This document shows, piece by piece, positions 1-64,000 of a stretch of 64,000 nucleotides of DNA; position 1 is the stretch's first letter; the number at the start of each line of letters is the position of its first letter. The notes under the pieces are model-generated. The model did no database searches and was not told the DNA's origin. It worked only from the letters and a program-made list of their open reading frames with translations. Both the position numbers and the translations under genes were made by a program. The DNA comes from Cyathus striatus (taxonomy: Eukaryota; Basidiomycota; Agaricomycetes; Agaricales; Nidulariaceae), in assembly GCA_025738555.1 (NCBI GenBank), contig JAOVFP010000010.1:3162001-3226000 (forward strand), read 5' to 3'.

Positions 1-125
1 CTTACTAGACTCTCTCCAGACTCTCAATACTCCCACTAGACTCTCACTAAACTCTCTCTACACTCTCATACTCTCACTGGACTCTCACTGGAGTCCAGTG
101 AGACTATGGGTCAGTGTAATGACCT
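1..125. mobile_element. End fragment of a foldback element (gene A-side end type)
   Basis: The first 110 bases are repeats of ACTCTCACT type that run to a terminal motif GTGTAATGACCTC. Read inward on the minus strand this is GAGGTCATTACACT, the same end seen at 53120 and 8505. The rest of the element lies left of the window, so no target duplication can be tested. Confidence 0.5.
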
Positions 126-735
126 CAAAAATGTGGGAAAAGTGTGATACATTGAAAAATGTTGGAAAAGTGTGACATGTTGGAAAAAGCATAACATATT
201 TGGAAAACATTGGAAACAAAGGTGTGGCATATATTCACTATGTGTAGTAAGTATGATTCTGTGTATGTGCTAGGGGGGAGGGGGGAATTGTGAATATATA
301 TGACAAATGTGACATGTGTGAATATATGTGACAGATGTGATATGTGCGAATTTAGGTGAGAACAATGTGACACTTGCTAATATATATGAGATCTATAATC
401 ACCTATAATCACCTTGAAAATCATATATAGTAATAATATATAAATATGCACTTCAAATGACCTATGATCACCTATGATCACCCTGGAAATTATTAGTAGC
501 TCTGAAATCATTAGTAGTAATAATATGTGAATACACACTTGAAATGGCCTATGATTACCTATAATCACCTTGGAAACTATCAGTAGTAATAGTATGTGAA
601 TATGCACCTGAAATAACCTATGATCACTACTACATTCATTAGTAACCCATAGATTCATTAGTAAATATATAATAGTAGGTGCTCAAAAAAAGCCCTAGCA
701 GCACTCAAAAATCCTGGGCTTTTTGTGATCACAAT
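125..735. repeat. Dispersed repeat copy, no gene
   Basis: Bases about 125-410 are nearly identical, in the same orientation, to about 19900-20290. The stretch includes the GGGGGGAGGGGGGAATTG tract and the TGTGACATGTGTGAATATATG runs. Bases 400-650 hold CCTATGATCACC-type repeats. Reading frames here are low-complexity translations of TGTCACA repeats. At about 728-741 the sequence ATTGGCTGACACT is the outward end of the TGTCAGCC foldback family also seen at 33585 and 36229. Confidence 0.5.
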
Positions 736-772
736 TGGCTGACACTAGTGATTTTGAGATAGTGGATGAGGG

Positions 773-2621
773 CAGTATGTTGCACTCTCCCACAGTTATC
801 ACTGGACTCTCACTGAACTCTCACCAGACTATTAAGAGTTCAGTGAGAGTCTCACTAGACTATCAAGAATCCAGTGAGAGTCTCACTACACTATCAGTAG
901 GGCACATGGACTCTACCTGAACTCCACTGAACTCAAGTGCCTAAGCTGTACTTAGACTCTATTGTCACAGTTGTAATATGTTTCTCACAGTCATCACACT
1001 TGTCACACATGTGTGAAAGTGTGCCATGTTGGAAAATGTTGGAAAAGCATGAAATGTGTGACATCCAACATTTCCGACATGTCATGCAGGCTTTGTTATT
1101 GCAGTTGTGGTGTGTTTCCCACAGTTATCATACTTGTCACACATGTGTGAAAGGTTGGAAAATGTGGGAAAAGTGTGGTGACTAAACTTTACCTAGACAC
1201 TATTGTCACACATGTATGAAAGTGTGACATATTGGAAAATGTTGGAGAAAGCGTGACATGTGTGACAAGTATGGGAAAAAGTGTGACATGTTGGAAAAAG
1301 CGTGACATGTTTGGAAAACGTTGGAAACAAAAGTGTGACAGGCATGGGAAAAGTGTGACATGTTAGAAAAGTGTCACATATCATAATCATTACACTTATC
1401 CAACTTTTTCCAACATGTCACACTTTTTCCCATACTTGTCACACATGTCACGCTTTCTCCAACATTTTCCAACATGTCACACTTTCATACATGTGTGACA
1501 ATAGTGTCTAGGTAAAGTTTAGTCACCACACTTTTCCCACATTTTCCAACCTTTCACACATGTGTGACAAGTATGATAACTGTGGGAAACACACCACAAC
1601 TGTGACAACAGAGCCTGCATGACATGTCAGAAATGTTGGAAAAAGTGTGACATGTTGGGAAAAGTGTGACAAGTGTGATGGCTATGATATGTCACACATA
1701 TCACACATGTTGTGCTTTTTCCAATGTGTCACACTTTTCCAATATTTTCCAACATGTCACGCTTTTCCAAGATGTCATACAGGTCACATGACTGCTTTGG
1801 TGCAGAGAGATCTCATGAAATATTGTGTGGGAATTTGTAACAACAGAGTTAAATGTCAGAGACTGTACTGAGAGTTCAGTGACTTATTCTCACTAGATTC
1901 TCATTGGACTCTCTGTGATTCATTTCATTATACTATCACTACACTCTCAGAGATTCTCACCCAGTGAGAATTAAGTGAGATTTTACTGAGATGAAAATCA
2001 TACATTTTCTCACTGTAGTCTCAGTAAACTCTCACTGAACTCTCACTACTCTCTCATTCTATCACTATATTCTCACTGGATTCTCACTGGAGTATCTGAG
2101 AATCTCATGAGAATCTCACTGAATTCTACTGAGAATGTGGGTCAGTGTCAGGTCCTCACATTTTCCAACCTTTCACACATGTGTGACAAGTATAATAACT
2201 ATGGGAAACATATCACAACTGTGACAATAGAGTCTGTGACATGTTGGAAAATGTTGGATGTCACATATGTCATGCTTTCCAACATGTCACCCTTTTCAAC
2301 ATATCACATATGTCATGCTTTTTCTAATATGTTACACTTTTTCCAACATTTTCCAACATGGCACACCTTCACACATGTGTGACAAGTGTGATGACTGTGG
2401 GAAACATGTTACAACTGTGACAATAGAGTCTAGGTATAGCTCAGGCACTTGAGTTCAGTGGAGTTCAGGTAGAGTCCATGTGCCCTACTGATAGTGTAGT
2501 GAGACTCTCACTGAATTCTCAATAGTCTAGTGAAAGTTTAGTGAGACTCTCACTGAACTCTCAATAGTCTGGTGAGAGTTCAGTGAGTCTAGTAATAACT
2601 GTGGGAGAGTGCAATATACTG
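773..2621. mobile_element. E-a, long foldback element with TGTGACA repeats
   Basis: Both ends carry CAGTAT(G/A)TTGCACTCTCCC reading inward. Arms of several hundred bases are inverted copies of each other and share ACTCTCACTGAACTCTC repeats, a GTGCCTAAGC-type segment and a block of TGTGACATGTTGGAAAA repeats. Unlike the other bounded elements, both ends are of the gene B-side type and the flanking octamers (GATGAGGG and TATAACAG) do not match. It may therefore be a rearranged or chimeric copy. No coding sequence is supported. Confidence 0.7.
1760..2160. repeat. Direct repeat shared with 14564-14930
   Basis: This part of E-a is repeated at about 14564-14930 in the same orientation: TTTGGTGCAGAGAGATCT, then TCTCACTGTAGTCTCAGTAA, ending in GTCAGTGT(C/A)AGGTCC. 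The second copy has an extra segment near its start. The shared edges suggest a sub-module with its own ends. Confidence 0.6.
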
Positions 2622-2686
2622 TATAACAGGGTTTCTTACTAATAATATAGGAAAAAAATTAATTTAATAAATATTACCTTGGAGAA

Positions 2687-2760
2687 TTGAACCATTGATG
2701 TTGAGAATAGCTGGCACTTAATAAGCGCTAACTAATACATCATTAACTGCTAGGCCATAT
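2687..2760 (-). other. tRNA-like sequence (SINE or tRNA remnant)
   Basis: On the minus strand an A-box-like TGGCCTAGCAGTTAATG is followed about 45 nt later by a B-box-like GGTTCAATTCTCC and then A/T-rich sequence. It resembles the tRNA-like blocks at 36862-36950 and 53562-53640. The acceptor stem does not close convincingly, so a functional tRNA is unlikely. Confidence 0.4.
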
Positions 2761-2879
2761 GGTCCTTGTTAGCAAAGATATGCAACTCCCTATAGCCAAC
2801 CTCTGGGTGAAATGTCACATGCTGCACACACTGCCACAAACTGCCAGTGCTGCATGTTTTATCATCATTGCAAACAATG

Positions 2880-3565
2880 GCAGCTCCTTGCTCTTCTTTC
2901 CTCTGTTCTCTGCTCTGCTCCTTCTCCCTTCCTCCTTTTTCCTCCCCTCCTCTCTCCTCATTCATCATCTCATCCCCTCCCTCATCTCATCCCCTCATTT
3001 AGCAATTGATGAGTGTGGCATCAAGCAGCCTTCATCTTATCAGTGACATGACATAGCTAACATCTTCTTGTCCCCCTCCTCTCTCTCTCTCATGCATAAA
3101 CTAACCCCCTCTCCCTCTCCCCCACCCTTGTCTGCAAGCAATGGGGGCAAGTGTCTTCACTGGCTGCTGGCTTCTCCATGTGCCAGCCTTCTCCTTCACC
3201 ATCTCCCTCACCCATGGCCTCACACCCTTTCTCTGCCCTCATCTTGCAAGTGACAAGGGCACATGTTTCCTCCCCTCCATCACCATCTCCTGCACCCTTG
3301 TCTGCAAGTGATGAGGGTGAGCATTCTCTCTCCTCACTCATAGCCTCATGTCTCTTCTTGGCCCTCATTTTGCAAGTGACAAGGGTGCTTATTTCCTCCC
3401 TTCTTCCTTGCTGTCTCTCTTGCACTCATCACTTGCAGACAAGGGCAAGTGTTCTGTCTCACCCACATCTCACCCACAGCCATGCACCTCCTCTATGCCC
3501 TCATCTCACAAGTGATGAGGTGTAGATATGGCCTCCCCCTCTCTCTCCCTCTCCCTCACCTCATC
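2880..3565. repeat. Pyrimidine-rich degenerate minisatellite
   Basis: The stretch alternates CT-rich tracts with units like TCTGCAAGTGATGAGGG and TTGCAAGTGACAAGGG at spacings of about 60-120 bases. Reading frames exist on both strands, but the composition is Ser/Pro or Arg/Glu low complexity and mirrors the repeat, so no gene is called. Confidence 0.6.
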
Positions 3566-3574
3566 TGCAATCCA

Positions 3575-3665
3575 GTAGAGTCCAGTAGAGTTCACCTAGA
3601 GTTCCAAAGTCTACCTGAAGTCCACCTGAAGTCCACCTGGTCTTGTGGAGGAGTGCAATATACTG
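3575..3665. mobile_element. Orphan element end, gene B-side type
   Basis: Repeats of AGTCCACCTGAAGTCC run to GTGGAGGAGTGCAATATACTG; inward this is CAGTATATTGCACTCCTCC. It matches the gene B-side end of E-g (56828) and E-c (7730). No partner end or target duplication was found, and E-a and a tRNA-like block lie to its left. Confidence 0.55.
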
Positions 3666-4333
3666 TTTTATCTTAAGTCATAATTAGGTACATTTATATA
3701 ATAATTATTCTTATTTTAAAAGCTATTTACATAGGATTTACACAAAAATGTGGTACAGATGTTTGTCAGTAAAGCTAGTAATAAAGAATGTATCACATAG
3801 ATCAAGTACAGTACTACTTGTCTATTGCACTGGGGCAAAGGAACTAAATTTAGAGAATAGGTGCACACTTCTTTCAAAAATATTCTTTCTATTGAAATTA
3901 TTTCACCCAGTTTATCTCTATCTTTATCTTTCATGGGAGATATTTTGTACATTAGATGATTGTAATGAGATTCATCTGGTATGTTACTAAACCACTCAAC
4001 ATATGCTAAATATTCAGGATTATCAGAGCCATTATGAAATGTTTGTGACCATAAATTTGGTGGAAGTGAAAATGTAACATATATATATCCAACTTTGAAT
4101 TCTGTAGAAACAAAGTTGTCAATTAACTTTAATAATAATAAAAGTGACTTAACATATGGAATGTATGACATTGTTTTAGTGTGGGATATTGAATGAACAT
4201 GAATAGAGTCTGATACTTACATATTGCCAGTATCACTGTGTGCACAGTTACATAATAATTCATCTATTATGGAATGAAATGGTAAAAAGAAGTGCACCTT
4301 TATCATAACTTTTGCATTTTTACCATAAAATTT

Positions 4334-5545
4334 GAGCTCTTTATGCTCCCCCCCCCCCTTTCACGTGAATTTCATGTGAACTTCATGTGAATTTCAGGTG
4401 AACTTTTTGCATTATTTTTGCTGAATTTCAGTGAGAACACTGCTAATAATTTCATGTGAATTTTGCATGAATTTCATGTGAAGATGAAGTGAAAATTCAT
4501 GTGATACTCATATGAAGCTTATACAAGAGTAGAGTGTAATACTGCATGTTGAGTGTGACACTGAGGGCTGAGTGTGACACTGAGAGCTGAGTGTGACACT
4601 GAGGGCTGAGTGTGACACCGAGAGCTGAGTGTGATACCGAGAGCTGAGTGTGATACCCAGAGCTAAGTGTGACACTCAGGACTTAAGTGTGACACCCAGG
4701 GCTAAGTGTGACACTGAGAGCTGAGTGTGACACTGAGAGCTGAGTGTGACACTGAGGGCTGAGTGTGACACTGAGGGCTGAGTGCGACACTGAGAGCTAA
4801 GTGTGACACCTAGGGCTGAGAGTGACACCCAGGGCTGAGTGTGACACCTAGAGCTGAGTGTGACACCTAGGGCTGAGTGCAGTCATCAAACTTGTCACAC
4901 ATGTGTGAAAGTGTGACATATTGGAAAATGTTGGGGGAAAAAGAGTGACATGTGTGACATGCGTGGGAAAAAATGTGACATATTGGAAAAGTGTTACATA
5001 CCATAATCATCACATTTGCCACACTTTCCGACATGTCACATTTTCCCACGCTTGTCACGCACGTCACACATTTTCCCATGTTTGTCACACATATCACTCT
5101 TTTTCCAACATTTTCCAATATGTCACACTTTCACATATGTGTGACAAGTTTGATGACTGCACTCAGCCCTAGGTGTCACACTCAGCCCTGGGTGTCACTC
5201 TCAGCCCTAGGTGTCACACTCAGCCCTTGGTGTCACACTTAGCCCTCAGTGTCCACACTCAGCTCTGGGTGTCACACTTAGCCCTGGATGTCACACTTAG
5301 TAGTGTAATGACCTCCAATTTTTAATGTGAATTTCACTGTATTTTCACCTAAATTTCACTTAAAATACATGAAAGTTCATGAACCTATGCTTTTTGGAAA
5401 ATATTTAAAATCACATGAAGTTCATGTAATTTCATGTGAATTTCATGTGAATTTATATTAAATAGGTGAATTTCATGTGAATATGTGAATTTTAGGTGAA
5501 TTTCATGTGAATTCATGCTGAAAGGGGGGGGAGTGTAAAGTACTG
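4334..5545. mobile_element. E-b, 1.2-kb non-autonomous foldback inserted in the Plavaka gene
   Basis: The element is flanked by a perfect 8-bp duplication TAAAATTT (4326-4333 and 5546-5553). The left end is GAGCTCTTTATGCTCCCC and the right end, inward, is CAGTACTTTACACTCCCC. Next come C or G runs and then copies of TTTCATGTGAATTTCA as inverted arms. Inside are tandem GTGTGACACTGAGGGCTGA units (about 4545-4880), a TGTGACATATTGGAAAA palindrome (4880-5155) and the inverted tandem units (5160-5300). It has no gene. Confidence 0.88.
4545..4880. repeat. Tandem repeat, period about 19-20 bp
   Basis: About 17 units of TGAGTGTGACACTGAGGGC and variants follow each other. A shorter inverted set lies at 5160-5300, making the centre of E-b a large hairpin. 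The unit is closely related to the 20-bp unit of E-f and E-h. Confidence 0.85.
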
Positions 5546-7729
5546 TAAAATTTCCATAATTGGCAATGCATTATGTAGCTGTGCACCTGGTGTATACTGA
5601 TCAATTCTCTGATACTTAATATAGTGTCAGACTCAGTAATTTTTAATGGCATATGTACATCTCACAATTCCTTTTTTATTAAACTTGGTAACATATCAGA
5701 ATTGTTACATTTGATAACATATTTGGCAAATGTATTTCTAAAGTCAATTGCATCATATTCAACTTCAAGTGCATCTAGGCTAACTTTACAAGTACAAGGA
5801 AACTTTGACAAATGTATAGTTCTGTCAAGCTCAAGACCATGGGGCTGCCATTTATAATCTCTTGGAATTGGTTTTTCTGATATACACCAAGCAATGAACT
5901 GTTCATGACAATGTATATTTTCCTTTCTTTCAAGCCACCTTGTCATTTGTTTAAATTCATCCTTGTGATTGCTTGCTTTATATGCTTTCTTTGCTAAATT
6001 AATAATGCTACAAGATGTTTATAACACCTTGATGAAGTTGATGAAAAACATCTGGTGAGATTGATTGGTAAATATCCACATGTGGAAAGATTTTCCAAAA
6101 AGGATCAATTACAGGTTTCACTTGTTATTCTTGGCATGTTTGTAGAAAGGCTGCAGTATTTACATCAAATGAATCAAGTACATCTAAAATGGAATTAAGG
6201 TCATAATATGAAGATGAAACATCTGAATCAAAGTCTTCCAACTCAGGTTTAACAGCAGAACAAGTTGGGCAATCTCCTCAGTATACACAGGTTGTTAAGA
6301 CCTGCTCTGGATAGTCCCCTATAAATACAGCAAATAGTGGATACATGTGCCATAAACAACTATTAGCAGTAGTCATATGAAATCCATTCTCACTAAGTGT
6401 CTCCAGTAGTTTTAAGATAGTTAACATACATGCATGATATAGATTGGCAAGCATACACCACCAAGAAGACTTATTGGTCACACTTTCTAAATGTGTAGTT
6501 GTAAATATCCAAGTAATATATATGCTCTTGCTGATGGTTTCTTATAAATCTCTTTTGGAATATTTTCAATTGTAAGATAAACAGAATAGGCTGTTTTGTT
6601 TTGAAATAAAGTTAACTGTGTCTTATCAATTGATATAATTATTGGAACAACTGTTGAGCCAGGTGTTTTTGTTTCCAGCTATTTCTATAATTATATGAGA
6701 AAATATTAGCAATTATTATTATAATGTTAGTTCAAATCTATTCACCTGTTTTTCTCACCATCACCTTTCTGTATGCATATCATGGTACATTCTAGTTGTT
6801 TTAGTACCATCTGCATAGTACTTTTCAAGTTCAAATACTAGATATAGTGCAAATTTGGAATCTCCTAGTAGTGTTTTGACACAGTCAATTATATCTCAAA
6901 ATTATACATCACAAGTTTCATTTCCAATACAAATTTCCTTGCAAACAAAATGTGGATACCCAGGTAAGTTGTTATCAATTCTTTGATTGAGTTCTAAGTA
7001 AGAGTTAAAAGTGAGCCCTAATTTATCAATAACCTAATACATTTAATATTTGCCTGGTTAAATTACTTTATAATAATATAAAAATTACCCCATCAAGTGG
7101 TCAAATGCAATTGAACTTGGCCCTTGGAGTTTAGCCCATTTGTCTATTTCCCATTTCAACTTAAATTTAAATGAGTGATAATAATTTTTTCCATTGGCAA
7201 ATTTAGCATGGTACTCATCATGTTGAGTGGTATTATTAGTTGATATAACTCTGCCTGCTTTTTTACCAAATTTCTTCACATGTGGTGTGTTATGCAGTTG
7301 CTACTCAACTCCTCCTCAAATGCAAAATGCTTTATTTGTTATATTTAATTCTGTACCTTTCTCATCAGACTGTATTAATTGTGTGTCAGAATGTGTATGC
7401 ACAAGTTCCAAAAATGACTCTTCTTCTGCATCCAGTACTTCTTCAAAATCCTCTCTCTCATTGTCATGATTTTTATTGCCATTATCAATATCAAAAAATT
7501 GTGTAGGATAATCAGCATAATCTCTATAGAGATCATTGCAGTATCAATCTGAACATGGAATAGACCTAGCAAAGGTGCCAAAGAGGATACAGTGTTTTAA
7601 GTGGAAATATTAGGAATGTCTGCATCAGAATCAATATCCATTTTGAATTCCATACTTGAAGTTAAAGATTTATTATCAATATTCTCTGTGTGGTTCTACT
7701 CATAGTGAAGTTGGCATAATGGATCAGTG

Positions 7730-8505
7730 CTGTATATTTCACTCCTCCACGAGATCAGGTGGACTCCGGGTAGAGTCCAGGACTCCATGTGGACTCCAAG
7801 TGGACTCCACCTGGACTCATACTTTTCCAACATTTTTCAACATGTCACGCTTTTTCCAACATGTCACACTTTCACACATGTGTGACAACTTGTCGTATGA
7901 TGACTGTGGGAAATATGTTACAACTATGACAATAGAGTTTAAGTACAGCTTATACACTTGAGTTCAGTGGAGACCAGGTAGAGTTCAGGTAGAGTCCATG
8001 TAGAGTCTAGGTAGAGTTGGATTGCTTGAGTCCAGGTAGAGTCCAGGTGGAGTCCAGGTAGAGTCCAAGTGGAGACCAGGTAGAGTCCAGGTAGAGTCCA
8101 TGTAGAGTCTAGGTAGAGTTGGATTGCTTGAGTCCAGGTAGAGTCCAAGTGGAGTCCAGGTAGAGTCCAGGTAGAGTCCAGGTAGAGCTCTACCTAGACT
8201 CTACATGGACTACCTGGACTCTACTGAACTCAAGTGCCTAAGTTTAAGCAACTGGGCTCTACCTGGACTCTACATGGACTCTACCTGAACTCTACTGAGC
8301 TGAATTGCTTGAGTCTACTGGACTCCAGGTGCAGTCCAGCTTCTACCTGGAGTCCACTTGAAGTCCATGTAGAGTCTATAATTTTCTCTATGTAAAGTCC
8401 AGGTGAAGTCCAAGTGGAGTCCAGGTAGAGTCCAGGTAGAGTTCCAGAGTCCAGGTGGAATCTACATGGAGTCTACATGATTTCATGGAGGAGTGTAATG
8501 ACCTC
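7730..8505. mobile_element. E-c, non-autonomous derivative of the E-g type
   Basis: The left end is CTGTATATTTCACTCCTCC and the right end, inward, is GAGGTCATTACACTCCTCC, the two E-g ends in inverted order. The flanking octamers GATCAGTG and AATCAGTG differ at one base. The interior consists of GTCCAGGTAGAGTCC-type repeats plus a TGTCACA segment near 7840-7930. No gene is present. Confidence 0.82.
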
Positions 8506-8513
8506 AATCAGTG

Positions 8514-9465
8514 CTCTTGTGAAGATGAGCAGCAAGACCTCTTCACTTAATTTTCCTTTTGCAATCTTGGTATTGAGTCATTGATGATTGAGGTATCAAG
8601 TACTAGTGCTTGAAGACTTGTTGGTTGTGTCTAGTCATGAATCCAGTGTGCCATTGTGAAGGAATTATATGTTTGACACATAGTGAGTGTCACAATCTGA
8701 TTTGACTATGTTAGAGAACTACCTATAGAATAGTTGTCAGCTAGTATAAATTTGAAATGCACTTAGCTAAAGATATTGAATATGGTTGACACTCTTTGAG
8801 GTTATTGAAGTTCAGTATGACTCTGATATGTGCACAGTAAAAGTTTACCAAAAAAGAGGTAAAATTTTGGAACTCAAAGTTTCTTTCTTAAATACAACAT
8901 AGTAATACAATTTGGATGACATCCACATACTCTCATGCTATCAGAGCCAATAGAATTGAGAATTTGTATATAGAAAGGCCATTTGAGAGAGAACAAGAAA
9001 CTCATCTGCTCCAAATTCAACAAAACAATGATATGCTACGGCAGCTCACACTTAACAAGACTACAAGACTAGTTATGATGCTTTGAAATGGCTATCCTCC
9101 CAGTTAAATAGCTGCAGGTGACCAAGCTGCATTGGTAGCACAACAGCTAGTGGTGGTGGGGTGCTCAGTCTGACAGTTGCAGTTCCATTATGTAATAGAG
9201 CATGGAGAAGAATTTGAAATAAAGCCAATAATGGCTACTTGATATAATACAATAAAAGCTTGAGAGAAAAAGTATGGAGAACAAATAGACATAGACAATA
9301 CATTGGATAACCCTAGCTTCAACTGATAACCCTACTCCTCCTTCAAGCCTATGAATGTATTAGGTGATCATAGACAATTATTAATTCATCTAATTGAATA
9401 CTACTATTGTATGGATTCATTGGGAATAGAAATGTGAGTAGTAATATCCACTGGGCAAGTAAACA
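8514..9465. other. No recognisable gene
   Basis: The sequence is unique-looking A/T-rich DNA with stops in all frames. A short frame near 8920-9060 with a repeated-Gln/Arg character could be a gag-like scrap, but nothing diagnostic is visible. Confidence 0.3.
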
Positions 9466-10120
9466 TAAAGAAGTACAGAAGGGGGTTTGAGTTACTAATA
9501 CTAAAAGAACTCCACAAAATATGTCAGATAAGTGACTACATATGGTAGTAAAGAAGTGAAATTGATTGAAGAGTGGAGATAGTTTTCATAACCTCTCTGT
9601 TTCAATAAAATATAGACAACTGTCATGTAGTTATGTAGAGTAAGTAAGTAGATATGTGACTATATAATATGTGTTGGAAGATACAAGAATAACCAATGTC
9701 TGATGCAAGAATTAAGATAATTTAATAACTAAGATATGGAAGGATTCCTATTGTTCTTGCTCAGCACAATGTAGCTCTTTATTTAGAACAATGTAGGATT
9801 GTAGAGTGGGAATTGGATTACTAAGCAGGTTGGAAAAAGATATATAAGGAGGGCAGTTTGGCAGTAAATAGATAGCTACCCACCCTCTAGTAGTCTTACT
9901 CAAATGTCATTAGTCATTAGTTATTAGTACAGTTATTAAATCTATATTGTATACTATACCCTTTCCATTATACTTGACATTATATACAGCCTTTGCTGTA
10001 CAATATCCTTCACATTAAATTTCATACAATTCATACAGCTCTTACTGTACAAAACTATTTATCAAATTCCCAAGAATATTCTCACTAAATATTTCCTGAC
10101 ACTCAGGTGTTGTAACACAA
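9465..10120. mobile_element. LTR-like repeat, possibly a solo copia-type LTR
   Basis: A purine tract (AGAAGGGGG, about 9477) precedes a segment beginning TGTTGGAAGATACAAGAA (about 9672), with TATATAAGGAGGG near 9840 and a possible end GGTGTTGTAACA near 10113. The part 9470-9740 recurs at about 18940-19160 and, diverged, at 11990-12120. No matching 4-6 bp duplication was found, so LTR status rests on TG...CA ends, a TATA-like box and dispersed copies. Confidence 0.4.
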
Positions 10121-12210
10121 ATAAAGTCAATTCCTGTTAGCAACTTAGATTAATTTAATCTTAAATGACAGCATGGATGAGTCTATGTCAATTCCCTATT
10201 TCAGCAAGTGGTACTGTGACACTGACTCTCTGAGAAAGAATATACAGTTATCATGGTGCATTTGGAACCTTTGATGCATGGTTATACATTCATGTTAGGC
10301 TTGTGCTTAACATTGTGCCCTAGAACCTTTTATGTTATCATAGCTTCCATCTGCAGCTCAAACTTCACTGTCATCAACACTTCATTTTGTCACCACTACC
10401 TGATACATGATCAATCTTCCACTAGAGCATCCTTTACTACTGACTATATGGGAGCATTAGATTGTAGGGGTCTACTAGAGAGAGGAGGAGATAATTGTGA
10501 AAGCTATAGAGGTTCATTCCTCAGCCTCTATTCCTGGCCTTTACTGATATTAGACAGTAGATGCTGATTTTACTTGACACACACAAATCATTTGAGACTT
10601 CCACTTGCTCTTGATGTCCATGAGACATCAAGCAGGAGCTATGGAAAGTGTTTACTATTCACCAGTTACACCTTGCACTCTACATATAGTGCTCCTATTG
10701 CATATGTGCTGGTTCTTGATTAAAACTATCTGGGATCTTCCCGAACCACAATGCTGTTTACAGGACTATGGGCACTTGGGGGAAGGGAAAAGTAACAAAG
10801 GGTGAAGATGGATTGTGATGAGGATAGTGGATCTGGATAAGTCTGTGGACACAATGGCCAGTGTGCATGTTGTGAGGCAGATTGAGTGGATGAATGCATG
10901 TATTAGTTTTAGCTTTTAAGTGGTCTCATTGTGCCAGGTGAGCTGATAAGACTGCTTCATTGTTATTTAATCTATGTTCTCCCGACATTCCCCATGTTTT
11001 ATGTTGTACAAGATTCTGTCCTTGTTCTTTTTTCACTCCCTAAGCTGCTATTCAGTGTAGAGTGGGAAATTTAAAATAAATTGCTAACTTATTGTATGAT
11101 GTACATATGTGCTTGTTTGAGGTTATTAGGCTGTATGGGTGTCCAAGCAATTTTTGTGCCACTGCATTTACCCCTCCACCTTTTCTTCATGTACCACCTC
11201 CTTTGTTACAAACCTGCCCTGTCATGACAAACTGCAAAAGTGGAAAATGTTCCTCTTCTACTGGTAAATTCCTCCATATTTTAGAGTCATGGTTGGTCAC
11301 TCATTTTTTGTTTCAGAAAAGGATGAGCTAGCTAGTCCTTGAGACAAAAAATGAGGTCCACCTAAAGAGAGTACTGAAACACCTTCCAAGAAACCTAAAG
11401 GTATGTCTCATTCTTATTATTGTCTCTGTTATCCCCTGCTGACATTAATCTAGCCAAGCCCAATGCCAATCTGCATGTTACTAGATCAGTGAGTCACAAG
11501 AACACTAAAAACAGAGTACTATCCAAGTCAGAAAGTTACCACCCCTCTGAGAAGATGCCAGCAAAGAGCATACAGCACAAGTATGCAGAATATAATGAGG
11601 ATAATGTACCCTCAGACTTGGACTCTATGAATAGTGCAGCCAATTGTTACAACTGTGCCTCTAGCTTGAATTGGCAGCAAAGTACAAGAGGGTAACTACA
11701 GAGAAGTGAGAGTGAGTATGAGATGACAGTGGAGAATGAGAACTCAGGGAGTAGGACTTTGGCTTCAGCTTATGTGCTGTGCCCCTGGGATTCCTGGTCC
11801 TGGTTTTCAGGGTAAGGGCAAGCCCTTTAGAGAAAATAAGAGACAGAAGAGACAAGAGATGTAACTCAAGTCAAACTTAGAGTGAGGACATAGTTCAATA
11901 TGAAACTGAAGTCTAAGTACAAATTGAGTACTACTTAAATACTGGAGACTCAGAGTATGTAAAAGCCAGCAGAGAAGTGCAGTCAGAGTAGGCATATGTA
12001 GAATTAAAGCTATAATTAATTAAACATAATAAAACACATTGGAGAAGTGAGCACATATGGCGGTGTAAAGTGAAACTAATAGTTGCACACTTAAGAATGA
12101 TAAGTGACTCACTATGTGATGTATACTACATTACTGAGGGGATAGCTCAGTAGAATGGAGGAAAGAAAACAGAAGTAATCTATGTATAGTAAGCAATAGG
12201 TAATAATAAT
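10120..12210. other. No supportable gene
   Basis: Several frames of 60-100 codons are open (for example 10253-10567 and 11420-11695), but none has a recognisable domain, consistent composition or splice logic. The region may be the interior of an old element related to the LTR-like repeat at 9465-10120. Confidence 0.3.
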
Positions 12211-12212
12211 GT

Positions 12213-14360
12213 AAGTGTCAGCCAATTTGAATCATAAAAGCTCAGGTTTTATGAAAAGTGATCACAAAATCCCTGACTTCCATGATCACTACTAAAATCT
12301 AATGGTATTCATTATTATTAATGAATGTATGAGTGATAAAAGGTGATCATTGAATGTTATAATAGTGTATGATTGATATTAAAGGGTATATTGACTACTA
12401 ATGAATACTAATGAATGTGAAAGTGATCATAAGTGATCATGGTACTATAGAAATAGTGTATTATAGTGTGTAATGACTACTAATAAATGCTAGTGGATGT
12501 GGAAGTGATCATAAGTGATCATGATATGTTATTACTAGTGTATTATTGTGTATAATGACTACTAGTGTTACACTTTCTTCATCTCAACCCCATCAAACTA
12601 TCTCTTTTTCACATAACCCTTCTATTTATATCTTCTTACTTACTCATCTCATTCTATTTATAGTACTGATACATGTTTCACCTTCATCACCCCTTACCCC
12701 TTACCTCTTGCCAATCTCTGCCACTCTGGTTTGTCATACTACTGGCACAGACTCTGCTTACTAATACATTTCAATCTTTTCTTAGACCTCTGCTGAGTCA
12801 TGGCAAGTCATGAACTTTATTTATAGTAGCATACCTTTCTGTGAATGGACCATGCTTCTTTGTATAAATAGCTCATGTATTCTGATCAAGCTTCTTCAGC
12901 TTAATCATAGTTTAGCTATCATCCAATATAGCTGGCTACTCCTCTCTGTCACCTCTTTGAGAACACCTCAGACCCAGAACACTGCTACTTCTATTTGCTT
13001 CTCAAGTATTACTGTGAGAATGCTGCCAAGTCCATTAGTGTATAACTCTATATTATAACTGTTTAGACTTCAACTTTGTCATATGACTTACACATGTAGT
13101 AACAAGTTACATGATTCCTTTATCACCAGACCAAGACAATATGAGACCAGCTCAGATTGTAACAACTAGCTTTTACTAATTCCCACTACCTTTTAAGGTA
13201 GTTGAGTATTAGAGATGTTTGGGCCACTGGATATTGTAATTTGAGGATCTTGGATAAGATCTCAACCTGATTGGCTGATACTCATTCTGAATTGTTGTGA
13301 CCTGTGTGATCCTGTGCACTTGATAGCATTGATACTATTTGTGGTATGTCTTCATTGTGTAATTTTCTCCTTTCATGTGGTTAGCTAATGTTACCCTTGG
13401 GTTGTTACTGCAGATTGCACTCCATTGTCTCAATATTCCTCCCTCTTCAACTTATAACCTACTCTAGCACTGATTGCACTTGCTCCCAGTGGCTGACCAC
13501 CATCATGCATTTACTTCTGCTGTCAACCTGTCAATATGTTCTTCATTTTCTATGTGTCTGTCATTTTCCCCCTTTTATGGTATAACTCACATGCTTTTTA
13601 TTCTTTTCTCTCTTCTGTCTTCAACTTGAATTATGCTCATGACACTTGGCTGCTGCCCACCACTACAACAACAATCTCTTTAATCTTACTGCCAACCCTC
13701 CCTATATTGCTAGCCTCCATCTGTGAGTACATTCCTATTGATCTCCATTAGTGCAGCTCACCAATTCTGCCATGTGTTCCTGCACAGTGCTTTCATCTCC
13801 TCTCACTTCCATGCCTTGTCCACTTGCATAGTTGCATAGTACTTCTGCCACTCTATGGCTATGTCAACTTTTTTTTCTCTCTCCTGTATACTCAGCAATG
13901 TTGGTCCACTTCCAAATGCAGTATGTTCTCATGTACTACCCCCCTCACTGTGTATTATTGTGTATAATGACTACTAGCTTATACTAATGAATATAAAAGT
14001 GATCATGAGTGATCATAGTGTGTTATATTAGTGTATTATTGTGTGTAATAACTACTAGTTAATACTAATAATTGTTAAAGTGATCATAAGACCTTACTGA
14101 TCACTATTTCCCACCAATATTGAGAATAAACTCTGACCTTGATGTTTCTATTCTTAGATACTTACCAGCATGAATCATCCCCACACTAGCTAATGGTCTG
14201 GGACCTCTACTTTAGCTACTAAATACAACCTATATATATTATACCATTTGTAAGTAGCACTTAGAATGTAGAAATAAATGTTTTATAGAGGGTAGAAGTA
14301 CACTAGGCATATTAATTTCAAGTGATCATAAACAATCATTTATTATTGTTAATTGAATAT
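12213..14360. repeat. TGTCAGCC-family end followed by dispersed GTGATCAT repeats
   Basis: AAGTGTCAGCCAATTT at about 12213 is an inward end of the same type as 17763 and 33585. From 12240 to 12570 and again 13940-14100 there are units like TGTATTATTGTGTATAATGACTACTA with AAGTGATCATAAGTGATCAT between them, and a related piece at 14300-14350. Bases 12570-13940 are pyrimidine-leaning and show no gene. Confidence 0.45.
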
Positions 14361-14375
14361 TACTATTGTGAGATC

Positions 14376-14930
14376 TATCAGCATGTCACACTTTTTCCAT
14401 TATTTTCCAACATGTCACACTTTCACACATGTGTGACAAGTATAATGACTGTGGAAAACATGTTACAATTGTGACAATGAAGTCTAGGTACAGCTTAGGC
14501 ACTTGAGTTCAGTGGAGTTCAGGTAGAGTCTAGGTGCCCTACTGATAGCACTTATCAATGTCTTCCAAGATGTCACACAGGTCTTGTGATCATTGCAAAC
14601 AGACCATTCACACAGTCATGTGACCACTTTGGTGCAGAGAGATCTTATAAAATGTTGTGTGGGAGTTCAGTGACTTATTCTCACTAGGTTCTCATTAGAC
14701 TCTCTGAGATTCATCTTATTATAGTATTGCTGGACTCTCAGAGACTTTCACCCAATGAGAACTAGGTGAGATTTTACTGAGATGACAATCATACATTTTC
14801 TCACTGTAGTCTCAGTAAACTCTCACTGAACTCTCACTACTCTCTCATTCTATCACTATATTCTCACTGGATTCTCACTGGAGTATCAGAGAATCGAGAA
14901 TGTAGGTCAGTGTAAGGTCCTTCCAAACCC
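14376..14930. repeat. Fragment related to the interior of E-a
   Basis: TGTCACA/TGTGACA palindromic repeats (14376-14480), a GCACTTGAGTTCAGTGGAG segment, then the direct repeat also found at 1760-2160. It ends at GTCAGTGTAAGGTCC. It looks like a truncated copy of part of E-a. Confidence 0.55.
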
Positions 14931-15089
14931 TCTGCTTTTCTTCTCACTTCTTCATCTTATACTTCCAATTAAATTACTACATATTTGTTCCCTATATATA
15001 TATACCAATATCACTTAAATATATTACAATATTTACAATGTACTAAACTAAATATTAAAGTAATACTTCAGAGTACACTATATTTTTTG

Positions 15090-16060
15090 TAACAGCTTCT
15101 TCACTTCATGAGTTCCAAATCATCTTCATGTGATCAACATGCTCCAACATAAAACTGTCCTTGTGTAAACACTCCCTTTCAAAGATCCAATCCAACATGT
15201 GAAACTAACTGCCCTTGTGCCTTATTGATCATCATAGCAAATGCAAGTTGAACAGGAAACTGGTATCAACAAAACTAGAATAGCACTTGTGAAGATAATG
15301 GTTCAATCTTTATATGTAGTATGAACACTTGAGACACCCTCTTGTCCCCAGTTAATAACCAAAATTCCAATACTCGATTCTATATTTGTGTAACAATTCT
15401 TTAGCTTCCATTACATACTCCATCTGAAATACTCAGGTTTTGAGGCACTATCACTGGACAGCCTACTTTCAACTCCAATTGTGCCAATGGTAATCCAGAG
15501 CAGTTAATTGTGTTCAGGTATTCCACAGAGTAAAGAAGTTCCCCATCATTCCAAGGATTGTTCAGAAGACATCTGCACTGTGTAATAATGTAAACTCTTT
15601 TTGGAATGAAGATAGAATCTTCTGATTCAAAGAATCCACATTATCATTTTGACTTGAAAGAATTGTTCTCTCAGCATAGTACTTGTCTGGATTCCCTTCA
15701 TCTGAATCAAGTCCAGGGTAGATAGTTGAAATAAGGGACTCCACAGTATTTTAAGTACACTTGAAGTCATTTGGTAGTTGAATATTGTCATTAATTGAGT
15801 GCTCCCTATATTCAACATCCTTGTGTTGCAGATAAATTACTGAAATGTCTGCCTAAAGATCAGCTCCCTTGCACCACCACAGGAAGGATTTGCTGCCAGT
15901 CACTCTCAAACACCACAGTGCATTCTCCAAATAGTTACTCATCACAAGCATGTATTAGGCACTTCCAGCAAAACTAGAGGGAACAATAATCCTTTTCCCA
16001 AGTTCATTCCTTTGCACAATAGGATTTGCTGAAATAACATTAACCAATTGATAATAGGTT
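15090..16060 (-). pseudogene. Helitron-type Pif1-like helicase remnant
   Basis: Pif1-family helicases of Helitrons unwind DNA for rolling-circle transposition. On the minus strand the order of blocks is GKRIIVPSSFAG (about 16000), a WQQILPVVVQG motif (about 15880), NDNIQLPNDFKC, LISTIYPGLDSDEGNPDKYY with ERTILSSQNDNVDSLNQ (about 15740-15620), HSADVF, LLYSVEYLNTINCSGLPLAQ and LELKVGCPVIVPQNLSISDG (about 15540-15430), QLAFAMMINKAQGQLVSHVG (about 15250-15200) and a motif VI-like FTQGQFYVGA. Several stops and frame changes lie between blocks, and the N-terminal Walker A part and most of Rep are missing. No Helitron terminus was identified. Confidence 0.8.
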
Positions 16061-16244
16061 TCAGCATGAATATCAGAAAAAATTGAGATCTAGAATTTAG
16101 TCAGCTTAGGTATACTTATCTATAATTATCTACATATTTACATAATATTAAGCCTTATTATAATAAATGTGTCTAATTACCATGATAATTCTGTAGAATA
16201 ATGACTTAGAGACAAATTGACAGAAATAATTATACTGCCAAATG

Positions 16245-17389
16245 GAGGTCATGACACTTAGCCACATGTTTCAACTGACTATCAGAGAGTTAGTTGAGAG
16301 TCAGTTGATAGTATCAGAGAGTAGATTAATAGTAAGATAAGACTTAGTTGAGACTCAGATGAGAGTCAGGCGAGAGTTTTGAGAGTCAGGTGAGAGTCAG
16401 TTGATAGTCAGATTATAATTACATACAAAATTAGAATATTGCTAGTCTCACCTTACTCTCACCTTACTATTAACTTACTCTTATTCAATCTGGTATCAGA
16501 TACTAATCTGAGAGTTGATTGATACAATTTCACCTGACTATCATCTGACTATCAATTAAATTTGTATGAGTTATTGGTGTAAAATAGACTCCATGTAGAT
16601 TCCACCTGATCACTATAGTTTCCCACAGTCATTACACATGTCACAATGTGTGACATGTGTGACATGTTGAAAAAAGTGGACTTCCTGAATGACACACTAG
16701 GACAAGTATGCACAGTCATCACACTTACCTAGACTATAGTTTCCCACAATCCTCACACATGTGACATGTTGGAAAATGTTGGGAAAAGTGTGACATGCTG
16801 GAAAATGTTGGAAAAGTATGATACGCTGGGAAACTAAGCTGTACCTAGACTCTATTGTCACACATGTGTGAAAGTGTGACATGTTGGAAAATGTTGAAAA
16901 AAGCGTGACATGTGTGACAAGCGTGGGAAAAGTGTGACATATTGGAAAAGTGTGGCAAGTGTGATGGTTATGATATATGACAGTTTTCCAAACATGTCAC
17001 ATTTTTCCCATGCTTGTCACACATGTTATGCTTTTTCCAACATTTTCCAACATGTCACGCTTTTCCAACATTTTCCAGCATGTCACACTTTTCCCAACAT
17101 TTTCCAACATATCACACATGGAGTTAGGTAAGAGTCAGGTAAGAGTCAGGTAAGAATTCAAGCTAAGCCCAATACTAATTTCAGGTCTCAACTGGCTCTC
17201 AACTGACTTTAATGAGACTCTCAGTTCACTTTTGAGACTCAGTTGAGAGTCAGATGAGAGTCTAACCTGACTTCTGAGACTTAGTTGAGAGTCAGATAAG
17301 AGTCAGGTGAGACTATTGATACTTATATGAGAGTCAGTTGATAGCCAGTTGATAGTCAGTTGAGATGTGTGTGGGAGTGACACATACAG
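16245..17389. mobile_element. E-d, 1.1-kb non-autonomous relative of E-e
   Basis: A perfect 8-bp duplication GCCAAATG flanks it (16237-16244 and 17390-17397). The left end GAGGTCATGACACTTAGCC matches the gene A-side end of E-e (37284 inward). The right end, inward, CTGTATGTGTCACTCCCAC matches the gene B-side end of E-e at 27152. Both arms carry GAGAGTCAGTTGATAGTCAG repeats; the centre (16615-17110) is a TGTGACATGTTGGAAAA palindrome. No gene is present. Confidence 0.9.
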
Positions 17390-17397
17390 GCCAAATG

Positions 17398-17757
17398 CCA
17401 ATGATGAGGCAGTGTCCACAGGGAGGAGTGGCAGTAGTGGGGGCACATAGCAAGGTGAGGTAATGATGAGTGCAGTGCCCACATAGTGAGAGAGAATGGA
17501 TAGTGAGGAGGGTGGATAGCACAAAGTGCATAGTGAGGGGAGGAGATGAATAACAAGGGGGAATAAATAATGAGGGGGGAATGGATAATGAGGGGGGAAT
17601 GGATAGCACATAGCAAGGGGAACACATAGTGAGGGGGGATGTATAGTATATAGCAAGAGGATAGGTAGTGCATAGTGCATAGCCAGAGGACACATAGCCA
17701 GGGGATAAATAGTGCATACCACATAGCCAGGGGGGGATGGAGAGCACAAGGGGATGG
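17398..17757. repeat. G-rich minisatellite
   Basis: Degenerate units of about 20-45 bases built on AATGAGGGGGGAATGGATA and CACATAGCAAGGGG. Three overlapping open frames on the minus strand translate it as Pro/Leu/Cys low complexity and are not genes. Confidence 0.65.
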
Positions 17758-20700
17758 ATCATAAGTGTCAGCCAATTTCATTGCAAATTGCTCAGGAAAT
17801 TGGAGTGCTAGTGATCTTAAATATCCACCAAGAAAAAGAGTGCCATTTTTATAAGGCATATTCAGTAAATGTAATGGAGTGGTAATCATTGGCACTCATT
17901 TATATATTGTTATTGATTACTAGGGAGTTATATTAGTATAGTATGGGGGCACTCAAAAGTGATCATTTTAAGAATATTAGGAGGTGATCATTGGCACTCA
18001 TTTATGTATTGTTATTGATTACTAAGGGATAAATTAGCATAGAATGGGGGCACTCAAAAGTGATCATTTATTAAATATTAGAAGGCGATCATTGGCACTC
18101 ATTTACTTATTGCTATTACTGATTACTTACTAGTGGATTTGTCACACATATTCCTGTGCTTCATGCATATTCTCATACTTCACATATATTCCTGTGCATC
18201 ACATGTGTCACATTTGTCACATATATTCTCACATATCACATGTATCACACATATTCCTGCACATCATGCATATTCTTGTACTTCAGACATATTCCCAAGC
18301 ATCAATTTGTCACATTCTTCCTGTGCATCACATTGAATCACACATATTCCCATGAATCACATTCATCACACAATTCCCATGTGCTGCCTTCATCACATTT
18401 TTCACACATATCACATCTGTTACATAGTTCCTGTGTATCACATTTGTCACATTTGTCACATCTGTCACATCTGTTACAATTAGTGTGTTTGTCATATTCA
18501 TCATGTTTATCATGTCTTTGAGACATCCATCATGCTTTTCACACACATCATATGTGTTACTTATGTCACATCTTTGTGGTGTGTCATACATTTCAAGCAC
18601 ATCATGCTTGCATGTGTATTATAATTGGGACATGTTGATGATGTTCCAACAGGTCTGTAATGAAATGTTTCCATACCTTTCATATCCAAGGAATCAGAGC
18701 ACCTAGTAGATGCCACATTTAACCCCTAGTTCATTACTTAGTAATGTAATTCAGTCTCTTGCATTGACAAGTCAGTCATTGATTCAGATCTTGTCAATGA
18801 TAGTAAGTTTTTCTTAGGCAGGAAAGGAGAAAGGACAAAGTGACTTTTCAGAAAAGAGAACAAGGGGAAAAGAAGGCAATAATGTAGTTGATACTAAACT
18901 AAAGAATTGAAAAGCAAGTAAGAGCCACTGAGCAAAAAAGTGCAGAGAAGTACAGGAGGGGGTTTCATATGTATGAATGGATACTTATACTAAAAGAACT
19001 ATATAATATAAATCAGAGAAGTGAAACACATATGACAGTGTAGAAATGTCATGTAATCATATAGAGTAAGCATATATGTGACTCAATATGTGTGTTGAAG
19101 ATATAAGAATAACCAATGGTTAATGCAAGCATCATGATCATCTAATGACTGAGACATGTGAGTTTGATGTAATATAAAATCACATATACTCACCATTCTT
19201 TAACATTTGTTATCCATATGTGGCTCTTTTACTATATGTCCTTTTCTGTTCCGTTGTTAAATATTTCCAAAGTATTCAATTCTATCATAATGACCTCATT
19301 ATCTTTCATATCCAGACTAACCATTATAGTTTTTACTTTGTCATTTCATTACATCTCTAGTCCTGATTATAAAAAATCTCATATCATTCTATTTCTAAAT
19401 TTCTCATGCTCATCTTTCATTCTAATTTCTTATTACTACCACACTTCTATAACTTTCTAATTGTCAGTATGTTGCACTCTCCCACAGTTATCACTGGACT
19501 CTCACTAGACTATTGAGAATCCAGTGAGAGTCTCACTACACTATCAGTAGGGCATATGGACTCTACCTGAACTCCACTGAACTCAAGTGCCTGAGTTGTA
19601 CCTAGACTCTATTGTCACAGTTGTAACATGTTTCCCACAGTCATCACACTTGTCACGCATGTGTGAAAGTGTGCCATGTTGGAAAATATTGGAAAAAGTG
19701 TAACATATTAGAAAAAGTATAACATGTGTGACATGTTGAAAAGGGTAACATGTTGGAAAGTGTGATATGTGTGACATCCAACATTTTCCCACATGTCACA
19801 CAGACTCTATTGTCACAGTTGTAATGTGTTTCCCATAGTTATCATACTTGTCACACATGTGTGAAAGGTTGGAAAATGTGGGAAAAGTGTGACACATTGA
19901 AAAATGTTGGAAAAGTATGACATGTTGGAAAATATTAGAAAAAGTGTGGTGCCTAAGCTATACCTAGACACTATTATCACATATGTATGAAAGTGTGACA
20001 TGTTGGAAAATGTTAGAAAAAGCGTGACATGTGTGACAAGTGTGGGAAAAGTGTGACAAGTTGGAAAAAGCGTAACATATTTGGAAAACATTGGAAACAA
20101 AGGTGTAACATATATTCACTATGTGTAGTAAGTATGATTCTGTGTATGTGCTAGGGGGGAGGGGGGAATTGTGAATATATATGACAAATGTGACATGTGT
20201 GAATATATGTGACAGATGTGATATGTGCGAATTTAGGTGAGAACAATGTGACACTTGCTAATATATATGAGATCTATAATCACCTATAATCAGCGTGGGA
20301 ATATATGTGAAGTGTGGAAATATGCATGACGAATGTGACACATGTAATGCATGGGAATATATGTGAAGTGCAAGAATATGCATAATGCACAGGAATATAC
20401 ATGAAGCGTGGGAATATATGTGAAGCACAAGAATATGTGTGATACATGTGATGCATGTGAATATGTGTGACAAATCCACTAGTAAGTAATCAGTAATAGC
20501 AATAAGCAAATGAGTACCAATGATCACCTTCTAATATTTATAAAATGATCACTTTTGAGTGCCCCCATTCTATACTAATATTATCCCTTAGTAATCAACA
20601 ACAATATATAAATGAGTGCCAATGATCACCTCTTAATATTCTTAAAATGATCACTTTTAAGTACCCCCATACTATACTAATATAACCCCCTAGTAATCAA

Positions 20701-20800
20701 TAACAATATATAAATAAGTGCCAATGATCACCACTCCATTATATTTACTGAATATGCCTTATAAAAATGGCACTCTTTTTCTTAGTGGATATTTTAGCCA
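17758..20800. mobile_element. Large foldback of the TGTCAGCC family, right end lost, with nested sequences
   Basis: The left end CATAAGTGTCAGCCAATTT matches that of the 33585 element. Segments 17810-18110 (CACTCAAAAGTGATCATTT units) reappear inverted at 20515-20790, and 18140-18300 (CATATTCCTGTGCATCACA units) reappear inverted at 20295-20475. The right copy diverges after GTGGATATTTTA (about 20795), so the terminal 50 or so bases are missing. Inside are an LTR-like scrap (18940-19160), a gene B-side end CAGTATGTTGCACTC at about 19470 and a direct repeat of 125-410 at about 19900-20290. Confidence 0.7.
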
Positions 20801-20829
20801 GTCTAATAATAAAGTACAATGCTTTGTTC

Positions 20830-21280
20830 TCACAAATATACTTGATTGATAACTGACCTGTACCAGTGATGCATGTTGTGTACTATTAACACTTTTGCAC
20901 AAGTGATGCATGCCTATTTTATTTTGTTAACATGCTTGTGCAAGTGATGCATATTTTCTATATACTTATTTCCATAAGCAATTTGTGTAAGTGATGTAAC
21001 TGCTTGTAATCAGCATGCCAAAATAGGGCTTAATTTATGATGAACCAAGGGATTGGTCCATTTTAATTAGAATAGAAGCAGTTGCCACCCCATTTTTGGA
21101 CTTTTATTCACACAAAAGGCTTTCAAGATAATTTTAGACCTGGTCAGCAGGCATATGTGTGGCATATGTGTCGGTATGGAAGGGTCTACGTATCCTTTCC
21201 TTGCCCTGCCCCCAATTGACTCACAACCCCCACATTGTCTCTTGTCTTCACTGATATCCATTCAACTTTTTACTATACAA
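20830..21280 (+). promoter_or_regulatory. Region with spaced AAGTGATGCAT repeats upstream of an ORF remnant
   Basis: GTGATGCAT occurs four times between 20860 and 20960 (spacing about 25-40 bases), mostly preceded by GCACAA or GTGCAA, and GTAAGTGATGTAACTG follows near 20990. It leads into the reading frame starting at 21283 and could hold promoter elements; nothing more definite is visible. Confidence 0.3.
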
Positions 21281-21282
21281 TA

Positions 21283-21840
21283 TGGCTCCAAACAAGAAAA
21301 ACAATACCAACAACACCTCTACTACTATTATCTGTGGACACTACAGTTGAGCCTGCTACTAAGAAGGCTACTATCAATTCAAATGAGCTGAATGTTGAGA
21401 AGGATGAGAGTAAAGTTAAAAAAAGGAAGGGGAAGAAGGGAAGATGCATTAAAGGACAGTATGTTCTGGCTAGATTATTGGAACCTCTGCTGAAGTCAAA
21501 ACTATTGAGACTGCAACTGAAATTAATACTATAAGTACTCCTGAAGCATCAGCTATAAGTGGTGAAAGAACAATTAAAAGAAAAGCTATTATAGCTGCCA
21601 CTCCATCAGATACTGAATCTGAAACTACTGAAAACAATATTACTGAAGACAATAAAAGTAAGAATGACAATGATAATGATGCTGAAGAAGGAGAGAGAGA
21701 TGACTTGGAAATGAAGGAAAATAGTGAACAAGCTGATAGTGAGAGTTCTGATAATGAGATGATTGATATTGAGGAGAAGGAAAAGAATATAGAGGTGAAC
21801 CCTGAACTTTACATTTGCAAGGCACCTACCTGTTTCTTAC
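21283..21840 (+). pseudogene. N-terminal remnant of an unrecognised transposon protein
   Basis: The reading frame begins MAPNKKNNTNNTST, shifts frame to VEPATKKATINSNELNVEKD followed by a Lys-rich stretch, then shifts again to ERTIKRKAIIAATPSDTESE and an acidic tail rich in Asp, Glu and Ser. It runs into the 21840-22290 repeat and ends. Lys-rich then acidic, disordered N-termini are typical of fungal transposon proteins, including gene A here, but no domain is visible. Confidence 0.4.
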
Positions 21841-22290
21841 ATGGGTTCTACTTGGACTCTACCTGAACTCTACCTGAACTTTACACTTACCAGGTACCTG
21901 TCTCCTACATGGACTCTACCTGAACTCCACCTGAACTCTACCTGAACTCTACCTGGACTTTACATTTACCAGATACCTGTCTCTTACATGGACTCCACCT
22001 GGACTGTACCTGAATTTACCAGATACCTGTCTCTTACATGGACTCCACCTGGACTGTACCTGAACTCCACCTGGACTGTACCTGAACTCCACCTGGACTG
22101 TACCTGAACTTTACACTTACCAGATACTTGTCTCTTACATGGATTGTACTTGGACTGTACCTGGACTTTATACTTACTAGCTACCTGTCTGTTATATGAA
22201 CTATACCTGGACTCTACACTTACCAACTACCTGTGTTTTACATGTACTTAACCTGGACTCTACCTGAACACTCTACATGTACTATATACT
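21790..22290. repeat. Subterminal-type tandem repeats next to gene B1
   Basis: About ten units of GGACTCTACCTGAACTCTAC alternate with CTTACCAG(G/A)TACCTGTCTC and TTACATGGACTCC. The composition matches the subterminal repeats of E-c and E-g. It lies on the gene B side of pair 1, where E-g has its array, but no clean terminus was found. Confidence 0.55.
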
Positions 22291-22494
22291 GACTGATCTG
22301 GCTTTTTGAAGTGCAAGGCATAAGCAATAAAAGCTGGTAGGTGTTGCTGAGACTGGGTAATGAGAGTATAAGTAAAGCAGTTTAAAACAGTTAAATTTAT
22401 CCCATACAAATATGAACACTAAATTCTATAAATATATATACAACCTAGTTGACTCTATCAATTTCAACTCCATTAGCTTCAACTTTGTCTTCAT

Positions 22495-24666
22495 TTATCT
22501 GTTGTTCTGGCAGTTGTATTTGCATGTTCTGGTTTTGTCTTTATTTTGCTTTTGAATAACTCTTTGTGTATGAATAAAAAGCAATGCATGTAATGTCCAA
22601 TTAAAGTTATCCACTGTCATTCTGTTAAGAATACTCTGAAAGCCTCCTAACCAAGCATTCAACTGTTCACATGCCTGTATAACAAATATTGGCAAAGTGT
22701 AAATAAGAGTATATTTAACTTACCTGAGTATTAAAAGCTCTTTTATAATGTTGATTTCCATGTATATCTTTTTCTACAACCACTAGATTTGGAGCTGATT
22801 TATTTAAGGGACTGGGGTTGCAATAGATGTGACATAAATAGTCTGTCACTCTGTGATTGATATAGTGATAAGAGTCCACAACAAATCTTGTAGAAGTTCT
22901 CCAAATATTCCAATTATGTGAGTTGATCAAATATTTCAGAACAACACAAGCTTTATCAATGCATACATAGCTTGGCCTAGATTCTTGTGTTGGATATACA
23001 TCTTTCAATAAATTCATTATTTGAGCTGCACCTTCAGATTTTAAAAATTTTGTCCATGCAATAACAACTCCACATGGTGCACAAATTATTTCAACACAGT
23101 AGAATAAAGGAGCAGTATAGTAATAATCAGGCTCCTGAGTTTCATTATTTGGCTAATCATGTGGTGAATTATTTCTTCTTCTCATTTGGCAAAGCCAAAC
23201 TGGTCCCAATTTAATAACATGATCATACTACCTTTGTCTGTGGTTTACATATGCTTGAGAATTTGGCACTTTAGCATTATAACAATTTTTAATTTGGTAT
23301 CTTCCCTCATATTAACTTTCATGCATTAGACAAAATACTGCTGTGCATACATTTGCCAATTTTTCAGAACAATTTTGATAGGCACAATGAGTTGGCCCCA
23401 TAACAATTTCATCAATAACTACCATTTTAACCTTTGATTCAAGAGAATAGTCAATTTCCATTTCATTATCAACAATATTTTCTAACTCTGTATTGTCAGC
23501 ATCTTGTCATAGTGAAGGTACAGTCTGATTTTCATCAATGCTTGCTACTGCAGTATTGTTATCAGCAGTTATGTAGTCTGCTGTTGCCTTATAATTATGA
23601 GTGCATTCATTACAAGAATGATGTAGTGCATTTCCAATCATTCCATTTTGTCCCAACATCTTATATGCCTCTGTAGTAATTTGCTGTATAGATAATCCAT
23701 TAGGCATTATTAAAGTTTTATTTATTGAAACAGATATTTGTCTAGTGGTTTCATGAATAAAGGCTTTCCATACTTGAAGTCTTGAAATAGGTGGATGGTC
23801 ATTTTCTTCACCATTTGAAAATGTATAATTCCAGAACTCTGTATATGCAGCAGTAGATGCATGAAAATGATATACTGAATTAACAACCATATTGGTAAAC
23901 AATCTATTAGCCCAAATATTTTGTTCAATTTTCAAATATTTTACTTTATTAAAAGTCAATTTGTCTTTAGAGCTAATGTTTGGGTTGTATTCAGGATCTT
24001 CTTTAAGACTTTTATAGTCTGCATAATATATAGCTTTACATTTTGTACAATACCCAGAAACAATTTGAGTATTTTCATATGATTTAATTCCTTTTATTAA
24101 AGTGATTTGTGTTCTGTCACATATATGAGTATTTATATGCAATGCTCATCCAGTACATTCTTTTTTAAAGTAAAACAAGCAATATAAGCAGGACAAATAA
24201 GCAGAACAGATTCAATTTCATTCATAAATATAGATTTCAGAGGTTCTAAAATTTTTGTATTTCTGGTATAAGGATCTAATTCCAATAGAGATATTATTCT
24301 ATATAGCTTTTTAGAGATTACAGATATTTTTGTTGAACCTAAAATGCTTGGGTTTTCAGAGGAGTTAAACAGCTGTGTATCTTCCAAATCTGAATTTATT
24401 TTTGCATTCAAATGAGTTTGTATTGCAGTAGCAAGAGCTTTAATTCATTCATTAGTAGATGAAGAATATTCATCATTAAGTCCAGGGTTTTTTGCTCTTG
24501 CATGCAAGTTAAGAATGTCAGTGTTATTCATTAAAGAAAATAGAACAGTTAATACTGTTGCCAAAATGATATTTGAGCTGAAATTTAAATTGATAAATTC
24601 AGAAAACAACTTGAATGACATATTTGAAAATGAATCTTCAGATGATGCTGCCTTGATCTGAGGCAT
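22495..24666 (-). pseudogene. Gene B copy 1: CxC5/CxC6 KDZ-like transposase, decayed
   Basis: Order on the minus strand: start region MPQIKAASSEDSF (24666), NLHARAKNP, a CxC5-like segment with LLICPAYIAC, YCTKCKAIYYADYKS (about 24030), NIWANRLFTNMVVNSVYHF, HHSCNECTHNYKATAD (about 23600), a CxC6-like MGPTHCAYQNCSEKL (about 23400), FYCVEIICAPCGVVIAWTKF (about 23090), SYVCIDKACVVL, RFVVDSYHYINHRVTDYLCH and, after a 49-nt intron at 22675-22723, ACEQLNAWLGGFQSILNRMT. The Asp of CIDKAC and the Glu of ACEQLN are candidate catalytic residues by analogy with KDZ enzymes. Damage includes TGA where copy 3 has Trp (about 24445), Tyr in place of a CxC5 Cys, and several later stops or frameshifts. It lies downstream of gene A1 on the same strand. 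Confidence 0.8.
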
Positions 24667-24799
24667 AAAAGATAAAAGAATGCATAGTATCCATAATTTA
24701 AGACTAAATTGATAGCTGAAACTATAGAAAGAACAAACAATTTTATTAGTCAATAGTTCTTTCAAGAAACAAAGACATGGCTAAATTAATGTTGAAATA

Positions 24800-25070
24800 C
24801 TCCAATTGTACAGTATAAAGAATTAATATATGAAAATGTATTTGGCTGTTGAAAACAAATAACTATACATAAGGCTGAAAATACTGTTGAAGTATTTCAA
24901 CTCTACAGAAGAAAGAACCAAGATGTGAAGCTAATTGTTGAAATTGGAGATAAGGAAGATATTTATTTGTTGAAAATGAAAATATTAAAATAGAACATTA
25001 AAAAGCTAACAACCACTTGTTGAAAGTGGAAATGCAGGAACTAACGAATACTGTTGAGAGTATTTGAAGT
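24800..25070 (-). repeat. Intergenic hairpin array, copy 1
   Basis: Between genes A1 and B1 short hairpins share a GTTGA(A) loop (TTCAAC in gene sense). Examples are AATACT-GTTGA-AGTATT (24880-24896), CCACTT-GTTGA-AAGTGG (25013-25029) and AATACT-GTTGAG-AGTATT (about 25050). Stems differ from those in copies 2 and 3 but still pair. Confidence 0.7.
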
Positions 25071-25109
25071 ATTATAGCAAAATGAAACTAATCTTACTGA
25101 GAAAAAATC

Positions 25110-26585
25110 TTACAATTTCTTAAATTTTCTCTTGTTCTTTTTGTGAAACTTCTTAAACTTTTTCTTATCCCTCTTCCCTCCCCTTTCCTCTCTCTCTTCT
25201 CTCTCCTCCCTCTCCTCACTCTCCACTCTCTTCTCTCTTTTCTCATGTTCCTCACTCTCTTCTCTTTCTTTACTCTTACCCTTACCTTTTCTTTTCTTCT
25301 TCTTCACAGCTGCAGCCTGCTTTCCAAGTAAAATTTGATTCAAATTCTTAAAGTTTGGATATTGTTTTGCAGATACCTAAACACTTTTTTTATAAATCTC
25401 TCTTTATTTTTTCATTCAAGAAATTATTTGTAGGTGATATTCCAGTAGTGGAAAGATCTTATGTGCATATGTGTAATATGTGGATGGAGATATAAAAACA
25501 CTAATAAGTACTTTCTTATTAATATTAGTTTTTGCTGATGTTATAATAGTACTCAGAGATGGCTTTTTATTATTTCATATATCTTCAATCATCTCATACT
25601 TCTCATATATAATATAAATGTCCTGATCTTTGCTATTATTCTTAATGAAATAATCAGGAATATTGAAGTGTAAGATTAAAAAGATTTTTCACAACTTCCT
25701 CCTTATTAGTGAAAGGTCCAGCAGCTTCAGAAGCAATAGACTCAGTTCTTTGTTCAGTAACAGCACTCTTCTGATAAAAATGAGCTTTAAGATAAATTGA
25801 TAATCAAAGTATAACTTACAGCTAAAATTTCCAGAATATATTTATTATTATCATTTATTTGCCAAGTAACAGTGCTTGTCTTCTTTTTCTGAATACTTAA
25901 GTAGCAACCTTTCAAACTTCAATTATTATTTTCACACAAGGAAATTCTGACATTTTTCTCTATTAACTTTGTTACAAAATATTTCAAACAGTATAAAATA
26001 TAATAATACATACTTGCAATAAATTAGTAACAATCACCTACATGTTCAAGTAGAGTCTTAAGATCATACAAACATATAATTATGGAGATGATGAAGAGCT
26101 ATTATCTTACCCTCTTCATCATCTCTATAATTATATGTGTTTTCTGCTGTATATCCATGTGAGAACCCTCCCATTGTACATGATGCCTCTTGAAGTTCAT
26201 TCTTGCTCAAACTAGGTGTTGCTGAACTATGTAACTCAGAGCAACATGAGACTTTACTTATAGAGCAGCAGTTATCAGTAGAACTGGATGGTGCATGTCC
26301 ACACTTAAGAACTGGCAAAGATTTCTTTGGAGTGATATTTATATCAACATCCATAAGTTCACTTTCTTTCTTCTCTGCATTCTCAATTCTAGCATTGGTA
26401 CTCATTTCCTTCATTTGATTATCAATTAAATTTTTATCTGAATTCTTAAAATCATTCTCAGAACCATCTTCAGATTTGGATGTGTTATCAATTTCAATCT
26501 CAGTATTAGAACTTTCAGATAAGTTTCCAAATGCCTTATCAGCAAGCAAAGAATTTAAAGCATAGTTTCCAATTGATTCAGACAT
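25110..26585 (-). pseudogene. Gene A copy 1: unrecognised partner protein, decayed
   Basis: The first exon opens MSESIGNYALNSLLADKAFG and is Ser/Asp/Glu-rich, with MDVDINITPKKS and a Cys pair (TDNCCSISKVSCC), to about 26064. Further on, TSTVTWQINDNNKYILEILA (about 25880-25830) matches EWRHESNKYIVEILADG of copy 3. The end is a highly charged Lys/Glu/Arg tail (25343-25110). The middle has many stops. It is followed by the hairpin array and gene B1. No known domain was recognised. Confidence 0.6.
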
Positions 26586-26930
26586 CTAAAGAGTAGCAAT
26601 TAAGTACACTTGAAACATACATAATAATAAAATCTTACAGAAGCAGATTCGGAAATCTAGAAAGTAGCAATTAAGTACACTTGAAATATGTATAATAATA
26701 AAATCTTACAATCGGAAATCTAGAAAGTAGCAATTAAGTACACTTGAAATATGTATAATAATAAAATCTTACAAGAGTAGCAGAAGTCTAAAGAGTAGCA
26801 TTTAAGTATGCTTGGAACATAATTAATACAGAAATCTTACAGAAAGAGCAATCTGAGAGAGCTACATAGTAGGAATTAAGTATGCTTGAAACATACATAA
26901 TAATAAAATCTTACAGATGAAGTAGATTGA
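26586..26930 (-). other. Five tandem intron/micro-exon units in the gene A1 leader
   Basis: On the minus strand five nearly identical units each start GTAAGATTT, contain a branch-site-like TACTTAA(T) and end TAG. The first, 26586-26638, is 53 nt. Between them are exon-like pieces of 10-21 nt, such as ATTTCCGAATCTGCTTCT (26639-26656) and ACTTCTGCTACTCTT. Most pieces are multiples of three and translate as ISESAS-like peptides resembling the MSES start of gene A1. This suggests tandem duplication of a first exon plus intron. Confidence 0.65.
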
Positions 26931-27090
26931 AATATTGTTTTTTATTGTTTAGTGATACTTGTAACTATTGTTACTCAAATTTGAAAAGTTTGAAGTTTGA
27001 AGTTTGAGATGGTGATAAGGAAGAAAGGAAGAAAGATCATTTATCAAGGAAAAGAGAGTATATATACATGTAGTGTTGTTATTTATTGTT
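26930..27090 (-). promoter_or_regulatory. Candidate promoter of gene A1
   Basis: Upstream of the leader lies GTATATATACATG (about 27060), a TATA-like box on the minus strand, beside a CTTTCTTCCTTTCTTCC tract. The block is similar over about 150 bases to 61375-61520, upstream of the gene Y leader, which supports a conserved promoter. Confidence 0.5.
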
Positions 27091-27151
27091 ATGTATTGGT
27101 GTGTCAAAGATGTACTATTTATGTATGACTTGCACAGCATCCACACATTTA
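27090..27151. repeat. Satellite unit interrupted by E-e
   Basis: CAAAGATGTACTATTTATG...CTTGCACAGCATCCACACATTTA is the left part of a unit. Its continuation (CACATTTAGAGCAATTCAGATCACATCAAAG) lies at 37285-37315. Complete units follow the hAT element at 40879-41090. Confidence 0.75.
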
Positions 27152-27164
27152 CTATATGTGTCAC

Positions 27165-27715
27165 TCCCACACATGTCTCAACTGACTCTCACCTGACTCT
27201 CGCCTAACTCTCATCTGACTCTCAACCAAGTCTCAGAAGTCAGGTTAGACTCTCATCTGACTATCATTTGACTCTCAACTAAGTCTCAGAAGTTAGTTGA
27301 GAGTCTAAAATAGGTCTCAACTGAGTCTCAAGAGTCAACTGAGAGTCTCATTAGAGTCAGTTGAGACTTCCTAAATTAGTATTGGCTCAGCTTGAATTCT
27401 TACCTGACTCTCATCTGACTCTCACCTTACTCTCATCTAACTTTCACCTTACTCTCATCTAACTCTCACCTTACTCTCATCTAACACTCACCTTACTCTC
27501 ATTTAACTCTCACCTTACTCTCATCTAACTCTCACTTTACTCTCATCTGACTCTCACCTTACTCTCTCATTTAACTCTCACTTTACTCTCATCTGACTCT
27601 CACCTTACTCTCTCATTTAACTCTCACTTTACTTTCATCTAACTCTCACTTTACTCTCACCTGACTCTCATCTAACTCTTATCTAACTCTTTTCTGACTA
27701 TTGCCCAAGAATTAT
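27165..27715. repeat. Subterminal repeat array of E-e, gene B side
   Basis: Dozens of units of CTCTCATCTAACTCTCACCTTA type. It corresponds to the GTCCAGGTAGAGTCC arrays of E-g and E-c in position but not in sequence. Confidence 0.8.
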
Positions 27716-27825
27716 CATGAAAAAAATTATTTGTGCAATTAGTTATAAAACTCTCAACAAGAAATTTATATTACAATAATTAAATAAACAGATCAACCTA
27801 AGAATGAGAGCTATTTAATGTTACA

Positions 27826-29714
27826 TTATCTGATCATCAGGTATATGATATCTTCTTCCTCTTCCTCTCTATCATACTCATCACCAGCTTGCTCCTCATC
27901 CTCTTCCTCAGGATTATTTGAAGCTTTATTAAGCTGATGTTGAATAACTTTCTGAGTATGAATAAATAGTAGAGCATGAATGGTCCAGTCAAAATTTGCT
28001 ACAGTCATTCTATTAAGAATACTTTGATATCCTCCTAGCCAAGCATTGAGTTCACATGCCTATTAAACTATTAATTGTTAATATAAATCAGCAGTAAAAA
28101 AACTTACTTGTGTATTAAATGCTCTCTTATAATGGGGTCTACCATTTATATCATATTCTACTACTACTAGATTTGGTGCAGAGCCATTCAAAGGTGCAGA
28201 GTTACACCATTTCCTGCAAATGTAATTGGTTGTGTGATGATTGATATAGTGGTAAGAGTCTACAATCAATCTAGATGTATGACTCCATACTTCCCATACT
28301 CCATTTAAGAGAGATGCTTGTAAAACTACACATGCTTTATCAATGCAAATATAACTTGGTCTGAATTCCTCAGTAGGATATACTTTATTAAGAAAATCTA
28401 AAATTTGAACTGGGCCTTCAGACTTGGTAAATTTAGTCCATGCTTTAACAATACCACATGGAGCACAAATAGTTTCTACACAATAATATCTTGGTGCCAC
28501 AAAATAGTTTTCTCGTTTGTTGCGACATATATTAGCTGCAGGAGGATTGTCATGAGCTGGGGCTACTTGGTGATTAACTGGAGAAAGCCAATCCAATCTT
28601 TCATCATCAGTTCTACAAAGAATTCTCCTAATACCTAATAAAGATTGATGCCCAAATCTGATTAAATGATTGTGTTATCTATTGTCATGCTCAATATAAG
28701 TCTTAATATTGGGTTCTTTATAATTATCACAATTTGCAATATGGCATAAATGCCCACATAATATTCTGTGTTCTGTGCAAAATACCCCATTCGCTTCATT
28801 TTCTAGTTTTTGGTCACAGTCTTCAAATGCACAATGTCTGAGTCCCATAATAATTCCATCTATAACAATCATATTTGTAATAACTATATTCTCAGATTCA
28901 ATAGAAGTTGATTCAGACCTTAAATTAGGAGAATCAAGTTCACTTGAACTACTATTAGAATTACTATCAATATCCATTTCATGCTCAGATTCATATTGTA
29001 CTTGACGAGCATTGTGTGCATTCTATCTAGCTTCAATAGCATCCTGTCTAGCCAAATCTGCACCTTCTCCCATTAGATTTGAAACAGCATGATTTTCATC
29101 AATTCCAATTATAGCTGCAGGATCATCTTCAGTTAATACATCAGCAGTAGCTTTATATTCATGTGTACATTCACTGCATGAATGATCATCAGCAGACTGA
29201 ATTATTCCATTTTGACCAAGTGATTCAAATGCACACTTTGTTATTTTGTTAATTGCATATTGCTCAAAATTTACAGTTAAAGTAGTATTCTCTGAACTTG
29301 CTACTTGTTGAATAGTCTCATACACAAATGCTTGCCACATTTGATGGCAAGATAACTTGAATGGTATTACTGTTGAACTTATAAAGCATTCATTCCAAAA
29401 TATAGTAAAAGCAGAACTAGATGCATGAAAGTGGTATATTGCCTGTACAACTGAATTTGTGAAAGATCGGTCAGCCCAAAATTTCTGACCAATTTTTATA
29501 AATTTTGCTGCATTTACTAAACTTTTGACGGCAATAGATATTTCATCTTCATTAAATAAATGATTAATATCATCATTTATATGTTGTTGGAGTATTTGTG
29601 CAAGTGCAGTAATCCAGCCAGTAACAACTTGTCTATTCTCTCCTGGTACAAGAACAACTTGTTGTCTTGAATGAAGATTTATTAAATTTGTATTATTTGT
29701 TATATTCCCAAATA
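27826..29714 (-). pseudogene. Gene B copy 2: CxC6 and KDZ-like half kept, CxC5 segment deleted
   Basis: An open frame follows a splice acceptor at 29715: TNNTNLINLHSRQQ, GWITALAQILQQHINDD, then directly KFIKIGQKFWADRSFTNSVV. The roughly 130 residues holding CxC5 in copy 3 are absent without loss of frame. Then come HSCSECTHEYKATAD (about 29170), a CxC6-like MGLRHCAFEDCDQKL with GVFCTEHRILCGHLCHIANC (about 28850-28730), YYCVETICAPCGIVKAWTKF (about 28480-28420), SYICIDKACVVL, RLIVDSYHYINHHTTNYICR, an intron, and ACELNAWLGGYQSILNRMT, one codon shorter than copy 1. Two in-frame stops after IEAR (about 29020) and HDNR (about 28675) are each one C-to-T change from Gln. The tail is acidic. The 5' end matching copy 3 is missing. 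Confidence 0.8.
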
Positions 29715-29849
29715 CTGTAAAAAATATTGTCAGTATATAATAATCAATTTAAAATATAAGTAAAATAGCAAGATGAATGTTATGCATTGCAAATCATTAA
29801 ACAACAAAATAATACAACTGATCTGAAAGTACAGATTTACAATTGAAGC

Positions 29850-30095
29850 TATACTTGTTAAAAGTATAACTTTATTAAAAAGAAAAGAATAGATAATTGA
29901 CCTTTACTGTTGAAGTATAATGTACAATCTACATACTTGTTGAAAGTATGAAGAAATCAACAAAGGAATTTATACTGTTGAAAGTACAGATTTACAATTG
30001 AAGCTATACTTGTTGAAAGTATAACTTCATTAAAAAGAAAAGAATAGATAATAAAGCTTTATGAAAAATCTATACTGTTGAAGTATTAATAAAAA
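29850..30095 (-). repeat. Intergenic hairpin array, copy 2
   Basis: At least five hairpins with GTTGA or GTTAA loops: CATACTT-GTTGA-AAGTATG (29932-29950), ATACTT-GTTGA-AAGTAT (about 30006), ATACTT-GTTAA-AAGTAT (about 29857), TACT-GTTGA-AGTA (about 29905) and ATACT-GTTGA-AGTAT (about 30074). They lie between genes A2 and B2, as in the other two copies. Confidence 0.72.
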
Positions 30096-30132
30096 AACTT
30101 CAAGTTATATGAAAATAGTAAATAAAATATTC

Positions 30133-32572
30133 TTACAAGGCTCGCTCCTTTCCTTTTCTACTCTCCTTTCTCTTCTCTTTATCCTTACCCTTATTCTTGT
30201 TCTTTTTCTTTTCCTTCTCTTTCTCTTTCTCCTTCTCTCTCTCTTTCTTTTCTTCTTCCTTCTTCTTCTGCTCAGCAATAGCAATATGCTTATTCAGAAT
30301 TTCTCCTAGATAGTCAATACCAGACTTTCTAGCTCCCCAGACATCTTCATTCTTAATATTGGGATCTCTCATAAATCATTGTTCCATCCTTTTAAAATAC
30401 TTCAGGTTGCAAAAGTGTCTATGAATCCTGAAGTAGAATAGTGTTGCAAAAAATATAGTGTTCAGAATCTCTCCTAGATAGTCAATACCAGGCTTTTTAG
30501 CTTCCCAGATATCTTCATCCTTAATATTGGGATCTCCCATAAACCATTGTTCCATCCTTTTAAAATACTTCAGATTGTGAAAGTGTCTATGAACCCTGAA
30601 GTAGAATGGTGTTGCAAAAAATATAGTGTATGTTTGCTCATTACCACTCTCCTTTCCAGTAAAAGACCCATCTGCAATCTTTCCAGGTAGTTCCAAAACA
30701 ATCTTCTGGATAAAGAGCCATTTTGCATATACAACACAAATACTGACAGTACCCTCATAGCACAAAGCAAGAGGAATCTTAAAGATATTAATAATTTGCT
30801 GTTGCTTTTTAGTAACTGATCTTAGGGCTTTACTTGAACCAGAACCAGAAGCCACAGGAGTGGACATGGTAACAGCAGGAGCTGAGATTGCAGATGAATC
30901 AAGTCCTTCCTATAAAAGTTATAAGTTAATTATAGCAAATAAATACTTCATACTTACTGCTAAAACATAGCAAACTGTATTGTTTTTTTCATTAACAAAC
31001 CACTCAATATCTTCAAGATCTCTCAGAAGCTCTGAATAGTGGCCTTTAATAATCTAAGTATTATCCTCCCAGATAAACATATATGGGTCCAATACTGTAA
31101 ATAAATATAGTCAATATATATATGTGGACATAAAGAATAAATGATATACCTTTGACATATGAATATTTTTTACCAATCAACTGTACAACTTTGCCAAGTT
31201 TGTAATGCAATTTGACATTTTTAATTGCAAAATGTGCTTCTGTTGATTTGTGATTACTGAAAATATGTACAGTTCCAGTTGTAGATACTTCAACTGGTAC
31301 ATCATCTCTTTTCTCTATAAAAATATGTTAAATAGTTAAACAAAACAAGTTGTTTTAATTATTTACCTGCATCACCAAAGCCAAAACCACTTCTAAGTGC
31401 ATGCTCATGCATGTGACCACCTGTGATTTTAGATGCACCTTGTAATGCAAGAGAGTCCACAGCCTTAGCAACAGAGTCTTCTTCATCTGAATCAACTTCA
31501 TCTGAATGCTGGTCATTAAATTGACTCATGAAGCTTTCAAATGTTTGATCCTCTCTAATAAGATTGGATTCTAAGCCAGTTAAATTATTCAAGGTGGATG
31601 AATGGCTGGATGCAGAGACTTCCAATTAGATTTTGAAGAGCAGCTATCTATACTGACAGTGAGACTGGTTGGGCTAGTAGAGTGGTTGTGCCTCTTGTTG
31701 CTTTTTTTAGAAGTTTTATCAATATCCATTTCCTCTGCATCATCATTGTCATCCTCAATTGAAGTAGATCCTTTACTTAATAATTCACTAGATTTTGACT
31801 TAGAAGTATTTCCAGTTGACTTAGATCCACTGAATATTAACAGTTCCTTTTCATTTAACGAATCACCAGAAGTGGACTTAATAGAGCCACTGAATGCAGA
31901 ACCACTTGATCCTGATCTAGAGCCTGTTGAAGTCCTTACATGAGGTGAAAGTACTGTCCCAGAGCAACCACAAAGCTGAGGAGGTGGAGCAACTGTCAAG
32001 TTGCTTCACTCCAGAATTAATTCTGTTCTAAATATAATGTAAAGCAATAAGTAAAAAGTATAGAGCAAGAAAATATACCTAGTTAGATGAGCTGGCACTC
32101 CTTGAGCATCAAGCTCTTGGTCGTCTTGTAGATGCTGAACAGAAGATTTCCTATAAAAGAATAAATAAAGTGCAACAGAAATTATTAAACAACATGACTT
32201 ACTTGACTTTCTTCCTCCATCCTTTGGGAATAGGTTTCTGACTTATCTTCTTTTCCTTCCCTGTACCTTTCTCTGACATCTCTATTACATCCTCCTCCTC
32301 CTCCTCCTCCTTCTCTTTATTGCCACCACTCTCACCATCTCCTTCGTGCTCCTCTTCACTCTCAGATCAATTCTCTTTCCTGCCCCTTCCCCTTCCCTTT
32401 CCCCTTGGTCAAGCTCTAGAAGCAGGCCTCCCCCTTTTAGAAATTGGAGCACCACTAGAAGCACTACTTGCAGGTGCAGTGGTAGTATTCCTAGATCTGG
32501 ATCTAGTGGAAGAGAATGGTGGAGCAGCACCAGCACCAGCACCAGCAGTCTTGGACCTAGTGAATTGCATGG
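30133..32572 (-). pseudogene. Gene A copy 2: unrecognised partner protein
   Basis: The start MQFTRSKTAGAGAGAAPPFS leads into a basic then acidic segment; in-frame TGA codons stand where CGA would give Arg (about 32410 and 32370). Introns near 32150-32205 and 32030-32085 precede a Ser-rich disordered region with DDNDDAEEMDIDKTSKKSNK (about 31740) and, after a frameshift near 31615, an acidic block SDEVDSDEEDSVAKAVDSLA. Later exons include KLHYKLGKVVQLIGKKYSYV (about 31200) and a core with YTIFFATPFYFRVHRHFHNL and WFMGDPNIKDEDIWEAKKPG, matching copy 3. The end is a KKKEEEKKEREKEKEKEKEK tail. A 168-bp in-frame duplication affects the core. Function unknown; a DNA-binding or scaffolding partner of gene B is only a guess. 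Confidence 0.65.
30295..30628 (-). repeat. In-frame 168-bp tandem duplication inside gene A2
   Basis: Bases 30295-30460 and 30463-30628 are about 90 percent alike at an offset of 168 (56 codons). They repeat the PNIK(D/N)EDVW...GIDYLGEILN and FYFR(V/I)HRHF segments. A stop separates the downstream copy from the charged tail in one frame. Confidence 0.85.
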
Positions 32573-32940
32573 TAGACAAAAGTAGACAGTAAAAAAGCAG
32601 TGTAAAAAAGCAAAATTGTATCTTAAGTGTTGTGCACTCAGATAAAGGAAGAAAAGGAAAAGAAACACAGTCTTTACTTATATCATTCATGGGACTTGGT
32701 CAATCAATCTCTGGCAGCACAAAAGAAGAAAAGAAGCATGTATTATTAACATGAGACAGACATGTGTCTACTCTATAAATAACATTCCTACCTCCAACTC
32801 AAACTCCTACTCAATTGGGTGCTGTTTCAATGGTCACTGGCAACTGCCAGGACTCAATGAACCAGCACCAAAGAGGAGGAGAGAAAGGGAGGGCTTGGAA
32901 GGGAGGGGTAAGAAAGATACTTGTGTGCATTAAGGTGTTG
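32573..32940. promoter_or_regulatory. Upstream region of gene A2
   Basis: A noncoding stretch with pyrimidine and purine tracts and CTCTATAAATAAC near 32770. The TATA-like sequence reads on the plus strand, away from gene A2, so promoter orientation is unclear. None of the intron/micro-exon units of gene A1 is present. Confidence 0.25.
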
Positions 32941-32984
32941 ACATGGGAGAAACCATGATATAAATAGATTTTGTGAGAGAGGAA

Positions 32985-33584
32985 AAGCATTTGCACTCAG
33001 GGACGTTGTGGTGGATGGGAAAGGTGAGCATTGTGCTCAAAGATGTGACAGGAGCTCAGGCATGGTGTGGAGAAGGGGAGGAAAGAGCATTGCACTCAGG
33101 TTGTGGGGAAAGTGAGAGGTGAGCACTGAGTGCTGAGATGTTGTGGGGAATGTGAGGAGGAGAGGAGGGAGTGTTTGCGCTCAGACACAGCATGGGGAGG
33201 AGAGGAACGAGTGTTTGCACTCAGATATGGCATGGGGAAGAGGAGGAACAAGTGTTTGTGCTTGAAGATGTTGTGGGGGGTGGGGACCAGGGGGAGGGGA
33301 ACAAAGAGCATTTGTGCTCAGACATGGCATGGGGAGGGGTACAGATGAGAGGGGATGGAAACGACGAGTGTTTGCACTCAGACGTGGTACAGGGGAGAGG
33401 GGGAGGATGATATGGTACAGAGGAGGGGGGAGGGAAACATGAGTGTTTGTGCTTGTAGATGTCATGGGGAGAGGGGGAGGATGAGTGTTTGTGCTCAGAC
33501 ATGGTATGGGGGAGGGGGGAGGGAAATGACAAGTGTGTGCACTTGTAGACGTCACAGGGGGATGGAGGGAATGAGCATTTGTAC
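32985..33584. repeat. Minisatellite, left part (continues at 36230)
   Basis: G-rich units of about 45-55 bases containing GAGTGTTTG(C/T)(A/G)CTCAGA and CATGGGGAGG. The array is broken by the foldback at 33585-36229 and resumes to about 36660, together about 1 kb. Open frames across it are repeat translations. Confidence 0.8.
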
Positions 33585-36229
33585 CATAAGTGTCAGCCAT
33601 CATGATCATTTACCATAGAACTAGCAGAATATTACTATGCTCAAATGTGATCATTTACTATAATACTAGCAGAATATTCCCATGCTCAAATGTGATCATT
33701 TACATAGGACTAGCTAATTGCTCACACTCAAATGTGATCATTTACTATAATACTAGCAGATTGTTCCCATGCTCATATCTGATCATTTACAATAGGACTA
33801 CCACAGTATTCACACACTCATATGTGATCATTTACATATTACCACCAGAATATTCTCACAATCAAATATGATCATTTATGATAATACTAGCAGAATATTC
33901 CCATGCTCAAATATGATCATTTATGATAATACTAGCAGAATATTCCCATGCTCAAATATGATTATTTATGATAATACTAGCAGAATATTCCCACGCTCAA
34001 ATATGATCATTTATGATAGGACTAGCAGATTGTTCCCACACTCAAATGTGATCATTTACTAAAATATTAGCAGAATATTCCCACATTTATAAGTGATTAT
34101 AAGTGATCATTAGGTCATGCAGGTGGCATAATAGGTTGTTCATGTATGTCACATTGTATCACACTGTGTCACACATGTGACATATGTGACATATGTCACA
34201 CTTTTACACATGTCACACATTGTCACAAACATTATATTCATCACACATGTTACATATCCAAACACATTACATTTATTCACATTTTGTTCACATGTCACAC
34301 ATCTCTCATTTGTAATACTGTACCATTTAAATGAGTTTGAAATAGGCAAAATATTGACATCATTTGATGCTTTCTGACATGTGACTGTCAAATTATTAAA
34401 ATGATAAATTTATCACAAGTTGCATTTTCACAGTATTATGTTAGTCAGACATCTCATATATGTCACATTTTATGTTTCAAAATCTGATGGTAAATGTGAT
34501 GAAATGATCACACAGCAGATATTTGCAATTCTGTAACAATGAAAATTGAACAGTAGTGAGCACTGTTAAGAGAGACACAAGAAATCATATAGCCCATTGG
34601 TTAGTCAAGAAAAACATCTGATTGGCTGATAGAAAGTGTGACAAAGATATAAGTAATGTGACAATAGAAGTAATAATTGAATGGAAGATATAGATATGTC
34701 AACATAACCAGACCAGATAACATGTGATGAAGATACAGAATACATATTAAGGTTAGTTAGACAAAATTAGTATCTAAGTACAGTTATGTCTACTATAGAA
34801 TCTGACTGTCTTATTAAAACATAACATTGTGATTACCAGAAAGTAGTGTTGACATAATGTGATTTCAGCTTAGTACTATGAATGCTGAATTCAACCAATA
34901 CAGGTAAATAGTAAGAGAAAATGTGATTTTTATAAAGTAGTCAAGTGCCTTTGCCATATAATTTGTAATGTGCATGAATCACTTAGTGAGCACCTTTCAT
35001 GTGACCTTTTCATATGACATGTGTGATGTGTGTAGGGTCTGTGTGACTGTTGGGTGTGCAAATTAAAGTAAAAATGCAATTTTATTTTTTGACAAGGAGA
35101 AAGTACCATGACAAGCAAGTGATATGAGAAGGAAGTGTGATATGTGTGACAAATGTGAGAATATAACAGGTGTAATATTGACATATAAGAGATGTATAAC
35201 ATGTGTAATGAATATAATGGCTGTAACAGATGTTGTGTGACATGAATTTGGAAATGTAACCTATGTGACTACATGACAGGAGTATTATACAAGCAAATGT
35301 GAGAAGTTTGACAGCTAAGTGTGACAGCTATAAACAACAAGACAAATGTGGAATATATGTAAGAGTGTGATATACATGATAAAATGTGACATATGTAAAA
35401 GTGTGATGTGTGTGACAAAATGTGATGTGTCTAAAAGTGTGACATGTGTGACAATGTGTGATGTGTTTAAATGTGTGACATATCTAAAAGTGTGATGTGT
35501 GTGACAAAATGTGACATGTCAAAAAGTGTGACATGTTTAAAAGTGTGACATGTGGTGAAAAAGTGTGACATGTGTGACGATGTGTGACGTGTTTAAAAGT
35601 GTGACATGTGTGACATATCGAAATGTGTGACAAAATGTGACGTGTCAAAAAGTGTGATATGTGACAAAATATAATGTTTGTGACAATGTGTGACATGTGT
35701 AAAAGTGTGACATATGTCACATATGTCATATGTGTGACACAGTGTGATACAATGTGACATACATGAACAACCTATTATGCCACCTGCATGACCTAATGAT
35801 CACTTATAATCACTTATAAGTGTGGGAATATTCTGCTAATATTTTAGTAAATGATCACATTTGAGTGTGGGAACAATCTGCTAGTCCTATCATAAATGAT
35901 CATATTTGAGCGTGGGAATATTCTGCTAGTATTATCATAAATAATCATATTTGAGCATGGGAATATTCTGCTAGTATTATCATAAATGATCATATTTGAG
36001 CATGGGAATATTCTGCTAGTATTATTGTAAATGATCACATTTGAGCATGAGCAATCAGCTAGTTCTATGTAAATGATCACATTTAAGCATGGGAATATTC
36101 TGCTAGTATTATAGTAAATGATCACATTTGAGCATGAGCAATCAGCTAGTTCTATGTAAATGATCACATTTGAGCATGGGAATATTCTGCTAGTATTATA
36201 GTAAATGATCACGATGGCTGACACCACTC
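33585..36229. mobile_element. 2.6-kb foldback of the TGTCAGCC family nested in E-e
   Basis: TTTGTAC flanks both sides (33578-33584 and 36230-36236). The eighth base can be counted on either side, giving 7 of 8. Ends read CATAAGTGTCAGCCATC and, inward from the right, GAGTGGTGTCAGCCATC. Arms of about 500 bases are tandem TGATCATTTATGATAATACT / AGCAGAATATTCCCATGCTC units. Inner arms are TGTCACA/TGTGACA repeats (34140-34260 and 35340-35760), with a unique core of about 1 kb that lacks a convincing gene. Confidence 0.85.
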
Positions 36230-36660
36230 TTTGTACTTATATGTGGCAAAGGGGAGGAAAGGAGAAGTGTTTGCACTCATACATGATATGGGAGGGGGGA
36301 GGGAAATGACGAGCGTTTGCACTTATAGACATCACAGGGGGATGGAGGGAACGAGTGTTTGTGCTCATATGTGGTATGGGGGAGAGGACATTAAGCGTTT
36401 GCACTCAGATGTCACAGATGAGAGGGAGGACGGAGTGTTTGCGCTCATACATGGCATGGGGGAGGGGAAGAGGAGTGATTGCGCTTAAAACATCATGGGG
36501 GAGAGGGGCTAGAAGGGAGCGTTATGCTCAGTGACACTGGAGTGAGGGAAGAAAGAGACAACGCGCACCTTAACACCATTGTGGGGACAAACAATGCACA
36601 TTCTGGAATAAACGGAGTGAAAAGCAATTGCACTCGATAGAAAAAGAGTGATTGCGCTTA
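36230..36660. repeat. Minisatellite, right part
   Basis: Continuation of the 32985-33584 array after the nested foldback: GAGTGTTTGCGCTCATACATG and GATTGCGCTTAAA units, degenerating towards 36700. Confidence 0.75.
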
Positions 36661-36861
36661 AAGAAGAGAGAGGATCAGATGTAAAGTGGAAATGAAAGAG
36701 CAAATGGAAGGTGGGGGGAGCAAGGGAGCAAATAGAGGGTGGGAATAAAAAATTAATTGACAAGTCACCCCACAAAAAAAGATGTACATACATGTGACTA
36801 ATGACCTGCTTATTAATAATAATAACATTACATAATATTTAATGACATTATCTATTTATGA

Positions 36862-36950
36862 TTGATTGGCCCATTGGCGCTTTCGGAATAAGTGCCAGTC
36901 ATGTGACCATGTTGAGGGTTCAATTCTGCAAAGATGCAATCTTATTTTAC
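36862..36950 (+). other. tRNA-like block in E-e
   Basis: GGCCCATTGGCGCTTTCGGA begins a block with an anticodon-arm-like hairpin (GGCGCTT / AAGTGCC) and a B-box-like GGGTTCAATTCT about 60 nt on. It lies just inside the gene A-side subterminal repeats and points to that end, as does the 53562-53640 block of E-g. Probably a SINE or tRNA-derived module rather than an active tRNA. Confidence 0.45.
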
Positions 36951-36959
36951 ACTGATAAC

Positions 36960-37284
36960 TTATACAAATATAAGTGATAGTCAGATGATAGTCAGGTAAA
37001 ATTGTATCAATCAACTCTCAGATTAGTATCTGATACTAGATTGAATAAGAGTAAGGTGATAGTAAGGTGAGAGTAAGGTGAGACTTGTGATTTTTCTAAT
37101 TTTGTATGTAATTATAATCTGACTATCAACTGACTCTCACCTGACTTTCACCTGATTCTATGAGAGTCTCACCTGAGTCTCAACTAAGTCTCATCTTACT
37201 ATCAATCTACTCTCTGATACTATCAACTGACTCTCAACTGACTCTGATAGTCAGTTAAAACATGTGGCTAAGTATCACAACCTC
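36960..37284. repeat. Subterminal region of E-e, gene A side
   Basis: Repeats of GATAGTCAGATGATAGTCAG and GAGAGTAAGGTG, ending at the terminus. The reverse complement of this whole block forms the left 340 bases of E-d (16245-16590). Confidence 0.85.
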
Positions 37285-37315
37285 CACATTTAGAGCAATT
37301 CAGATCACATCAAAG

Positions 37316-40300
37316 TAAGGCTATGCATGGATGGCCAGTATCTGAATACCCACAGATATTATCCGAATTTAGTCAAACTCAGATGGGTCTGGATGATTTC
37401 CCATGGGTGTTTGGGTATTTTTAGCTTATTCAAGGCACCCATCTAAATTTAGTGCCTGTGTATTCCCACTCCGACTTAAACATGTTCAGGGTCGCCTGGA
37501 TATGTTAATTCTGTCCAAATAGACTAGTTCCCTCCCCTTTCTGCCTCTTTCCCACTTGATTTTTGTAAATACCACTTTGTCCCTTCACTTATAATTGCAA
37601 AAAAAAGGCATTTTATTACACTATAATGCCACCAAGAGGACCTAGGCGTGGATCTCGTGGTAGAGGTGCTACTAGAGGATCCAAAGCATCCACCCCTGTA
37701 GGAAGTAATCAGGGAACACCAATTCCAAGTAGGCCAGTCACTCCTGAAAAATCTCAAAACCCATCACCAGCCCATATTCCTCCACCATATACTCCAACTG
37801 GTTCTGATGATGACATCAGAACTGGATATATTCCGTCATCTTACCCAGTACTGCTATCTCCAATAAAGCAGAAGAAGCATGCCATTGCAGTGTCAGTGAG
37901 GGATATGATAGATGTGGAGGTGTGGGATAAGCCAGATGATGAGATTATTAGTGTGTACCTTGTAATCATCTTTGAATGCTCAAGAATTAATATAAAATGC
38001 AGAGGCTTCCTTTTCTAAATTCAAATCACCAGTCTATAATTATTATTATGTATCATTGGACTGTTGTACTGCCAATGGAGGCCACAAGATATTCTTTATC
38101 TTTACATGCAAAACACATCCTGGTGCTGGTCCTACATTGCATAATCTTCAACATTGAGAGCGTATGGATACTGATCATGGCACAAAGAATTTAAAAACTA
38201 GCATGGAAAGTTGTGAGAGATATCAGTGAGAGGAGGCACATTCATCTGCACTATTTATCAGATGCAGGTTCAAATGCTACACCCAGGGACCAAGCTACCA
38301 TCTCATGATACTATCCAAAGAGACACTATTTATCTTTTCAAAGTAATGTCACTTCATGTTCAGCAGTACTTTCAGGTGTGTTTTATTTATTATTTATTTA
38401 CTGAGATCTAATATATAATTTAATACCAGCTTCTCAACTCTACATTTCATGTTGCTCTTGATGGCTGGACTGCTTCAATCACTGCATCATTTCTTGGACT
38501 TGTTATTGTATGGGTAGAGAATGGAGAACTTCACCATGCTATTATTGATTTTATTTGGTAAATATTATTTTATGCAAATATTAATATAAATCTAATAACT
38601 AAAATTCAGATTAAAACAAAAACACACTGGAAAGTATCTTGCTAAGGAGCTTGCTGCATGTTTAAAATGCTATGGGATTGAAAAACTTGTATGCTATTAT
38701 TCATATTATTTATATTTTTTATTCTTTACTTAACACATTATTAGCTTCTGTTTGTTACTATGGACAATGCCAGTAATTGCAACAAGCTAGTTGAAATTTT
38801 GCCACAGTATATTCCAATATTCCGTGGTACATCAGCACGTGTTCGTTGCACCACTCATATTTTAAATCTTGTTGCCAAGGTAAATATATTATTTAAGCTT
38901 GAATATTATTGATATAATCACTTTAGAGCTTTATGTCTTTCTTTTTCAAAAAGCGCTCTTCAAAGAAGACTACCAATGTATCTGATGATAGGTTGGTAGT
39001 TGAGTATGAAGATATTGATGCTAATGAAATTATCAATGAGGAGCTTGAAATTGATGATTCAACAGCTGAAAATGACGATGGACATGGTCTTTACAATTAT
39101 GAAGTTGCTGCTACCCTTTATGAGCAGGCCATTCAAATTATGCATAGGCAGAGTATCATTGTTTCAGCAGCTGAAATGAAGGAAGCCTTACAATTAATGC
39201 CAAAGGTGAGTGGAATAATCTAAATTTATTCAAGTACTCATTAATTTCAAGGTTTCAGGTCTTGCTCGCCACATCAATGATTCTCCTACATTGCGTGAAG
39301 AGTTTAATCAATTGATCCAAAGGAATAATCAGTTGAATAGATCAAAATGGACTCTTGATCGACATGTAGCTACTCACTGGAATTCTGATTTTCAATGCTT
39401 AGTATCGTGCAAGTATTTCCAAAAGGAAGTGGAGCAAATTACTGCTATATCAAAGCATGGCCTCACTAGTTACCAGCTTTCTGCTAATCAGTGGAGTCTT
39501 CTCAAGGATCTGATTGATGCACTTGAAGTACATTTTTATTTTTAAATTATATGATTTTTTTACATTTTGCTCTAGATTTTTAAGGAGGCCACAGATCTCT
39601 TTTCTCAAAAAGATGTTCCATTGATTATGGATGTCTTGCCAATTTTTTTTGATATTCGGCTTTCACTCACCAATATTCTGATGGATAAGAAGAATTGCAT
39701 TTGCCCAATTCTGAAGGTTGCTGCAAAAGCAGCATTACTGATGATTGAGAAATACACCATTTTGACTTCAGAGTCTGAGGTGTATTATATTGCAATAGGT
39801 GAGTTGGTTTTATACTGTTAAGTTTAATTTTTTCTAATTTATAATATAGTTATGTGTCCTGATCAAAAATTGGATTGGTTTAAGGAGTGTGACTATCATG
39901 ATGAGCAGATTGAGGAGATCAAAGACATGGTTGTCAAACAATGGACTCAAAACTATGAACTTGATGGGGATGAGGAACCATATGATGGAGAGACACAGGT
40001 TTTATTCATACTTTTCTATTCATTAAATAATATTCATGTGTAACTTTCCAGAAATCTCTGGGTCGATAGGAAAATAATGTACAGGATATGGGAGGGTATT
40101 TGAAGTATTGGACTTTTACTTCTAAAAGCCAACCTTCAGTATCACATATGGCTTTAGATTATTGCAGTGCACCTGGTATGTCATTATTGATTTGGATTTG
40201 GATTATATAATTCATTATATTACATAGCCTCCAGTGTGGATGCAGAATGTGTATTTTCAACTGGTTGCCGACAAATCAATTTTATGCAGCACAGCATGAC

Positions 40301-40878
40301 CTCCAATACATTTAGAGCAAAAATGGCACTTGGATCCTGGTCTGATGGTCCTCTTTTTCCTGGCATTGAGAAGGTTGCATCAATGCTGGCAAACAAGAGT
40401 AGTTCAGCTAAAGTGGATGTGACAATAGCTGAGCAAGACTCAGAGCTGGCTGAAAATGTAGTTGATCCTGATTTATCATTATCAGGAGAAGATTTTAACT
40501 GGGGAAACATGCCTGACACAAGTAGTGATAGTGAGTCATGATTAACTGCTAAAACTTGAGGAATATTTGTAATTGTAGCACCAATTTCGCTTTATTCGCT
40601 TTTTCTGTACATGTATTCTGTATCTTATTTATCTAAATTTACTCTCCTGAATTTTACGAGTCCAACGGTAAAAAGATCATGAAATTTGATTAAGAATTGA
40701 AGTAGATACAGTATACTGAAATACAGCAGATACAATAATTTCAATTATATAAACTCTAGCATGGATTAGCATAGGTGGGTGCCAAATATCCATAATAATT
40801 GTCGATCCATACCCATATCCGGTGGGTAGCCATAATTCGGATTACGGATAGTGGTGGATCAACCCATGCACAGGCCTA
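37316..40878 (+). mobile_element. hAT element, full length with perfect 8-bp duplication
   Basis: CATCAAAG flanks both sides (37308-37315 and 40879-40886). Termini are TAAGGCTATGCATGGATGG and, inward from the right, TAGGCCTGTGCATGGGTTG. The element contains one spliced transposase gene. It sits 31 bp from the right end of E-e, in the same satellite unit. Confidence 0.93.
37626..40541 (+). CDS. hAT transposase, multi-exon, probably inactivated by one stop
   Basis: Cut-and-paste transposase acting in the nucleus on its own ends. The start MPPRGPRRGSRGRGATRGSK leads into a Pro/Ser-rich N-terminus. A weak BED-like region follows (about 38050-38230; visible in another frame, so boundaries are unsure), then TKLPSHDTIQRDTIYLFKVM (about 38300), STFHVALDGWTASITASFLG (first catalytic Asp, about 38450), LLFVTMDNASNCNKLVEILP (second Asp, about 38760), CTTHILNLVAK, RHVATHWNSDFQCL (about 39370) and the C-terminal dimerisation segment SSVDAECVFSTGC with SNTFRAKMALGSWSDGP (40230-40350). 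Short introns lie near 38560-38610, 38690-38745, 38880-38925, 39206-39252, 39545-39577, 39800-39848 and 40000-40050. A TAG after KSLGR (about 40068) is in frame unless spliced out. Confidence 0.85.
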
Positions 40879-41090
40879 CATCAAAGATGTACTATTAATG
40901 TAGAACTTTCATAGCATACACACCTTTAGAGCATTCACATCCTATTAATGTATAGCTTGCACAGCATACACACCTTTAGAGCATTCACATCCTATTAATG
41001 TAAGACTTACACAGCATACACATCTTTAGAGCCTTCACATTACATCAAAGATGTACTATTAATGTACTACTTGTACAGCATACTTTGTGC
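40879..41090. repeat. Satellite units, about 60 bp
   Basis: Three to four copies of CCTATTAATGTA...TTGCACAGCATACACACC / TTTAGAGCATTCACAT. These are the uninterrupted counterparts of the units split by E-e and by the hAT element. Confidence 0.8.
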
Positions 41091-41099
41091 ACTCATTAT

Positions 41100-43470
41100 T
41101 ATAGTAGTCTAAGGGACATGATATAAGATTCTGCATAGCTCAGTCTGATATGAGTGTACAAATCTGATTTAATTTCAGTTGGACTTGAGGTAGTTAATAC
41201 TATCTATTTGTGTATAGAACGTAAAAATAAACGATGTGTATATATACAAACTCAATAAATCTGCGGGTGGCTGCGGGAATGTGTAGGATATATTGTTATG
41301 TATAGTGCATTACATAGTATCTTGAATAGCCTATCCAGAGCGGCTTAATAAATGATGTATAATGAGATATAAATCATGTGAAACGAAGATATGTACTTGC
41401 TATAGAATATATAAAAATTACTTGATAGCATGTGGGGTAAAAACAATAAACTATTTATATCTTCGTGGGAATTAATGCTAGTATGCCACTATTTTTTTAT
41501 TGGCACTGGGTAATCTCAGCTTTAATACAAAATATTATGCATAATTTTTGAATAGTTGAAACAATTACTAGTTCAATATTTGTGATTATGTACACCTGCA
41601 ATATATATAATTTCACTTCCAATTATCTATACTCACAATATACTTAATCTGGTCTATAATTATGGCATAGAATTATGTACATTTGGAGCATATTTAATCT
41701 GATCACAATGACCAGCCATTGAGTCCCATCACACCAGTCATTGGTCTATGAAATTATGTATGTTTGCAGTGTACTTAATGTGGTCTCAATGACCAGTCAT
41801 TGGTCATGTCACACCAGTCATTGGTCTCATCATACCAGTTGTTGAGTCACATTACACCAGTTGTTGAGTCATATTACACCAGTTGTTGGTTATATCGCAC
41901 CAGTTGTTGGTCACATAACACCAGATGTTGGTCCATGTTAATGTAAGAAATTATATATGTTCCAAGTGTACTTAATCTGATATATATTATGGCATAGAAT
42001 TATGTACATTTGGAGCATACTTAATCTGGCCACAATGACCAGTCACTGAGTCATGTCACACCAATTATTGATAATGTCACACCAGTTGTTGGTCATGTCA
42101 CACTAGTTATTTGTGACTACTTGTTGTACTATATGATCAATCATTGGTCTATGAAATTATGTATGCTTGGAATGTACTTAATCTGATTCATGTTAAGGTA
42201 TGAAATTATATATGTAACAAGCATACTTAATCTTGTTACATAATATTAGTCATTTGTAGAAATTATCATAGCTCAGTATAGAATGAAGGTACAAATCTGA
42301 TTTAATTTCAGTTGAACTTGGCTTATGTAATGCTATCTATTTGTGTATGAGGCATTAAAATAAACAGTGTGTATGTATAAAAATTCCATAAATCTATGGG
42401 TGTCTATAAGTATATATGGGGTATATTGTTATATATAGTGATTGACATACTATTATGAATAGCCTATCTGGAGTGGCCTAATAAGTGACATATACTGAGA
42501 TAAAAATAATGTGAGACAATTATATGTACTTGCTATAGAATATAAAAAATTACTTGATAGCATGTGGGGTATAAACAATAATCTATTTATATCTTCGTGG
42601 GAATTAATGCTACTATGCCACTATTTTTTATTGGGCACTGGGTAATCTTCAGCTTTAATACAAAATACTATACATAATTTTTAGTTCAATATTTTTGATT
42701 ATGTACACATATTGATAAGACTTTGGTAACCTTGGTAGGACTTTGGTAGATAGCTCTAGTATATAAGCACTCTTCATCTAATACTTGCCAACAAGTTTCC
42801 TCCTCATTTGTACTTGACTTTATTTATTTAGCTTGCTTGGGATTATGTATGTCTGGCTTGTATATAATTTGGACTTCTGTTAAAAATCAGTGTAAGGTTG
42901 GTGGTGTAACACCAGTTGTTGATCACATCACACCATTCATTGAGTCACATAACACCAGTTGTTGGTCACATCACACCAGTTTTTGGTCACACTATACCAG
43001 TTGTTGGTCATATCACACTATGGCATAGCAAGTGGGGTATAAACAATAAACTATTTATATCTTCATGGGAATTAATGCTAGTATGCCACTTTTTTTTTGG
43101 AACACCAGGTAATCTTCAGCTTTAATACAAAAAATTATACATAATTTTTAAACAGTTGGAAAAATTACTAGTTCAATATTTTTGATTATGTACACATATT
43201 GGTAAGACTTTGGTAGATATTTCCAGTATATAAGTATCCTGTATCTAGTAGTTGCCAATAAGTTTCCCCCCCCATTTGTATCTATCTCTGTGCTTGTGTT
43301 TGACTTTATCTATTCAGCTTGCATGAAATAATGTATGTCTGGCTCATATATAATTTGGACTTCTGTCAAAAATCAGTGTGACATCAGTGGTGTCACACCA
43401 TTCATTGGTCACATCACACCAGTCATTGGTCACAACAAATGGTCACAGAACTTGGTCCACATTGCTTCAT
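41100..43470. repeat. Tandemly duplicated 1.1-kb region with short arrays, no gene
   Basis: 41150-42260 is repeated from 42265 (offset about 1130). A third partial copy of GTATAAACAATAAACTATTT lies at 43032 (earlier copies 41434 and 42565). Inside are arrays of CACACCAGTTGTTGGTCA (41700-42110, 42895-43020 and 43380-43450) and many AATTATGTATG...CATACTTAAT palindromes. No open frame has coding character. Confidence 0.7.
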
Positions 43471-45229
43471 AATATATATACCTGAAGCTTAGAGATATCA
43501 CATAGAGACCTTCCCAGTGTCACAGTAGAGATTGGATAAAAAAACAGGGACATTCACATGATGTTTTCACCTGATAGAATTCTGGAGGACCTACACCAAA
43601 CACAGCCAGAATGGTCACTTTGGCAGATTATTGCCAATGCATTTTTAATAGACCCCATTACAGCTAAGCAGCAGTTACAGGAAGAGTGCAGATCTATATG
43701 GGACATTATAACTAATCACACCATAAACCTTCATATCTGGAATGATTATTAATGATCACTGTCATATAGATCAAATTGTGTTCAAGTATGTTCTCTGCTA
43801 TGTATATCATTCTATATTGATCAACTATTATCAGACATTAAAAATGTTATATCATATGGCCTACTATTACTGGTGTGATGTCTGATTTTATGAGCTGGAG
43901 ATGAAGGAGCTGGGAATACGGGATTCAACATATGAGATTGCAAGGGATTATGGCTTTTATGTTTAACTATATATGCTATGTGAAATGTGAAATAAAAGAT
44001 GTCAGCCATATCATAGCTTGCATTCATGATATATATATATCCCTAAGTTTTTGATGGCATGTGATAGTATATATGTTCTGAACACATATAAGAAGACTCA
44101 TTTCTCCCCAATATTATCCAACATGGACACCCATTTGCAACCTGTATGTGCACTCATCATTGACAAATCACAATACTGACAATATTTTAGAATGAGCAAG
44201 AAGGTTGGAAGTCATTTCCATTTATGTCCAACAAATTTATATACCCCATTGGTTGGATTGATGAAAGTAAATCATTGGCACAAGCACTTGGACAGTTATA
44301 CCATTGGAGAGACTGTTTTGAGTGCTTTGAGCCAAAGAGGTTCTCCATAAATATTGAATAAAAGTGTGGATATCTGCATCTATGTTTTATCCCCAACATG
44401 ATTAGGGAACCATTTGATGTCAAAATCAATGAAAGTGTTATTTGGGATATGATCAAGAACCCCCACTTTGATGGATATATTTCACATAATGGGTGTGTCA
44501 TACATTCTTCTGGACCTGAGCAGTTACTTGTAAGTATCATTCCCATGCATATAAATATCATACTTATATATTCAAGGAATTATGCAAACATTACAAGGAC
44601 ACATATATAATGTGGTGTGGTGTATGCAGATGGGAAATCCAAGTGGAACAGATTGAAAATTCTCTGACAACATATGAGGTGGCTCAATGGAATTATCTTG
44701 CTAATTAAATATAATTGTATTTCTGTATAAATTTACACCATTTTAAGAGCTATTTAGTGTATTGTTGAATGGTGATGTTTGTGTCATGTAGAGTACTGAT
44801 ATAATCTGAATAGTAAATATGGTTTGCAATATCAAGTAGCCTAACTGTATAGTACACTACTCATTATACTGACTTTTTGAGAGCTTTGGGTTTGAAACCT
44901 GCTTTTCATTCAAGTTTATTGGATACTAATATAATGTGAGCAGTCGACTTGCTTAGAATAGCAAGTGGCTACAAGAGAAAAACTAGAAATCAATATTAGT
45001 TTGTAACATTGATGAAAACTTGGCTTATAATTGAACAATTCTTCAATAGCTAGAGGTGTTGATGCTCTTCATACTTAAGCCTCAAGGTTTGAGGTAGCCT
45101 GTAAGGATTCAGCTATAAAAGAGGCAATTTTCCAATATCATAATGCCTGCATAATATACAAAGACTGGGTCTTACTGGTATAGTTCAACATGTGCATGCT
45201 CTCATATTGTCAGAACCCAATAAAGATAC
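43471..45229. other. Unassigned region with short broken frames
   Basis: A plus-strand frame at 43558-43752 begins MMFSPDRILEDLHQTQPEWS and looks like protein (WSLWQIIANAFLI, CRSIWDII). Downstream, 44190-44560 gives short fragments in alternating frames (MIREPFDVKINESVIWDMIK at 44398). These could be pieces of one old transposon gene. I do not recognise the family. Confidence 0.3.
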
Positions 45230-45237
45230 AAATGTGT

Positions 45238-46929
45238 GAGCTCTTTACACTTAGCCAGGTGTTCTGTACGGATCCGCGCAGAATCCGTGCGGAATCCGTA
45301 CGGAATTTTTGGAATCTGTGCGGAATCTGCACAGATTTTTTTCTTTTTGGCAGAGGTTTTTTTGGGTCTGTACAGATTCTGCACAGATTCCACACAGAAT
45401 CAAAAATTCCGTGCGGATTCCGCAGAATTCCGCATTACAGACCTGAAAAATTCTGTACAGATTCTGTACAGAATCTTATTATACTTATTTCCTTATAGAA
45501 AATTACAATAGAAAATTGTGTGATACTAAGCACTAAGTGTGACACTCTCCATTAAGCGTGACACTAAGGGTTAAGCGTGACACTATACATTGATTGTGAC
45601 ACTAAGGGTTAAGCGTGACACTAAGTGTTGAGTGTGACACTATAGGTTGAGTGTGACACTAAGTGTTGAGTGTGACACTCTGCATTAAGTATGACACTAA
45701 GGGTTGAGTGTGACACTAAGGGTTGAATGTGACACTATGTGTTAAGCGTGACACTAAGGGTTGAATGTGACACTATGTGTTAAGCGTGACACTAAGGGTT
45801 GAGTGTGACACTAAGTTTTGAGTGTGACACTAAGGGTTGAGTGTGACACTAAGTTTTGAGTGTGACACTAAGGGTTAAGTGTGATACTAAGTGTTGAGTG
45901 TGACACTAAGGGTTAAGCGTGACACTAAGGGTTGAGTGTGACACTAAGCATTGAGTGTGACACTAAGCATTGAGTGTGACACTAAGCATTGAGTGTGACA
46001 CTAAGCATTGAGTGTGACACTAAGCATTGAGTGTGACACTAAGGGTTAAGCGTGACACTAAGGGTTGAGTGTGACACTAAGCATTGAGTGTGACACTAAG
46101 GGTTGAATGTGACACTAAGTGTTAAGTGTGACACTAAGGGTTGAGTATGACACTAAGTGTTAAGTGTGACACTAAGCATTGAGTGTGACACTAAGGGTTG
46201 AGTGTGACACTAAGCATTGAGTGTGACACTAAGGGTTGAGTGTGACACTAAGCATTGAGTGTGACACTAAGGGTTGAGTCTGACACTAAGCATTGAGTGT
46301 GACACTAAGGGTTGAGTCTGACACTAAGGGTTGAATGTGACACTAAGCATTGAGTGTGACACTATGCATTGAGTGTGACACTATGCATTGAGTGTGACAC
46401 TAAGCGTTGAGTGTGACACTCTGCATTAAGCATGACACTATGCATTGAGTGTGACACTATGCATTAAGCATGACACTATACATTAAGTGTGATACTAAGT
46501 GTTGAGTGTGACACTATGCATTAAGCATGAAACTATACATTAAGTGTGATACTAAGTGTTGAGTGTGACACTATACATTAAGCATGACACTAAGTGTTGA
46601 GTGTGACACTATGCATTGAGTGTGATACTATATATTGAGTGTATCACAGATTTCATGTAGTGTCACACTTGACACCTGTGACAAGGCAGCAATGCATGAA
46701 TCCACACAGAATCCATATAGAATAATCACCTCTAATAATAATAATAGCTAGTATATAAATTCTGTATGGTATCTATACAGGTCTGTACAGGTCTGTATGG
46801 ATCTGCATGGAATCCGCACGGATCCGTACGGAATTTTCGGATTCTGTGTGGATTCTGTGCGGATTCCATACGGATCTGTGCGGATCCGTACAGATCCGTA
46901 CAGACCTCTTGGGGGAGTGTAAATTACTG
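45238..46929. mobile_element. E-f, 1.7-kb non-autonomous element with 20-bp satellite core
   Basis: A perfect 8-bp duplication AAATGTGT flanks it (45230-45237 and 46930-46937). The left end is GAGCTCTTTACACTTAGCC and the right end, inward, is CAGTAATTTACACTCCCCC. The arms hold inverted CGGATCCGTACGGAATTTT-type repeats that still contain many CG pairs. The centre is a long tandem array. No gene is present. Confidence 0.9.
45525..46645. repeat. Tandem array, period about 20 bp, roughly 55 units
   Basis: Units of GTGTGACACTAAGGGTTGA with variants (GCATTGA, TGTTGA, CATTAAGC) follow without unique spacers. A shorter array of the same unit is in E-h (60655-60940), and E-b has a related unit. Confidence 0.92.
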
Positions 46930-46937
46930 AAATGTGT

Positions 46938-48300
46938 GAAGATGTATCATATGTAAGTAGAATGACTATTTCTTGGAATGAATAGAACAAGATAAATAAA
47001 AGAAACAAGCTCAGTGTCTCCAAACCAACTATACAACATCATTCCTGAGAGGAATCCACAGTGCTGATATAAAGATGATAACCACTCATCCCCAAAAGTG
47101 GATGCAGTGGTCCAAGTGGCAAGTACAGCATGACACAGTGGAGATGTTGGAGTCAAAACATTGTCTTGTCACATTGATGTGTCATATTTCTAAATTATTT
47201 GGATAGTATAAAAGAGTGTTGTCAAGCATCTAACTGTGTGATGCAATAAAAAAGCAGAACAAAATAGAATAGAAAGAGTGAGCAATACAAGAAAGGATAT
47301 ATAAGAAACACATTCCCTAGTTCTCAACATATGACCCTCCTTTCCATCATGTGATAATGTTGAGTAAGAAACAACAATGGTAAAACCCAGTCACAATTCT
47401 TGATCTTTCTTTGAGGTAATGCCTGGGGCTTGAGGAATGGTGAAGAGGGGAATAGCAAGTGACAAGAGCTTGAGGTAAATGAAGGTCAGCTGACTTTATT
47501 TAGCAGAGACATGTTTGGCAATGACAATGAACTTGCTATGTCTCACAGTCCTATTATCAAAGGCTCAAGGAAGTGTCCTTAGGGAAGATAATGAATAATT
47601 AGAATTAAGAAATAAAATGTAGTATAGCTGAACAACACATTTTTATAATGAATAATGGGAAACTAATGGAATAAAATGGAATTGGTACAACACCTCATCC
47701 ACCCATGGTCCAACCACCCCCTCCAAATCATGCTAGTAGTGTGGTGATGTGCTGTGAATAAACCTGGAATGTAATATTATTGCACTTTTTAATTCATAGT
47801 TTATTATTGAATGTGGAAGGTCATATATTTGTGTCTAATAACTTCTGTCTTCAAGACTATTTTCAATACTTCATTATTGAAGGTGACTGGTGGCATTTTC
47901 CCATCCAATGCAAATATCACAGGCTCAGGCTCTGAATCTTATAACCCATTCCAGAATAGGACTTGGCTTTACAGAAACAAATTTTCTTCATCCTTTGTAT
48001 TATATATTGGTGAAGCTACAGGAGATACTGTTGGAATATGCACTGGTGACAGCAATAACAATCTCCCTTCAAGCTACTGTTCTATCTCAGCCTCAACAAG
48101 TCGCAATATGTTTCTGGATGCCAGTGGGTGTATTTGCATGACCACATAATCTTGAGATTATAGCTAAGAGTGTAGGAATGATAGTGATGGTGTATGCAAT
48201 GTATCCATTTTGAAAATGACAGTCTAAGGTGAGACCACTGTGGAAGCAATAGGGGAATCAAGAAGTGGTCAACAGGCTTCTGGGATACCAGGGAATAAAT
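46938..48300. other. No recognised gene; one 112-codon frame
   Basis: A plus-strand frame at 47811-48149 (starting MWKVIYLCLITSVFKTIFNT, with a hydrophobic start and four Cys in its second half) is open. It has no recognised domain, no visible splice sites and no paralogue in the window. The rest shows stops in all frames. Confidence 0.25.
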
Positions 48301-48304
48301 CTAC

Positions 48305-49422
48305 TGTTGAGTCACGCAACGAGTCTAAGTAATACTTATGTGCTTAGAATAGAAATTTCAAATATAATAATAATACTCGATCCTGAGGTGTAAGTTCAGT
48401 TAGTTCAAGGGGTGCAATCGATTCTATTCCAAATTTAGAACAAGTTATTTTTAGATCAAATGAACTCGGGCTATTTTCGGTACGCGTCAAGGTATTCAGA
48501 TTTCAAAGTATTCAGATATCAATTCAAACAAGAAATTCTGTACGTTTTCTCAATGTCTAAATGTCTCGTATATATGTCTGATTCTTGTCTGTATCTCGTC
48601 TGTACTGCCCTATCTGTGGGGGGAAGAATGCCTGGCAGTTCCTGCTGTTTCATTCCCTCCTCGCTCATCTATATACCTTTTCTTATCTACTTACTTACAA
48701 ATTGTATAGTAATAAATTTATAATTGATCTCTGGTGTTTTCCCAGCCTATGTATAAGATAGCGCATCGTCAGTGCCCAGGCGGCAGTCAGCCAATTGTGC
48801 GCATAACCCAGCGCACTCCCATTCTGCAATGCACACTTGTTTGAGCATCCCATCGGTTACCTTCCTAATCGGGTAATCAGCCGATGCGGCAGCGTCATCC
48901 GTTCATATCAATTTCATTTATGTCGGCCTCTCGGGTCAGGTTTCCGCTTCCGTGTGAACTCCTTACCATTAGGGTACTCGTTCTCTTTCCCTTCTTGCTT
49001 CCCTTCCCCCTTTCTCGTGCTCTCTCCCTCTCATTGTCTCGCTTGTCTCAGGGATTCAGGGTCTCAGGGATTTTTAGTAAGTCCGTGTTCTTCAATATCC
49101 ACACTTTGCATTTCGTCTGATTTTGTCATAGTCATATTGTTTGTTCTAGGTTCTCAATACTCGTGTAAAGAATGCAACGTTATTTTGAAAAGTAAAGTGG
49201 TTATGTATTTTATTTGTTTAAAGGGTTTTAAACTAGTACTAATGCGGAGTTATATTTTTTAATAGGTTTTGATTTATCCCTTGTTTAATTATGGGAGGTG
49301 GCATGGGAACTCAGCCCCTCCCCACTGTTTCCTCACTCGACATGCTAGGTACTGGTATCTTGAAGTCAAGATATAAAGAATTTTTAAATTAGGTACATTG
49401 CTTTCTATTTACATGCGTATCA
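48305..49422. mobile_element. CG-retaining island, candidate solo LTR
   Basis: The segment opens TGTTGAGTCACGCAACGAG and could end GCGTATCA, with CTAC on each side (48301-48304 and 49423-49426). It has a TATA-like CTATATACC near 48670. CG dinucleotides are abundant, unlike almost everywhere else in the window, which suggests recent arrival or protection from decay. Open frames inside are not protein-like. A 4-bp duplication is weak evidence, so the LTR call is tentative. Confidence 0.4.
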
Positions 49423-49439
49423 CTACTCACATAGTGATT

Positions 49440-50640
49440 AATGGAGAAATGGGTCGGCTAATTCATCAGGCAATTCAACTAAGCATTCTTTATGCGAATG
49501 GGATAATTGAAATATAATTATAATTAAGAACCATGTCAGTTGGAATTTCAAATATGTAATGTTATATATATCATACACCTGTGGGCACTTCATGGACAGC
49601 TCAAATCACTCTATGATATATGACACCCATGTAGCAAGTGAAATGGAGAACACTGGCAATGGTACAGCTCTCCAGAATGACTTGAAATAATTTTTAAAAA
49701 GCACCATGCTCACCACAATATACATATTTATACTGTTTCTCACCCAATATATCTGAACTATATTGTAACTTGCATATTACATGTTAACAAACACCTGCCT
49801 TGCATATAATTTGATTTTTTTGTATTCCAACTAAACCAAATCAACAAAGTTTCCCTACCACTCCAATAATTAGTCCATCATTGATAGATTGTGTTTAAAT
49901 ATAGAAGTCATAGAACATGTGTAGAATATTTAGGACTGCAATAAATTACTATATAAACCCCTACATATGTAAATTATTTTGTGATATTTTAGAACTCTCC
50001 AGAATGCTCCGAAAACATATACTATGTTGGTAACATAGCAGCCTTGAATTATATACAACACAGGCCATTACTAGTCCAATTAAATACATGAGCATAAATC
50101 ATATACCAATGAACTTCATATTCTTAAGTAGACACTGGCAGTATATGCATATTTTATTTAGTGGCATGTATAACCATTTAGATGTAGACCAGCATTATAA
50201 TAATAACATATCACATATTTGAACTATACCACTGTTCCAAAATGTGAAATCACTCTCCATATAAATAATAGATAATTGTACAACTCTACAAAGTTGCTCT
50301 GGCACTCTGATAATTAGTTTAAAGTAATTGTGTGCTCAGTAGAGTATTGAAAGCATTAGCTACCTGAATGGGATGATTGAAATATAAATTTAATTAACAA
50401 TTGTGTTATTTGGAATTTCCAAGGTGCAGCATTGTGTGTATGATACACCTGTGGGTGCTTCATAAATGGCTCAAACCATGGGGCAGAGACATGGCCTTTG
50501 GTAATGCTAATTCCAGTATTCAGTGGAGCTTGGTAGTGCACAGTACTGATAATCTTGAGTAATTGCAGCATTGCAGTGATGTGGAAGTGTTGGCATTGGA
50601 GGGAATCAGTGGGAGGGAGAGTGCATGAATACAAACTTAT
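49440..50640. repeat. Direct repeat pair, no gene
   Basis: 49495-49680 and 50368-50490 share GAATGGGATAATTGAAATAT, TTGGAATTTC and ATACACCTGTGGGCACTTCAT. The stretch between is A/T-rich without supported features. Confidence 0.5.
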
Positions 50641-50729
50641 CTGTGTTATCTCTCCCTTGAACTTAAAGCCTGTGATTTGTGATAATTATTTGAGTATTAT
50701 ATAATATATTAGTACTATTTAAATACAAA

Positions 50730-52553
50730 TTACAAATTCAGTACATCAATAGCTAGAGGTATTCTACTTTCCAAGCATTTTTTTGCAGATGCTGTTTCTT
50801 GATACCACTGCATTAAATGTGTTCTTTTTTTGACACTCTTATTCTTTTGTTCTAGCATGAATATTACATTGAAGTATTTAAATTTGTTTTTATTCATGTG
50901 ATCTGTGGTGAACATTATTCCAATTCCAAACCTACAATGGGCAAAGAGTATTGAGGAAAATTTTCTCATTAGTATATTTGCAAGCTGATTTCTTATATGA
51001 TCATATTTTCTGTCTCAATCTACATCTCATCTGTAATCATATGAGGTATTTGATCATAAATTTGCTTATAGATTCTGCCTATATTGTATCTTGAGCCATA
51101 AATATGAGATAGCAGCTGTATGAAATTCAGGCACTATCTTTCTTACTTTAGTACAAATGTAATATAGTATGAAATCACACTTATCTCTTCAAACCATACT
51201 GAGTACTTGTGTATTACAGTGTCTACATTAAGTATGTATGAAAGACATAGAAGTGGAATTTTTGTTTCTATGAATAGAGATCTCTCTGATGAGTAATTAA
51301 AACACCCTCAATCAATTCACTTAAGCTTAGATGGGAGATTGAAAAGAGAATTTATAATTTCTGGTTGTGTTGAAGTTGGCAAAAACTGAGCATTATTTGT
51401 TGTCCATGATTGCAGTTTCTCAGTCAGATATTTAGTGATGGAATTACAATTTTCTTTCCATAAAATATATTTATTCATATCTAACAACATGACTTTTTGA
51501 TCTTCTGGGTAGATTCAAAGTCAGGTATTTCAAAATTTCTCAGTAAAAAGAGTAAGTAATCATAAGCAGCCTCCAGAAAAAAGTACAAGTACTAAGAAAA
51601 GTTATTAATATGTAAGTTTATATTAGCTTAGAGAATACTTACATCAAATACAGCATCTCTTAACTATTCAAAGAGTTTCTTTGCTGAAGCCCACTTCTTT
51701 TTCTCAGAGAAGTATGGTATACAAAGAAAATTTGATATTTATAAAATAAATTCATGATTCCATGGTGAAAGTATAGTATAATTTGAATTTCCAGAGTGTT
51801 TGGCCATTGTGTATGCTTGCATTATTACATTTCTTCTCTTGTTTCCACAGTAGGATAAAATACTGAACATATTATTTAATGCATCATTTAGTGAGTCATC
51901 CACATGAAGTAGAGTTGAATTGCTTGAGAGTCATAAAAAATGGATATGACCTTCTCTACCCATGACATTTACTTTATCTATTCAAAATATTAAGATTATA
52001 TTGCAAATGACTATAACATGAATACATACCTAGATCATAGATCCATAGAAGCCAGAGTGATTCCTTTTTATTTCAGCCTCTAGTTTCTTATACTCATCTG
52101 AATTATTTTTCACCTTTTTCAACTGTTGAAGTTGTTTTTTTAAATGATAATTTTGGATGGCATACATTCTATAAAGCCTATTCAGAATATAGCCTATTAT
52201 TTCTAAATCTTTCTTAAATTAATAATTCCTTTCCAGAAATTCCAAAAGTGAAAACTCATTAAGATCCAGCCTTTGTGTTATGCTAGACCTCTTTAAAAAT
52301 TTCTTGTCCATGACCACTTTAATGGCATGTTCCACACTACTGCTTAGTATGTATCTGTCCCTGTCCATTTCTATATTATATAGTCTTTTATATTGGAGGT
52401 AGTTTGCTTTCTTTTGTTGTATTTGCTAATTTTCAGATCTCCTAGTAAATTCATTAAGTTCAAGGTAGCTATAGAAGTTTTTGCATAGCCCAGAAGACAG
52501 TTCTCATCAAATTTTTTCTGCTCAGCAATAAGCTTTTCAATGTCCTCAGACAT
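50730..52553 (-). pseudogene. Gene X: unrecognised protein, paralogue of gene Y
   Basis: The start is MSEDIEKLIAEQKKFDENCL (52553). Pieces then follow on the minus strand: a hydrophilic helical segment LKKQLQQLKKVKNNSDEYKK (about 52130), DDSLNDALNNMFSILSYCGN (about 51900-51840), NSITKYLTEKLQSWTTN (about 51420), and an end with LMQWYQETASAKKCLESRIP (to 50730). Splice-like junctions and several stops separate them. The DDSLNDA block resembles QDSLTDAFQHVYSIMNKCNK of gene Y. A single leader intron-like unit, GTAAGAAATTATATATGTTC with TACTTAATC, lies upstream at about 52866-52905. No domain is recognised. Confidence 0.45.
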
Positions 52554-53561
52554 ATCATGAATATTGCTATTTTGCTGAACACCAAATTAGTACCTTTGCT
52601 TTGTTGGTTGAATATATAATATATCTTACAGCTTGTTAAGTAGTTTCAGATGTCTTAATGATAGATATTGTTAATATTATTTAGACTGGTTTAGCAAAGA
52701 ATATTATTAAATAATGTACAGTCTGGTGAAAATAGTTTCATGAGTCAACCAATTGATATAACTGACAAGACTTACAGTAGTGGGAGTCATTTTTGTAAGT
52801 TTACTAGAAAATGTCCTGTTAGATAAAAGAAATTCTGATAGTTATTGAGGATGACAGATTATAAACCAGATTAAGTACACTTGGAACATATATAATTTCT
52901 TACATTAACATGAATCATACTTATTATGGTCAGCCACTTCAATTGTGAGATATAATATGAAGATATGAATATCTCAGCAACAAGTGAGGCTACCAGCATA
53001 ATCTTTTTTGTGTTAGAATTGTCTCAATTAGATCTATCTATTGGTGTATAGAATGTAAAATGCAGAGGTGTGTACATATACAAACTCAATATTCTCATGG
53101 GTAAATAAATGGAAAAAGGGAGGTCATTACACTCCTCCACGAAATCATGTAGACTCCATGTAGATTCCACCTGGACTCCAGGACTCCACCTGGACTCCAC
53201 CTGGATTCTACCTGGACTCTACTTGGACTCTAGCCCGAATCATGACCAGCCTATTTTCTATGTAAAGTCCAGGTGGAGTCCAGGTAGAGTCCAGGTAGAG
53301 TCCAGGTAGAGTCCAGGTAGAGTCCAGGTAGAGTCCAGGTAGAGTCCAAGTACTACCTGGACTGTACTTGGACTGTACTGGACTGAAGCACTGGAATCAA
53401 GTGGAGTCCAGGTAGAGTCCAGGTAGAGTCCAGGTGAGTCCAGGTTGGGTTCATCTGCACTCTACATGGACTCTACCTGACTCCACCTGAACTCCAGGTG
53501 GACTTTCCGGTAGAATCTTCATCACATTAGAATTATTACTCTTACTTATATATATAAAAAA

Positions 53562-53640
53562 AATTACCCCAGAGCGGTTCGAACCCAAGACGTCAGCAAT
53601 TATTTAAATACATGCACAATTACCACTAGGTTATTGGACC
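53562..53640 (-). other. tRNA-like block in E-g
   Basis: On the minus strand GGTCCAATAACCTAGTGGTA (A-box-like) is followed by GGGTTCGAACC (B-box) and then a run of T that could stop RNA polymerase III. The T stem pairs poorly, so a working tRNA is unlikely. Position and outward orientation match the E-e block. Confidence 0.5.
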
Positions 53641-53818
53641 TTGTAAAGTAATGGTAACTTACTCTTCTTAACAAGCTCGCAACCAGTGTCACGTGTTTCA
53701 AATATATTGCTAACGTCGTATGACACATTCATATTTAACTTTGGAGATCAAGAAGAAGGTATATTTGTATTATTTATCAATTCATTAGTTTTACTTATTC
53801 ATTTATATAGATGTACTT

Positions 53819-54746
53819 ATGATTCCATCCAATAACACACAAGGCGAAATTCATCTATTCCTGAAGCGTGATCATACTGAAGCAGATTACATTATTGACA
53901 ATCAGACTTCAGGTTCTGATCTTGCTACTGTTCTTGAAGTTGTTGCTGAATATTGGGAGCTGGTGTCTGGTATGTTCTCATACTAATACTACAAATAATA
54001 TGACCTAATAAGTATTATAATTAGATAAGAATTCACCTATTTCAGTTCGTAAGAATGGAAAATGGATACTGAAAGGAAGATTCTCCAAAGCCTCACAGCA
54101 ATCTGATGCACTTGAGTGGAGACATGAGAGTAATAAGTACATTGTTGAGATTCTAGCAGATGGTGCTGTAGAGCAGCAAATTCCAGGGCTATCTTCCATG
54201 TTTACATTTGATAAGCCATCCAAGTCAAAATCCAAATCATCAATGAGTAATAATGATATAACTCAGCTGCTTATATCTCAATTTGAGATTCCCAAACATC
54301 TTCAAAACATGAGTGGGAAGAAGGACAGTATAAGAATGACATATTTGAAATACTGTAAGATCAATGAGATCTTTAATAAAGAACTGGAGATGGCTTCTTT
54401 AGCAGATGTAGCTGGCTGTCATATTGACAAAAAACTGATAATTTCTGTGTTCATGGCTCCCTCTACATATTATTCATATCCATTTAAGGTCTTTCCATTG
54501 TTGAGTTATGATCCAGCAATGGAAAGTTGGTTTGAAGAGGATGAACCTGATAAGAATTATACAAAGGCTGTGTGGGAAAATTTATCACCTAACTTTGGTA
54601 ATTTACAAAAATTACTAGAGGGCAAGAAAGGTGCCATGGACCAGCGGGCAAAACAGAAAGAGAGAGAGTCAAGTGAGAAAGAGAAAGAGAAAGAGAAAGA
54701 GAAAAGTAAGAAGTCACACAGAAAGGAAAAGTCTAAGAAATTGTAA
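53819..54746 (+). CDS. Gene A copy 3: unrecognised partner protein, intact frame
   Basis: Two exons (53819-53969 and 54046-54746; GT-AG intron of 76 nt) encode about 283 residues. The ATG at 53819 is the first in frame after a splice-acceptor-like TATATAG, so an upstream leader exon may be missing; the Ser-rich N-terminus of copies 1 and 2 is absent. Blocks: IHLFLKRDHTEADYIIDNQT; EWRHESNKYIVEILADG (about residues 75-91); MFTFDKPSKSKSKSSMSNND; QFEIPKHLQNMSGKKDSIRM; a core STYYSYPFKVFPLLSYDPAM plus ESWFEEDEPDKNYTKAVWEN (about 190-235); and a KEKEKEKEKSKKSHRKEKSK tail. It is the best-preserved member of the family. No known domain was recognised; a DNA-binding accessory role is inferred only from the charged tail and the linkage to gene B. 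Confidence 0.7.
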
Positions 54747-54809
54747 GAAGTTTATTTTATTTTAACTTTGGCTTTATTTTGTTTGTCACATGTTCTTGCT
54801 GTCAATTTT

Positions 54810-55115
54810 GATTGAAATACTTCAACAGTATTTCTAAATAAATAAAAAATTACCTGCTTTCAACAGCAGATTTATGCTACTCATTCTTGGTTGAGAATAT
54901 TTCAACAATATTTTTCAACTTTGTACAAATTATCTACTTTCAACAGTAGGCCTGTCTTATTTTATGTTTCAGTTGGTTGGATATTTTCAACAATTTTGCC
55001 AAACCTTGTACAATACACTACTTTCAACAGTAGTTTATCCTTCAATTTGTTTTATATTGGAAATATTTCATCAATATATTTTCAACTTTTGTACAGCTAC
55101 CTACTTTAAATAGTA
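54810..55115 (+). repeat. Intergenic hairpin array, copy 3
   Basis: Hairpins in gene sense: AATACT-TCAAC-AGTATT (54816-54832), CTGCT-TTCAAC-AGCAG (54854-54869), CTACT-TTCAAC-AGTAG (54934-54949), ACTACT-TTCAAC-AGTAGT (55017-55034), plus weaker ATATT-TCAAC-AATAT forms. The CTGCT/AGCAG and CTACT/AGTAG pair is a compensatory change. Confidence 0.8.
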
Positions 55116-55229
55116 GATTTATTTATTTTCTGTTGATGTACTTGATGTAGCTCTAATATTTTATAAATTTCTATTGGCTACAACACTATTAATTATAAGT
55201 CAAATTCACTAATATTATATTTTCACAGG

Positions 55230-56640
55230 TGTGGTTTTCTACTGCAAGGTCTACTTCAAATTTGGCTGCTACTTGTATTCTTGAACAATGTTCCTCAAGT
55301 AAAAGCATCATCACTAAATGATTCTTTTCCTGATATCACATTCAAAGTCTTCTCAAAATTTATAGGAAAAAACTTTGATTCATCTATTACTTTGGCAACA
55401 GTTTTAACATTACTTTTTACATTAACAAATAATGTAGACCTCCTCAATCTCCATGCAAGAGCAAAAAATCCAAATGTTGAGAGTGAATATTCTATGTTGA
55501 CTAATGGATGGATAAAAGCTTTAGCAGGTGCTATTCAGAGCCATATAAATGATGATGGTCAATTATTTGAAGATGAAGATATAATTTCACTAGATGTATC
55601 AACAAAGACAACCAATTTTGCCAAGAAACTTGATAAGATGATTGAAATGTTGTGCTTAAATCCCTACACACGAAAGACAGAACATGCACAATTTTTGAAG
55701 CCAATTTCTACCAATGAAATTGAGCCTGTATTACTTATTTGCCCTGCATGCATAACTTGTTCAACATCCAGGAAATTATGTGCTGGAAGAGCTTTGCATC
55801 TAAATACTCGTGGACGTGACCGGGTTACAGTTAGATTGATGAAAGGGGTTCAATTACACAAAAATGCTCAGTTACTTGCAGGGACATGCCTGAAATGTAA
55901 AGCTATATATTATGCTGATTATAAAAGTATACTTCCTGAAAATGAGTATGATCCAGAAGATAAAGATCAAGAACAAAATAGTGAAAATGATAGCATTGAA
56001 GTACAACTATGGGATCCTCAATTGAGTTCTAAAGATACCATATTTTTCAACAAAGCAAAATATTTAAAGCTTGGTGCAAATATATGGGCTGACAGAGTAT
56101 TTACAACTATGGTTGTTAATTCTATTTATCATTTTTTCAAATGGTATTGAAAATGAAATACCACCAGTTTCACGCCGGCAGGTATGGAAAGCATTTATAG
56201 AAGAAACTACACGATACATTTCATTATCAACAAATCATGATTTGAGAATTCCTGATAGATTGTCAACTGAACATGTAACTAAAGCTGCATTTGATCAATT
56301 AGGGCAAAAAGGAATTATTAGCAATGCATTGCAACATTCATGCAGTGAATGTACTCATAAATATAAAGCTACAGCTGATATAATTACAGCTGATGATAAT
56401 GCTGCTGTTGTTGGTATTGATGAAAATAGGCATGTACCAAATTTGGAAAGAAATGCACGAAATCAGGAATTTCAGCATATGGAAGATAATGAAATGAGTG
56501 TTGATACTTCCAACACTACTAACTCTCCTGAATCTATGGTTAAAATGATAGTTGTTGATGGTATTGTTATGGGTCCAACTCACTGTGCATTTGAAAACTG
56601 CTCTGAACCTTTAAAAATGCATGTACTGGAGTTTTTTGTA
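55230..56640 (+). pseudogene. Gene B copy 3: CxC5 and CxC6 start, C-terminal half deleted
   Basis: After a TTTCACAG acceptor the frame reads a hydrophobic QIWLLLVFLNNVPQVKASSL, NLHARAKNPNVESEYSMLTN, GWIKALAGAIQSHINDDGQL, the CxC5-like cluster LLICPACITCSTSRKLCAGR with GTCLKCKAIYYADYKS (about 55735-55930), and NIWADRVFTTMVVNSIYHF. A frameshift occurs near 56140. The other frame continues with VWKAFIEETTRYISLSTNHD, HSCSECTHKYKATADIITAD (about 56335) and a CxC6 start MGPTHCAFENCSEPLK. It then passes straight into the subterminal repeats at about 56645. The part with CIDKAC and ACEQLNAWL in copy 1 is absent. No ATG precedes the hydrophobic start, so an upstream exon is likely. Confidence 0.78.
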
Positions 56641-56836
56641 TAACAGTCCAGGTAGAGTCCAGGTAGAGTCCAGGTGGAGTCCAGGTGGAGTCCAGGTAGA
56701 GTCCAGGTAGAGTCCAGGTAGAGTCCACCTGGAGTCCTGGAGTCTACCTGGACTCCACTTGGACTCCACTTGGAGTCCTGGAGTCTACCTGGAGTCCACC
56801 TGATCTTGTGGAGGAGTGAGATATACAGGAAAAAGG

Positions 56837-57020
56837 CATGTACATCTGGACACATACATAATTTGAACTTCTACTAAAAAATCAGTGTGGTTGTGACATA
56901 GTCATTTGTCACAATATGCAAAGTATGTCACAAATCCTTCAGGATTATGTATGAACATCTATGTGAAGTTGGTAGCTATGCCCTGATAATTGATTAAAGT
57001 CATTCAATCAAAGTAGCTAC
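56837..57020. repeat. Copy of a dispersed repeat beside E-g
   Basis: CATGTACATCTGGACACATACATAATTTG...AAATCAGTGTGG matches starts at 42841 and 43330, including the palindrome and the AATCAGTGTG segment. Confidence 0.6.
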
Positions 57021-57025
57021 AAAGT

Positions 57026-60000
57026 TCAACCAAAAATTTTGCATTTCATGATTTCAATACATATAGAAAATTTATGGACACAAAATGACATTTTGTCATA
57101 GATAGATGTATGTATTAGTAAACTTTTAATATTTGGTTGATATTTACTTGTTGAAGCCTTGCATTTTCCAGTCTTCTTTGCACCTGTACAATTCAATATA
57201 GTCTGAACATTAATGAATCTAATATACTTACTAATTGTTACAGCTTTATCTGAAGATACATTGATAGCATTCAGCACACTTGTTGAACCCACATTGTTTT
57301 GAGCATTTACTTTAAATGTTGTTAATAATATAAAATCTTGTATGAGTTGTAGACTTACCTTTTGATCTCACTGCTGCTTTTACTGGAACAACAGGCTGTA
57401 TTCTGTCATTCAGATCTTCATCATACATTTCTATTGCTTTGCTTTTCTTTGGCATATTTTTCTTCATATTTTTTTTGGATTTAATAGAAGCTTTTCCTTT
57501 GAATTTCTTCTCAGCTGGTGGTTCATCTACTGTAAGTTTTTTCAGTATATTTGGTAACCATTGTGTCCAGTTCTTTAGCTGCAAATGCACCATGTTCAAT
57601 TTCCATATGAATAGAATCAGCAATATAAATGATAGGAAGATCTATCTCCATCAAGAGTGCTGTTTTGTCCATTTCAGATACATATTTATTCCAGCAGACT
57701 GAGTCTCCATTATTTGTAAGAGTAGCTCAGTAGTGGCATTGAAGAATAATGATCTGCTTAACATTCTCCTATATTAATATCAGTTAACTATTTGTGTTTA
57801 GCACATGAATAATTCAGTTACTCTAACAAGATTGTAATACCTCCTGATTCTTGCCAGGTTTTGTATAAAACTAACATGATCAGGAGGTATCACAATCTTG
57901 TTAGGAATTGTAGTTAACTTGATAGAGTCGAGATAAGCATTCATCTTATCCATCTATTTTGACAGTTGTTCAGTAAGCTGCCTGCACTTTACTGATATAC
58001 TTCGTTCTCTGCAAGTATCAATAATTTCTGCAAAATTAAATGCTGTATCATGTGTTTCAAGATTGTCCCAGTATGTAAATTCTGCAAAAGGAGTTAAAGT
58101 TATACCATGATAAGTAAAGCTGGTTGATCAAATCCTCTTCAATAGCTCATCATGGAATAAATGAAAGCCAGAGTTCTTTAGGTCATTATAAATCTCCCAG
58201 CAGTCTGTTGAGTGGTGTGCACATCACATAACTTCTTGAACATATTTTTCTTTTGTATGAGTTGAATTGGTTGTAAGGTCTATATATGGTCTGTGGACCA
58301 ATTCCGGCATAATTTTATTCATTGCAAGTTTGAATGTGGAGTGCTCTGATGCCAAGATTAGAGCATCATTATTTAATAATTCATAATCTAGCTGTGAGAA
58401 TGAATCATGAAGAGAATATTCCTTCTTGTTGGTCATGACAAACTATTTAGTAACTGTGTCATTAATTATTTGCTGAGCACTGTGTCAAATCTCAGGTGGA
58501 GTTTTCATTTTCAACTTTCATCTTGTTGCTGCGGTTTCTTCATACCATGTTAATAGTTGTAATTTGTTACCAGGTGCCTTCTGTTTTACTTTTCCTTTAA
58601 GTTTTTAATAATATTGCACATCTTGAGTGCATTTGGATTGTTCTTGTCTATTGCTATCATGATAGCTATGCCATAGCGTCTGTTTGCAAAAACAGTGGAG
58701 GTGAATCCTGCAAAAAGCACATCTGACAAATTTAGATGAAAATTATCTGATGTGGCAATTTCAAGATCAAGTACACTGTCAATGAGTAAAGGAATTTGTT
58801 CCCAAATCCTATAAGAGGCTCCTCCTGTTTCCTGCAGAGTTTGGTGGAAACGTGCAAATGAGCTGATAAAATTAACAGACTAAATATGTATGTTAGAAAC
58901 ATATATAATTTAAATGAAAGTATAGCATGATAGCCAACATATATCATTAAACCAGAGAGAGAAGTAATTGATGACATGTGAAATGTCATTTAGATAATGA
59001 ATATTCAATATTAATTGCAAAGTGTTTAGTTTTCTACTGCCATATTTTATCATCATTAAACACTTCATTTTGAAGCCATGTCAATCTTGTTGAAAGATGG
59101 TTCAGACTTTCAAGTATGTTCTGTGGCAAGTTTGGAATTTCAGTGATTTTTTTCTTCCCCCATACTTCCAGATCCTTGATTATATCAGCCATATAAATGT
59201 TATAACTAGCATTCCAATCAGAATTTTTACTGGCATCCTGAAATTCCTGATGCATTCCAAATCTATGAAACTTTGGTCTGAGTATATCAATGTAATGTTT
59301 TGTGACAATGTTAAAAAAGTTGGAATCAAATATGGCAAGGTATTTAGTTAATTTGATTTCATGTCTCAATCAGAAATGAAAATCTTTTCTGATCTGTAGT
59401 TTGTTGACTTCTGTATGTTTACTATTCCAAGGAACAATCTTAAAATCACTTATGAGAAATATAAGTAGGTAATATATTACAGTGAGAAAGAGCAAAATGT
59501 ATTAAATTATGCACATAAGTAACTTATATAATTTAAAAATGATATTACATACATTTATGGCCTCATTTTTAAACCACTCTGTAATGATTGATGCACTAAT
59601 CCATTTCATAAATATGCTGTAAAATGATAGTATTCTTGAAATATCATGCAGCATAAATGAAAATTGTGATAATGTTCAGAGAATGCTTTTGCATTGTAAT
59701 TATTGAGTTCATGTGCCCTTTTTAATGCCTCTTGGAGTATATCATAGTGTAAAGAGTCTTTATTACACTTGTTCATTATGCTGTAGACATGTTGAAATGC
59801 ATCAGTGAGGGAGTCTTGCAGCTGAGGAAGCAATATGTTTGAAGAAAAAGAGGCAAAGTATCCTCCAACATATTTTTAACTCATCCTGTAATAAAAATTA
59901 TGTATATCAGCTTTATATATAATAATTGTTGTTTATAAACTAACCATAATCATATATTCGGAATAATCATTGTGACTCTTTTTGAAGAATGTCAAGAGCT

Positions 60001-60440
60001 TTATTAACTTTTGCTTTTAATTGTGCTGCTTCAGTCTCTTCAGCAGGATTGTTTTCCTTGTGATTTTCCCAATTAAGTAAACATTCTGTATAAGTCATCA
60101 ATTCAGCCTTGACAATGTAATTTTCCATAATCATTCTGTGATAAGTGTCCACAATCCTTCTTTTCTTCTTCTGTACAGGGCAGATCTTTCCAAGATACAA
60201 ATTCAAGTTCTGGGTAATGAATTGCTTCAAAATCACAATTGATTGATGATAGATTCAAATATTGTGAATCTAAAATAACAACAATAGCATGAACTAGGTT
60301 CTCCCTCAAGACATATTCTCCATTGTGAAAGGTTTTTCTGTACAAATCATCTACTTTTTGTTCAGTTGGAACATGAGGATTGTGTACTCCAACTTGCAAT
60401 GGGCTTGGTAAGTTATTGCACAAGTTCAATGTGCCAATTG
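57026..60440 (-). pseudogene. Gene Y: unrecognised multi-exon protein, paralogue of gene X
   Basis: Pieces in order: GVHNPHVPTEQKVDDLYRKT and EYVLRENLVHAIVVILDSQY (about 60400-60270), MENYIVKAELMTYTECLLNW (about 60130-60070), QDSLTDAFQHVYSIMNKCNK (about 59820-59760), DASKNSDWNASYNIYMADII (about 59240-59170), YSLHDSFSQLDYELLNNDAL (about 58420-58360), LHLDSIKL-like and RIRRYYNL pieces (about 57930-57830), and a basic tail with EPPAEKKFKGKASIKSKKNM (about 57530-57470). Intron-like gaps and stops separate them. It has coiled-coil-like charged helices but no recognised domain. Its leader (61150-61370) is cut off by E-h. The RecQ-like gene lies upstream on the same strand. Confidence 0.45.
57823..57904. 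repeat. Long perfect-looking hairpin inside gene Y
   Basis: Arms 57823-57848 and 57879-57904 pair at 25 of 26 positions (CTAACAAGATTGTAATACCT / AGGTATCACAATCTTGTTAG) with a 30-base loop. One frame on the minus strand stays open through the structure. Confidence 0.85.
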
Positions 60441-60441
60441 G

Positions 60442-61150
60442 AAGCTCTTTACACTTAGCCAGGTGTTCTGTACAGATCCACGCAGAATCCATGTGGAATC
60501 TGTACAGATTTTTTTATTTTTGGCAGAGGTTTTTTTGGGTCTGTACAGATTCTGCAAAATTCCACATTACAGACCTGAAAAATTCTGTACAGAATCTTAT
60601 TACACTTATTTCCTTATGGAAAATTAGAATAGAAAATTGTGTGATACTAAGCACTAAGTGTGACACTCTGCATTAAGCGTGACACTAAAGGTTAAGTGTG
60701 ATACTAAGGGTTAAGCATGACACTAAGGTTTAAGTGTGACACTATGCATTGAGTGTGACACTAAGTGTTGAGTGTGATACTATGCATTAAGCATGACACT
60801 ATACATTAAGTGTGATACTAAGTATTGAGTGTGACACTGCATTAAACATGACACTATGCATTAAGCATGAAACTATACATTAAGTGTGATACTAAGTATT
60901 AAGCATGACACTATGCATTGAGCATGATACTATATATTGAGTGTATCACAGCTTTTGTATAGTATCACACTTGACACCTGTGACAATGCAGCAATGCATG
61001 AACCCACACAGAATCCATGCAGAATATGTATGGAATTCATATAGAATAATCACCTCTAATAATAATAATAGCCACTATATAAATTCTGTATGGTATCTAT
61101 ACAGGTCTGTATGGGTCTGTACAGATCTGCATGGAATCTGCATGGATCCA
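60442..61150. mobile_element. E-h, truncated sister of E-f
   Basis: The left end AAGCTCTTTACACTTAGCC and the following GTGTTCTGTACAGATCC match E-f. A short GTGTGACACTAAG tandem array lies at 60655-60940. The right side stops at CTGCATGGATCCA, about 100 bases before the expected end, so no duplication can be tested. CG pairs present in E-f arms are mostly TG or CA here, suggesting an older copy. Confidence 0.75.
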
Positions 61151-61370
61151 TAGACTAGTAAATATTAAATATGCTTGAAACATACTTAACTATAATAACT
61201 TACAGAAGTAGAAAATTGAGAGATCTAATTAGTAGCAATTAAGTACACTTCAAATATAAATAATTACAATAACTTACTGAATCACTAGCTGCAGAAAGCT
61301 AGTAAAAATTAAATCAATTAAGTACATTCCAAACATATATAGTTGCTAATACTTACAGAGTTGGAATATA
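61150..61370 (-). other. Three tandem intron/micro-exon units in the gene Y leader
   Basis: Units begin GTAAGTATT or GTAAGTTATT, contain TACTTAATT or TATTTAATA and end TAG. Exon-like pieces CTTTCTGCAGCTAGTGATTC(A) and ATCTCTCAATTTTCTACTTC(T) are 21 nt each. The layout matches the gene A1 leader. The last acceptor (TTTACTAG) abuts E-h. Confidence 0.6.
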
Positions 61371-61374
61371 TTGT

Positions 61375-61520
61375 TGTTGAGTGTTGAATATTGTTTGCAA
61401 CTGTTGTTACTCAAGTTTGTTAATGGTGGTAAGAAAGAAGGGAAGGAAGATTTTTGATTCAGATGTTATGAATATATATACATATAGTGTTGTTATTTAT
61501 TGTTATGTATTGATATTTAT
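61375..61520 (-). promoter_or_regulatory. Candidate promoter of gene Y
   Basis: It is homologous to 26930-27090: CTTCCTTCCCTTCTTTC tract and GTATATATATTC box on the minus strand, then an identical AACACTAC / AATAACATAAC-type region upstream. Confidence 0.5.
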
Positions 61521-62608
61521 AATATTATCTGATCTATAAATACATTTAACAGTTATTATACTCAATTATTATATATATGTCACATGTGTGATGTCAGTCA
61601 TATAATTGTGGGACCTCTCCTAAAAATATGCATATCTGATCAACCACTGCATTTAATTGTACAGTGCCTGTCAGCAGAATATAAGTAGCACTTATTGAGT
61701 GTGACTATATTAAAATACATAATTAGTAAAATGTGTAAAATAAATGTGTGTACACTGTATAAATATGCAGAACTTATTTATTGAAAATGGAAGATAAATA
61801 ATGAATTATGAATCCATCCAAGGAAATTAGTGCAAGCAGATCAATGTTTTAGCTGTTATGCAATATAATATTAAACTTTATTTTTAACAGTAAAAGTAGG
61901 TACTGTTTCAAAATTTGTTGATTATTATAAGAAATTGTGTATGCTCATGACATACTTAATTAATATCAGCTGTACATTGGAGCATACATAATTTTAAAAG
62001 TATTCTTACTTTCCATTATATGCACTTATAAAATTTAATTTGTATCAGTTCTACTTGGTTCAAAATTATGTACACTCATGAGATACTTAATTTTGAACAG
62101 TTACACTTTATAACCAATATTTTCTTACATTAATTATATATGCTCATGGCATATGTAATTTGTATCAACTGTACTATATGAGAAAACTGGTAGCTGTAAC
62201 ATGATTATCTTTCACTAATAACCTGGTCCTTCATCACAATATTCAAAGTACTCCATTCTAAATTCTTTAGAATTACACTTTATTTGGATATGAGATTCAT
62301 GGCTGTAACATGGTCTTTCATCACAAAAGACCTGGTCATTGATTACAGTGTTATAAATCTTTGAGAATTATGTATATTTTACACATACATAATTTGGCTT
62401 GACTTTTACTGTGATCAAGTAAATGAATGGCTTGCTAGATCATAATTATGTATATTTGACTTGTATATAATTTGCACATCCATCTTGTGCAAAAGCTATA
62501 TGTACAATAAGATAACTATTTGTATATATACACATTGTAATAAATACATATGAACATCAATTCTATTATAATCAACAACTACATCAACATTTATACAAAT
62601 GTTATATA
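61520..62608. repeat. Gene-free stretch with short palindromes
   Basis: A/T-rich DNA between gene Y and the RecQ-like gene. Palindromes of AATTATGTATG...CATACTTAATT type occur near 61935, 61975, 62072, 62125, 62370 and 62447. Confidence 0.55.
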
Positions 62609-64000
62609 CTATTGAATATGTGTATGTATATACCATAAGAAAACTGACACCATATATGAATAATCTTCTTCCATTGTATCAGTTACTAGCCACTGATCAA
62701 ATTCACTCTGTTCCTGATATTCAACTTGGAACACCTCTCTAATTTCTTGACAAAGATCTGCATTCTGCATTACTGCCCACATTAATGGTAAAATAATATC
62801 TCTGAATACACAATTGCCTTGTTGTTCATCAGCATTTTGTGGATGTAGTGTGTCAGTTACTTGTGGAACATGACAATAATAGTAAATTTTGTGATCTGGA
62901 ATTTTTTTGTAGCATAATGGACCTTTCCAATTCTTAAATGCATCTCATGTTCCATGTGGTTTGAATGCTTGACATGCATTTAGATGTTGATGTTTTGGAA
63001 CAAGAGTCTCTCGTACAGCACATATTGGACATAATCTTTGATTACAGTCATTGTGTCTCTGAATTTGGTGACATAACTGCTGACTTCCAGATTAGTAAAT
63101 GTACATCTTTTTTTTACTGCTTGGAGTTGTTCTTCAAATGGTCTACCTATTCCCAAATATCCATACTGCTGTAAGTTTGGTACTACTGTTCTAGAAGGTT
63201 GTAGGGTATAATTAAATATGGATTGATGTGGGACTGATATTGTTGTTGTTATAATTGACTGGGAAATGTTAAATACTGAAGAAACACTATCATTTCTATT
63301 TCTTTTGAATGAGGATAAACTGTAGCTAGCATATTGTGAGGAGCATGTACAATATAAATGCATATAATTCTTACCTTGGTGGTAGTCCTGGAACAATTGT
63401 CTTTAGAGATTGTGTTTGCTGAACTGGAAGCCTACAATATATATGTGAGTGACATATTTATTTTCAATAAATATATATCTTGCATGTTTACTTTTGAACT
63501 TTGTAACTTAGCTGTTTTAACTGTATTTTTCATAAACTTCTCATTTTCACAACAAGAACATAATTCTCAATCTTCACTATTAGTGCATTTAATACCAGAT
63601 ATATCACAGAAGTTTGTAATTGCATATTTTATGCAACCATTGAACATTTCCCACATAGCTGTTTTTCCCTTTAAATCACTTTCTTCATGTGTACTGAATA
63701 TTGGCTTCTCAATACTTCCAGAAATGATATAACAATGTGCACATTTGCCATCTCGTCCTGCTCTAGAGACCTCTTGTATGTAACTTACCATTTCATATGG
63801 TGTACCAACATGAATTACAACTCTTGTATGAGGATAATCATTTCCTGCACTGAATGCTGATGTGCAGATCATTACATCATGAATGCATTGCTGTATCTGC
63901 TATAGCTGGTTGAAGTGCAAGCAATAACTTTTGTATGATACTTTCCTCATCAATTATTACTTTTAAACTAATCAATCTGAGTTCCAAATATTTCAGAACT
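62609..64000 (-). pseudogene. RecQ-like helicase, C-terminal part, runs off the window
   Basis: RecQ-family helicases unwind DNA 3' to 5'. Near the window edge the minus strand reads ICTSAFSAGNDYPHTRVVIH and VGTPYEMVSYIQEVSRAGRD, i.e. helicase motifs V and VI with the arginine-finger pair. Next comes a Cys-rich zinc-binding segment (WEMFNGCIKYAITNFCDISG, then SEDSELCSCC-like). Two introns are likely (about 63433-63492 and 63327-63375). The tail includes CTFTNLEVSSYVTKFRDTMT and an acidic end DQWLVTDTMEEDYSYMVSVF before TAG at 62609. A stop near AFKPHG (about 62945) and others upstream of the motif V block suggest decay, and motifs I-IV lie outside. RecQ-like genes are abundant near KDZ-type transposons in basidiomycetes, so this may be transposon cargo. 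Confidence 0.72.

Follow-up and report, generated by a model that had tools for sequence, protein, structure and literature searches.

A probable internally deleted CxC5/CxC6 (KDZ-associated) DNA transposon with 8-bp target-site duplications in Cyathus striatus

CxC5/CxC6 genes are abundant in mushrooms, and Lavrijssen et al. 2020 left their nature open (PMC7641404). In MSH4 of sporeless Pleurotus ostreatus the same authors describe an insertion of 6,792 bp that has short repeats and carries a CxC5/CxC6 ORF of 739 residues; the insertion abolished spores, was reported without an adjacent KDZ transposase and was tentatively tied to Copia (PMC7641404). Intact canonical KDZ genes are reported there only with CxC2 and never with CxC5/CxC6, and complete or truncated CxC5/CxC6 copies numbered 44 and nearly 60 in two Pleurotus genomes (PMC7641404). 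Zisupton and one Dileera element generate 8-bp duplications, while Kyakuja generates 7-bp duplications and has CA..TG termini without inverted repeats, according to Kojima 2025 (PMC12730594). Zisupton in Pristionchus is described with a multi-exon transposase of more than 1000 residues (PMC9297572).

In the window, a stretch of 64,000 nucleotides of Cyathus striatus DNA, an element of 3709 bp occupies positions 53120-56828 on the plus strand. Its ends are GAGGTCATTACACTCC at 53120-53135 and, on the minus strand, CTGTATATCTCACTCC at 56813-56828, and identical copies of the octamer GAAAAAGG are present on both sides, which confirms the element, its ends and its perfect 8-bp duplication to the base as originally predicted. 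The ends had also been described as asymmetric. Their outer half-dozen bases do differ most (GAGGTC versus CTGTAT), but the two ends form an imperfect inverted repeat with 28/40 bases identical, the best of 2000 shuffles reaching 19/40. From shared ends, 8-bp duplications, empty-site paralogues, complete relatives of 8.3-8.8 kb and losses on both sides, it is highly likely that this feature is an internally deleted, non-autonomous cut-and-paste DNA transposon of the CxC5/CxC6 (KDZ-associated) family.

The coordinates of the features are given in Table 1. The beginning of the first surviving exon was inferred from the AG at 53809-53810, and the exons upstream of 53811 are deleted in this copy. 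A GTAAG 5′ splice site at 54743 shares bases with the apparent stop codon of gene A (54744-54746). Exon B is interrupted near 56132 by a short deletion relative to the copy on contig C3, and beyond VVDGIVMG, the first predicted catalytic Asp motif, the sequence is removed by the right deletion. The intron between A and B is dense with imperfect palindromes around TACTTTCAACAGTA, and similar motifs occur in the introns of loci L061 and L137, which belong to other families.

Table 1. Features of the window and complete copies found elsewhere in the genome
Feature	Position	Strand	Remark
Left target-site duplication GAAAAAGG	53112..53119	.	repeated at 56829-56836; single octamer at paralogous empty sites
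5′ terminal end	53120..53159	+	imperfect inverted repeat with 3′ end
Left subterminal array	53149..53510	+	GTCCAGGTAGAGTCC-like repeats in both orientations
Left internal deletion zone	53658..53734	.	blastn versus C3 and C8 copies
First surviving transposase-gene exon, start of gene A	53811..53969	+	ATG at 53819
55-bp intron	53970..54024	+	absent in C8/C11 subfamily
Second surviving exon, gene A	54025..54742	+	
486-bp intron separating A and B	54743..55228	+	acceptor TTTTCACAG
Exon B until frame break	55229..56137	+	CxC5 match 55725-56135; hydrophobic stretch first
Exon B remainder, other frame	56138..56645	+	to CxC6 start and VVDGIVMG
Right subterminal repeat array	56646..56790	.	
3′ terminal end	56789..56828	-	
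Right target-site duplication GAAAAAGG	56829..56836	.	
Further element of the family in the window	7730..8505	-	776 bp; octamers CACTGATT / CACTGATC
Complete copy	C8:2244166-2252493		8328 bp; perfect duplication
Complete copy	C11:2367120-2375782		8663 bp; perfect duplication
Complete copy	C3:6323777-6332588		8812 bp; perfect duplication

The complete copies run in the order end and repeat array, low-complexity stretch, disordered-protein exons, A exon and B exon, followed by a short last part, a repeat array and the other end. The last exon (ACEQLNAW...) has an interrupted frame in the C8 copy and is whole in loci such as L061 and L062 of a second family, whose gene B is 60-63% identical to that of the window. 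Over the 2.9 kb that they share, the window copy and the C3 copy are 96.9% identical; the window copy has lost about C3 bases 541-4598 on the left (about 4.1 kb) and about bases 7560-8606 on the right (about 1.05 kb), and with them the 5′ exons and most of the predicted catalytic part. It would therefore be unable to make active transposase, because the second Asp and the Glu are lost, and a reading of this copy as a source of transposase is not supported. The window copy's subfamily has the 55-bp intron and the C8/C11 one, which shares about 76% identity with it in A, lacks it, a gain or loss within one transposon family.

To look for empty sites, the sequences on either side of the window insertion were fused so as to keep a single octamer. 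The fused sequence matched six other places at 89-91%, unbroken across the junction and with one octamer each, GGAAAAGG in place of GAAAAAGG, the similarity dropping beyond about 18 bases to the right of the junction. The evidence is good and falls short of perfect because the sites are paralogous.

The genome of 107,453,461 bases in 24 contigs was searched for the ends. With at most one mismatch there were 274 matches to the 5′ end and 116 to the 3′ end, whereas the respective reversed control patterns gave 2 and 3; GTCCAGGTAGAGTCC occurred 1173 + 1001 times against 0 for its control. From 88 exact 5′ ends and, among the matches listed, 100 of the 116 3′ ends, facing ends at most 20 kb apart were paired, giving 58 pairs (2 inside the window, 56 elsewhere) and leaving 30/88 5′ ends unpaired. 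The octamer flanks, inspected for all 58 pairs, were identical in 32, differed at one position in 9 and at two in 1, and had at least four mismatches in 16. An 8-bp duplication with at most one mismatch thus accompanies 41/58 pairs, compared with 6/3306 when every left octamer was set against every other right one, in agreement with the predicted duplication length; for the other lengths from 4 to 12, zero perfect matches were seen in the first 32 pairs. The 16 pairs lacking a duplication yielded one cross-match, about 445 kb apart, which is within control expectation. In 7 of the 9 one-mismatch duplications a T on the left stands against a C on the right at the base adjoining the first G of the element. 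This is expected from decay of a CpG made by insertion and would suggest that the elements are methylated.

Most carriers of these ends and duplications are short, because among the 42 pairs whose octamers differ at no more than two positions, 32 are 370-2410 bp long; four, including the window copy, measure 3198-4211 bp and six 8251-10820 bp. Matches to A or B, counted with 22 B and 19 A matches of the close family only, are enclosed by 13/58 end pairs, 7 of them with the duplication, and always share the strand of the ends. The ends were accordingly found to bracket A and B elsewhere, as anticipated, and the proposed tie of the gene pair to the short elements is borne out by ends and duplications common to both. 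The short elements probably descend from coding elements by deletion. One nested insertion was observed, in which C3:3074944-3079154 and C3:3076168-3078342 (G000) lie in opposite orientations, both with perfect duplications. Ends were also sought for families with gene B above about 50% identity. Those of the second family are GAGGTCATTGCACTCC and GGAGTGCAATATACTG; the GAGGTCATTGCACTCC pattern occurs at 4 genome places, and 4/4 are paired with a 3′ end and have perfect 8-bp duplications.

Pfam profiles identified CxC5 (PF18718, E 4.6e-9) and the start of CxC6 (PF18721, E 1.1e-5, 26 bits against a curated cut-off of 27.5) in gene B of the window, in line with its original assignment, while gene A gave zero Pfam matches over a cut-off. 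Both domains are found in gene B of the C8 copy (CxC5 2.4e-14, CxC6 1.3e-17) and in one protein of Amanita muscaria, P0091 (7.2e-27 and 4.7e-18). In predicted models the gene B protein has an RNase H-like DDE fold with conserved acidic residues; the CxC5/CxC6 protein itself is thus predicted to be a DDE transposase with CxC6 within the RNase H fold. The A part matches ubiquitin-like folds (ubiquitin-like / DIX, beta-grasp) with modest confidence. A sequence search of solved structures returned nothing credible. The canonical KDZ domain PF18758 has 159 matches in the genome, which form a separate abundant group.

Exon B starts with a conserved, membrane-like hydrophobic stretch (55229-55300) located before a (P)FPDI motif, well inside the predicted transposase. 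Counted on alignment columns, where 18/69 rows were too short and two of the 51 testable rows hold A only, the mean hydropathy across 19 residues rose to 1.6 or more in 41/51 testable rows at this place, and in 11 anywhere after the motif. An earlier count by regular expression, which the alignment count replaces, gave 25/28 testable rows, with 70 lacking the motif and 22 too short, and in 26/28 rows of that count the stretch has a signal-peptide-like end, P.V.A. In the genome, 28 rows match gene B at 41-42% identity with similar scores of 148-158 bits, which suggests a burst of another CxC5/CxC6 family.

A and B had been taken for two genes, and very probably they are exons of a single transposase gene. 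In 31 of 33 A tails recognised by pattern in 47 stretches, a 5′ splice site (TT|GTAAG, TT|GTGAG or AA|GTAAG) contains the stop codon of A, and the families concerned range in B identity to the window from above 80% down to about 40%; in the same stretches only 176/8318 stop triplets (2.1%) have such a context. The exceptions are L064 and L146. The open frame is restored by acceptors such as TTTCACAG, TTCTATAG, ACTAACAG and TTTTTCAG; no acceptor leading into B was seen in L049 and L068, and the script used for these acceptors gave no settled result for L137-L140 and L149-L151. When spliced, the window copy keeps an open frame across the A-B junction as far as the deletion near 56132. Retention of the intron may give A alone. 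Among the matches listed (135 B places of 163 in total, 15 short second pieces left out), A lies upstream of B on the same strand within 5 kb at 85/135 B places, at 50 there is no A match, and other arrangements number 0; in the three of these 50 that were inspected (L143-L145) A-like frames are readable upstream. An A-like part followed by B in one chain was read by eye in P0091 (1064 residues) and P0112 of Amanita muscaria, P0071 of A. rubescens and the partial P0056 of Flammula alnicola, and for P0091 also found by hhalign (probability 99.5, E 4e-23). In P0124 and P0125 of Cyathus striatus, upstream disordered exons are joined to A. Sequence searches for A returned only Cyathus striatus proteins (3, then 12) and none outside Cyathus, the Amanita and Flammula A parts having been recognised by reading long B matches. 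The closest named relative of A is a Cyathus striatus protein 95% identical to the C8 copy, and the closest named B protein, also from Cyathus striatus, is 99% identical to one B locus over 137 residues. The pairing of A with CxC5/CxC6 had been called unfamiliar. Both parts occur together in the Amanita and Flammula database proteins, so that the pairing is not new to sequence databases. In a searched literature poor in subscription journals, no paper was found that describes it or that reports the ends, the target duplications or a catalytic domain of CxC5/CxC6 elements.

That a single transposon might instead carry two separate genes, with A as an accessory protein and B as transposase, appears improbable. 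A does end at the stop codon if the intron is retained, the automatic Cyathus striatus annotation stops A there in P0124 and P0125, and many database B homologues begin at or near the hydrophobic stretch. Against this stand the overlap of the stop with a canonical splice site in nearly all recognised cases, the joined open frame of the window copy, the proteins of both Amanita species and Flammula alnicola that read through A to B, and an intron which, at 486 bp in the window, is only 49 bp in one family (L141-L144). It is highly improbable that the CxC5/CxC6 gene is a passenger moved by another enzyme, whether a canonical KDZ transposase or, as was contemplated for Pleurotus, a Copia retroelement. 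A passenger would fit the report on Pleurotus that CxC5/CxC6 ORFs lie close to Copia elements and that intact canonical KDZ is accompanied by CxC2 alone (PMC7641404), and also the canonical KDZ genes present in this genome. However, B has the predicted DDE fold and conserved acidic residues and is, judged from ORF lists, the only evident enzyme in the complete copies, and ends with 8-bp duplications are unlike those of an LTR retroelement in textbook descriptions. Hardly any credence is left for a juxtaposition of unrelated repeat ends and gene fragments by chance or recombination, which the census largely refutes: some of the 16 pairs without a duplication may be mispaired, nested or recombined, but the seven duplication-bearing pairs around A/B matches in the orientation of the ends, the rarity of matches among control pairings and the empty-site paralogues all speak against it.

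For the preferred reading, a deleted transposon whose complete relatives encode their own transposase, a mechanism can be proposed. The complete element would encode one multi-exon transposase, with a disordered N-terminus, a ubiquitin-like domain and a helical domain with a lysine-rich tail, and then the hydrophobic helix, the CxC5 zinc cluster and, last, an RNase H-like DDE domain whose first strand is followed by the CxC6 insertion. This protein may bind the subterminal GTCCAGGTAGAGTCC arrays and the inverted ends, excise the element and reinsert it where the target is cut with an 8-bp stagger, and it may also mobilise in trans those copies that are deleted, the short foldback elements among them. 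Now that the ends are defined, the duplication is set at 8 bp and a DDE domain is predicted in the CxC5/CxC6 protein itself, the role of this protein as transposase becomes testable, and with it that of an orphan class of mushroom proteins. For mobility tests the family has both coding and non-coding copies, and it offers a predicted transposase that contains a hydrophobic helix.

Many short subterminal repeats near inverted ends, likely transposase binding sites, are known from CACTA and other elements, and the arrays here resemble them; CACTA and similar elements have other target-duplication lengths and other transposases. The element shares with KDZ the CxC-type cysteine clusters, such clusters being named in Pfam after KDZ, the RNase H-like DDE fold predicted by models and the inverted repeats. 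It differs in having CxC6 inside the predicted RNase H domain, an A part with a possible ubiquitin-like fold and a hydrophobic stretch before CxC5. The KDZ catalytic profile PF18758 had no match in gene B of the C8 copy (E<=0.1) or in P0091/P0012 (E<=10, HMMER filters applied). A canonical KDZ-like catalytic part was also considered and was unsupported, with an hhalign probability of 0.2-0.3 against a profile built on only three partial KDZ sequences of the same genome. The CxC5/CxC6 ORF in an insertion with short repeats is reminiscent of the Pleurotus MSH4 insert (PMC7641404). The 8-bp duplication resembles that of Zisupton and Dileera, both compared by published description, and the proposed multi-exon transposase of more than 1000 residues is a further likeness to Zisupton (PMC9297572). 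Kyakuja of Laccaria belongs to the same broad group, DNA transposons of Agaricomycetes, but the element here has 8-bp duplications, GAG..CAG or GAG..CTG termini and imperfect inverted repeats. A bolder reading, to which we give perhaps a minor chance, would place CxC5/CxC6 as a DDE superfamily of its own beside KDZ, in which a zinc cluster, placed behind the first catalytic Asp, splits the RNase H core, and a conserved hydrophobic helix resembling a signal or anchor links this core to a ubiquitin-like domain on its N-terminal side. If true, the transposase may be membrane-tethered, for example at the nuclear envelope, or it may be regulated by retention of the intron separating the two halves. 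Our call is that the family is a variant of the KDZ-associated kind with an 8-bp duplication, and not categorically new.
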